DNA of 64,000 nt from Quercus robur (Eukaryota; Streptophyta; Magnoliopsida; Fagales; Fagaceae). This document shows, in pieces, positions 1-64,000 of this stretch. Below the pieces are notes generated by a model that saw nothing but the letters and a program-made list of their open reading frames with translations, was not told the origin of the DNA and made no database searches. The stretch lies in assembly GCF_932294415.1 (NCBI RefSeq), contig NC_065541.1, positions 48,896,290 through 48,960,289 of the forward strand, written 5' to 3'. The translations under genes were made by a program, and so were the position numbers. Positions within the stretch are counted from its first letter, which is position 1. Every line of letters begins with the position of its first letter.

Positions 1-824
1 CACTGTGAGTTCTTTCGAAGAGTTTAGTAAGTTGTTTGTCAATAATTTCATCAGAGGACAAAGGCACAAACGTTCCTCGTCCAGCCTGCTAACCATTGAA
101 CAAGGAGAGAATGAAAGCTTGCAGTCCTTCATTACTCGTTTCAATAGGGAAGCCCTAATAGTGGACGAAATGGACGACAAGTTGTTATTGGCAGCCTTCC
201 ATAATGGAGTTAACTTTGACTTGTTCATCCACAAGCTTTACGAACAAGAGCCTCAAACCATGGCTGAACTCATCCATTCAGCCCCAAATTTTATGAATGC
301 AGAAGACGCGATTATGGCCAAGAAGAGAAAAAGAGCCGAGAGAATGGAAGCAGATCTCTCGCGCCACTCTAAACAAGGTCCTCGTCCAAAGAAGGGGTAG
401 ACGGGAGAAAAGAAAGACCAAGACAACAAGAAGGCAGGCTCTTCAGCACGAAGTCAACAATATATGCCCTTGAACATGTTGCTGGAATAGGTGTTTATGC
501 AAATCAAGGATGATTCTTCTTTGAAGTGGCCCGAAAAAAATGAAGGGAAATCCCAACAAGTACAATAGGAATAAGTATTGTTGCTTCCACAGAGACCATG
601 TGTATGATACAGACGGGTGTTTTGATTTGAAGCAGCAGATAGAAAATCTCATCAAACAAGGGAAGTTGAGAAACTTCCTTGGACGAGATCATAAAGACGA
701 GAAGTTGAAGGCAAAGTTGAAAGAGCCATCAAGACCTCCACTTGGAGAAATAAGAATCATCATAGGGGGAACCTCAACAGGACAATCTTCCAAGTCAAGG
801 AAGACATACCTAAAGGTAGTGTAA
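1..824 (+). pseudogene. gag polyprotein remnant
   Basis: Positions 5-400 encode a retrotransposon gag domain (EEFSKLFVNNFI, ESLQSFITRFNREAL, AELIHSAPNFMNAEDAI) that enters open from the left edge. After a stop at 398-400 the homology continues in another frame at 540-824. That part holds the histidine- and cysteine-bearing stretch (CCFHRDH, CFDLKQQIENLIKQGKL) that precedes protease in Tat-type gag. At least one stop and one frameshift separate the halves, so no full gag can be made. Gag would form the virus-like particle shell. Confidence 0.8.
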
Positions 825-879
825 AACGTCCAACTTTCAAGACGATCCCCGAGGACGAGGACCACGGACGAGCAGGCCA

Positions 880-1361
880 TTACATTCACGGACGAAGATG
901 CTAAAAGGGTTCACCACCCACATGACGACGCGATCGTTATTACTTTGCTTATTGCTGACTATACAACCAGAAGAGTGTTAGTGGATAATGGTAGTTCAGC
1001 AGACATCTTTGTACTACCCTACTTTCTAGCAAATGAGGCTTGGACGAGACCAACTTAGTCCAGTGAACTCACCTTTGGTGGGATTTGGAGGTATGAAGGT
1101 ACAACCCGTGGGTACTGTTACGTTGCCTGTGGTGGTAGGAGCATATCCATAACAGATAACCAAGGAAGTAAACTTTCTTATGGTAAGGCAAGCGTAATGA
1201 GATCAGTTAGCAACGAGAGAATGTTACGTATCCATGTTGGCTATGGACGAGCAAGTTCAATCAATGAGTATTGAAGAAAGGAGAATTGTTGCAGAACCCA
1301 CCGAAATGCTGGAGGATATCCCTCTGGACGAGAATGACCTGAGAAGTATACTAGGGTCGGA
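880..1361 (+). pseudogene. aspartic protease remnant of the gypsy element
   Basis: Translation around 890-1015 gives DDAIVITLLIADYTTRRVLV followed by DNGSSADIF. The DNGSSADI box is the active-site form common in Tat-lineage proteases. A stop follows at about 1057 and the frame wanders before RT resumes at 1362. The region has no long ORF, so it is recognised from the motif and its place between gag and RT. The protease would cleave the gag-pol polyprotein. Confidence 0.65.
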
Positions 1362-2680
1362 GTGAGCATGGAAGAGAAAACGAAGCAAGACCTTGTCCCG
1401 TTCTTAAAGAAGAGCATTGATGTGTTTGCATGGAGTCATGAGGACATGTCGGGTATAGACCTTAGTGTCATTACCCATCGTCTAAATGTAAATCCTTCCT
1501 CCAAACCCATACGCCAGAAGAAAAGAGTATTTGCTCCTGAGCGAGACAATGCCATTAAAGAAGAGGTTCGAAAATTAACTACAGCAAAGTTTATTCGAGA
1601 AGTTTATTATCCAGACTGGTTGGCCAATGTAGTAATGGTCAAGAAGGCTAATGGTAAATGAAGGATGTGTGTGGACTTCACTGATCTAAACAAGGCCAGC
1701 CCCAATGATAGCTATCCATTGTCGCATGTTGATCAGTTGGTGGACTCGATTGCAGGTCATAGGTTGTTAAGTTTCTTGGAGGCTTTCTCAGGTTACAATC
1801 AGATAAGGATGGACAAGGCAGAAAAAGAAAAGACATCCTTTATCACCAATCAAAGCTTGTTCTATTACTAGGTAATGCCCTTCGGTCTGAAGAACACAGA
1901 GGCAACCTATCAAAAGCTGGTTAACCATATGTTTCGTCTATAGATTGGACGAAATGTGGAAGTCTATGTAGATGAAGAGTTTGGACGAGGGGAAACACTT
2001 GGACGACCTTCAAGAAACCTTTGATACGGTTAGGCAGTACAACATGAAGTTGAATCCTAGCAAGTGCACTTTTGGAGTTTCATAGGAAAATTCCTCGAGT
2101 TCATGGTTTCACATAGGGGAATTGAGGCAAATCCTGATAAGATTCAAGCAATACTGGATATAAAGCCTCCGCAAAGTATCAAAGAAGTCTAGTCTCTTAC
2201 TGAACGAGTTACTGCCCTTAATAGGTTTGTCTCTAAAACTACTGACAAATGTTTACCGTTTTTTCAAGACTCTTAAAAAGGCATTTGAATGGATGGACGA
2301 GTGTCAGAAAACTTTCCAAGACCTTAAGACCTACCTCATTACAGCTCCCCTGCTGAGTCCATCCGTGCCTGGTGAAGAGTTGTATTTGTATCTGGCAGTG
2401 TCCCCACATGCAATGAGCTCAGCTTTGATTAGAGAAGAAGGAAGGGTATTGAAGCCGATCTACTATACAAGCCGAGCACTAAGAGAGGCAGAAGGACGAT
2501 ACCCAATGATGGAAAAAACTAGCCTTCACTTTGGTTACAGCTTCTAGGAAGTTAAGACATTATTTCCAAGCTCATATCATCAACGTCTTGACAGATCATC
2601 AACTAAAGAAGGTAATGAACAAGTTAGAAGCTGCAGGACGACTGATCCAATGGGCTATAGAACTTAGTGAGTTTGATGTC
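1362..2680 (+). pseudogene. reverse transcriptase and first RNase H, disrupted
   Basis: RT homology starts in the 1362-1661 frame ([23 protein letters not shown]). It continues after an in-frame TGA at 1659 with CVDFTDLNKASPNDSYPLSHVDQLVD and FSGYNQIRMDKAEKEKTSF. A TAG at 1869-1871 is followed by VMPFGLKN. The polymerase box near 1964 reads YVD then a non-canonical acidic residue and runs straight into a frameshift, so the catalytic core is broken. The connection and RNase H part resume at 2227-2547 (ELYLYLAVSPHAMSSALIREE, YYTSRALREAEGRYPMMEK) and end at another stop. Confidence 0.85.
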
Positions 2681-2779
2681 AGGTACTAGCCGAGAAACGC
2701 GATAAAGCACAAGTACTGGCAGATTTCATTGCAGAGTTTACCCCGAGTCAAGAAGAGCTAGGTAAGCTGGATGAAGTTT

Positions 2780-3170
2780 AAAAATGGGTCGTTAATGTGG
2801 ACGGCTCGTCCACATTATATGCAGGAGGAATTGGAGTTATACTTAAATCTTCGGAAGGAGACAAGTTGAGGTATGCAGCCCATCTTCAGTATCAAACTAC
2901 CAATAATGAGGCTGAATATGAAACTTTCCTTAAAGGATTGGAATTGGCTAAGTCACTAAGGGCGGAGTCAGTAATAGTCCAAGGGGATTTTTAGTTGGTC
3001 ATCAATCAAGTGAATGGAACGTGTGAAACTAAAGTAGGCCGGATGAAGAAATATCTAAACAAGGTAAGGCAACTTGTCAAGAAGTTCAAAGAAGCCAGTT
3101 TTGTTTAACTCCCTAGAGAGGAAAATATGGAGGCAAATGCTTTGGCGAAAGCAGCCTCAGCCGGGGGAAG
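2780..3170 (+). pseudogene. second (plant-like) RNase H domain
   Basis: The frame from 2797 reads NVDGSS, then GGIGVILKSSEG, TTNNEAEYETFLKGLELAKS and VQGDF before a TAG at 2992. It continues as LVINQVNGTCETK. The spaced acidic residues in VDGSS, NNEAEYE and QGDF are the RNase H catalytic positions. This extra domain next to the ordinary gypsy RNase H is diagnostic of the Tat clade. Confidence 0.8.
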
Positions 3171-3179
3171 GGGGGCTAT

Positions 3180-4881
3180 GGACGAGTTTGATAGAGTCCA
3201 ATACATGCCAAGCATAGATCTTCTAGAAGTACAGCAAATTGGAGGAGAAGAAAATTGGATGACTCCAATAGTCATCTACCTCAAGGACGGAATGCTTCCA
3301 AAGGACAAGGACGAGGCCAGGAAGTTGAGAATCAGAGCTGCCAAGTATGTTCTTATGGATGAGGTGTTGTATAAACGAGGTTTTCCTTAGCCCTACCTAA
3401 GATGCTTAGCCCCGGATGAGTCGAACTATGTATTGAGGGAGATTCATGAAGGAGCATGTGGGAACCACTCAGGAGTAAGAGCATTGGTTCATAAGGTCAT
3501 CCGTGCAGGTTATTATTGGCCAACTATTCAAGTAGACGCAAGGGCTTATGTCAAGGTGTGTGACCAATGTCAACACTTTAGCAATATTCCCAGGCAACCA
3601 TCAGAGTATCTCACCTCGATGATGGCCCTATGGCCATTTGCACAATGAGGATTAGATATCTTGGGTCTCTTTCCACTCGGAACCAGGCAGATGAAATTTT
3701 TGGTGGTCGGGATTGACTATTTCACTAAGTGGGTGGAAGCAGAACCCTTAGCAAAGATCATGCAACAGAATGTCAAGAACTTCGTCTATAAGAACATTGT
3801 GTGTAGGTTTGGGGTGCCCAGGGTATTGATATCAGACAACGGATGACAATTTGATAACACACTTTTCAGGGACTTCTGCGAACACCCCGGAATTCAGAAT
3901 CATTATTCCTCACCCGCCCGCCCTCAAGCAAAAGATTAAAAAGAAGTAGCAAACCGATCATTGTTGAAGATCATCAAGACTCGGCTTGAGGGGGTAAAGG
4001 AAGTATGGCCAGATGAGTTACCAGGTGTTTTGTGGGCCTACCGGACGACGATGAGAACCCCTACAAGGGAAACTCCTTTCAAGCTATCCTATGGAAGTGA
4101 AGCAGTAATACCTACAGTAGTACATATGGCCAATCATAGGGTAATGAAGTATCAAGACAAGGATAACAAGGGGCAACTCCGCCTTAACCTTGATCTAATA
4201 GACGAGGTGAGGATGGATGCAGAGTAAAGGACAACAAAGTATAAAAACCTCATGGCCAGACAATATGATGCAATGGTAAAACCTAGGCTTTTCAACATAG
4301 GGGACCTCGTCTTGAAAAAGGTCTCTTTGGCAACCAAAAACCCAGCTCATGGGAAATTGGGACCTAATTGGGAAGGACCCTACAAGGTTATCAATTGCAA
4401 AAGTCAAGGGTCCTACGGTATTCTGTGGGCCTATAGGATGACGGTGAGGAACCCCACAGGGGAAACTCCTTTCAAGCTAGCCTATGGAAGTGAAGCAATA
4501 ATACCTGTAAAAGTACATATGGCTAATCACAGTGTAATGAAGTATTAAGACGAGGATAATGAGGAGCAACTCCGCCTTAACCTTGATTTAATAGATGAGG
4601 TGAGGATGGATGTAGAGTAAAGGACAGCAAGGTATAAAAACCTCATGGTTAGGCAATATGATGCAATGGTAAAACCTAGGCATTTCAACATAGGGGATCT
4701 CATCTTGAAAAGGGTCTCTTTGGCAACCAAAAACCCAGCTTATAGGAAATTGGGACCTAATTGGGAAGGACCCTACAAGGTTATCAATTGCAAAAAGCAA
4801 GGGTCCTACTACTTGGAAACCCTGGACGGGAGGAAATTGGAGCATCCTTGGAATGTTGAACACCTGAGAAGGTATTATTAG
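3180..4881 (+). pseudogene. integrase remnant with internal duplication
   Basis: The zinc-binding HHCC part is at 3433-3648 (IHEGACGNHSGVRALVHKV, then VCDQCQHF). The catalytic core follows (IDYFTKWVEAEPL, VPRVLISDNG) and ends with the GPY-like tail (NIGDLVLKKV, LGPNWEGPYKV). Stops interrupt it at 3646, 3843, 3936 and 4225. The C-terminal part is present twice in tandem, and the second copy ends with WNVEHLRRYY before a terminal stop near 4881. Integrase would insert the cDNA into host DNA. No chromodomain is visible. Confidence 0.85.
4024..4809 (+). repeat. 393-bp in-frame tandem duplication of the integrase C-terminus
   Basis: Copy 1 is 4024-4416 and copy 2 is 4417-4809. The period of 393 bp equals 131 codons. 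Both copies carry the same TAA at the homologous position (4225-4227 and 4618-4620). Copy 2 has an extra TAA near 4546 that copy 1 lacks. Confidence 0.9.
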
Positions 4882-5843
4882 TAAGATATCAGCCTGGACA
4901 AGCATTATTCTGGACGAACCAAAGTTTGTTTTCGGTTTATCTACGTGTTGTTTGCATTGTGTTGTGTTAACTCGTCAAAGCTATATTAGTTTCTAAACTA
5001 TGTGATGTGGATTATGGACGAAGTTGTGGATTTGTTGTATTTATTTTGTATTTTTCAAATTCCCTAAAGACATTAGCTTCTAAGCATGTGCCTCGCCTAT
5101 GGACGATAGTTATGTTATGTACATAATGTTGTATGGATTCCTAGTTTTCATATTGTTTTCGTTCAGATTAATCCACAAGAAGACTAAAAGCCCAAGACAA
5201 GTAAATTCTCTAGACGCAGAGATGTAACGTCTATAAGCTTTCCTTAATAAGGATAAAGCGAAGAAAAATGAACCTAAGGTGCGTTCATCCAATCAATGGA
5301 CGAGGAAAAACCTAAGATATATTTTCCCAACCAATGAACAAGAAAAAAGCGTGCACGCAAAAATATTCAAAATTCATAAAGGAATTTGAATAACCAAAGT
5401 CCAATCTTTGGATGAGTAAATGCTGGCAGTTTAACCAAAGACGAGTAATGAATCGTAAGCCTATGGACGAGGGGTAATGAAAGTTTTCTAGTCTATGAAC
5501 AAATAAAGTTAACAAAAGAAACACCATTCATGACGAGTTATACTTGTAAAAATTTAAAGAATGGTAAAAAGGTTGAACATGAACAAATTCTTGTCATGGA
5601 CGAGCTGAGGTTGAAACCAATATTTTGGATGTAAAAACATTCGTCCATGCAATAACATGTTTAGTGAGTAAAAGCAAAGGTGAAGAAAATAAACATTCAT
5701 TCATCAGCCAAGGGTGGATGACCAACGTCCAAAAACCCTTATAAAATAAAGCTTAAAAAAACAATTGTTTAAACAGCTCATCCTAAAACTGTAGACGAGT
5801 TAAATGTACTTGAATAACTTTGAATGATCCAAAACAACGAACC

Positions 5844-5874
<31 letters not shown>

Positions 5875-5921
5875 TATATTTATATACATACAAGGATAAA
5901 CAAAATATCAAAATCTCGTCT
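4882..5921. other. gypsy spacer between pol and the antisense gene
   Basis: This stretch has no coding potential. It is AT-rich, repeats the GGACGA-type motif of the element (for example 4912, 5014, 5100, 5298, 5464 and 5598) and ends in an A-run plus (AT)n microsatellite at about 5846-5890. Confidence 0.6.
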
Positions 5922-8100
5922 TCATGAAGGAGGGGCGTCAGCATTGGGGTCATCCTGAATTGGCTGGGTGGTGGCATCGTCCTCTATATTGATATCTTCT
6001 GAGCTCGTCTGGAGGAGGGAGCTTGTAGCAGCACCACCAAGGTTGAGTTTAATGGAGCTAAAGTCAACTTCGAGGAAGTTTTCCATAGCGTCCATCCTGA
6101 AATCTTCAAACCCGGCTGCATAGTTGGTGTCCATCAGATCAGTAAATTGCTTGGACGCCTTGAACTCTACAACCGCGTCTCCTTATGCTTTTTCGAGAAG
6201 GGCACTCAACTCGTCATTCCTCTTTTGGAGGTGATCAAGACGAGTATCCTTCTCTATAGCATCAGTCCTCAACTCCTCAACATGGTTTTGCAGCTCCTTG
6301 GCTTCATCCTTGGCCTTAGCCGCCACCTTAACTCACCTCTTGCACTCTTCCTTAACTTCCTGGATCCTCGTCTTGTTCATCTTCGTTGCTTGCCTGGACA
6401 TGGTGAGGAACTTGGACATTGCCTACACAAATGAGAATTTTGTTAGACAAAATACACATGCATATATTGCTGACAGGACGAGATAAAAAAGTTATACATA
6501 CCTTAAAAAGGTCATGAACACCAGAGTGCTCAAACTCCTTCAAAGACATATCATAGTAGGCCGCCATGTCCTAGTCGGTCATAACCTTCTCGAACCTCTC
6601 CCAAGCCAGGTCTTCATTTTCAAGGAGATTTTGAGAACTTGTCGAGAAGGTTAAGACGAGGCAAGCACATTGGCTGTGGATGGAGTATTCATGGACGGAG
6701 GATCTCTAAGCTCGAGATCAACGTCATGCATTTGGGCAGAGGGCTGCTGGGTAGGAAGAACAGGAATGCTGGGCTTGACCCTTTTCTCCTTACGTCAACT
6801 TAGAAGGTTTCCCAAGTCAATAGCTTTGGACAAATTTTTTCTTTTATCATCTACAGATGGATGAGGCTGGTATTGGACGTCCTGCCTAACTGCCTTACCC
6901 ATCACTTCTTTGCCTTTATTCTCTTTCATTATTGCCATCCCTGAAAAGAAAGACGTTAGTCACAAAAAAAAGGGGGGAGAAAAGAAAGAAAAGAGAAAAG
7001 AGAACTTACGTCTACGAACTGTAAGCTCGTGGGCAATGGCTTCACTGGACTGCTCAGGGCTTACCCCCAAATGGCAAGACGTTGAAGACTTACCAAAGAA
7101 TGGAAAGTCCTGTCAGTATATAAACGAGCCTTTTGGACTTGTTCAGGATAGAACCTACTCAAATGAGGTCGTCTAACACTTGAAAAAAAAAAAAAAAAAA
7201 AGAGCAGAGAATTGTTAGACGACTACAATCAAGAATAAATATAACAAATAATAAAATGACAACAATAAGCGTACCTTCAGGATGGATGTTCCCTAACTTT
7301 CCTGTATAGAGAGCAAATGGATTCCTGCCAACCTCAACAGGGTGTCCAGCCCAGAAACCAGAGACAAAGAAGAACTCCATCTTCCAGTTCCTATTTGAGG
7401 TGACTAGGGAATTTATTAGCCTATAATCTTTCCCTTTGGCTGTGAATTGATAGAAGCCAAGGGATTGGTTAATCTTGGAGGGTTTGTAGCAATAGAGGAA
7501 CTCGTCCATAGTAAGAGGACGATCCCCCTCAAACACCTCCCTCCATAAAACTTGCATAGAGACAACTAGACTCCATGCATTGGGATTGAATTGACATATA
7601 CATAAACCCAATCTAGTGAGTAACTCCCTAGCAAAGGCATTAAGAGGCAACTTCAAACCCCTCGAGAGATAAGCCTCATAAATGCCAACACCAAAACGGG
7701 GTTGGCAACACCACTCCCCACGCACAGGTAACTTAGGGTTTAAGTCTTTAGGAATTTGATACCAAGTCTTATGGGAGTTTAGCCTTTTCTCGTCTGTCTT
7801 AGAAGCGACCCCTAGAGCACAACTGTAAACTATCTCAACCTCGTCTTGAACAGTAGACGAGGGAGCACTTGTACTAGCCCTAGACCCGGACTCAGCCCTC
7901 GTCTGAAGTTCTTCCTGGAGAACCTCTAAGGGAACCCTAGGGACACTAAACGTGTATTCGTTTGTGGTGTTTCCCCCACTGTTACTATTGCTATCACTAC
8001 TACTATTATCACTAGAACCACTAAAATTGCTAGGGTCGTGATACTCATCTATGGCCTTATCAACGCTATTGCTAGACGAGGAAAGGACAACCTCAGACAT
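5922..8100 (-). pseudogene. antisense gene of the Tat element (gypsy-type transposon protein, PF04195-like)
   Basis: An ATG at 8100 opens a long minus-strand exon to about 7275. It has an acidic serine-rich N-terminus (about residues 1-110) and a globular part with RGLKLPLNAFARELLTRLGL, WREVFEGDRPLTMDEFLYCY and KMEFFFVSGFWAG. That pattern matches the putative gypsy-type transposon family seen antisense in Tat-like elements. A GT donor follows at about 7274 and a pyrimidine-rich acceptor at about 7183. Further plausible exons lie near 7182-7018, 6940-6487 and 6430-5922, the last one coiled-coil-like (VEELRTDAIEKDTRLDHLQK). Downstream exons contain in-frame stops (for example TGA and TAA in the last exon) and a frameshift just after the first intron. 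Its function in these elements is unknown. Confidence 0.7.
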
Positions 8101-8470
8101 TTTTTAAGAAAACTTAAAACTTGAGGACGAGAATAAAGAAAATACCTAGATCTAGACGAAGGGAGACTATAGATGTAAGAAACTTCTAAACGAGGCGCTA
8201 AGGCGAGGAATGTCAAAGAAGGAAATTTCAGAAATGTAAAAGGTAGCAAAGGAATTCCACGATTTATAGGCAACAGACTTTAGCATCTGAAACAACACAA
8301 CCAACCAAAAGGTGACACATGGCATGCTCCTCGAAAAAATGAATCAACGCGACCAGTCACCAATAGGATCATGACACATGGCACACCTAATCGCTAGCAT
8401 AAATACATACATCTAAAGAATGGCATCAGGCTATACATTTCCTTAGACGACCCATGGACAAGAGGGCAAT
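8101..8470. other. promoter-side spacer of the antisense gene and pre-LTR region
   Basis: No ORF is supported here. The stretch lies upstream of the antisense ATG. It ends with a purine-rich tract (GGACAAGAGGG, about 8456-8466) just before the TGATG that starts the candidate LTR, which fits a polypurine tract. Confidence 0.5.
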
Positions 8471-9066
8471 TGATGGTGTATTATAAAATACACCAACTCC
8501 AAGCTCGTCCATGAGGGTTGTCCAGGGCAAGAATAGAAAATTGGTCTGTATAGAACGCTCATCAGTGACAAGGTCGTCCATCCAAAAGGTGCTTGGACGA
8601 CCTCCATACATTCCGAGCGTGCTTCTCTATACATGTTTTGGACGACCTCCACATTCCTCTTTCGGAGCACAAGTAAAATCGAGGTTCATTGCTACAAACC
8701 GCTTCCAATGACGGTTATGGAAAATAAGACCAAACAATATAACTTCCATGGCAGTTACTGAAGTTAACTTCGAACCTTACGACCTCCTCAATGATAGGGG
8801 AAGTTATCAGACAAGTAATCGCTTCAAATGTATACTATATAATATAAGCACTCATCTACGCTAAAATAAAGTAAGTTTTTTGAACATTTCCAAAGAGATT
8901 GGAATTCCAGAATTGGAGAGAAATACTAACTTTCCCATCGGAGGGTTCTTGGCCGGTCCTCCCCAGTCACCTTTGATTGTGTGTTCATCCTTTTAGGTTT
9001 CCCAAGTGATTCTCTTGTCATTGAAGCCCAAAGCATTCAGTCTACTGATTTTACTTTGTATCATCA
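8471..9066 (+). repeat. candidate 3' LTR of the Tat element
   Basis: The 596-bp segment starts TGATG and ends CATCA, a perfect 5-bp terminal inversion with the TG...CA ends of an LTR. A purine-rich tract precedes it. It holds a TATA-like run (ACTATATAATATAAG, about 8834) and an AATAAAG polyadenylation-like signal (about 8865). The partner LTR lies outside the window, so the boundaries cannot be confirmed here. Confidence 0.6.
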
Positions 9067-9120
9067 CTAACCATTTAAAAAAAAAAATTGTATACAAAAA
9101 AATAATTAAATTAAATTTTA

Positions 9121-9329
9121 GGGATAATTACAGCAAACCCACCTGAGATTTGGCCCATTTACACTTTACCTACCTGTGGTTTAAAACTTATCACTTTGCC
9201 CACCTGAGGTGCCTTCCGTTAGAGATCTGTTACCCACCTCTCCCTTTGCCGTTAGAAAAACACATTTTTAGAGAAAAACAAACATAACAAAGATAAAAAA
9301 GTTAGGGTTTTTTATTGCTTAAGAACTTC
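9121..9329 (+). repeat. left TIR of the Pack-MULE
   Basis: This 209-bp repeat is the inverted partner of 10568-10778. It ends at GCTTAAGAACTTC, where the right arm also stops matching. Confidence 0.92.
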
Positions 9330-9664
9330 GCCTTAAAACTGCATAACTCAAACTCTCTCTCTTTCTTATGAATCAAATCAAAGGAAGAAGAAAAGGAGAG
9401 AGAGATCTGTGAGTGTTGTAATCTCTAAACTCTAAATCTATCATTTGTTATGACAAAAGAGAGAGATAAAGAGAGTTCTTGGAGTCGGAGTCTTAGGAGA
9501 GTAATAAAAGAAAAGAAGTTGAACATCAAAGCCCACGTGATTTTACGATCAGAATGATCGATCACCATGAGCCTAGATGCCAAGGCGGCGAGTGATACCA
9601 TCATCCCAGTCACACTGCTCAAAAGCAACGGGTAAGAAAGAGCTTCACCCAGCCAACACGGTGC
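9330..9664. other. Pack-MULE interior upstream of the gene fragment
   Basis: This part holds a CT/GA-rich stretch and, from about 9550, a second GC-richer segment. A minus-strand frame here reads GMMVSLAALASRLMVIDHSD. It may be a separate captured exon, but I do not recognise the family. Confidence 0.4.
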
Positions 9665-10201
9665 ACCTCGCTGAACCCGCGTGGCAAAACGGTGTTCCTC
9701 GAGGAAGATCCGAAGTGGTTCCAGACGGTTCTCAAGGACTCGCCGTACCTGAAGGCCCACACGGTCAAGTACCGAACCCAGCTCTCCCAGGCCGACCATC
9801 TCCTCTCCTCGTACCGCTCCGAACGCCTTTGCTCGCCGTCCGATGCGTACCTACGTGGCAACACGCGGTGTCATTTGGCGCTCGAGAATCTTCCCGACAA
9901 GGTGTACGAGACGGAGTGGGATTTGATAATGATCGACGCGCCGAGAGGGTACTTCGCCGAAGCGCCAGGTAGGATGGGTGCGATTTTCTCGGCGGCGGTC
10001 ATGGCGAGGAACAAGAAGGGATCCGGTGTGACGCACGTGTTCCTGCACGATGTTGATCGGAGAGTAGAGAAGGCTTTTGCTGAAGAGTTTCTTTGTAGGA
10101 AGTATTTGGTTAAGGCTGTCGGGAGGCTCTGGCATTTTGAGATTCCGTCTGCAGCTAATAACGCTAGTGTTGCTGGGAGTAACTCAGTTACTTTTTGCTG
10201 A
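9665..10201 (+). pseudogene. captured IRX15/IRX15-LIKE-type (DUF579) gene fragment
   Basis: An open frame of about 179 codons reads SLNPRGKTVFLEEDPKW, then RTQLSQADHLLSSYRSE, RGNTRCHLAL, YETEWDLIMIDAPRGYF, GVTHVFLHDVDRRVEK and FAEEFLCRKYLVKAVGRLWH, and ends in VTFC-stop. These are hallmark segments of the DUF579 family. IRX15-type members act in the Golgi in glucuronoxylan synthesis for secondary walls, and related members are glucuronoxylan methyltransferases. The methyltransferase-like acidic box (MIDAPRG) is intact. The normal N-terminus (membrane anchor and first third of the domain) is missing, since homology begins at about 9665 with no obvious ATG in the family frame. The family C-terminus looks complete. 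The uninterrupted frame suggests recent capture or selection. Confidence 0.82.
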
Positions 10202-10567
10202 GTTTAATTTTTGGAAGACCTCTTTGGTCCACCCGATCTGGAAGTTGACGATGGTGCAGATGATGGGAGGTTGGGATTGAGAGCGGTTGGTGGTGATATA
10301 GGCTTGGAGTTCGAGGACAGATTGCTGGCGGGTCGGATTAGATCTAGGGCGCATAGGAGGACCCGAGATGAGTGGGTTTTGAGAGAAGGAAGAGGAAATA
10401 TGAGTGGTGGTGGTGCCGGAGATGGAGGGAATGACGAGGGTAGTGTGGAAATTACGGGAGGAAAGGTGGGTGCAAAGCTCCATGCAAGGGTGAAGGATTG
10501 AATACATGTTTGAATAACCAATGGACAAGAGAATAGCAATACTGTTGGTTTGTGTTTTGTTCTAAAA
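10202..10567. other. Pack-MULE interior downstream of the gene fragment
   Basis: Overlapping open frames exist on both strands (for example 10211-10501 on +). Their products are low-complexity, Gly/Asp-rich on + and Ser/Pro-rich on -. This could be a second captured fragment, such as a Ser/Pro-rich N-terminal exon read on -. I cannot assign it. Confidence 0.35.
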
Positions 10568-10778
10568 GAAGTTCTTAAGCAAAAAAAAAAACCATAACTT
10601 TTTGATCTTTGTTATGTTTGTTTTTCTCTAAAAATGTGTTTTTCTAACGACAAAGGGAGAGGTGGGTAACAGATCTCTAACGGAAGGCACCTTAGGTGGG
10701 CAAAGTGATAAGTTTTAAACCACGGGTAGGTAAAGTGTAAACGGGCCAAACCTCAGGTGGGTTTGCTGTAATTATCCC
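10568..10778 (-). repeat. right TIR of the Pack-MULE
   Basis: This is the reverse complement of 9121-9329 with a few mismatches. It ends GTAATTATCCC directly before the 9-bp duplication. Confidence 0.92.
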
Positions 10779-10951
10779 TAAATTTTAAATAAAAATAAAG
10801 TCTAAATTTTTTATATAAAAAGAAAACACCCAATGGAGCTTCAGCAAAAATATGAAATGATTTCACTCTCATTTATTTTTGCTTCATTTTCAATCACTGT
10901 GAATACGGAAGATCAAAAAGCAAAATCCGAACACCAATTAATTGAGTTAAT

Positions 10952-11078
10952 TATAGGATTCAATTGATAGTCAAGTGGTAATTGTATTCTTTGTTTGTGG
11001 TTTAAACCTCACATCTCCCCTCCTTTATTATCTATATTATCTACACACATAATAATAATAATAATAATAATAATAAAA
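10952..11078 (+). mobile_element. tRNA-derived SINE
   Basis: The body shows a box A-like TAGTCAAGTGGTAATT and a box B-like GTGGTTTAAACCTC, and ends in an (AAT)n tail at about 11050-11076. An 8-bp direct repeat, GAGTTAAT, flanks it (10944-10951 and 11079-11086). Confidence 0.6.
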
Positions 11079-11086
11079 GAGTTAAT

Positions 11087-13062
11087 CCTTGCAAAATTCT
11101 ACCTATCTAATAATGAGGAGGAGAAACCATGGCTTCAGGGTCTTAGCTTGACATAAAAAGCTTCAAATAAAGAAGGAATCAAGGGAGAGCATTAAGAATG
11201 CTCAAACCGATTATGTGGAGCTATAAAAGTTTTCCACAACAACTCTTTATTTACTAAAGATAAGCTTGGACAAAGAAAAAACAAGTGAGAATGAAGACTA
11301 AAATTGATAAGCGTTTTTCCATGTCCTAACTTAACTAACTTACCTCTCCAAAAAAAAAAAAAAATGATAAGCGTAATTGATAGCATCAATTATTTGTATA
11401 TTTTAATTAGCTTAATTAATAATATTTTTTGTTGTCGAAAATGACTAAAATTCAAATTCCACTGCACTAAAAATATCTCTTGACGAGATAAAGTAATTTT
11501 ATTTTCTACTTGAAAAATAATAAAATAATGATTACAAAAAAAAAGAACCATAAATTTTTAGTTCTATCTTATTTATACCAAAGAATACTACTTACTTGCC
11601 TAGAAAGGAAAACTAGAAAAGAAAAAGAAGCTGGTGGTGACTACCCAAAAGAAGACTCCGGAAGAGTGGAGGAAAGGTATCACCAATCAGAATGCGAAAG
11701 GGCATCATACTGTCATTTTCTTATATAAAGCAATGGACTACACTTCAAAAAAATAAATAAAAAAGGCATTATGAGAGGTCCATGGCTTTTGACAAATGGA
11801 AGCCCCATACTGGGAAGTGGGAATCCCCCAAATGATAGCAGCCACTCCATTTGGAAAAAGGTGACAGCCGAAGTTTCCTGGAACTTTCCTCCTTGCAGTA
11901 AAGTCTTTGCTAATATTATATTATAACAAAGTAGTATTTGTTTAATGAGACCAATAATTTGACTCAGACCTTTAGCAATGTAGCGGTCATGAAATCCTGT
12001 CCTGAGTCTCTCATAATTTTTCTTCGTAGTCTTTCAAAAATGGAATATACAAATAATATATTCAAATTGTATATTATTATAAAGTAAAGCATTTTGCAAG
12101 CCAATATATTAATTGGTATATAAGAATTACTGACTGGTCAGAATTAATTCATGCATGTACTTTGTTTATATTCTTATGAAAAAAAATAATGGGAAATAAT
12201 GTAAGTATGGAACTAATTCGCCAACTGTCAGAATAAACTATAATTGTTGGAAGGTTCTAAAAGAAAAATGTGATTTGGGAACAAATTCTTGTAGGCCTGG
12301 CCTTGATAAAGTTACGTCAAAAACTTATAAACCTCTCTGTACACTTATTACCTTTTGGTCTCAACTCTCAACATTCTCTTATTTCTTTTATAATACGAAG
12401 CTCTTCTTTCATTTTTGAAAACGAATTTATTTCCCTAATTAATTTCTAGAACTACCCTTAACTTATTTTTATAGTTATGGGTATTTTAATTTAAACAAAA
12501 ACACTACCTTATTGCTCTTATTTTGTCTCCTATTTTCTTAAATTTAAGGTTTTTTTTTTTTTTTTTTTAATATAAAAAGCAAACTTCAGCACAACATTGC
12601 ATTTTATATTTTATCAATTTGTTTGTGATTATTTAATACGGATCTTTTTTTACAAGTCAAAAGTTGAGGCTAGTATAGCTTGTTTTTGTATAGGTTAGTT
12701 TTATTAGCTTATTTTGATTAAAAAATAAGTTATGAAAAGTAAAACTATTCTTAGAAAAGAAGTAACAATTAAAAAATATACATAAGCGAGAAACCTAAAT
12801 AAATTCATTGGAAAAGTAAGGCAAACTAAACAAGCAAAAATCGTCCTATCACATTTTTCTTTCTTTATAATAACGTAGATAAAATAAATATTACCTTTTG
12901 AAATATGTATATAGATAGTTATAGTTATAAAATATACAGGCAGTAAAAACTTATATACTATATAATAAAAGTTACACCATACAATTTGTGATTGTGATTG
13001 CATTAAGTGGATGCTCCTCTTTTTTATTTTCATTTTTGTCATGTAATGCATTATAAATATAT
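11087..13062. other. AT-rich intergenic DNA
   Basis: I see no gene, RNA gene or bounded repeat here. Open frames are short and have no family resemblance. There are homopolymer runs near 11350 and 12550. Confidence 0.5.
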
Positions 13063-13071
13063 TAAAATTAT

Positions 13072-13240
13072 GAGAAATGATATGTCTACAACATTTTTAC
13101 AACAAACCTTAAGTGGCGGATTGTTACTGGTTGTTATTGTTATGGCAAAAAAGTATTCTTAGTATTAGTTTCAAATTTGAACCAATAACAACTAACTACC
13201 TGTGATTTGTTGCAAAAATGTTGTAAATGTTGCATCTCTC
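13072..13240. mobile_element. MULE-type MITE
   Basis: The 169-bp element has inverted ends GAGAAATG and CATCTCTC. The inversion extends inward (ACAACATTTTTACAACAAA against TTTGTTGCAAAAATGTTGT). It is flanked by a perfect 9-bp duplication, TAAAATTAT, at 13063-13071 and 13241-13249. Confidence 0.85.
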
Positions 13241-13483
13241 TAAAATTATTAATATAGTTTCTCCTGAGTGACACTTTATTATCAAAAGTTTCCAAAAAAA
13301 TTTAAAAGAAATTTTATTCTTTATATATATATATATATATTCCATATAATTTAGTAATCAACAATAATTATTTCATAATAAAAATGGGATCTTACATATT
13401 GTGATTGTATTGTGTGATCAAACATAATTATTATATGTAATATAACGTGCTTTTATCATGTTAATATTTATAGTATATGTAAT

Positions 13484-14248
13484 TGTAAGGGCGATTTTTG
13501 GGACCCAAGCCCAGCAAGTAAGTGGTTTTGGCTCAAAAGTCCCTAAACAATAAATTTGTAGAGAGCGGGCTACAAAATTAGGGCTGGACGAAGTGAATGT
13601 CAGTTAGATGTATGCCATGCAACAATCTAAACGTGAGAATATTCTATTTAAGTTCACAGGATATCGGTCCGAGGAGACGTATAAGTGCACCTCTTGCTTT
13701 GGTTACAGACTACAGAATTCTTTTACCTCTCTCTCTCTTTCTTTTTTCCTAAATTCCCCGATCCCCTCTGCATGGGGATCTCCTTCTCTTATATAGCCTC
13801 CTTAATTTGATAAGGACTTTACACTTGTTAACCATCTGGACCTTTACTTGAGTGCCTGTCCCATCGGATATCCACCTTATCTTTCTGTGAGTTGCACTGG
13901 CCAATGTAACACTGTTCGCCTGTCTTCTTCACATTAATGCGGCTGAAAAAGTAGCTTCCTTGCATTTAATGCGGCAGTTGTGGCTTCTCTCTGGACGTCT
14001 TACCTTTTCCTCTTTCCTGCTGCGTGTGGCTCATCCTACTACCCACGTTTGTTTGGGATGGTTCTTCACTATGGAGGGGGCGCACATTGGGCCCATATTT
14101 GTGTGTCTGAGGAGACATTCCTCCTCGGACGTCTTTTAAAACAAACTGGGCTTCACAGGATTAGGCCATGAGCTTTACCTTTGGGTCGTGGTTGGGCTCC
14201 GTGCAGGGCCCAAGACCCATTGTTGACTTTGGGAATTTTACCCCTACA
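13484..14248 (+). mobile_element. solo LTR with 5-bp target duplication
   Basis: The 765-bp segment starts TGTAAGGG and ends CCCCTACA. It is flanked by GTAAT at 13479-13483 and 14249-14253. A TATA box (CTTATATAGCC, about 13788) lies in its middle. No internal retrotransposon sequence is present, so it is the product of LTR-LTR recombination. Short open frames inside it are not genes. Orientation is taken from the TATA box. Confidence 0.88.
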
Positions 14249-14347
14249 GTAATATACTATAAATATTAACATGGTTTACTTTAAGTGAAACTTTATTCCC
14301 AACATTTAAAAAAAATCTAAAGTACTATTATTAAAATTCAATTACTA

Positions 14348-14487
14348 GGGGGTGTTTGGTAGAGTACTTTGAGTAATGTTGTTTATAGTTTTTTGAAATA
14401 CGTGTAGGTGAAAAAGTGTGTGTAAATACGTGTAATGTTGTTTAAAATGTGAAAATGTGTGTTTAAACTTGCCTACCAAACAGACCC
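14348..14487. mobile_element. small MITE
   Basis: The 140-bp segment has imperfect inverted ends, GGGGGTGTTTGGTAG and CTACCAAACAGACCC. No target duplication is clear, so the superfamily is open. Confidence 0.55.
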
Positions 14488-14820
14488 AAAAGTTTCAATC
14501 GATTTAAAAGGATGTTCATTGTTTATATTAAATTATCCTAATAATATATTGTCATTTTTTGTTTTGATAAATGCTTAGTTTTACACCATCTTCTTTCACC
14601 CCAAAATTAAAAATAAAATTTATTCTTTCATTTTTACTATTTATTTTTTATTGTTCAATTTCAATAATATTATTACTTTTTCTTAATTTATTTATCCATA
14701 CACCACATGAATATTGAAATTTGTATTAATAATTTTTTTTAATGTAAGAGAATGATGTCCCAACTTTTAGTCAAACTATTCTAACTATTTAGCCATGAGA
14801 TACTCTCAAAACTTCAACGA

Positions 14821-15415
14821 CTAAGGATTCGTCTGGATAGAACTTATTTTGCTAAAACTGAAAACACTATAGCAAAATCATTTTTAAATATGTGAATAGT
14901 ACCGTGATACCAATTTTTAATGAAAAAGTTGTTGAAAAGTGAAATTTGTGGGTCCCGTGTATTGTTCACGGAACCTACAAGACTGATAAAGGGGCTGAAA
15001 AGTCAACAAACTATGGCTACTGTTTATGAACAGTAGCATGAACACTAGCCGTTGTCCCCCTAAACGCGTGTGCAGCAGAAGAAAAAAAGAAAAAAAAGAA
15101 AAAAAGAGAAGAAGCGCAAACGTGAAACGCAACCTCCGGATACAAACTTCGCCTAAGTGTTTATTTGACATTATTAATTTTGCCAATTTATTTTACTATT
15201 CGGCTTATTTTTTCTACTATTTATGGGTTCCACTGTACTTTTTAGTACTATTTATGAGTTTCACTATACTATTTCAATTAACTTTTATCTTTATTTACAA
15301 TACTATTTATGAGTCTCACTATACTATTTCAACTAACTTTTATCTTTATTTACAGTACTTTCAGCAAAAAGTTTTCAGTTTCAACAAAATAAGCGGATCT
15401 CAAACAAATTCTAAG
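14821..15415. mobile_element. MITE-like element with ~45-bp inverted ends
   Basis: The left end (about 14821-14868) and right end (about 15368-15415) are inverted copies with mismatches. They share CTTATTTTG and AAACTGAAAAC. Inside are two tandem copies of a 55-bp unit at 15246-15300 and 15301-15355. Confidence 0.6.
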
Positions 15416-16320
15416 AGTAAGCCGATGAAACTTGAAAACTCAGAATTTATAACACGTTTTTTAAAATTAAACTTGCGTTGAAAGGACTAGAACCTTAGAT
15501 TTGAAATTTGAAGTTTGTAAATTGGCAAGTAGCAACATCACGACGACAATTGGCCGGTCAATATGAACTAGTATAAAGCAACAAAATAATGCAAACTTAG
15601 CTAGCAAGGACTCACCGCTTTGGCACTTTAGGCCCTTCCACATTCCAATGAGGTCATCATAAATATGAAATATATGAAGAAGTGTAAAATCCATCACCGA
15701 GCAAAACTGTCCTACAATGTCTCACATTTAACCAACAAAACTTACTTTCGTTTGTTGGACACAGATACGTATTATTAACCTACATTTGTTGTTTCTCAAA
15801 AAAAATAAAACCTACATTTGTTTTGTCTTTTTTTTTTTTTGCTGAATAACCTACATTTGTTTGTCGAAATAATGAAAATGTTTTATTATATTGTCTTGGA
15901 GTAGTTAAAAAGTTAAAAGAACACAACAAATATCTAATGTTGGGTACGTACGGTCATATTATGCGGCCATAAGTCAACATAAGATAGCCTTACCCAATAA
16001 ATGCCAGCAAATCCCAAGGGTAATTAAGTAACTGTGTCTATACACCTTAGCGTTTCAAATTTTCAACAGTTTTACAGACTGAGAGGAATTTTTAAGTTTT
16101 GAAAAAAAAGCAGAGAGTCCAAAAGCAACCAAATTCGCAGCCCCACTCAAACCAGAAAAAAAAAGAATTCAAAGCGAGACAAGAAGATTTATATAAAAAC
16201 AGGACTATGGATTGGTCTAGTCCACTCCAAACTCCTTCAACTGCTTTGTGTGTTTGACAAGGTTTTTCAGTTTTTCCTCTGAGAAAACCAAAAAATATAA
16301 AAGAGGGAACTTTGGCTTGC
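15416..16320. other. upstream region of the Ca2+-ATPase gene
   Basis: No gene is supported. The region is AT-rich with poly-A/T runs. The promoter and first non-coding exon of the downstream + strand gene should lie in its right part. Confidence 0.4.
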
Positions 16321-16375
16321 TTTGCTTCCAAGCCATCAACTTTGTCAAATACTGAAGTATTTTCTTGTCCAAAGG

Positions 16376-17530
16376 GTACGTTTCTATTCCTTCGAGTGTG
16401 TTACACAGTTCCACAAATTTCAGGTTGTTTTTTGTTTCTTTCATTGTTGTCTTGTACGTACTTGGGTTGGTGGGTAATTGAAGTGTGCAGTGGTTGTGGT
16501 GGTTTTGTTTGTTATGGTTTTCTGAATCTGACGGTGGCTTTACAGTATCTGGCTGGTTAACATTAATGTGTAGTTGGCAGTTTCTTATTGTGTGCTTTGT
16601 AATTTATTTATGTATCTTTCTGTTGGGAGAGCGTGTGTTCTAACATGAATTTTATTTATTAAAAGATAGAACTAATATGATTATCAAAAGAAAAGAAAAG
16701 GATAGAATTAATATGTGCTCCTTATTAAGAATACCCTTTTGTTCTTCTTTTTTTCCTCTTTAATTTGTCGGTTGGATTTTAGGAACTGCCATTATTGTGG
16801 CTTCTAATGTTATGGTTGGTTGGCTCTGCTAATAAATAAGAAGTTTTAAAGCGTTGTATTTTTAGTTGTCAAAGTTAATAATTCTCACTGCTTTTTTCAT
16901 TTGGCAATAAATTGTAGCAGCTTTTTTTTAAGTCTTTAATTTTCGGTTATGGAGAGTGGAAAATTATTGTGTACTCTCGGGAGTACCATAAATGTGTACT
17001 CCTCTTTATCATATGAATGGTAGATCCCAACATGAATTTAATTAGTAGGATCTACCATTCATGTAAGATTTGCTTTTTTCATTTGGCAATAAATTGTAGC
17101 AATTTTTTTTTAAGTCTTTAATTTTTGGCTATGGAGAGTGAAAAATTATTGTGTACTCTCAGGAAAACCATAAATGTGTACTCCTCTTTATCACATGAAT
17201 GGTAGATCCCAACATGAATTTAAGTAGTGTGATCTACTATTCATGTAAGAAGGAGGAATACGTATTTATGGTATTCCAGAAATACACAATAATTTTTCCT
17301 GGAGAATAGAGAGGGAGAAGAAGTGGATGGTAGTTAGTTTTTAACTTGTTTTGAACAATAAATTTCCTTGTGCAGGTTTTATCTTTTTTAGTAATTGTTA
17401 TAACAATGTTTTATGACATTATAATTTGAGAGCGGGCGCTTTGTTCTTTTTTGAGTTTCATTTTACAGTTTGATGATGCATGGTTAATGCTTTGCCGAAA
17501 TTTGTTCTGTGTGTTTGAACTGTTTTGTAG
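16376..17530 (+). other. probable 5'-UTR intron of the Ca2+-ATPase gene
   Basis: A donor CCAAAGG|GTACG at 16375/16376 and an acceptor TTTTGTAG at 17529-17530 would join a leader exon to the exon that holds the start codon at 17611. This is a prediction from splice consensus only. The intron contains a duplicated MITE. Confidence 0.5.
16890..17310. repeat. 182-bp tandem duplication that includes a fold-back MITE
   Basis: GCTTTTTTCATTTGGCAATA starts at 16890 and again at 17072, a period of 182 bp. In the second unit, GAAAAATTATTGTGTACTCT (about 17140) is inverted at about 17278-17299 (ACACAATAATTTTTCC), giving a palindromic element of about 160 bp. The first unit holds only its left part. Confidence 0.75.
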
Positions 17531-17610
17531 GAATTGAAGATGTTTTTCTAGAGAATTTTGAATAATTTTTTTTGTTTGGAGTGAAACTTGTGCTCCAAGT
17601 TGAACCAGCA

Positions 17611-23669
<6,059 letters not shown>

Positions 23670-24945
23670 CAAAATTTCAGGCTCACAGATTGGGAGGTCC
23701 ATTCTGTGTTTTGTTAAATAACAATTCTTTCTTAAATTTAGGCTTTTATATTAAAAAGTATACACTGGTCACATGTATTCATTAACATCTGGAAAACGTG
23801 TTAGTCCAAGTATTGTTTCGTTGGTAATCTCCGGCGTCAACTATGCTAAATTTTGTTTCATTCTTACTATGAGGTTACAAAACATTGTGTTTACGGCTCT
23901 GGTTTGATAAATTCTTCTATGGGCCCATTTGGGATTCACTCTATCTCACAATCAGTTCCGTAGTTTGAATTTCTAGCTAGTTTAATCAACATTTTTTAAT
24001 CCACAAAATTTTTCTTTCAAATTTTTTAATATGTACATATAATTTATGAAGTTGTCAGAATCATTTGTAACGTGACCAAGAAATACTGTTTGCATGATTA
24101 TTGGTTCTATACTTTTAAAATCTAAGTTAGCTTCGAGGATGCGCGGACATGGTATGGGTATGATATGGCAACACGAACAATTTTTAAAAAATTATAACAT
24201 GACACGACTGATAGGATACCATTACAACACGAGTATGACATAAGTACAACATCCAAAATGAAGTGTAAGTGCTTCCTTGGTTAGCATAACCCTATATCAA
24301 TGATGCAATTAAAAAAAATGTGTGTTTTAATTAGTTTAACTTGTAAAGTCTTTTGATATTAAATAAGAGATTTGAGATTTGAACTTTGCTTACACAAAAA
24401 ATCAATTGATATTTTGACCAAAGGATAAAAAACAATTGATTAGATAATAAAAAACAATCGTTATAAGGCAGACGTCAAAAGTTAAAATTCTATTACATTT
24501 ATAAAAATAAAAATAAAATGATACAATAAAAAATACATGTTAATCTTAATTTGTTAGAATTCATAGATAAGGGTAAAAAAGGCTTAAATTTCTATTTATA
24601 GTTAGCTTAGTTTTTAGCTTTTAGTTTTATGTCTTTGTTGTTGTTGTTTGTTTGTTTTGTTTAGTTTAGTTTTTTTTTTTTTTTTTTTAATTATTAATTT
24701 GAATTTAACAAAGCTATTTTTTATATATATATATATAAAAACTACCTTTTAGCTTTTTGTCACACATTTAACATAAAGTATACCAAAAGTTATATATTTT
24801 AATAAACACTATACAAATAAGCTATTGAAAACTACAAGGTTCGCATAATGATATAAATATATCAAGCTTAAAGCATTCGATATGCTTAACAAAAATTTGA
24901 GACTCAAATTTTATATATATATAATGGCTCCAAACATGCTATCAA
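23670..24945. other. 3' flank of the Ca2+-ATPase gene and AT-rich spacer
   Basis: The 3'-UTR presumably starts here. From about 24320 to 24430 a degenerate SINE-like stretch shows TTAGTTTAACTTGTAAAG and GAGATTTGAACTT, but no target duplication is clear. The rest is AT-rich with a T-run at 24670 and a TA-repeat near 24723. Confidence 0.45.
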
Positions 24946-24960
24946 GATATGCAACTAATT

Positions 24961-25073
24961 AGCTAAGAGCTTCGTAGCTCAACTGGTTAGCATTTTCCAG
25001 TGTTTCCAATAATACATCCAGGGTTTAAATCATCTCACCTCCAACTATTGAATTAAAAAAAAAAAAAAATTTT
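24961..25073 (+). mobile_element. tRNA-derived SINE with 15-bp target duplication
   Basis: Box A-like GTAGCTCAACTGGTTAGCA and box B-like GGGTTTAAATC are followed by an A-tail. Flanking repeats are GATATGCAACTAATT (24946-24960) and GATATACAACTAATT (25074-25088), 14 of 15 identical. Confidence 0.85.
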
Positions 25074-25088
25074 GATATACAACTAATT

Positions 25089-25902
25089 GGTTATGCTTAA
25101 ATTAAAGATTTTAGTTGCTGTAACTAAAGTTATTCTAGGAATATTTTAAACTAATGAACAAAAGAGAATGTGATCAAAATTAAGAAATAAAAATAAATGA
25201 AGATTTAAGACAAAATATAAATGACAAAAACCATCATACTCTTGTATTCCATAATCATTTCTTCGTACTAAATAAACTTTCTAAGATACAAACCAAAGTT
25301 ACTTTCAATAAAAGAATAAATATACGTCTATGAAAAATTCTATGGTTAAGGGTATGGTACACACGATGATTATAATCATGTATTTCCAAGTGTTTTAATC
25401 ATCACTATTCCTTCAAAAATATAAATAAATGTTAAGATTAAAACACTTAAAATAAACCATTCTAATCATAGTGAATACCATATCCTACAAAGAGGGGGGG
25501 GGGGGGGGTAATGAATGACTATTTCGTTTCAATAATGAATTTTATAATAAAATTAATAAGATTTGTGAAAATATTAATTGATTTTATATGGAATTAATAA
25601 AATATATCCAAAACAATTTTGCAAAGCTAGTATAGCCATGTAAAAAGAACATTGCCTCCTATCCGTTGAGCCCATAGCCACACTCATGTCTGTATACCGT
25701 ATATTTGTTCCATTGGTGGGTTTTCCATGAAAACATCAACTGTTTGAAGCTGGACACTGGCGATAACCAATGCTATGCTATGCCAAATGGGCTTTGCAAA
25801 AAAAAAAAAAAAAAACCATCCCAGCTGTAATTAGTTGAGCTATCAGTATCCACCACAGTAGTGCACATAGTTGCTTAATCCCAAATTAAGAATACATTGA
25901 TA
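25089..25902. other. AT-rich intergenic DNA, 3' side of the PPR gene
   Basis: It contains a poly-G run near 25493-25508 and an A-run at about 25800. No gene is supported. Confidence 0.5.
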
Positions 25903-27552
25903 TCATCCTCCTTCAAGTTCAGATTCACAATCAATTGCATTTCTCTGAAGCTTCATCTTTGTATAAACTTCATCCAGTAAAGTATATATTTCATCAATTC
26001 TTGGGTGTGACCTATCCCCCACAATGAATTTATGAATTTGGCCTCCCTCTTCAATGAAACTATATCCTGCTGCCTTTGTAATTTGGCCACCCTTCATTAA
26101 CTTCCTTAGCTTTGCAACTCCATCCCATTGGCCTGCTGATGCATAAATATTGGAAAGAATGACATAGTTCCCCGGATTCCATGGTTCAAGTTCAAAGAGG
26201 GAATTGGCTGCTATTTCAGCCAGATCAACATTGCCATGGAAACTACAAGCCCCCAGAAGCGTACCCCATACAACAGAATCTGGTTTCATAGGCATATTTT
26301 GAATGAGATCATAAGCTTCTTGCAATTCTCCACAACGGCCTAGGAGATCAACCATGCATCCATAATGTTCTAATTTGGGAGTGATATGAAATTTTGTCTC
26401 CATTGATTCAAAGAGTTGTCGGCCTTTTACAACCATGCCTCCATGAGTACATGCTAAGAGAAGTCCCACCAATGTAACATCATCAGGTACTTTTCCTTCT
26501 CCCTGGCATAAGGTCACAAAGCACAAAAGTGATAGTGAGAGCCTAAACGCTTATGTTTGCGACATAGTAATTTCCAAAACTAGTAATTCATTAAGGTAGG
26601 AATGCTAACCAAAGAGACTGCATACCAGCATTTTATCATAAAGCTCAAGAGCCTCGTTGCATCTTCCATGGACAGCCAAACCCATGATCATTGAGTTCCA
26701 AGAGCACAAATTTCTGTGGCGGCCAATCTCATCAAACACAAGCCAAGCCACATCAATTTTTCCACACCTTGCATACATTTCCAATACAGCATTGGCCACA
26801 TACAAATTCTTAAATAACCCATTTCTTCTTGCATATGCTTCAATCCTCTCTCCAACCTCCAATGCCCCAAGATTTGCACAAGCTGGAAGAACACTAGCTA
26901 TAGTCACCTCATTAGGCTTCACACCTTTCTTTTTCTCCATATTCAAAAACATTGCTAAGGCCTTAGCATACTGTCCATTTTGCGAGTACCCAGATATCAT
27001 TGCGGTCCAGGAAACCACATTCCTAGAAGGCATCAAGCCAAACAATTCTAGAGCACCTTCCATATAGCCAGACCTGGTATAGCCTGCAATGATTGAATTC
27101 CAAGTGGGTATATCTCTTACTCTCATTTCATCAAATTTTTGGCGTGCCGAGGCCAACATCCCCAGTTTTGCATACATGTCAACCAAAGCAGTCAAGGCAA
27201 ATACGTCAAATTCAAAACCAGACTTGACGAAATGGGTGTGGAGCATTTGGCCATGGTGAGGGGATGAGAGGGAAGCGCATGTAACAAAGAGAAAGGTGTA
27301 AGTGTGCTGGTTTGGTGGACAGCCTTGAAGGCACATCTGGGAGTAGAGGGACACGCATTGGTAGTATTGTCCATGACAAGAATAGGATTGAATAAGCTTG
27401 TTATAGAGAAACACGGTTGGCTTGGGAATAACATCGAACAGTTTTCGGGCATAAGAAAGGTTTGGGATTTGGAGGGAGTTGACAATGAGGGTTTTGGTGT
27501 AGTCTATGCCATTTCTAAGAGTGTAGGCGTGGATTTGTTTCAGTTGGTTCAT
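25903..27552 (-). CDS. PLS-class pentatricopeptide repeat protein with E/E+ C-terminus, 508 aa
   Basis: PLS PPR proteins bind specific RNAs, usually in mitochondria or plastids, often for C-to-U editing or processing. Two exons, 27552-26626 and 26502-25903, are joined by a 123-bp GT-AG intron and give 508 residues. Repeats run from about residue 40 to 400, with typical segments such as DIPTWNSIIAGYTRSGYMEG, NVVSWTAMISGYSQNGQYAK and NLYVANAVLEMYARCGKIDV. The tail (PGNYVILSNIYASAGQWDGV, KAAGYSFIEEGG) is the E/E+ region. There is no DYW deaminase domain. It starts MNQLKQIHAYTLRNG and resembles Arabidopsis At5g08510 throughout, with similar length. No clear targeting peptide is visible before the first repeat. 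The gene looks intact. Confidence 0.9.
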
Positions 27553-27742
27553 ATCACATTTAAGTTGTGTGGCATTATCCCACTAGACACTAGTAATCTA
27601 ATATCAATATATAACAATACTAGTAGAATTTGGGTTTAGGCAATATTGCCATGGAATGGTAGCCCAAGTAGGTCAAGGAGAGTGGCTTTGGGATTGGGGG
27701 CCGAAGGGCTTTTGTTTATTTCCTTCCCGTTTTTCTCTCAGG

Positions 27743-27782
<40 letters not shown>

Positions 27783-28772
27783 CTTGGGTGGCGGTAAGAA
27801 AGGAATTGTTTTTGGGTTCCTTTCCTTTCCTTAAAAAAGAGGCTAATTAAGGTTTTGAGTCTGTCAGATGTTAATACTTGTTTTTGGTTGCCAATGGGTA
27901 CCCTAGTGGTGTTTACGGCTATATGTTTAGGATCCTGGACATTAACTCTATGTTTCAAATCAATTTAACATGAAGGATATTTTGTTAAAATAATTTTGCT
28001 AGCCCATCTAAGTTAGCACTGTAGTGTTAGCCAATTCCACAACAGGGAAACATCTGAGCATCTTGGCTTGCCATACAACCATAATCAAATTTAGACAGGG
28101 CTTAATGGTCAAAGAATACAAGGTTATTAATTTTAACACCCTTTCAAAGTCCAAATAATAGGGTTTTAGCGGTTGAAGAAGAAAAAATTATAAAGGCAAA
28201 ATTTAACATTTCAAGACAGGACCTTATTCTATACTTTTTTTTTTTACTTTTTTTTCATTATACACAAGAATCACGAATTTGCATCCTAGTAATGACAAAG
28301 AATCCAATTCTAATACAAAAAATGATCTCATTTTGGCTACCTAGTCAGCCATTGGTGGCAAAGACTTGATTTTTCTTCTTCCACCGGTGAATCAATCAAG
28401 TGTTGTACAGACAACACATCCTATGGCGTGAAATACAAGCCACAGTTAATTTACTACTTGTCCACACTCCAAAGGTCTATTTTCTGGACAACAAAAGTGA
28501 CATCGGATTTAGGTCACCTTGGGGTGGACGAAGCAATTCACGATACGTGAACTCAACCTTGCACTTACAGATCACACGGTCAATCTGGTTTGTCTTAGCT
28601 GCAATATGGCATGCCAAATCACAGGAGGGAAAAGAGGTATGCCCTGCCCTCTTCCAGAATTGTAAAGGTTCGCATGCCTAGCTATGCACGTCTTCCCGCA
28701 TCCTTTTGTTCATTCTTGCAAAGTTGGAGCATTAAACCAAGTTTTGTGCCTTATCTTCAAATCCTCTACCTT
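27553..28772. other. intergenic region between the PPR and U-box genes
   Basis: It holds a long T-run at 27749-27782 and T-runs near 28240. It should contain the PPR promoter and the U-box 3'-UTR. The open frames here have no family resemblance. Confidence 0.5.
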
Positions 28773-31700
28773 TTAGAAATATGAAGACTGATCATGAAGC
28801 ACATTTAAGTGAGCAAGTATTCTTGCTGCCAGAGACTTCACACTACCACTTCCCCGCTGTGTTATGTCAACTAAAGGCATTTGAGCTAACGCTCCATACT
28901 TCATTTTGAAATCAACCAGCCGGAAAATCCTTTCTAGAGCATTTAGAGCCTTCTCCTGCAAGCTGGGGGAAGGGGAACCAAGAAATTTTATTATAGGTGG
29001 TATGGCATTTGCTTCTCCAAGCACCTTACTACCACTCTGCAGCCTCTCACCTTCAATTAAAGTCAACAGTGCATCTAAAGAAGCCTCACAAGCTCCAGGA
29101 TCGTGTTCCCCAAGAATTCTGACAAGTGGTCTCACAGCATCAGCCTCTATAAGGCAAAATGATGACTCAATACTACATATTCCTCCATGAACTGGGCAGA
29201 CAGTTTCTGGTGGAGCCGAGAAACACAAGAACCCCTTTCGCTTTGGTATCAACCTGCTTAGCACAAGTGAACTCTCAGAAAATCGACAAAGAGAAATTGC
29301 AGCACGTTTTTTTGTCAAGGTAGTTCCAGACTCTAGCAACTGTACCAAAACAGGTATGATGCCAGTTCCAGCTGCACTCTTTTGCCATTCCAAGTTTGTT
29401 GGCACAATGAAACGACATATGGCCCCAACAGCATTCTCTATCAATTGATTTTTATAGAGATTATTCTGCTTGCCATTATGGAGATGGCTGAAAATTATTG
29501 GAAGTGCCCCAGCATCCAGAAGCCACTGAGTGATCTGCGGTAATTCTGGAAGGTTAGAGACAATTCCCATCACAGAAGCAATCTCTTCTTCGTCTTTAGA
29601 AGATTTGATGATCTTGAGTAAAGTCTCAATGCATTTCTGATTTACATGCTCTGCCAGGGTGACTTCATCACCGCCTTCTGCCAAGCAACAGAATAGTTTT
29701 ACAACATTTGCTCTTACACATGGGTCATCATGCTCGCACAACTGAACCAATACTTGTATAGCTGCACACTGTAAACGTAAACAAACTAGTTAGTGTATCT
29801 CACAGAATTTACAACATCAAGAATAAGCGAGCATTTGGTAACGGCATAATCCAAATGATTAATGGGATGAATAAAATGGCAGAAATAAAACAAAATCCTC
29901 AAAGTCAAGTGAAGGAGCATCTCATTCTCCATCTTCACAAAAAAACTGATAGCCACTCCCCTAAATATTAAATTCTAATAAATGACAATTTATCTGCTTG
30001 AATAGAAAGATGATATATAAAACGAGCTTGATTTTTTTATTATTATTTTAAATACATGTTTCATAAAAAGGTTAATACATATTTGAAATTTAAATTAACA
30101 CATCAAGAAAAAACAAGTTTGTAATTTGTTTGTTTTTTTATTAAATTTCATATCATAATATAAATCGTAAGGCCTTTACTTTTCAACAGTATTTTTTTAA
30201 AAAGTATTAAATTATTACAATCAATAGTTAAGTTGTTCAAACTTTTAGGAGCATGTTAACAACCCAATTAGTTCAAACTTTTAGGAGCATTTTGTTTTTT
30301 GGGAAAGTCACAACAATTGGGGTGGAGGATTTGCACCTTGGACGTTTCTGTTGGATACACTAGAAAGTGTCAGTTGAGCTACAAGGCTCTTGGTAAACTT
30401 TTAGGAGCACGTTAAAAATAAAAAAATACTAACATTTTATAAATATCACAATCAATAAGCCTAAACAGAGCATGTTACCCACCAAGTAGTTCAAAGTTTT
30501 CAGGAGTCAGGGTTAAGAAAGCTTGCAAACACTAATGGCTGATATTGGCAATAACAATAAACTTTTCAGGAGCCAGGGTTAACAACCAAGTAGTTGATAG
30601 TGTCAATAACAATAAAGCATGAATGTCATTGCATTACCAGAGAAAGCATTACAAGAAAGAGCTTCAATTTATGTCATGTCACCTAGACAAACCACCTAAT
30701 TTTCTGTATAATGACACTCAGCAACTGGTGGAAACTAGACAATGCTCAGTCACCAAAGCCTGCCAATAGTTGCTTGGATGCAATGGTGAAGCCAGGATTT
30801 GACTTTTTTTTGGGAGGGGGGGGGGGGGGGGGGGAGGGGTGGGGAAGGTGGGATTTATACTTGACACACTCCATATATATATATATATATATATATAGGA
30901 AACAAAAGGCCAATCATGTGAATACTAGGTGATATTTTAATGCAAGAAAACCCCAAAAAGAGATAGCACATTTGTTATATTGTGTTTATCTGTCAGTATT
31001 GTTTTACAGATGAAAATACTTTTTTTTCCAAGTGTTTAAAAATCAAATTTCTATATACGATTTACAAGGATTTCTGGCAACTAGATAAAACCCAAGTACA
31101 ACTTACCTAAATTTATGTTAGTTTGTTTAGTTTTATAGTTTAAAAATATTCAAATTATAAAAGCTTTAAAACTATCATGGACATCTTTGTACCTTGAATT
31201 TCTAAGTTTAATCTAAAAATAATATAAAAACAGTGAAGTTGTTATGTAATAATCCCCACAATTAATTGCTTTACACAAATTTTTTTTATATTATTTAATA
31301 CCTCTTATTTCTTTATTTCCCCTTTCTCCTATCCTTGTTTTCCATTTATAGATCTTGAAGCTTAATATATATTGATAAAGTAGGAATTTAAAAAAAAAAA
31401 AGAAAAAGAAAAAATTTTGAAGTATGAAAAGGATAACTCTTTAGATATGATATAAAAATAAATGCATGAGGAAATCTATTATGAAAGAAAAAAAATTCAC
31501 ATATTGAAAAATGATGTTTTCACTTTTCACCCCTAATGGACCTTAACTACCAATTTTATCAATCTACCAATTAATAAGTCCGAGTAGTTAATTAATCAAG
31601 TTCAAGCACATCATGGATAAAAGAAATCACAACAGAAAAGAACAAACACGCACGTACACAAAGATAAGGATTTGTTCACAAAGTGGAAACCCAATCGGAA

Positions 31701-34700
31701 AGAAACACTCCGAGGCCAAACCCAACTCACCAAATCCACTATAAAGAATGTTGCAATACAAACTAACTTACTAGACCTCCATTACAAGTAAAAGGCACTA
31801 TTGAACCAGCCTTTAGTCTGATTCACTGATTCAGTGCCGCAAGTCAATTGCTGACTGCCAAACCAATTTTTTGGTTACTTCAAAGCCACTTGAAGATTTT
31901 CCAATGTCTCCACGGTTACACAACAGCACTCCTACAACACAGGTGGTGATCTTGTATTTGGGTGGTAAAGTCTCCTCTTAAGTATAAGACAATTGGAGAG
32001 AGTGAAAGACAATTTGGCTTTGGTAAGGCTTTCTCAATGAGATTTTTTGGCTATCTTTCTATTTTTTTTTATTAGACTTATTTTTTCCTTCTTATAAGGT
32101 GTAGAGTTTGAGGTTTGAAAGGCTACAACAGACACATGAAAACTAAGTTGGGTGGCTTTCCTTAACAAGTGTACTTGACCAAATATCAGGCGGAACTTTT
32201 TGTTTGACAAATTTTTGAACTGCTTCATTTCACTCTACCGACCTTGATTTCTATTAACCAAAATTCTCCAAAACTTGCACAATGACAACTTTCATCTGAC
32301 TACAACCTCACTCACACCAACCAATCACAAATGAGCTTAAATAACAATTACAAAGAAAGTTTTGCAATGATTACAACCAAATTTGTCATGGAATTAGCCA
32401 ACACCAAAAATAACTAACACATACACAACTAAAGATTATTGGGTGAGGCCGGGGGGACAATAGCCTCCCCCCAAGCCTCCCAAGCTTTGCCATTTCTTGT
32501 GCACTTACAATTGGAGACTTGGAGTTGGCTTAGCTTGCTCCGGCTTATTGTACAGATCATGATACTCTTATGCTTGGCCTCACGTTATTCAGTTTTCATT
32601 TTATCAATTTTAGGACAAACTTTTTTCATTCCGAGAAAACTTTAAGGTGGGACCATTTCCATTTAATCAATTTTAGGACAAACTTTTTTCCTTCTGAGAA
32701 AACTTTAAGGTGGGACAATTTCATTAATGGCCTTCTGAAACTTGGCACTTTCGCTGCCAACATTTCCTTAGACTGGCCAGCCTTTGGCAGTATCCCACCT
32801 TTTCATAGAAATAAAAACATGTTTCCAATAAGATGAATACCTGTGATAACTTTGTCTTGATCATTGGAGCAGAGGGGGATTGGCACAAGGCCTGGAAGGT
32901 TTGGATAATGCTTTGTTGTATTTCAGGCCCTGTCAAGTTGATTAAAGAGAATAGCCTGAGAATATCTTCATCACATTCCAACAATGAAACCGGAATCTGG
33001 CTAGATTCTTGAGACATGGTTGATACAGCTAGGTGCATAATTGTGCCAGCTGCATGTTCACGTAGGCTAGATGATGATGCACTATGACTGAAGAGAATGT
33101 CAAGTAATGGGCGCACTGCAGCTTCTTTAATCATTTGCAGGCCAATTTTTGGTAAACTTGAGAGGTTCCGAAGAGCTTTAGCAGCTACATTTTTCATGTG
33201 AGGGTCACCATGCGAGACAAAGTGAAGAAGTGGGCCTAGCACACCCCCTTCAAATAAAGACTCTTTATTGTGGTCAGTCAACTCCATTTCTGCCAAAGTT
33301 GTTGCCATAGTCAATTTAACATCCTCTGGTCCTGCATAATCAAATGGCACCAAGTTATAGCATAACTGTGTTTCTTTATAAATAACCCCAAGCCTTCAAC
33401 AACACAAGTGAATCAAAGATGCAAATTACAAATAGTCACCAAAATTCACCTTCATATACCCATAACCAAATATATTTGCAAAATTGATAGTCCTAATTTA
33501 AACTTTCTTAAACCTTATTCTATTGGTTTTCTAACAAATTAATGAAAATTAACTTTGTCAAGGATTTTGTGAAAAGTCAGGATTTTTTAATAACTGTGAA
33601 ATTGAATACATGATTTCTGGGTTTAAAATTGTGTCTTCAATACAAGATTTGTGCATTTTCACTGTCGACATGGCTGATGAGAATGCAAAATATCATATTT
33701 TTCTCCCTTAATGTTTAGTCTTTTATATTTATTTGGTGCCTAAATGTACTCATTATTCTTATATTTTGATTTAGGATGCAAATGGAGGCATTAAGTGCAA
33801 AACATAGCTAATTGGGCGATTCTGGACAGCTTTGACATCGCTTCGTAATCTGGGCATAACTCTCTCATCCGAGCTCCGATTGAGATGATTCAAGATGCTA
33901 TGGAACACCAAGACAAAGCTCTACAACTTTCATGTTTTGAGTTTTGAGAGATACGGGCTACATCGAGGTCGAAATCGGGCTTGAAGTTGCTGCACCTGCA
34001 CTGTTGACGTTCTGGAATGTTCCTTTGCCTGTAATTCTAATACGCAGATCTGATGCGGTTTATTTTTGGAAGCTTCTAGATCTGATGCACGAAAATTCCA
34101 GCTGAAAAACACCACTTTCCTAGTTATATTAGGACTTCGTTTTATTTTTAATATTTTTCCTTAATTAGTCAGATTTGGATATTATTATTGAGAATATTTT
34201 TAGGAGATTTTGTAAGCTTGGGAAAGGGGGAATTAATGTGTAAAAGGGGGAGGAGAAATCAGAATTGGACACACACGCCTCTCTATCCCCTCTTTTCTGA
34301 TTTTCTCCTTTGAGTTTTCATCATGGCCCTGCGTGGCTAAAACTTTTATACTTGGTCAAAGGAAACTGAAGCCTTGGAATCAATAAAACTGTGAGATCTA
34401 ATTTGTTTTTATTGTTCAATTTATGCTTTGAATATCGGATGTTCTTCTGTGCCTATTTTCATGATTGGCTCGTTTAATTACTAGGAGGCCTACTGGTTTA
34501 TTATTCGTTGCAATCTACTGCTAGGTTAGATATCAAATCCGTAATTGTTTGATCTCTCTAACTTGTGAAGCAACCAAGATTTAATGATTTGCTGCGTTAT
34601 AAATTATTAGATCTTAGGAAGAACGCTCGACTAAATTAAATACAACTGCTTGTACTTATGTTGTTTAGTTTCATCGATCTCTCTAATTCTTAAGGTTGCT

Positions 34701-37700
34701 ATTAGAATAAACCTTTAGCGCTTGTCTTGGGTTTTTTAGTAGTTAGGGTTTATTAGATTGCTTGTTTTCTAATTAATTGCAACTAAGGAGAGATAGGAAA
34801 ATAGTTCCAACGGTGAATATTCAAAATGTGAATTGATATATACTTGCATCGATAATCAGTTGTAAAATTCCGATGGTGGATGTTGACTTAGACCAAGGTT
34901 TGTTCTTTTGATTGATTTTGATACTTTAATTTGAATTGTTCCTTAGTATTTTTTTTTTCCTTAAAATTGCTTTCATTATACTCAAGCCCCCCCCCCCCCT
35001 CCCTGTTCACGTAGCATAAAACTAGGCTATATATTCTCTGTGGGAACGATCCTTACTCGCACTACTACATATATTTTTAGGAGTATAGGTTTTATTTTTG
35101 GTTGCCTATGACAGCACACCAATGGCCAAGCTCACATGGCTGAATTGAAGAAAGTCCATGTGGAGACACAATTTCAGTCGTTTTGCTGAAATCTTCAGTT
35201 CAGAACATGATTTCAGCGAAACTACTGAAATCATAAAATTTATGCTTTCAACTCTAGTTTCAGCACAAAAAAATTGTGTCTCGAATACATGTATTCCTTT
35301 AAATTTTGAAAGCAGTGCCAATACAACAAGAACTTTAAATCTTAGCTGGAATGCTTACTTTGATGACCTGCCACTGGTCCATTGCTCTCCAGCCTCCAAC
35401 CTTCACTCTCCCCCAACACCACACCACAATATTACCTCTATTATCACTTCTCACCCCAATCATTGCCTCCGGTTTACTAGGACATTGTCCTTCTGGCTTG
35501 GAGACCAGAAAATTGAAGAAATTTCCCTCTAGAGTCTCAATATCAAGGTAAAAGCACCTGTTTTTAACAGTTTATGTGCTTAGGACTTAAGTTGATGTGG
35601 GAAGTGCAAGGAAAGATTTATTTTAATTTAGTCTTCTTTGATTTGGAGTCAATTCTATTTGTATTGGTCAATTGTATTTTATTTTAGGTATTAGTAGTAA
35701 TTAGGCTATTAGTATTTTATTTTCTAGAGTCAAGGTTATTTTTGTAATTCAAATTATTCAATAATTGGGATTTCTCAAATCATTTAGAATTAGGGGGACT
35801 GGGGAAGATAAGATATGCTAGAAACCTAATAAGAAAAAGGGCTTTAAGGTTGGTACCTATTACCATCTTCTGGATGTTGCTGCTACCACCAGTGAGCAGT
35901 CCTTTCCTTGGAAAATCATATGGAGATCAAAAGCCCCTCCAAGAGTAGTCTTCTTTGTATGGAATGCTGTTTTGGGTAAAATTTTGATAATTGACAACTT
36001 AAGGAAGAGGAATATAAGAATTAAAGATTAGTGCTGTATGTGCAAATTCGATGGTGAATCTGTTGATCACCTTTTGACTCGTTGCCCTATTGCTTCAGAT
36101 TTGTGGTACATGATTTTGGTTTTGTTTGGAGTTTCATGGGTGATGCCAAAATCTATTGTTGAGCTTTTAGCTTGTTGGGAAGGTCATTTTGGTCGTCATC
36201 AAAATGGTCATATTTGAATGGTTATCCCCCATTGTTTAATGTGGTGCATCCGGAGGGAAAGGAATAGTAGGAGTTTTAAAGACATCGAAAGTTCTATGCA
36301 TGATCTTAAGTTGTTCTTTTTAGAACTCCTTTGGATTGGCTGTTAGCCACGAGGAATCTCTCTTTATATTCTATTATTGATTTGTTAGATTTATGCAATT
36401 TTTGTAATTAGGGTTTCCCCACGACAGTTATATTAGGGATATAGTAGTCTATATAAGCATAGTATTGTACTCCTATGGAGATGAGATTATTTTGATGTGA
36501 ATAAAGTTTCTCTTGAAATTGAATGTCCCAATGGTCTGGTCTGGTGTTGAATCTAGCCATAATGCAGATAGGAAACGCAATAGGCTAGGTCTCATTCTAG
36601 CTTAACGAAGTCTTGACAAATCAAGAAAATTGTCTAAAATCCACCAGAAATTTGAGAAATATTTAGAGAAATATTTTATCAGTCTACTGAAAACCAAGAA
36701 AGCATGGGTGTAGCTCCAGGACCGCCACACCTGCACTGGACTCGCGACGACATGATGACGCTCCTCCAATGTGCCAATTCGGCGTCTTTTTTTTTTTTTT
36801 TGGTTCATTCACACAGGTTCGCACCGATACGGGCTGATTCGCGCTGAATCCAGCCGATTCAGAGCCGAAATCATGGCCGAAATACGCATTAAAAAATAAT
36901 AAAAATAAACTTGTGGGTTGTATTCTAATTTATGAATATCATGTTTTAATTATTATCTACTATTACTCTTAAATTGGTATATATTTACAATTATATGAAA
37001 AAGTATGCTTAACAATATATAGAAAATATAAATAAAAATATTTTTAATAATTTTTTAATCGTCACACCCCGCCCACCCGCACCTTACTTTTTCAAAAATT
37101 TCCGAGTCCTGCACCCGCACCCACACCCACACCCACACCCGCACCCGAATCCGGAAACGCACCCGTACTTCATAGCTGAAAACCAATCTAGAAAAGTACA
37201 TATTTATGGGAACCCTTTAAGGTTTCAATTAGGCTTCCTTGAAAGTAAAAATTAAAAAGTACCCTTAAATTTCCTATGACATTCCGAAAGACTAAATTAC
37301 CCCAAATAAAATAGCTAAAATGAAATAACAAAAGTAAGAAGTACAGATTCTTCATTTGGGGTGTCATATCTGTGTCGAACACGCATTGGACACTTGAAAC
37401 TCCATGGATACTTCTACATGGGTGTCCTAGTTGTGTCTTTTTATTTAAAAAATGTAGGACATAACCGGCACATGAGAAGAAGAGGAATTGAATACCATTT
37501 CACAAAACAAAGAGAACATTCATGCTTTGAATAATAATATTGCATTTTAAAATTAATAAATATCCTTATCCTTGATTTGTATTCTAAATTCTGAATATTC
37601 TTTAATAGAAACGAATACGCTTTATTATCCATTATTACTCCTAATTTAATAAAAAATTAATGATTAATAATATATAGAAATAAAATATTAATTATTTCTC

Positions 37701-40675
37701 TTAAATTGATAGATGTTTAATATTATATGAAAAATAAATGCTTAACCATATATAAAAATTTAAATAAAAATATATTTAATAATTAATTAATATACGTATC
37801 TCCACCGTACCTGTGTCCTACTTTTTCAAAAATTGTGTCACCGCACTCGTGTCTATATCCATGTGTTGATACCCATTTTCACAATACATTATGATTCAAT
37901 TGAGCCCGACCTTGTTGTGGGCCTAATTCATGTGCATATTATATTTTATTCTTTTAAACATGGCTCAAGCCCATGTTATAGATTGGGAAAATTAAGGAAG
38001 TATGAGTCGGTTTCTTTCGAACCTTTTGCATGAGCCTAGCATGCATGCTACCAAGTGGGCAAGGGACATTGGTAGCACCTCAAGCTCATAAAGAAGGTTA
38101 CGTACTCAAAATTTCCACCACAAAAGAGTTTTTATGCTTTGGCTAACTGTGGCCCAACTTTTTTGCTCTACACTTTTTTTGCCTAAAACACATAGCTAAA
38201 CTTAAGTGGCTAGCCTTGTTTGCTACAACAACAAAATGTAGACTCCAAGGACCTGCCATGTCTAGGAAACATCAGCCCATGAATTTAAGTCACTTCATTT
38301 CCCAAATTATGCAAAAAGAAAGCCAACCCTCTTACCCAATTAAAGCAAATCTGACCATAACCTCTTTGATTGAAACCTTGGGGTTCAAAGCCTCTTTTAT
38401 TGACCAAAGCAGTCACTTAGAGCACCTCAAATTCAATACAAAAGGCCCTAATCAGATTCAAAAGCAACCACATTTTATCCTTAAAAGCTGAAACTTTAGA
38501 GCAAAAGCCTATTCAACCAACTAACAATCTCACAATTCGGAAGCTACGGGGTGGAAATATGGATATAGGGGAATCTTTCCTCTTTTTCTCACAACCTTTC
38601 TCAATTTCCTCTTCTCGCTGATTATGGATCGAAGTTTTAAACCTCTATTGTTTTTATGCATTTTTCAGCATTTTTGTTATTGGCATTTTGATTTTTCTCT
38701 TGTTAAAGCAACATTCACCTTTATTTACTAAATATTGGAATTTTGGACTTGACACTCTCCGCAAATAATCACTTCTAAAGAACCCAAGGGAGATTTGGGC
38801 CGTTCTCACATTTTTGGCCCTTGTCACAAAAAGGTCCCCGACACCGTGCAAATGCTTCCTAAACTTAGGTCTAAAAATAAGCAGTAACAACAAAAATTAT
38901 TTAATTACACGTCCTTATGCCTTGACTTCTGAATATCCTGCTTCTCAAGAAAATCCAGGGACATTTGTTCTATCCATCACTTTGATAGGGAGATGAATGT
39001 GGCTCGGTAGGCAATTACCATTGTCTATGATCAAGTTCCAAACTTTTTGTTGGACTGAACACTGTGAATGGAAAATTCTATGATGCTGTGACAGATCTTC
39101 CTATTTGCTGGATTGACCACAGTGAATGGAAAATGCTATGATGCTGTGACAGCTCCTCCTGCTTGGAGTCAGGAGTGTACAGTCTACACCACACAGGAAT
39201 TCAGCCTCTTTGTCTGCAATTTCAGCATCTAGCAAATTATCATCACCATAACCCTCTTCTAATTCTCCGCCATATTCATCTGCATGATTTGCAAGATGTA
39301 CAGGCTTACATGCTGGACATGCATTCGAACTATGACCGGGCTCATCACACCGGTAGCAATGTTTTGCAGTAGGCCTGGTACAAGGGTTCTTAGCAGCATC
39401 CCTATTATTTACCCCACGAGTCTGCCTTGGTACAGTTCTACTGCTACCTTCAGTTCCTTGCCTCCTTACATCTTATGAGCAAACTGGATCTTAGACAAGT
39501 TGTTTCTTGTTTTCAAAATTATTATGAGGCAATTTAGAAGGAACCCGCTTGGAATTTTTTAGTTCAACTTGGTCGATGCCATTAACCTTTCTGCCTTTGA
39601 CACCAAATTATGAGCCTCATCTACTGTCCAAACAGGCTGCAAGTCCATCTTCTCTTGAATTGAGAACTTTAAGCTATTAATATATCAAAAATATATATCA
39701 CGCTATCTGTTGCCACCTCCGATAATTCACAGCATGCTGCCAGGCAAAGAATTTCCGTTTATTCAGCAACAGATCAAACACCTTGCATACAATTCTGATA
39801 TTGCTAAAACAGGTTTTGCTCATAAACAGGAGGCAAAAATCTACCCTTCAATAATTTTCTCGTCCTCCCCATGTCCTCACTAGCCCCTTTTCCTTGCCAC
39901 TAACGATTATTTTGTATATGATCCCACCAAATAGAAGCTCCACATTTCAATTGGTATGCTACAAGTTTGACCTGCTTCTCATCCAGTACATCCAGCATCT
40001 CAAAAAATTTCGACTTTGTAGATCAAATCAAGGACTCAATATCAAGAGTCCCACTGAAACTAGGAATATCGACCTTGAGAGAATAATCCTCAGCCTCCCT
40101 ATTACGTCGTGCCTCCCTTCGGTACCCTTTGTATCCTCCATTTTCATCTTTAGAATCATCTGCATAGGCTAGTGGCCTACAGTGATTGACATGACCCTAC
40201 TGACCACCAACTAGACCACAAGCATTGAACCTGGCACCATCGTCCTTGTTGCCTTCGCGGTTCCTATTGGCATTAAGTCTCATAGCAGCTAGCATATCAC
40301 GAATCTCTTAGATACTCTATTGTGGAGCCAGGAGTGCATCCCAAATTGCTTGTACCCCTTGCTATCCTTCAACACGGTTGTTACACTTGCGCTGGTTGTT
40401 TGCCATATCAGATCGCTGAGAAGCTCTGATACCACCTAACGCTAAATAGAAATGTAACAAGCTAGATCTCGTTCTAGCTTAAAGAAGTCTTAATGAATCA
40501 AGAAACTTAAGCCTAAAATCCACCAGTAATTTGAGAAATTCTCAGAGAAGTACTTTATTTCAGCCTACTGAAAACCAGTTTAATATAGTACATATTTATA
40601 GGAGCCCTTTAGGGTTTCAATTAGGCTTCCCTAAAAATTAAAATTACAAAAATACCCTTAAATTTCCTACGACAT

Positions 40676-40713
<38 letters not shown>

Positions 40714-43700
40714 CTAAATGACCTCAAATAAAATAACTAAACTTAGGCATGAAAATAAGCAATAACAACAAAATTATTTAATTGCATGCCCCTCCGCCTT
40801 GATTTCTGAACATTCTACTTCTCAAGAAAATCCAGTGACACTTGTTCTACATCAAGCCAGTCCTAGGTGCTAACTCCTAGAAATTTGCTTTTGCTTTTTC
40901 TTGGTGCTGACTCTAAGTTAGCTTGGGTGCTAATTCCTAGGTTCTCTATCTTTATTTTTCTTGTTCTTTACTTTTCATGTTGCATTGTTTTGATTTATCC
41001 TATGTCTTAGGTGCTTCTACCATGATATCTATACGAATTTTCTTCAATTGTCTCATCATCTCAGAAGGACGACATCATAGCAAAGTAGAGGCAATGGTTG
41101 GAGTGAGAAGAGATAATGGGTGGAGATAAAGTGGTGGGGGATTGAGGGTTGGAGGTCAAAAGAGCAAGAGAGGGGATTTTGGGCCATCAAAAAAAGGTTT
41201 CCAACTAAGATTTAAAGTTCTCATTGTATTGGCATTGTTTCCAAAATTTTACAGACATGATTTCAATAGATTACTGAAATTGTGTTTTGAACTCATAATT
41301 TCAGCAAAAAAGACATGATTTCCACATGAAAGGAATTTTTAAAATTGGCCAGATCAACCAGAAATCATGTATCCAAACTGTTATATTTTACTACTTACTG
41401 TGAAGGTGCTGTATTTTCACAAATAGTTTTTTAAAAATGATATTTTCTCACAAAAGCCCTTACTTTGTCTGTTTTCAAGAGGTCACTACAGTTCCAACTA
41501 TAGTACAACTGGTTTCTTTTGAAAGTTGGATCACTCTAAGCAACAATACAAATGAGAAATGAAAGTAGAGATCTTATTAGCTATATACCATATGATTCCC
41601 TTCAGAAAGAGCCTTCTTTTTCTTTTTTTCGCTTAAGTTTTGAACTTAATACTTTATTTCATATCATGATTGAAAATTAACTACAATAACTTGAATCTTA
41701 TAATAACTTATAAGAGTGCAAGCAACACAGAATAACCAAAAGTGATGGATAAATTGGGTCTTTGTCAACCATCTAGTCATGCTCTACTTGGTTTCATTAT
41801 TTCCTCAAAACTGTCCTTTTCATTAGTTGGTTCTTAATATATATATATATATATATAAGGGTCTTTTATTTCACAACTTGTCAAAACTAAGATGGATAAC
41901 TATAAAAGAAGGTGCTTAAAATAAAGGAAATGGTAGATTAAACTGTATCCTGGCTAGAATAGGGAAGATTCTTGACAAACCAACATGACATGAAATTGAA
42001 TTAGGAAAAAAAAAATTTAAAAAGAACCTGTGGAGAGACGCTGCAGCAAATGTCTAAAATAATTTGCTTTTGCCATCTGTATGATATTCTGGTCAGAGAA
42101 TGAGAGATTCTCCAAGAGTGCCTGAGCATCTCTGGCAGCTTGACTGTCATCACTGGTAGACATAGTCACCAATAGCAAGATGCAACCTTGGACCTTTCCA
42201 ATGCAGTCTCTTGCCAAATGACATTTTGATAATTCCAATAGTAATTCCACTGCTAACTTTCTTTCACCAACACGACGTCCAAGAGATCGAACAATAGATT
42301 CAATTGCATTATCAGCTTTTACAATTCTTTCCTGCATTTATTTATTTATTCAGTTTTTGAGAAAAGTAAGATCTATGAAAAGCTTTCAAATTTCTAATAT
42401 GAATCTATATTACAGCACAAGGGCATGGGCACATCTAGACCCATAGTGAAGTGAATTAGGTTTGCCATTATGAGAGTTACATCCACCCCCCCACTCCCCC
42501 CCCCCCCCCCAAAAAAAAAAAAGTCAGCAATAATTTATCAATAGCAATCTATCAAGTATCCAAATTTACTACAATGTTAAACTATTGGACCCAATTCACA
42601 TACTTATGGATCCAATATAGAAATAAAAGTGTTCATTAACAATTATATTATCTGATATTCCTATATATAAATCTAATATATTCTTAGCATGCATGTTCAA
42701 GTAATTAATAGACTTATCAAAGCTGGGTTTTTCATAAGTTACTAACTGCATCCAATCAGACAGAATCCAACTCCTTAATAGACTTATAAAAAACCCAGTT
42801 TTAATGAGAAGGGCAAGATATAGGTGTTGTTTCTTAGGTTCCCCCGTTAAGATTCTTCCATGAGGATTTTTTCTCATGGGATGGAAATGTATTTTTTTAG
42901 TTAAGTAGTCACATGGCTGAATCTTAAGAGAGGAATCTATGGAACAATACCTACAGTACTATACCTAAGTTTTGTCCTAATGTGAGAATATAGCTAATTG
43001 TTGTACTTCATTAATAGACAAGAAAGGAAGGGGAAAAACCAATACTATTTAAATTAAATAAAGACACACCTTAGCATCATCACTATCCTTTGCCAAAATG
43101 CAGAGGATGACGAGAGCATGATTCCTTATGTCACGATTTTTGGCAAGAAGTTGAATGAGAGTTGGTACATAGTCCTCCAATATTACCCATTCCCTGTGCA
43201 AGTCTCTTTGTTCACAAAGTTCCTGCAGCTGTTCCAGGCTGTGAAGTACTTCATCCTCTTCTTCAGAATTGAGTTTTGGTTTGATAGAACCAATTGTGAT
43301 CATAGTGTTTCTATCCTTCCATTCTTCTATTGATTGCCGCAAAGTTTTGTTAGGCCGTAAAATTGATGTGTTTAAAGACGTCATGGTCAGAGGACACAGT
43401 TTATTCCCATCGGCAAACCACTTTTCAATTGCCCTTCTCTCAAATGTCTGTCCTGAAGAAGTTTCCACAGGGTCCTCCATAACATCACGGGTGATCGGGC
43501 AGTAAAATGACTGAAGAGGTTCCAATGGTTGACTACCTAAGGATTTCCGCTTACTAAAATGCTTAATTTCTTTCTCCCTTGGAGAGGAAGTAGCATCAGC
43601 CCTTTCTAATAAAGCCATTATCTGATCCATTTGTATAGCTTCTGCCTCATCCTTCCTCAGCCGTGTACTTTCTATCTCATTTTTGAATTCTTCAAATTCC

Positions 43701-44287
43701 TTCTTCAATGCTGATCTATCAGTTGGGATTCCAACAGCTTCTGCTATGAGAACCAGCAAATTATTGGCATAAGAACGATCAACATTCCTTTCCTGTATTC
43801 CTGACTCAATTTTCTCCAAAATCTCTTCCTCTGCCATAGCTGCCCTAAACTCAGCTCTCTGCATTTTGTCACAAAGCTCTCCAATCTCTTCACTAATGCC
43901 AGATGTAAGATCCAAAGAGGCCATAGGAATAAGATCTAATGCCCGGCTGATCTCTTTCACAGTGTCCTCTAAGCGCTTAACTATTGTCCGGCAATTCATT
44001 AAGAGATAGACCTTATTTCTCTTGCTGCACTCCAGAGTCAGCTGTTTTGCGGCTCTTATTTCTCGGTTGAGAATCTCGATAGCATTGTTTAAGCTCTCAG
44101 AATCGCTAACATTTTTCCTATTCAGCTCTTTTAAAATAGGAACAATCCTTTCCAAGTAAGTTGCAAGTTCCTTAAAGCTTTCCTTCTTAACAAGGACATC
44201 ATTGGCAGCAAGTACAATCTCGAGAATGGCCTCCACTGTCTGAGTAACGGCTTCTGAAGCCGGACCAACTGAGGCACTAGTGGCCAT
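28773..44287 (-). CDS. U-box / armadillo-repeat E3 ubiquitin ligase (PUB42-44 group), 1002 aa in four exons
   Basis: The protein should transfer ubiquitin from an E2 to targets bound by its ARM repeats. Coding exons are 44287-43070, 42331-42028, 33331-32841 and 29768-28773, with all junctions GT-AG and a total of 3009 bp in frame. The N-terminal third is helical (for example [20 protein letters not shown]). A U-box spans about residues 258-331 ([20 protein letters not shown], then [20 protein letters not shown]). ARM-like repeats fill about 380-990, broken by a cysteine-rich loop ([20 protein letters not shown]). It matches proteins commonly labelled U-box domain-containing protein 44-like in dicots, longer than Arabidopsis PUB43/44 and near PUB42 size. 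Start choice: MATSASVG at 44287 matches relatives, but an in-frame ATG lies five codons upstream (44302). Intron 2 (8.7 kb) is swollen by transposons and intron 3 is 3.1 kb. Confidence 0.92.
30290..30394 (-). mobile_element. tRNA-derived SINE, reverse orientation
   Basis: On - it reads TTGTAGCTCAACTGACA (box A-like) and AGGTGCAAATCC (box B-like) and ends in an A-rich tail. Perfect 15-bp direct repeats AAACTTTTAGGAGCA flank it (30275-30289 and 30395-30409). Confidence 0.85.
32591..32718. repeat. 63-bp tandem duplication next to exon 3 of the U-box gene
   Basis: ATCAATTTTAGGACAAAC begins at 32603 and again at 32666. Both units continue through GAGAAAACTTTAAGGTGGGA. The duplication ends about 120 bp from the splice donor of exon 3. 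Confidence 0.85.
33675..35121 (+). mobile_element. solo LTR inserted in the left TIR
   Basis: The 1447-bp segment begins TGATGAGAATGC and ends GCACACCA. It is flanked by ATGGC at 33670-33674 and 35122-35126. The end region (TGTGGGAACGATCCTTACTCG, about 35039, then AGGTTTTATTTTTGG) looks like the 3' part of a gypsy LTR in + orientation. No internal domain is attached. Confidence 0.75.
35830..36400 (+). pseudogene. LINE (L1-type) ORF2 3' end, zf-RVT region
   Basis: From 35900 the + strand reads [20 protein letters not shown], then [18 protein letters not shown] and [13 protein letters not shown]. The spacing W-I-W, F-W and CxxC...HxxxxC marks the zinc-binding domain after the reverse transcriptase of plant LINEs. 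Several stops interrupt it. The upstream RT is absent. Confidence 0.8.
36697..37175. mobile_element. MULE-like MITE inside the gypsy LTR
   Basis: The insertion is bounded by CTGAAAACCA at 36687-36696 and 37176-37185, while the intact LTR has this sequence once. Its ends are weakly inverted (GCATGGGTG against CACCCGTAC). It contains a run of CACCC(A/G) units near 37112-37143. Confidence 0.7.
37322..38862. mobile_element. second insertion in the gypsy LTR, composite
   Basis: This ~1.5-kb block is absent from the intact LTR. Its left part (about 37360-37860) resembles the neighbouring MITE in style (GTGTCGAACACG, CCGCACTCGTGTC). From about 37863 it reads TGTTGATACCCATTTTC, and near its right end GTCCCCGACACCGTGC, both like the ends of another gypsy LTR. 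I cannot set internal boundaries. CTAAA abuts both junctions. Confidence 0.5.
39000..40415 (-). pseudogene. gag and protease relic of the truncated gypsy
   Basis: Read on - from 40415, the product includes [47 protein letters not shown] and SVAE, which is the plant gypsy gag pattern. A CCHC knuckle follows at about 39350 ([14 protein letters not shown]). Near 39010-39130 a protease active-site relic IIDNGN can be read. It has many stops. A 58-bp tandem duplication (GTGAATGGAAAA at 39064 and 39122) lies in the protease part. Confidence 0.75.
40437..40854 (-). repeat. 5' LTR of the truncated gypsy
   Basis: This is the uninterrupted LTR copy, with a ~34-bp A-run at about 40677-40711 that the other copy lacks. 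The primer site lies two bases away at 40423-40434. Confidence 0.85.
41470..42027 (-). other. remaining part of U-box intron 2
   Basis: Non-coding AT-rich DNA with a TA-microsatellite at about 41839-41858. It ends at the GT donor of exon 2 at 42027-42026 on -. Confidence 0.6.
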
Positions 44288-44302
44288 GTCTAGTAACATC
44301 AT

Positions 44303-45470
44303 ATTGCAACCAAATAAAGTTAGGAAGTAAAATCCTCTGTTCCCATGAGATAAAAACACTAACTAAAGATGGCAGAGAACAGGTCGCAGAACAACAACCC
44401 AGGTCTTTTGATACAGAACAGCATTCATACCCATATCACCCTTCTGATATTTTTACTTATAATGCCTACCTGCAATATCAATTTGGAATAAGTCATTCAG
44501 TTATTAGCTTAGTACTTTCTATATAAGATTGATGATAAATTTGACATATAATCTACATAGAGATACAGCCAAGCCCATTTGAATTGGAAAGCAAAAGCAC
44601 ATAAAAATTTAAACCTCATGGTAATATTGCATTTGATTGCCTAGAAAAATAAATCAAAATAGGACCTGGATTTGACATTCTTATACAGTATGAAAATTGA
44701 AAGCTCCCACTCAATGTGCGTAGAGCGTAGTCCAACTCTTGGGCTTCATTTAAGTTAATTTTCTATACTTAGAAGAAATAAAAACACCAAAATATTTCAC
44801 TTGTCTCAACAATTCCAAGAAAAGGAAAAAAAGAAAAACCCAAAATCCAAAAAGTAAGGCACATGCTAAATAGAAAAGAAGAATCAATAACTTAATCTAA
44901 ATGAGTTTTCTTTTCCAACATGTTCTTGGTCACCACAACAAAAATACTTAACAGAACAATTCTAAATATGTAGTTCCAGTTTTAGAAACCCAAAAAAAAT
45001 TCATTATGTAGAGCAGCGTGGACTTGAAGTAATGACAGAGACAGATAGTGTACGTACAAGTGTGGGTATTCTAGTCCCAATCGAACAAAGATAGCAAAAG
45101 AACAACAAAGGTTCAGTTTTCAGCTTCTTCCTGTAATTGGGAACTAAAAATACAACATCAAAAAAAGAAGGGATCAACAACGTAAGACTTGTTATGTATA
45201 TAGTCAACAAAGTCTTCACTGATACAAGAAGATAAGAGAGAAAGAGACAGACCTGAGAAAAAGTTAATGCCCATTAAAATTCACAAAAAGCAAAGATTGT
45301 TTCAGTCAAATTTCCAAACACACAAAAAATGAGCTGGGATTTCTGGAAAAGCTGTGACTTTGTCTACTGGAAGAGTCTCTTACTGCGGCCCATCCAGACG
45401 ACAGAGAGAGAGAGACAGAGAGAGAACGAGAAAGACACAGAAAGACCTCTAAAATTAATAGAAAGAAATC
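44303..45470 (-). other. 5' leader region of the U-box gene, probably with a UTR intron
   Basis: A possible acceptor TTGATATTGCAG (minus strand, near 44473) would start the exon that holds the start codon. The GA/CT-rich block near 45405-45450 is a plausible transcription-start region. Neither is certain. Confidence 0.35.
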
Positions 45471-46025
45471 TTTTTTTTTTTTTTTTTGAAATATTCAATT
45501 GTTAGAAAAGTACTATATTGCTCTCTTTCTTTTCTTTTTTATATTAAAAAATAAAAATAAAATACTAATTTTCTTACTTTGAAAAGTTCTAGTCTTTGCC
45601 CCCGTTTTTTCAAAGGTTTCTTTCTCTCAGCCCTTTGCCTTGACCATGCTGTGGGTCACACCTGTAAACCAACACAAAAATAAAAAAGATTTATGGGTTT
45701 TGGATTTAAAAATTTTAGCCGATTATTTTTTAAATAAATCATACAATTTATTAAATAAGTCATATGATTAGAAGTATGTATGAATGATTTTAGCATAGAT
45801 CACATAGTTGGTTAGAGGAATCTTCTTTCAAATAGGCTTATAGGTAAACCTTTTTTAATGATTAAAGTGTTTGAAGAGCCTTGAACTTGCACTGAATATT
45901 TGGAAGAGACAGATCTATATAATGCATGCTTGTGTCATGCCACAAAGTGGGGGGGAAAAGTAAGGTGTAGATTCTTGGATTAGTGCTACATTTGGCATTC
46001 AATTACATTCAATCATGTTGTTAGC
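45471..46025. other. AT-rich intergenic DNA
   Basis: It carries T-runs and A-runs (for example 45470-45487). No gene is supported. Confidence 0.5.
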
Positions 46026-46136
46026 GAGTTCCAATTAGCTCAACTAGTAAAGTTTCTAATGGTTGAATAAGAAATTTGTGGTTTAATTCATATCTACATC
46101 AAAAACTGATTAGTGTCTAGATCTTATATTAAAAAG
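46026..46136 (+). mobile_element. degenerate tRNA-derived SINE
   Basis: Box A-like AATTAGCTCAACTAGTAAAG and box B-like GTGGTTTAATTC are spaced as in the other SINEs here. Target repeats are not evident. Confidence 0.55.
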
Positions 46137-46442
46137 CAAAAATTATAGCTTTTCAAAAAAAAAAAAAACAAAAATTATAGAAGCGGGTGTCATAGATCGA
46201 AACTCTATTTTTAAAAAAAAAAATCACATTGTTATATTGATTAATAAGTCACAATGTTAAATTTATTTTTCCTTAGAAAAGATCATTGTTTGCATTATAT
46301 ATAACACTTAAAAAACTATATGACACCTAAGCAATTGTATGCCACCTAAGTTTTACCCAAAAAAATTAATTACATTTTATCTACATATACTTTTAGTCAA
46401 ATTTTTATTTGTCACATATAATTTAAAATTTTTATTTATTTT

Positions 46443-46766
46443 GCTCTGTTTGTTTCAGTAATGATGTTTTTTCGAAAATGAGTCAATTTCCAAGAAGTAT
46501 TTTCTATAACATTCTCTCATTTTCCAATGTTTGGTAGTGACTTTAAATAAGTTGAAAAACAACCTCTTAACTTCCCTTATTTAGCTTGCTATGAGATACA
46601 GTTGTTTTCCAAAAAAATTTAATGGAAAACAATCTCTAAAAATAAGTCATACTTTTTATGTTGACCGAAGATGATTTTCCTTTGACTCATCTTTTTTTAT
46701 GCTACCAAACATTGGAAAACATGAAAACTATTTTTACACAACATTTTCCATCGAAACAAACGGAGC
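46443..46766. mobile_element. MITE-like element
   Basis: Ends GCTCTGTTTGTTTC and GAAACAAACGGAGC are inverted with one mismatch, and the flanking inner sequence is also partly inverted (ATGTTTGG against CCAAACAT). No target duplication was found. Confidence 0.55.
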
Positions 46767-47994
46767 GTTACTTGAGTTTTAATTGTATTTACTTTTAGTT
46801 CATGAATTTCATATGTTTATATTATAATAAAGTTGTTATTTTATTTTTTGAATGTACTTTTCCAATAATGTACTTTTAAAGTCTAGACATACTATTTTTA
46901 AGCAGGAAAATATACAAAATTTCATGTGGTTTCCATAAAATACAAAAATCACTCAAGGTTTCAAGTGTAATGTATTGTTTTATTTGTAAACCGTTAATTG
47001 TATAATACTTAACTCTTGAGTTTCTAAGCATAACACAAAACATTATGGTACTTTTTTGTATGAAACTTCAACTCTAAATATGAAAATGTGTCACCAAAGG
47101 AGTAAATTACTATTTATTTTCATGGATGTATAACGGCTCTCACATAAAACAGTACCACAAGAAGTTAAGTTTTACACTCAAAACTTCAAAGGGTTTCGTG
47201 TCTAATGGTTTTCATATAAAATAATACCACGTGAAATTAAGTTTTACGCTCAAAACTTTAAGTGGTTTTGTGTTTTATGAAGAAAGTACATTGGATTTGT
47301 GTATTTTCACCTTTTAACTATTTGGACAAATTTTTATTTAAGAATTAAAGCTAGATAAGTTTTAGGGAAAAAATTTAAGTAGTTAAAGTGAAACCTTTAA
47401 AACAACAAATTAATACATCAAAACAGCAAACAAGTAAAATGAAATTATTCTAAGAAAAAAAAATGTTTTTATTAGTGAAAATGTTTTCATTAAAGCTATT
47501 ACTAATTTTACTCTAAAATTTTAAAATTTGACACATTATTGAATGTGATTGATACCACATCATTAACATAATATAATAATTTCTGAATTATTTTTTCTAT
47601 GTCAAAATTTACACATCAATTTATAAGGTTAGTATTAAAAAAAAATTATAACATCACTCTTTTATCAAGAGCAAAACTTTCACCAAAATTTTATCAAGAG
47701 CAAGTATCATTTTTAAAGAAGCTCTTACATAAATCCAAATTCAGTCTACAAATTGGTCTATTTGGAAAGCTAGGAATACTAGGGCCATTGATTTTACTCT
47801 CTCCAACCATCTAAAATATTAAAATTATTAACTTCTTAAAGTTCAGATCAAGCTTTTTTTTGTTAAAGAGAAAAAAACGTATATTAGATACATAAGATAA
47901 TTATTACTTTCCTGGACCTAATTCTTCTACTATTCTCCCTTTCATAAGAATGATTTCTTGATCTTTTACTTCTTTGGGTAGGTATAAGCTCAAT
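46767..47994. other. AT-rich intergenic DNA
   Basis: It contains a loosely repeated unit at about 47140-47290 (ACAAGAAGTTAAGTTTTACACTCAAAAC and a variant about 90 bp later). No gene is supported. Confidence 0.45.
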
Positions 47995-47997
47995 ATA

Positions 47998-48239
47998 GAA
48001 GGAAGCTTATGGTACAACTGGTAGGTGACTGCTGAGACTTCACCACATTCCAGGTTCAATTTCTCACAAGGACTGTAATTGCAATTTTTGAAAGTCCCAG
48101 AAACTAATAGAGCCTGGAGTGTGTGTGAATTCGGAGTTTCCGAGCTCCAATTCGAGTTAGTGGTATCTATGGGCTTACCCAACTGTACCGTGGGGCGTAA
48201 GACAATGACTACCACACGCGAGTCCCCTTTTTTGATTCT

Positions 48240-48271
<32 letters not shown>
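47998..48271 (+). mobile_element. tRNA-derived SINE with long A-tail
   Basis: The head reads TGGTACAACTGGTAGG (box A-like) and CCAGGTTCAATTTC (box B-like). The body runs to TTTGATTCTC and then about 31 A. The open frame on the other strand is an artefact of the SINE. Flanking repeats are not clear. Confidence 0.7.
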
Positions 48272-48274
<3 letters not shown>

Positions 48275-49548
48275 TAAATAGCTTATGGGTTAATGCTGCT
48301 GAGATTTACTAATGCAACCATGTCCATGGTACGTGCTTCATTGCTACAATTGAAATATGTGCTTTAAGGCAAGGTTAACATTGTGTGAGTCAAAAACTCC
48401 TTAACATTTATGTCTCTCACCAAGAATCTCGATGTTAGGGTCCCATCTTTATAATATTCTCATAAAAAAATTAAGAATGCTTATGCTAGGCTTCACTTGA
48501 ATAATATTCTCATAAAGAAATTGTGAAATCCTTAATTAGCTTGTTGATGGCATTTCTTTGAGCTGCATCACACTAGCCTCCTTTCTATAAGACCATCCAT
48601 TATCAAATGCTCAAAGGACTCGTTAAAGTACTTATTTAAACACATATAGACAGACAAATTCTTTTTCATAAACATTCTTTCTATAATATCTCTCATTAAT
48701 TAGCTCTCAAAGTCATTAGTCATCACAAGTATATTTAATGAAGTCAAAATTTCATACAAAGCAAAGAGAGAAAAATGAGATATTCGCATTTTTGTTGGAG
48801 TGTACTATCACAGATTCACAATAATATTCTCTCCATTTCTAACTCATTCTCCTTTATTTACCGTTGAATATTTTTATATGATGTTGCTGAGTATATTTAT
48901 AGACTCTGATTTACTATTGAATACATTTATCTGACCTTTTTGGATATATTTGGCAAACTTTGATCTACTGCTTAATGCTTTATAGTCTAATTCCTTACAT
49001 TAATTCTTTCTCACACTATACCACTAACTTTCTTTTCTACATTATTTATCTTTTTTTTTTTTCCTTACTCATTACAGAAACCTCGTTGGGTCAATCTACC
49101 TAGAAGAGTACTGGACTGGAAAACCTCAAAAAATCAGTATATAACTGCCAACATATGTAAATGTCCCAACTTTCAACCACAAAAGGTATATACCAGCAAT
49201 ACTCTTGAAAAGGATTTGATCCTAAAGCTTCAACACACTCTCGGGGGTTAGACTTTTTGACAAACTGTGGTGTCCATGAATTTCCAAAGATATGTCTATC
49301 TTCCTCCAGCTTTAGCTTTATTGTTAGTTATAGATTCTGTGGAAGTTCAAACTCCTAGTTTTGTAGACCTTTGAGTTTGAGCGTCCATTTGACCCAAAAA
49401 AAGAAAAAGAAAAGGAAGTTCTTTCCCACAAATGACAGAATTTATGATTTGACATCATTTGTTCATGCCTTTATAGTGTTGCTCTTTAGTCCACTGATTC
49501 ATGCTCCCATCATGTGCAGTAGCGTGACTTTTCAAATGTACAAGTATA
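48272..49548. other. AT-rich intergenic DNA
   Basis: It contains a short local duplication near 48450-48520 (ATAATATTCTCATAAA twice). No gene is supported. Confidence 0.5.
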
Positions 49549-50235
49549 AGATCATTAGCATCTGTTTTTCTAAAATTTTCCGTCTATTTTACACTAAGAA
49601 CTCATTTTTTCTATTTTACACAACTACTTCTTAAAAACACTCATATCAATTTATTTATTATACACCTTATCTTATTTAAATAATCAGTTTTATTCTTTTT
49701 TTATTAGTATTTTCATTTAATATCTCTCTTCCTCTCCTCTCACATCTAAAAAGTAATAAAAACATGGCAAACACAAACACACATATCTCAAATCTAATCT
49801 TTCTCACCCCTCTCTCATCCAAACCCACAATCTCTTTCTTCTCTCTTAGTTGCCGCCCCTATTTCTTCTTCTTCTTCTTCTTTGATCAGATCACCTCTCC
49901 CTTATGGTCAGATTGCATCTCCCTCTGTTCAAACCCCAAGCTGCCACAAGCATCCATCTCCACAAGTAGTGTCAAGCACAAAAACTCGTTCCAATCGACC
50001 CACAAACACCGACCTCCTTCACAAGCACCGAGACATGTTCTAGTCAACCTCTAAGCATTAACCCACAACCACAAGTTTGCAAAAATACTCTCTGTCTCTA
50101 TTGGTGTGTCTGTGTGTGGATGTGTTTGATTTTACGTTGACTTTAAGGTCAATTATTATGTATTGTAATATTGTGGCGGCGGTGGTGGTGGTTGGGTGTG
50201 CTGGGTTGTGGTAGTGGGTAGATGAATTGATCAGT

Positions 50236-50273
<38 letters not shown>

Positions 50274-50513
50274 AGAAGAGATGCAGTAGAAGAGTGATGA
50301 GAGAGAGCATGGTGGTTTGATGGTGAGAGAAAAAAACTATAAAATATTAAAATGCAAAGCTACTGTAGTCGTATAAATATGCACAGTTACTATAGCATTT
50401 TTGCATATGAACAATATTATAGACCCATTGATATAGGTATTTTTTTAGCAAAAATGTGTAAACTCACCACTTTTTTGTATTTTACATTGACTAGTGTGAT
50501 TGCTCTTAGTGAA
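49549..50513. mobile_element. possible non-autonomous DNA element
   Basis: The outer ends are loosely inverted (AAGATCATTAGCATCTGT near 49549 against ATTGCTCTTAG near 50507). The interior has CTT and GA microsatellites (about 49863-49880 and 50237-50268). No target duplication was found, so this is tentative. Confidence 0.35.
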
Positions 50514-50574
50514 AATCAGGAAAAAATATAAATAGTTGAGGAAGTAATATAAAATAGTTGAGTTCAAACCTTAA

Positions 50575-51035
50575 TGTTCCGTTTGGTTGGGAAGATGGAA
50601 AATGTAAAGAGGATAAAAAAGTGAAAAGATATAAATGATTTTACTTTCCCCCATGCATGTTTGGTAGGGAGATAGAAAAATGAAAGAATAGAAAATAATA
50701 TAAATTTCATTTGTTTGGTTGAAAAGGAAAATGTGGGTTGTGTGAATTTATTAAAAGGGGTTCAGGACAAAAATGATAGTTGGTGGGTAGGAAAAAAAAG
50801 TGGTATTAAATGACAATTAAGTCAATTTGACTTTACTACCCATTTTCATGGTTTCACCTCCAAGTTTTCTCCCCAATTTGGAGAGAAAACAATTTGGTGG
50901 GCTCAGATAGAAAACACCTAAACCCTATCATTTTCTCTCCTATTTTTTATTTTTTTTAACCAAATAATGGAAAATTGAGTTTTCCACCCAAAGTTTTTCA
51001 TCCCTTTTTTTCACCTCAACCAAATGGAGTGAAAG
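50575..51035. mobile_element. MITE-like element
   Basis: Ends TTCCGTTTGGTTGGG and CCTCAACCAAATGGAG are inverted with mismatches. The inner sequence is rich in GAAAA/TTTTC, as in other plant hAT-type MITEs. Confidence 0.5.
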
Positions 51036-51140
51036 TCCTATATGAAAAAAAGAAAAAGAAAAACTTTAAAAAGTTGAAAAAATAATATAAAATAGTTGAG
51101 CTCAAACATTTAAAATATAAGAGTCCTTTGAGGTGTTATT

Positions 51141-51616
51141 TAGGGGTGTACATGGGTCGGGTTGAAAAAAAATCCAACCCAACCCAATCCATCATAGGGG
51201 TCCAACCCAGCCAACTTAGATCGAGTTGGACCCATGGGTTGGATTTTTTTTTAATTGAGCATAAAGCAAATTTATAACTTAATAAACCTAAGCATCGCAC
51301 CAAACCAACACAAATTATCTTATTAATGCTTCAAAGTTAGTAGGATATCATACAATTCTATCCCAACTCAATTGATAAATAAAAGAATAAATAATAAAAT
51401 TATATAATATTTTTTAAATATATATTAAATATAAGTAGGTTAGGTTGGGTTAGGCAGATTTTTGAATTTGTTAACTTGCAACCGACCCTACCTTTCATAA
51501 TTTTTTTTTTTGATAATCCAATCCAACCCACCAACTCCCATAAACTAACTCAACCCGGTGGGTTGGGTTGGGTTAAGTTAATTTTAGCGAATCGGCAGGT
51601 TGGTTGCACACCCTTA
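51141..51616. mobile_element. hAT-type MITE
   Basis: The 476-bp segment begins TAGGGGTGTACA and ends TGCACACCCTTA. Flanking 8-bp sequences GTGTTATT and CTATTATT agree at six positions. The interior is rich in the GGGTTGGGTT/CCAACCCAAC repeat typical of this family. Confidence 0.65.
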
Positions 51617-51724
51617 CTATTATTTCACAAACAGTGAAAGGATTTGATAATTTACAAATTCTCCTACCATACTTTTCATGTTTTTAACTAGTTTCTACAA
51701 GTGTAATGAGAGAATTAAAACCAC

Positions 51725-51985
51725 TGGGGGTGGTGGTTTAGTTGTTATTGGGCTTACTCCCTAGTAGTTTGGGGGATGAGATCCTAAGTTTGAATCCTAA
51801 AATGGAAAGCATTTGGAAAAAATCCCACGCCCTTGGCTCAAAGCTCATTAATACCCTTGTGAGGTTGGGATAACAACTATTGCTCATTGGTTCCTCTACT
51901 TGCAGTCTCAGACTTAGCGGGTAAGATACTATTATAGCAACGTCTAAGTAGAAAAGACATTCTGGTCATCCCTTCCAACCCTTTT
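51725..51985 (+). mobile_element. possible SINE-like sequence
   Basis: GTGGTTTAGTTGTTATTGGGC and AAGTTTGAATCCT resemble box A and box B at suitable spacing. The 3' end and target repeats are unclear. Confidence 0.4.
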
Positions 51986-52181
51986 TACTCATAAAAAAAA
52001 TAGAGAGTAAAATAAATATTAAGCAATTCTAAAAAAGGGTTTTGTCGTTTATTCTCAAAAAAAAAAAAAAAAGTCATTCTAAAAAGGGAAAAGAGTAAAG
52101 AAAGAAAAGACATAAAAGAAAAGGAAAAACTAGGTGTAGGTCCTAAGGCCTGTGGAGGACAAGTGGAACAGTGGCATTACT

Positions 52182-52323
52182 AATTTTTTTTTTTTTTGGG
52201 TAAACCATGAGTTAACATTAAACTAAGCTAAAAAAGTCTCAACCATAGGCCGTGGGTTACAAAATACAACAAAATGAGATAAGGATTGCGCTCCTAACGT
52301 AGCCAATGCATCCGCACATCAAT
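52182..52323 (-). mobile_element. 5'-truncated LINE stub (RNase H 3' end)
   Basis: A 10-bp repeat TGGCATTACT flanks it (52172-52181 and 52324-52333). The left side begins with a T-run, the A-tail on -. Read on -, it encodes CADALATLGAQSLSHFVVF, the end of a LINE RNase H domain. Confidence 0.8.
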
Positions 52324-52333
52324 TGGCATTACT

Positions 52334-54059
52334 GAAAAATTTCGTACATCCTTTTGTCTCTCTTATCCCCATTTTCTTTTTCAAATATTTTTAGAATTGT
52401 AGAGTTTGGTGAAATTCGCTACCAAGTCAATATGATGCCATCACATAAAAAATAAAAAGGATTATTAGTGAAATAAGCACAATTGTGAGTGAAAATCCCA
52501 CATAAATGTCATACAAAAATTTTGGTAGGATAAAGATTCTTTTATTTAAACGAGTTGGTACCTCCTCAAACACAAAATGTTTGGAGAGTCTTAGAGGGTA
52601 GAGGTTCAAATTGTGAAAATTAGCATAATTGCGAGTAAAAATTCCACCCAACATGATGTTGGGTATCTTGTATGATGTTGGCAACATCATACAAGATATT
52701 GGTTGGATCATATAATTGATAGCTCTTTTATTTAGGCGATTGGTAAATGTAACTAGTAATAGTCTACCAATTATTAAAAAGATATATAAAAAATAGTAAG
52801 AAATCTTGAATTGGTGATCACTTATCAAAGAAAACAGTTGGTGCTCGTGTCATTCACTTCAAGCATAACAAAGAGAGAATTTTATAATTGTGAAGTGTGG
52901 GTCTCATCCAGGTTAGTGCTTTCTTAACAAAATGTATATATTATTAACATGAAGAAGGGGGATCCAGCCTGAGATGCATATTGTGGCTTTGAATTGACTG
53001 ATTCAACTCTTAGTCAACGCGAGTCCTGAATGCCCCCACTTTTTTTTTTTTTTTTTTTTTTGAAATTCCACAAGTGAAGCGACTTATTCAATTGGCAACA
53101 AAATATATGGCCACAAGTAATTCAAAGAAAAATCAAAGTCCAATTCTTTTTTTTTTTTTCATAGCTGCCAATACAGCTAAGAATTCGCAAAGCAAACAGT
53201 GACAGCTGATGCCTAGCGAAGCAACCAGAATATTAAAAGCTACAACCATTTAAGAACCATTAGAAAAATTCTATGAACTTGCAGTTTGGCAATGATGTTT
53301 TTAAACTCAACGCTCAGAGAAAATTCTAATGTCAAAAGCTGGAGAATTTGAATTTGTCATAAGATTTTTAGGGTTGTGTCGGATTGACCAAAACCACAAC
53401 ATTAGGTGAGGGTCGGCAATGATATATGGTCAACTAATTGATGCAGATTTTGGGTCGCTATAATTGGGTTCAAATTTTCTGAATTTTAATACACTCATAA
53501 TTCCTTAATTCGGTTGAGTGATTCTTGTTTCAGCAATAAAAAAGACAAAGAAATAAAGACTGATTCATCATTATGTGCAAATTTTCATTAAAAAAGAACT
53601 CTTGAGTTTGAGATGTTAAATAATTTCAGCCCATGTTTTGGTCCTGGAGAATATTATTAGGCATGGAAATCTCATGCAATGCCGCGTCTTTTGAAGTCAC
53701 CTTATTGGCAAAAGTACAAAGCACCTATGTTAGTATATTTTTATGCTGTCTTGCAAGTCAATTACAGTTGTAAATTTTGTTTTGTCCACTCACGTTAGAC
53801 ACGAGGATCGTACCCACTTGAGTTGACGCACTCAATAGGTTAATGTTTTTAACAAGAAACACAAGATATGAAAGTGATCTCAAGGATTTGGTCACTACAA
53901 AAATTATTTATAAGAATTATGGTTAAATTATTAAATTTACTATTTTTTTAGTAGCTTAAATTTTTAGGAAAATTGATAATTTATTATCATATCAAAACAA
54001 AAGATTTTGAATTTGATCTATGTCTTTACTTTACCTAAATTTGTTGTATGGGTTTGCTG
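52334..54059. other. intergenic DNA with a perfect palindrome
   Basis: No gene is supported. It contains a 35-nt palindrome at 52664-52698, T-runs near 53040 and 53145, and partly repeated sentences around 52490 and 52620. Confidence 0.5.
52664..52698. repeat. perfect 17-bp inverted repeat with 1-nt centre
   Basis: TATCTTGTATGATGTTG (52664-52680) and its exact reverse complement (52682-52698) are separated by one G. Confidence 0.95.
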
Positions 54060-54517
54060 TAGTTGTACCAACTCCTTATAAATGTACCAACTTTCCTACA
54101 AAATGTACCAATTCTTAACCATAATTGGGTTAATATACTTAGGTTAAATGTATAGACATTCCCACAAAATATAAAGACTTTTCCGAAAAATATACATATT
54201 TCCCCACAATATGTATCAACCTTATTCGTAGAATATACATACTTTTTTGCAAAATATATAGATTTTTTTTTTTCAAACTATATAAACTTTTCTACAAAAT
54301 GTACAGACTTATTCGCACAATATACAAACTTTCTTACAAAATGTATAGAATTATTCACAAAATATATAGACTTTACCACGAAATGTATAGAATTGCCCAT
54401 AGAATATATAAACTTTCCAACAAAATATACTGACTTTCTTGTAGAATATACATGTTTTCCCGCAAAATATATTAACTTTCCTACAAAATGTACCAACTCC
54501 TTATAAATACCATTAGT
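54060..54517. repeat. 21-bp minisatellite (about 20 degenerate units)
   Basis: Units of the type CTTTCCTACAAAATGTACCAA follow each other with a 21-bp spacing, clearest from about 54284 to 54500. Because 21 is a multiple of three, a minus-strand frame shows a seven-residue repeat (for example FVGKFIY). I treat that frame as a by-product, not a gene. Confidence 0.85.
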
Positions 54518-55395
54518 GCAAACCCATCTCTACTGTTACTCTATCACAGACATCTTCAAAATTCAGACAAACCATTCATCTTCTTCTCTTCTCAAAGATA
54601 TCTCAAATTGCAAAACCCTAAAACGCCCCTCCCTAATTTCCACTCCCAATGCCCGTTTCTTCACTGCCTCTAGACACATCCCTTGTCCTCCTCTATCAAT
54701 TCACCACCCTTGCCCATGGTAGATTAGTTGTGGCCCAGGAGTTTGGTGGTGTGACAGTGGCCCTAGGGTCGTGATTTTATCTTGATAATCGGTGTTAGGT
54801 GCAGCTCAACTGTGGGTTTGGATCGTGGAAGATGGAGGAGAGAAAAGCGTAGAGATCGAGAAAGAGAGATTAAAGGATTGGAAAGAGGTGATAAAGAGTT
54901 AAATCGAACTACATTTCTTCTCTCTCAAAATTTGCTTTATGGGTTTTGTTTTATTTTTGTAGTTTTGGGTTGTGGATTGATTTGATTTTGGTGGTGGTTG
55001 TAGATTAGGGCTTGCAATGGTTGTGGTTTCCGATGGAGGTTGCGGTGGTTGTGGGTTCCGATGGTGGTTGTGATGGCCCTAGATGGTTCTCGGTCCATTA
55101 TCTGAAGCTCTCTACCTTGTAGCATCTAGGATCTTAGTTGGGTGAGCACGCGTGGATGAGAGTGTGTTTGGGGAGAGAGGAGTGTTTGATCTATTTTGGG
55201 TTTTGTTTTTGATAAAAAATGTGTTAGAGTAATGTGGTGGGCCTTTCTAAGATTGTGGACTAGGCTACCTCCTGCCCACTACAGCCCAAAGGTTTTGGGT
55301 AGGAGAGTCAGAATCGATCCAATTGCAACTCACCTCAGATCTGCTTGTGCGCAAACTAAAACCCTTTTGTTGAAATTTTGGTCACATGCCCATGG
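54518..55395. other. intergenic DNA, GGT/GTGG-rich in part
   Basis: Short open frames occur but none resembles a known family. GGTGGTTGTGG-type repeats lie near 54990-55080. Confidence 0.4.
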
Positions 55396-57000
55396 CAGAT
55401 GAAACTGTTACGAAAGAGTTACAATAGACAAGTATAATATAGCAACAATAAAGGATAAGCGTCTACTATTAGTCAAAACAAGCAAAGAATTCCAAATATT
55501 ATAAAAAAGAAGAACAACACAACAATAGAAACGCATTATGAATAAAATGGCAAAGATAAAAGAGAAATAACGCTGAAACTTAATCAATAAAATCAAAAAA
55601 GAAATGGTTAGTCTGCCGTGCTTAGTTGTATTATGGAACTAAGACCAAGGAGGGAACCACTCCCTTAACGTGGATAACCTCACAGAAAGATCCTGCTGTA
55701 GAAATTATCCACTTTGAGAGAATAGGCTCCTCCTTCTCCCCACCGCCAAACCATACCCTCTCTTACCTTTGGCCCATGGCCCACCATTCTTGTATTGGCT
55801 GGGTACAGGTTGATGGTGTCTGAGCCTTGTGCATGCTCTACTTTCGTGTGTGTCTAAAGCTTATCTGTTGCTCATGCGTTTGCCATGGCGTGGAGGCTCA
55901 TTTGTGTGTTCTACTGCTCATTCTTGACCTCTTGTGGCATGAGCTGGTTTCCTAATCCTTCATTCTTTATGTCTTGCTTCCTTCAAGGGCTGAGCCTTGC
56001 TTCCTTCCTTCATGGCATGCACCTAGTGGTTCCAACTCATCTTTCTCTCTTTTAGGTGGTATGTCATCCCAACAGGACATTTCCCCCAAAAGAGTTTGAG
56101 CAGGAACCCCATAATAGGCTCCTGCTTCTCCCCATCACCAGACCATACCCTCTTTTACCTTTGCCTCATGACCCATCATTCCTGTATTGGCTGGGTACAA
56201 GTTGGTAGTGCTTGAGCCTTGTGCATGCTCCACTTCCGTGTGTGTCGTCTATTGCTCATGCGTTTGCCATGGCGTGGAGGCTCGTCTATGTATTTTGTTG
56301 CTCTTTCTTGACCTCTTATGGCGTGAGCTGGTTTCCTGATCCTTCATTCTTTATGGCTTGCTTCCTTCAAGGGTTGGGCCTTGCTTAATTGTGGGCTTTT
56401 CTCTCTTTAACCCACTCTTTGCTCCTTCTGTAAACTTGCTAGCATTCCTATCATGCCACTCTGTTATTCCTACTATGGTTTTATTTGATCTGTGCTTGTT
56501 GGGCCTCTTTTGAGTCTGATGTATGCTTTTCTTTCACTTAATTACAGTGACTCAGTATTGTTATTGGGCTTACATTCATGCTACTTCGGGCCTTCTTGAC
56601 TCATTCCATTGCTTATGGACTTCCTTGGCCCATTCCAATTTTGCGTTTTCATGAGTTTTTGCTAACTCTTTTGGGTTTCCCCGGCTCAATTATCATATCA
56701 TTTACCTTTGGGATTCATGGGCTTTCCATCAACCCCTTACTCACTTACTTTATCACTTTGGTCTTGCTTCGGCCCATTCTTGCTTTCATACTACCCATGG
56801 GTTTACTACTTCTTTTTTTGGGCTCCTTTAGGCCCACTTGCTTCTTTTGAGGCCCATTTATTATTTTCTAGGCTTATGATCCATTATTCCTGCCATTTGG
56901 GCTTAATGGTTTTTTTCTTAATTTACTAACTCTTTTCTGCCCATATTGTTGGGCTTCTTCCTGCTATTGGGCTTTTTTTCCGAAATGAGCATCAACAAAT
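55396..57000 (+). repeat. LTR-like repeat block with internal duplication
   Basis: The block is rich in TGGGCTT and GGCCCA and ends ATGAGCATCAACA, like some plant LTRs. No target duplication was found, so it may be a fragment. A 392-bp-period duplication lies inside. Confidence 0.4.
55722..56390. repeat. tandem duplication, 392-bp period
   Basis: ATAGGCTCCTCCTTCTCCCC starts at 55722 and a near copy starts at 56114. The match runs about 275 bp in the second unit (GTATTGGCTGGGTACA, GCCATGGCGTGGAGGCTC and CTTGCTTCCTTCAAGGG appear in both). Confidence 0.85.
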
Positions 57001-57312
57001 AACGTCTGAAAGGGTGGCAAGTTATAAAGTAGTAACAAAGTGAAGCGCAGGTGGATAAAATGTCAAAAATGAAACTACAGGTGGGTAAGTTAAATTCGGG
57101 CTAAATCATAGATGGGTAATTTGTAATTCCACCTAAAAATAAACCACCGCGGTCACAATCCACCAAAAGCCCACCTTCAATTTAAGATGCATTCAGGCAA
57201 ATGTTTAAAGTTAACATACAATTTACATATAGTGACTTTGATATCACAAAGACAAATTAGCATATAGGACAAGAAGCATTTGAGCTATGTCACCATATAT
57301 TTGATGCTTATA

Positions 57313-57346
57313 AAACATTTTTTTTTTTTTTTTTTTTTTATATAGG
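57313..57346 (-). mobile_element. tail-only retroposon insertion
   Basis: A 34-bp T-rich insert is flanked by perfect 15-bp repeats TATTTGATGCTTATA (57298-57312 and 57347-57361). It looks like an almost completely 5'-truncated LINE or SINE copy on -. Confidence 0.75.
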
Positions 57347-57361
57347 TATTTGATGCTTATA

Positions 57362-58160
57362 GATCTGATTCTATTACACTGTAAAGGAGGTGGATTACTT
57401 GTTTCTGAACGGAATTATTGTGAACTGGCTATCAAGCAATGGTGTAACGGCAAATTTTATGATCTTCTCAGGGAGGCTAAGATGTTGAAAGCCAAGTTAT
57501 ACTTTTTCAATCTGTGCGGACACTTTGAATGCATATACTACCTCAGTAATTCAGAACGCACCACCCCCCAACGCACCACTCCCCCACACCCTGCCATGAA
57601 GAGAGAGTATGTTTCTCTTATCGTTGTTGGCATCTAAATACCCATATATCCTGGCCATCACCAGAACTTAAACATTCTGAATGTTCACAATAAAATCAGT
57701 TTCTTCCTTGACCTGCCCAAATGCTTTTGATCCAACAATTTGAATTAGGCTACTGGCCATACCATGCTCCTACAAAGTCATTAATAGTTAAGAGCCCTTG
57801 CTATGCACTTCTCCAATGATAAATACTGGACAAAGGCAGCTCAAACACAGTGTCCCAATGCACATCCCCCTTCTGCATGACTGACCATTGAATGCATTTT
57901 AGGAGTGAAAACATAGCAAGACAAACTTGTTGAGGGACATCTTGGCAACCGCCACCCCTTCCCCCTCTTTCCCCTTGACCCTCAGATTCTTTGTAGTTTC
58001 CGGGAAGAGAAAATGTAAGTCTCCCCAGGGCCAGATGGTAAGATTTAGAAATCTCCTGGATTTATCTTAAAAAGATACTCCTGTAAGAGACCGCGAAAAT
58101 GTGGTGTCTACAGCTCCTAACCCTCATGTCTCTGAAGTTGACTATATAATCCATGAACTT
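57362..58160. other. 3' flank of the second PPR gene
   Basis: An open frame at 57350-57637 on + has no recognisable family and may be chance. The 3'-UTR of the minus-strand PPR gene should lie in the right part. Confidence 0.4.
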
Positions 58161-58271
58161 TTATAAACCACTATCCATATATATTCTGTTAAGACCATCA
58201 GTCCCACTATTGAGATTAACAATGATGTCGGTTAAGAAAAGACCCCAAGAATTACTATCAATTCCTCCACT

Positions 58272-59750
58272 TTACATGGCCATTGAAAGAACCTCTATAA
58301 TTTCTTCTTCCTTTCCGGAGTCATAAAGCCCCTTGATCAATACAGAGTAAGTTGAATTGTTCGGCAAACATCCCTTTTCTAACATTTCCTCCAGGATTTT
58401 GATCCCCTCCTTTGCATTGCCAACCTTACAAAACCCCTTAATCAACATGTTATAGGTAAAAGCATTAGGAGCACAACCTTTTTCCACCATGTCATCCCAC
58501 ACCCTCCCTGCCTCACACAACTCTCCCTTCTCACACATCCCCGCTATGAGTGTATTATAAGTCAAAACACTCGGAATAGAACCCCTCTCAAATTCATCAA
58601 ACAACTTCCTTGCTTCCCTTATCTTTTCTTCCTTACAAAGCCAATGTATAAGTGAGCTTGATATTGCATTATCAGGTGTAACATTCTTCTTCAAAAGCCT
58701 CTTCCACAACGCACATGCATCCTCAACCTTCCCTTCTTCACACAACACATCAACCACCTTACAACAAAGTGTTGAGCTAGGTATATATCTCTTCTCAAGC
58801 ATATCATCAAGCAAGTTACGTGCTTCGCCCGACTTCTTATCTTTACAATAAGCCTCAATCATGACACCATAGGTAACCTCATTGGGCTCAACCCCATTCT
58901 CCTCCATATCATCCATCAACTTAATTGCGTCAACCAACATCCCTAGCTTACAAAACCCATCCATCAAAACCGTATACGTAGTAGCATCAGGCACCCACCC
59001 TCTATCAAAAAGCTCAACAAAAACCCTCCTAGCACTACCCATATCGCCCCGCGCAACATACCCACCTAAAACAGTGGTGTAAGTAACCAAATTAGGCACA
59101 AACCCCATACCAGGCATTTCATCGAGCACCTGGAGTGCACCTTCCACATCATTCTTTTTACACATTGCCTTAATCAAAATGTTACAAGTAAACACATTGG
59201 GCACAACCCCAAATCTAGTTTGACTATTCTTGAACAAAACATGAACCAAACCATATCGTTTGTTCTGAACCAAAGCGTTCAACAAAGTGTTCAGCGACCT
59301 GACTGAGCGTTGAACATCGAAGGTATGAATGCGCAGGAAGGTTTTAACGGCGAGGTCAGGTTTAGAAGCGAGACCGTAACTTCGTATAACGTCGACGAAA
59401 AGGTTTTCGCCGCATTTGATGTGGGAGTGACGAAGGTCGGAGAGCAAGGACTCGACGGGATTGAATTCTCGGGCTCGACATAGGCGTTGGATAATGGCGT
59501 GGTAGGTGTCGTAATTGTGAGAAAAGTCGGGGTGGAATTTGCCGGCGTAGTGGAAGATTTGGAGGGCAAGGTCGAGATTTTGTTGGCGGGTGATCATGGA
59601 GACTAGGCGCTTTGGGTAGAGGCGCTGGGGCCAGGGTTTGAGTGGTGGTGTCACAGTGTACGATTGGAGGAGGAGGTTTGGATCAGCGGTGGAGAAAAGA
59701 CGGAGGTGGGTGGCGGTGGCCGCTAGCTGGGAGTGGCTGTGGCGGAGCAT
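58272..59750 (-). CDS. P-class pentatricopeptide repeat protein, 492 aa, shortened C-terminus
   Basis: P-class PPR proteins bind organellar RNA and affect its stability, splicing or translation. A single exon starts at ATG 59750 and encodes an N-terminus rich in Arg/Ser/Leu with LRLFSTA, consistent with a mitochondrial presequence. About nine to ten 35-residue repeats follow (for example [60 protein letters not shown]). The whole protein resembles Arabidopsis At5g16420, which continues about 40 residues further. Here TAA at 58272-58274 ends the frame after EVLSMAM. The same frame stays open for another 36 codons with family-like sequence (DSNSWGLFL) to a TAA at 58161-58163. It may be slightly truncated but probably functional. 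Confidence 0.9.
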
Positions 59751-59876
59751 GTCTAGTGTTGGATTTGAGGAAGCTGAGAGAGAGAGCTCAAGACAGAGAC
59801 AGTGAGAGAATATGTTGTTATAATTTGTTAAAAGCTTCGGCTTTACTACTGTTTTGGTTCTGAGGCACGATCATTA

Positions 59877-60402
59877 CTGTCCAAGTTGGAGACTTCTGGT
59901 TAGGACATCGGGGTTTAGGACTACGGAGGGAGCTTCGGCAAAAGATGGGGATTTTTTAGAAAATAACTACAAAATCCAAACAATATCATTAGTTAGGAAA
60001 CGTTTTAAACTAATTTGGTTTCTAACAATTTGAGTCCAGAGGACTCGATTTCCCAGTTGTTATTTTATTATTTTGCCAGTAGCTGAGGTGGTTAGATCGT
60101 CCACGTAGGCCAGAAATCGAGTCCAATGACTCGGTTTCTCTGTCCAAGTTGGAGACTTCTGGTTAGGACATCGGAGTTTAGGACTACGGAGGGAGCTTTG
60201 GCAAAAGATGGGGATTTTTTAGAAAATAACTACAAAATCCAAACAATATCATTAGTTAGGAAACGTTTCAAACTAATTTGGTTTCTAACAATTTGAGTCC
60301 AGAGGACTCGATTTCCTAGTTGTTATTTTATTATTTTGCCAGTAGCTGAGGTGGTCAGATCGTCCACGTAGGCCAGAAATCGAGTCCAATGACTCAATTT
60401 CT
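59877..60402. repeat. 263-bp tandem duplication upstream of the second PPR gene
   Basis: Copy 1 is 59877-60139 and copy 2 is 60140-60402. Both start CTGTCCAAGTTGGAGACTTC and differ at only a few positions. The first unit begins about 127 bp upstream of the PPR start codon. Confidence 0.95.
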
Positions 60403-60525
60403 ATGCTTAGAAACCGAGTCCAAGGAACTCGATTTCCTAGTCTCATTAGTCTATCCCACAGTAGCATCAGTCTCAGACCCCACGTGGGCGTACCCCAAAT
60501 CGAGTCTAGAGGACTCGATTTTCAT
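60030..60525. repeat. cluster of six GAGTCC/GGACTC palindromic motifs
   Basis: Motifs such as GAGTCCAGAGGACTCGATTT (60032 and 60295), AAATCGAGTCCAATGACTC (60114 and 60377), CCGAGTCCAAGGAACTCGAT (about 60414) and ATCGAGTCTAGAGGACTCGA (about 60500) can each fold on themselves. Four belong to the duplicated unit and two lie outside it. Confidence 0.85.
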
Positions 60526-60718
60526 GAATGGTCCCCAGCCCTCCATGTGTTGCCATGGGTCCCAGCTGGGACTTGTTTTCCTCCTTACTGTGGGGTCTCT
60601 CACAGTTTCAGCTCTGCTCTTCAGAAACTCAGCTTTATTCTCTTCAAAAACACTCTATGAAACAACTTTCCTAAACTCACTTGGCACACAGAACACTCAT
60701 CTCACACAACACTCTCAG

Positions 60719-61771
60719 GTAATGTTTTTACAATATTATGATTATTTGCTAGTTTTTTTTTTAAAAGAAAAATTTAGAACATATTAGGAAAAGTTTTGTT
60801 TTTCTGATTTGTTAGTATAAATATTGTGATTAATTTATTTGTTAGTATATTGTGATTATTTGCTAGTTTTTTTTTTTTTAAGAAAAATTTAGAACATATT
60901 AGGAAAAGTTTTTTTTTTTATTTGTTAGTGTAAATATTGTGATTAATTTATTTGTTAGTATGTTGTGATTATTTGCTAGTTTTTTTTTTTTTGAAATTAA
61001 TATTAGGAAACATTTATATAAGATCATGAATCTACCTAAGAAAAAATATCTATAATGACTAGTAATATTATGATTAATTATTGGGAATATTTAGTAAATA
61101 ATTGTGATTAAATTACAACATATTGGGAATTTTTTTTTGTTAGTGTAAATATTGTGATTAAATTATTTGCTAAGTTTTTAAAAAAAAAAAATTAATATTG
61201 TGATTATTGGGAATATTTAGTACCAAATATTGTGATTATTATGTTATTACAACATATGGGAATATTTGTTTTGTTTGTTAGTGTAAATATTGTGATAATA
61301 TGCTAAGTTTTAAAAAAAAATTAATATTGTGATTAATTATTGGGAATATTTAGTACTAAATATTGTGATCAATTGTTAGGAATATTTAGTACTTTTAGGT
61401 CTTTATCATGGATATGAAATGGATTATGAGTTTGATACCTAAGATAGTAGTCTTTTTACCATAAATTATTTCAAGATATATTTGTTTAAGATTTGTAACA
61501 GATATTTCAATGGATAACTGGTTGGTATATAATATTTTTGTTCATCATAACTTATTTGAATGGGTTTTGAAAGTCATGCCCCTAGAATGATTTGGAATTT
61601 TTAAAGAATATGAAATTGGTAATGACTATTTTTGTAAGATTACTAAAGGTGAGTATATGCAAATTTGGTTGAGGTTAGTATCGTTGGTATTTCATACGCA
61701 AAGTTTTGTGATTGATGTTGATTGAACGTTATAAATTTGTCACTAACACAATTGCACTTGATGATCTATAG
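60719..61771 (+). other. probable 5' intron of the MULE-type gene
   Basis: A donor CTCTCAG|GTAATG at 60718/60719 and an acceptor GATCTATAG at 61771 would place the ATG at 61779 eight bases into exon 2. The intron is AT-rich and contains tandem units of about 114 bp (ATTATTTGCTAG at 60741, 60855 and 60968). Confidence 0.45.
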
Positions 61772-61778
61772 GTTGACA

Positions 61779-62522
61779 ATGATCCATATAAATATATACT
61801 ACGGTGGACCCCTTAGCAATGCCAACCCTTATGACAGATTCTCATTTCAAGGTCCGGGTATCCAGTGCTGCTATATGATGATACGCCGTAAGCTAAAGAC
61901 CCAGAATGAGCTGAAAGTAAAAAATATGGAAGAGTTGCAAGTGAACCTTGCTTTGCATGACATACATATTACTTTTCGTTCTCCATATGAAGTCCTCAAT
62001 CAATGCATTAATTACAGATATATGGCGATAACAGATGACAAACATGTGAAATTCATATTTAGTAAGATGGAGAAATGGGAACAAGCAACAGATTTTGAGT
62101 TGTACGTCACTTTGGAGCCGCGTGCGGAAGTCGGCGTAGAGGAAGAAATTGTACAAACAACTACATCTCTACAGTTTGCAGTCCTAGATGATCGATGCAC
62201 CACATTGGGAGGCTATACACCCCCTTTTCAAGAGACACCAACAACAATTGAGAGCGAACCTGGAAATAGATATGAAGATCAATTTTGTACACATCGAGGT
62301 GAATCCTCTACAGTTCCAGTAGTTGACAATAATGACGAAGACTGTTTTGGGGAAGATCTTGACGATAGAGATGAGTACGAAAAGAGGATTGACAATGGTG
62401 ACTTTGACAGGGGTGTTGATGACCATGAAATTACTCCCATTCCTCATGTTGATGCTATGGCTAAATGTGATGAAGATGATGCAGATGCTAATGTTAGAGT
62501 TCAGCATGTTACAAATACGTAG
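61779..62522 (+). pseudogene. N-terminal part of a MULE-type transposon protein
   Basis: From ATG 61779 the product reads MIHINIYYGGPLSN, later NYRYMAITDDKHVKFIFSKM and DFELYVTLEPRAEVG, then an acidic tail rich in Asp/Glu ending at TAG 62522. The YYGG start, the YRYMAI...DD box and the ELYV strand resemble the N-terminal domain that precedes the transposase in plant Mutator-like proteins. The zinc-finger and transposase parts do not follow; an A/AAT-rich tract does. So this is either a truncated transposon gene or a small derived gene. Cellular role unknown. Confidence 0.6.
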
Positions 62523-62612
62523 CATGCTAACAAAAATAATAATCATATTAACCAACAGGTTAATGGTAAATCTATAAAAAAAGAAAAAAGAAAAAAGAAA
62601 AAAGAAAAGAAT

Positions 62613-62615
62613 AAC

Positions 62616-62652
<37 letters not shown>
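62613..62652. repeat. (AAT)n microsatellite
   Basis: About 13 ATA/AAT units follow an AAAAG-rich stretch at 62575-62612. Confidence 0.9.
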
Positions 62653-62655
<3 letters not shown>

Positions 62656-62829
62656 TTAAGTCAACAGATAAATCAAATAAGTTCAGGTAATGTGAATATA
62701 ACAAGTCACAAAGATAAATATTTATTTATGTATTCCTATAGAAGCTACCTCATAAATTATCAACATATATGAAGCAATAACGACAAAACATTAATAGTAC
62801 CTACATTCAGATGGGGTGCTAATCCTAAT

Positions 62830-64000
62830 GCATTTTACGCTTATGCTGTCTCGTATAGTGTCTGGTATGTGGGGGAGGGGGTACTACATCTCCTTGGTGA
62901 TGCTCCTCGCGTTGCTGCAAAGATGGAGTTACAACCAAACAATGGATTACATGAATTCTGATATCAACCATAACAGCAGTTACTCAATATGCTCCATGCA
63001 TTAAATGACTTGTCATACCGTGGGGCTAGCCTTGTGTCCTGCTTTGTGGCCACTTGTCCCACAAGGAGGTGCTTTTGTTGTGCATTTAGGTCAACCTTGT
63101 GGGGGTGACTGTAACCCAACTACCTGCTCATTCTCAACATGCACATCTCGCTGTTTTGCTTGACTCCCAACAACTGAAGATCCTACAACTGCAGGGGAGG
63201 ATGGTGTAGCAAATGAAATGTGAGTGCGGCCCGTAGTCATGGGATCTGTATGCAGTCCAGGAGTGGGCATAAATGACATGGACTGACTATGGGGTGGTAC
63301 ATGGTTTATATGACCAATGCTATACGAGGGGGATTGAGTGTGCATGACAGGAGGGGTCTGACTGAAATCATAGCCGAGATCAAAGGATGGCGGGGTCAAT
63401 GAAAGATGAGTGATGTCAAAAAATGTACGTGAGGTGTGTGAAGGGATCTCGGGGTGAAAAGATGCATGAGCAGTGGGTAGAGGGATCTCTAGGTCAGGAA
63501 CTACATGAGCAGTACGTGGAGGGATCTCTGGGGCAGGAGATGCATGTGGGGGTGGAGGGAACTCTGGTGCATATGGGGGTGGAGGGGGACCCGGCCTACT
63601 GACAACCTAATAGGGTGTAGCACGCTAACCATGGCTATGGCTGGCACGAGTTGAGCTCGTGCTTGGTCGTCCAGTATCTTCTAGCGCTTCTTGATTTGTC
63701 CCATCAATCTCTTCCAAGGGAAGTTGGGCAGTTATATGGCGAAGGCGTTCCACTACCTTAAATACAGCTGTAATCTGCTTATACTCAGGACTACCTATTA
63801 CATGACGCATTAACAACTGCTTGTGACTGGCAACCTGCAAGTAAATAAATACAATTAGTACATCTAACACAAAAATGGTGATACGCAACAAAATTTGAAA
63901 AGAAAGGTCGAAGCAATTACCATAATAAGAAGTGACGCGGTAGTGTGGTTGACGAACCTCCAAGTCACCCTATCGTACCAATCGAAGTATAGATGAGCAG
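62830..64000 (-). CDS. plant mobile domain (PMD) protein, C-terminal part, runs off the right edge
   Basis: Read on - from the window edge, 64000-63921 encodes AHLYFDWYDRVTWRFVNHTT and ASLLIM, then a GT-AG intron (63920-63835). The next exon, 63834-63625, reads VASHKQLLMRHVIGSPEYKQ and FKVVERLRHITAQLP and stops at TAG 63625. This is the end of a plant mobile domain of the MAIN/MAIL type. PMDs occur in transposons and in a few host genes for genome stability and silencing. After the stop, a Pro-rich frame (PPPPPYAPEFPPPPHA, then 63399-63091) and a splice-acceptor-like site near 62917 suggest a longer tail, now interrupted. I infer a transposon-type PMD gene, possibly decayed. The start is outside the window. 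Confidence 0.65.

Follow-up and report, generated by a model that had tools for sequence, protein, structure and literature searches.

Within the window (the whole stretch of Quercus robur DNA that we analyzed, 64 kb in length), the segment 9121-10778 is very probably a Pack-MULE, a Mutator-like transposon that is non-autonomous, with two pseudogene-like gene fragments as its cargo. Its terminal inverted repeats (TIRs), the target-site duplication (TSD) that brackets them, and the two gene fragments with their reading frames can be read directly from the DNA (Table 1). The first-pass annotation of this locus had proposed a Pack-MULE carrying an IRX15-type fragment, and the TIRs, the 9-bp TSD and a Pfam match bear this out; the second fragment, on the minus strand, was absent from that annotation and is newly added here.

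Table 1. Features of the element and its immediate borders (positions in the window)
Feature	Positions	Strand	Basis
Element proper, 1,658 bp	9121-10778		TIR ends flanked by exact TSD copies
Left TSD, TAAATTTTA	9112-9120	.	Identical copy at 10779-10787
Right TSD, TAAATTTTA	10779-10787	.	Identical copy at 9112-9120
Left TIR, ~209 bases, 5′ start GGGATAATTACAGCAAACC	9121-9329	+	Comparison with right TIR
Right TIR, ~211 bases, terminating in ...GTAATTATCCC	10568-10778	-	Comparison with left TIR
Internal stretch	9330-9664	+	Four pieces scanned, Pfam-negative
Putatively captured IRX15/GXM-family (DUF579) fragment, C-terminal 178 codons and stop, open	9665-10201	+	PF21729, E 2.3e-68
Putatively captured fragment taken as plant UDP-glycosyltransferase N-terminal part, ~94 codons, open	10214-10495	-	PDB 9bcm_A and Smith-Waterman comparison

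Ends of the element and its class

A repeat search recovered an inverted pair of 211 nt (9106-9316 with 10583-10793, 95% complementary), the arms of which take in 15 flanking bases per side. Over the outermost 196 bases of each end of the element itself, the TIRs differ at 8 of 196 positions (5 transitions and 3 transversions; 95.9% alike), and beyond base 196, with a 2-base gap, their likeness remains clear to base 209 on the left and base 211 on the right, in agreement with the roughly 210 bp estimated at first pass. They are the longest and best matched of the 4 inverted pairs in the window (at least 60 bases, within 15 kb). Their 23-base terminus, sought with up to 3 mismatches, occurs twice in the 64 kb, once at each end of the element and both times exactly, and nowhere else in the window, against a mean of 0.00 in 100 shuffled windows. 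The exact terminus is also absent from viral_contigs and genome_contigs, which carries little weight since these are viral and prokaryotic collections. The flanking TSD copies agree at 9 of 9 bases, as the claim of a perfect 9-bp duplication had it. As just 40 of 992,000 pairs of 9-mers drawn from the two 1-kb flanks agree, the TSD included (a chance of about 4.0e-5), the duplication is not fortuitous. The interval originally assigned, 9112-10787, picked out the right element but included both TSD copies.

Together, the long TIRs, the 9-bp TSD and the presence of host gene fragments amount to the anatomy of a Pack-MULE, for which PMC3310237 specifies a TSD of 9-11 bp. Between the TIRs lie the PF21729 and UDP-glycosyltransferase (UGT) pieces described below, and Pfam scans of two partly overlapping sets of interior frames (4 and 6) returned no transposase match. 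The end of the element, GGGATAATTACA, agrees at 9 of 12 positions with the maize MuDR end GAGATAATTGCC, as given in PMC2563033, a level that 28 of the 63,989 plus-strand 12-mers of the window also reach; over the first 25 bases the agreement is 11 of 25.

The element is like the Pack-MULEs of rice, tomato, maize and Arabidopsis in its long TIRs, its captured fragments and the lack of a detected transposase, and its AT-rich TSD resembles those in rows of the tomato Pack-MULE table (PMC3310237). It is unlike them in its cargo, an IRX15-type plus a UGT piece, and in its TIR family, and its 1,658 bp exceed the commonest sizes of tomato Pack-MULEs (1000-1200 bp; PMC3310237). According to PMC8903248, multi-locus capture is frequent in maize; for rice that study gives a significant multi-locus share for Pack-Mariners only and cites rice Pack-MULEs as an earlier example. 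Pack-MULEs with several captured loci are already known, and the present one is an ordinary member. In literature searches pairing IRX15 with Mutator-like elements or Pack-MULEs, IRX15 was absent among the matches listed, and in those pairing DUF579 with transposons this cargo was unreported among the matches listed.

Two convergent gene fragments as probable cargo

The plus-strand fragment matches the Pfam profile PF21729 (IRX15_IRX15L_GXM) over positions 31-189 of 189, and positions 1-30 are missing, which upholds the earlier remark that the N-terminus had been lost. Its translation contains the MIDAPRG and HDVDRRVEK segments, likewise noted at first pass, which we take to be typical of the IRX15/IRX15L clade of the DUF579 family, the putative placement in this clade being by these motifs. 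The difference from that clade is that this is a fragment only, from which the first 30 profile positions and everything preceding them are absent. The enclosing frame is open from 9596 to a stop codon at 10199-10201 (201 codons); the portion within the Pfam match, which begins at 9665, accounts for the open DUF579 frame of about 179 codons that had been reported. The GC content by codon position in this frame (0.55, 0.44 and 0.68) fits a sequence that once coded for protein. For IRX15 itself no enzymatic activity is known, and its proteins reside in the Golgi (PMC6508755).

The fragment has neither the complete domain nor the start codon of a functional IRX15/DUF579 protein. The earliest ATG in its frame stands at 9929, codon 112 of 201; the ATG at 9577 begins a 131-codon frame in a different phase, and the other ATGs of the element upstream of the frame are either in a different phase or stopped before 9596, so that, barring a putative splice, the fragment would lack normal translation as a whole. 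A truncated or chimeric protein made from this frame and kept under selection is accordingly a most improbable product, even with 201 open codons, an intact C-terminus and stop, and a third-position GC of 0.68 in its favor: the frame starts inside the domain, and the N-terminal membrane anchor of the DUF579 family cannot lie within the captured piece. According to a 2026 review (PMC13317346), numerous captured fragments are expressed with signs of selection, although most are non-functional, and this too speaks for such a protein.

A search of solved structures with the IRX15 fragment, run to an E-value of 10, gave 25 distinct sequences (best 0.0026) of unrelated kinds, such as Fc receptors, a transporter and methane monooxygenases. 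A single-sequence structure prediction (mean pLDDT 34.0, pTM 0.32, 170 of 178 residues below 50) is of too low a quality to count either way. When viral_contigs was searched by pattern for relatives of the IRX15 locus, 1 stretch fitted and tblastn did not confirm it.

The minus-strand frame 10208-10507 can be aligned to 9bcm_A, annotated as 'Glycosyltransferase' and, judging from its motifs, presumably a plant UGT (E 1.5e-5 for the whole sequence; i-Evalue 0.0087 for the single stretch). Because this E-value is modest, the match was put to a shuffle test: the Smith-Waterman score of the fragment against 9bcm is 118, whereas 20,000 shuffled versions of it never exceeded 63 and the other five frames scored 19-33. 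MELC, TL.IPS and W.KE.F also follow one another identically in the fragment and in the N-terminal segment of 9bcm. From these sequence similarities we take the piece to be the N-terminal part of a plant UGT; a Pfam scan of the frame gave no match, which weakens any definite assignment to a family. Compared with 9bcm, only about 94 codons are present, without the C-terminal donor-binding part. A caspase-3 identity was also considered for a 125-aa minus-strand frame (best E 0.009); on trimming to 100 aa its E-value weakened to 0.21 while that of 9bcm stayed at 1.5e-5, and it was therefore set aside as chance.

The two fragments are convergent, with detectable UGT similarity lying 12 bases from the IRX15 stop codon, and we infer capture from the presence of two such unrelated pieces within the TIR/TSD frame. 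This arrangement bears on the alternative that the locus is a degraded full-length IRX15 gene with fortuitous TIRs and duplication. The strong Pfam match and a natural-looking stop codon are what such a gene would leave, but an exact TSD directly at the ends of long TIRs and a piece of an unrelated gene on the opposite strand, so close to that stop codon, make it exceedingly improbable.

Pfam scans of four pieces of the left interior, sought as a third capture, gave 0 matches. This stretch holds a short ATG-initiated frame (9567-9635, 22 codons) that closes in GGGTAAGA, which looks like a splice donor at the close of an exon; frame and motif may represent a third captured piece.

Age, openness of the frames and possible transcription

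The first-pass annotation had called the element young, with few differences between its TIRs. The differences are indeed just 8 in 196, but this amounts to 4.1%, a moderate figure (p = 0.041, standard error 0.014; K2P 0.042 over the first 196 bases). Under assumed substitution rates of 1.3e-8, 7e-9 and 2e-9 per site per year, the K2P distance converts to 1.6, 3.0 and 10.5 My, respectively. The TIRs of MULEs need not be identical at insertion, and their divergence is no clean clock. In PMC3310237, four rows of a table on one tomato Pack-MULE family give outer-TIR identities of 87 to 94%, which places the 95.9% found here on the similar side and favors a young element without being extreme. Youth therefore gains weak support from TIR identity, and the span from 1.6 to 10.5 My leaves it no sharper than that.

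Neutral simulations (4,000 runs) assumed 0.12 indels for every substitution, a frameshift in 80% of these indels, and half the TIR divergence (2.1% per lineage) as the fragment's share. The IRX15 frame (534 nt) stayed stop-free in 72% of runs and free of both stops and frameshifts in 24%; the corresponding values for the UGT frame were 82% and 44%. With openness by chance at about 24%, the open IRX15 frame is poor evidence for constraint, and this level of chance (0.24) also argues against the translated protein considered above. The earlier suggestion that the frame is open and the copy hence recent or expressed finds no support, given this figure, the first in-frame ATG only at codon 112 and the out-of-phase ATG at 9577.

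Transcription of the element, with the captured fragments yielding small RNAs that act against their IRX15 and glycosyltransferase parents, would be an addition to the Pack-MULE interpretation and is unlikely. RNA folding of the entire element, from either strand, brings 203 of 210 positions of the TIR arms into pairing, so that any read-through transcript would be expected to adopt a long hairpin, and the two captures are convergent. Captures by TEs in maize, Pack-MULEs included, are described as reservoirs of siRNAs for the TEs and the donor genes (PMC13317346). Against this, the hairpin consists of the TIRs and any long-TIR element would fold likewise, and a scan of the plus strand of the element found neither TATAAA nor TATATA. 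The more specific proposal that this convergent xylan-gene and glycosyltransferase-gene Pack-MULE gives a hairpin transcript whose small RNAs tune both parents together is very unlikely.

Proposed origin, genomic setting and significance

As we reconstruct it, an ancestor element of the same TIR family would have copied pieces of two unrelated host genes: from an IRX15-type DUF579 gene its 3′ part, and from a UDP-glycosyltransferase gene, in the opposite orientation, an N-terminal part. A MULE transposase may then have mobilized the element in trans, and insertion at the present site would have duplicated 9 bases of an AT-rich target. In this scheme we infer that the pieces were copied from parental genes, in what order capture and insertion took place, and that transposition occurred in trans. 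As for function, both captured pieces are most likely pseudogenes that the element carries and that serve no purpose as protein; a point against this is that both captured frames are open, as constraint would also give.

The surrounding window contains several other frames. Upstream of the element, a plus-strand reverse-transcriptase RNase H fragment (2164-2544; PF17919, E 1.3e-15) is probably the remnant of an LTR retrotransposon, and a 314-codon minus-strand open frame (7162-8103) matches PF04195 (Transposase_28, 'putative gypsy type transposon') below the cutoff, at E 0.00013 and 22.6 versus 26.2 bits. Downstream, the nearest clearly host-type frame among those scanned is a plus-strand P-type cation ATPase open frame of 512 codons (17566-19101; PF00122, E 1.6e-48; PF00690, E 1.1e-21), with more exons apparent by eye to about 23669. 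Further on are a retroelement-like minus-strand open frame (39104-39472) with a CCHC zinc knuckle just below the cutoff (PF00098; 20.5 versus 20.8 bits), and a plus-strand open frame of 266 codons (61722-62519) that by eye looks like the N-terminal region of MuDR-type transposases from plants but had no Pfam match up to E 0.1.

For annotation, the locus carries the risk that a gene finder may label 9596-10201 as an IRX15-like gene. As a Pack-MULE, the element is a clean further example of the capture of gene fragments by MULEs, with pieces of two unrelated genes in one element, and it would take on greater importance only if RNA data revealed small RNAs directed against the parental genes.
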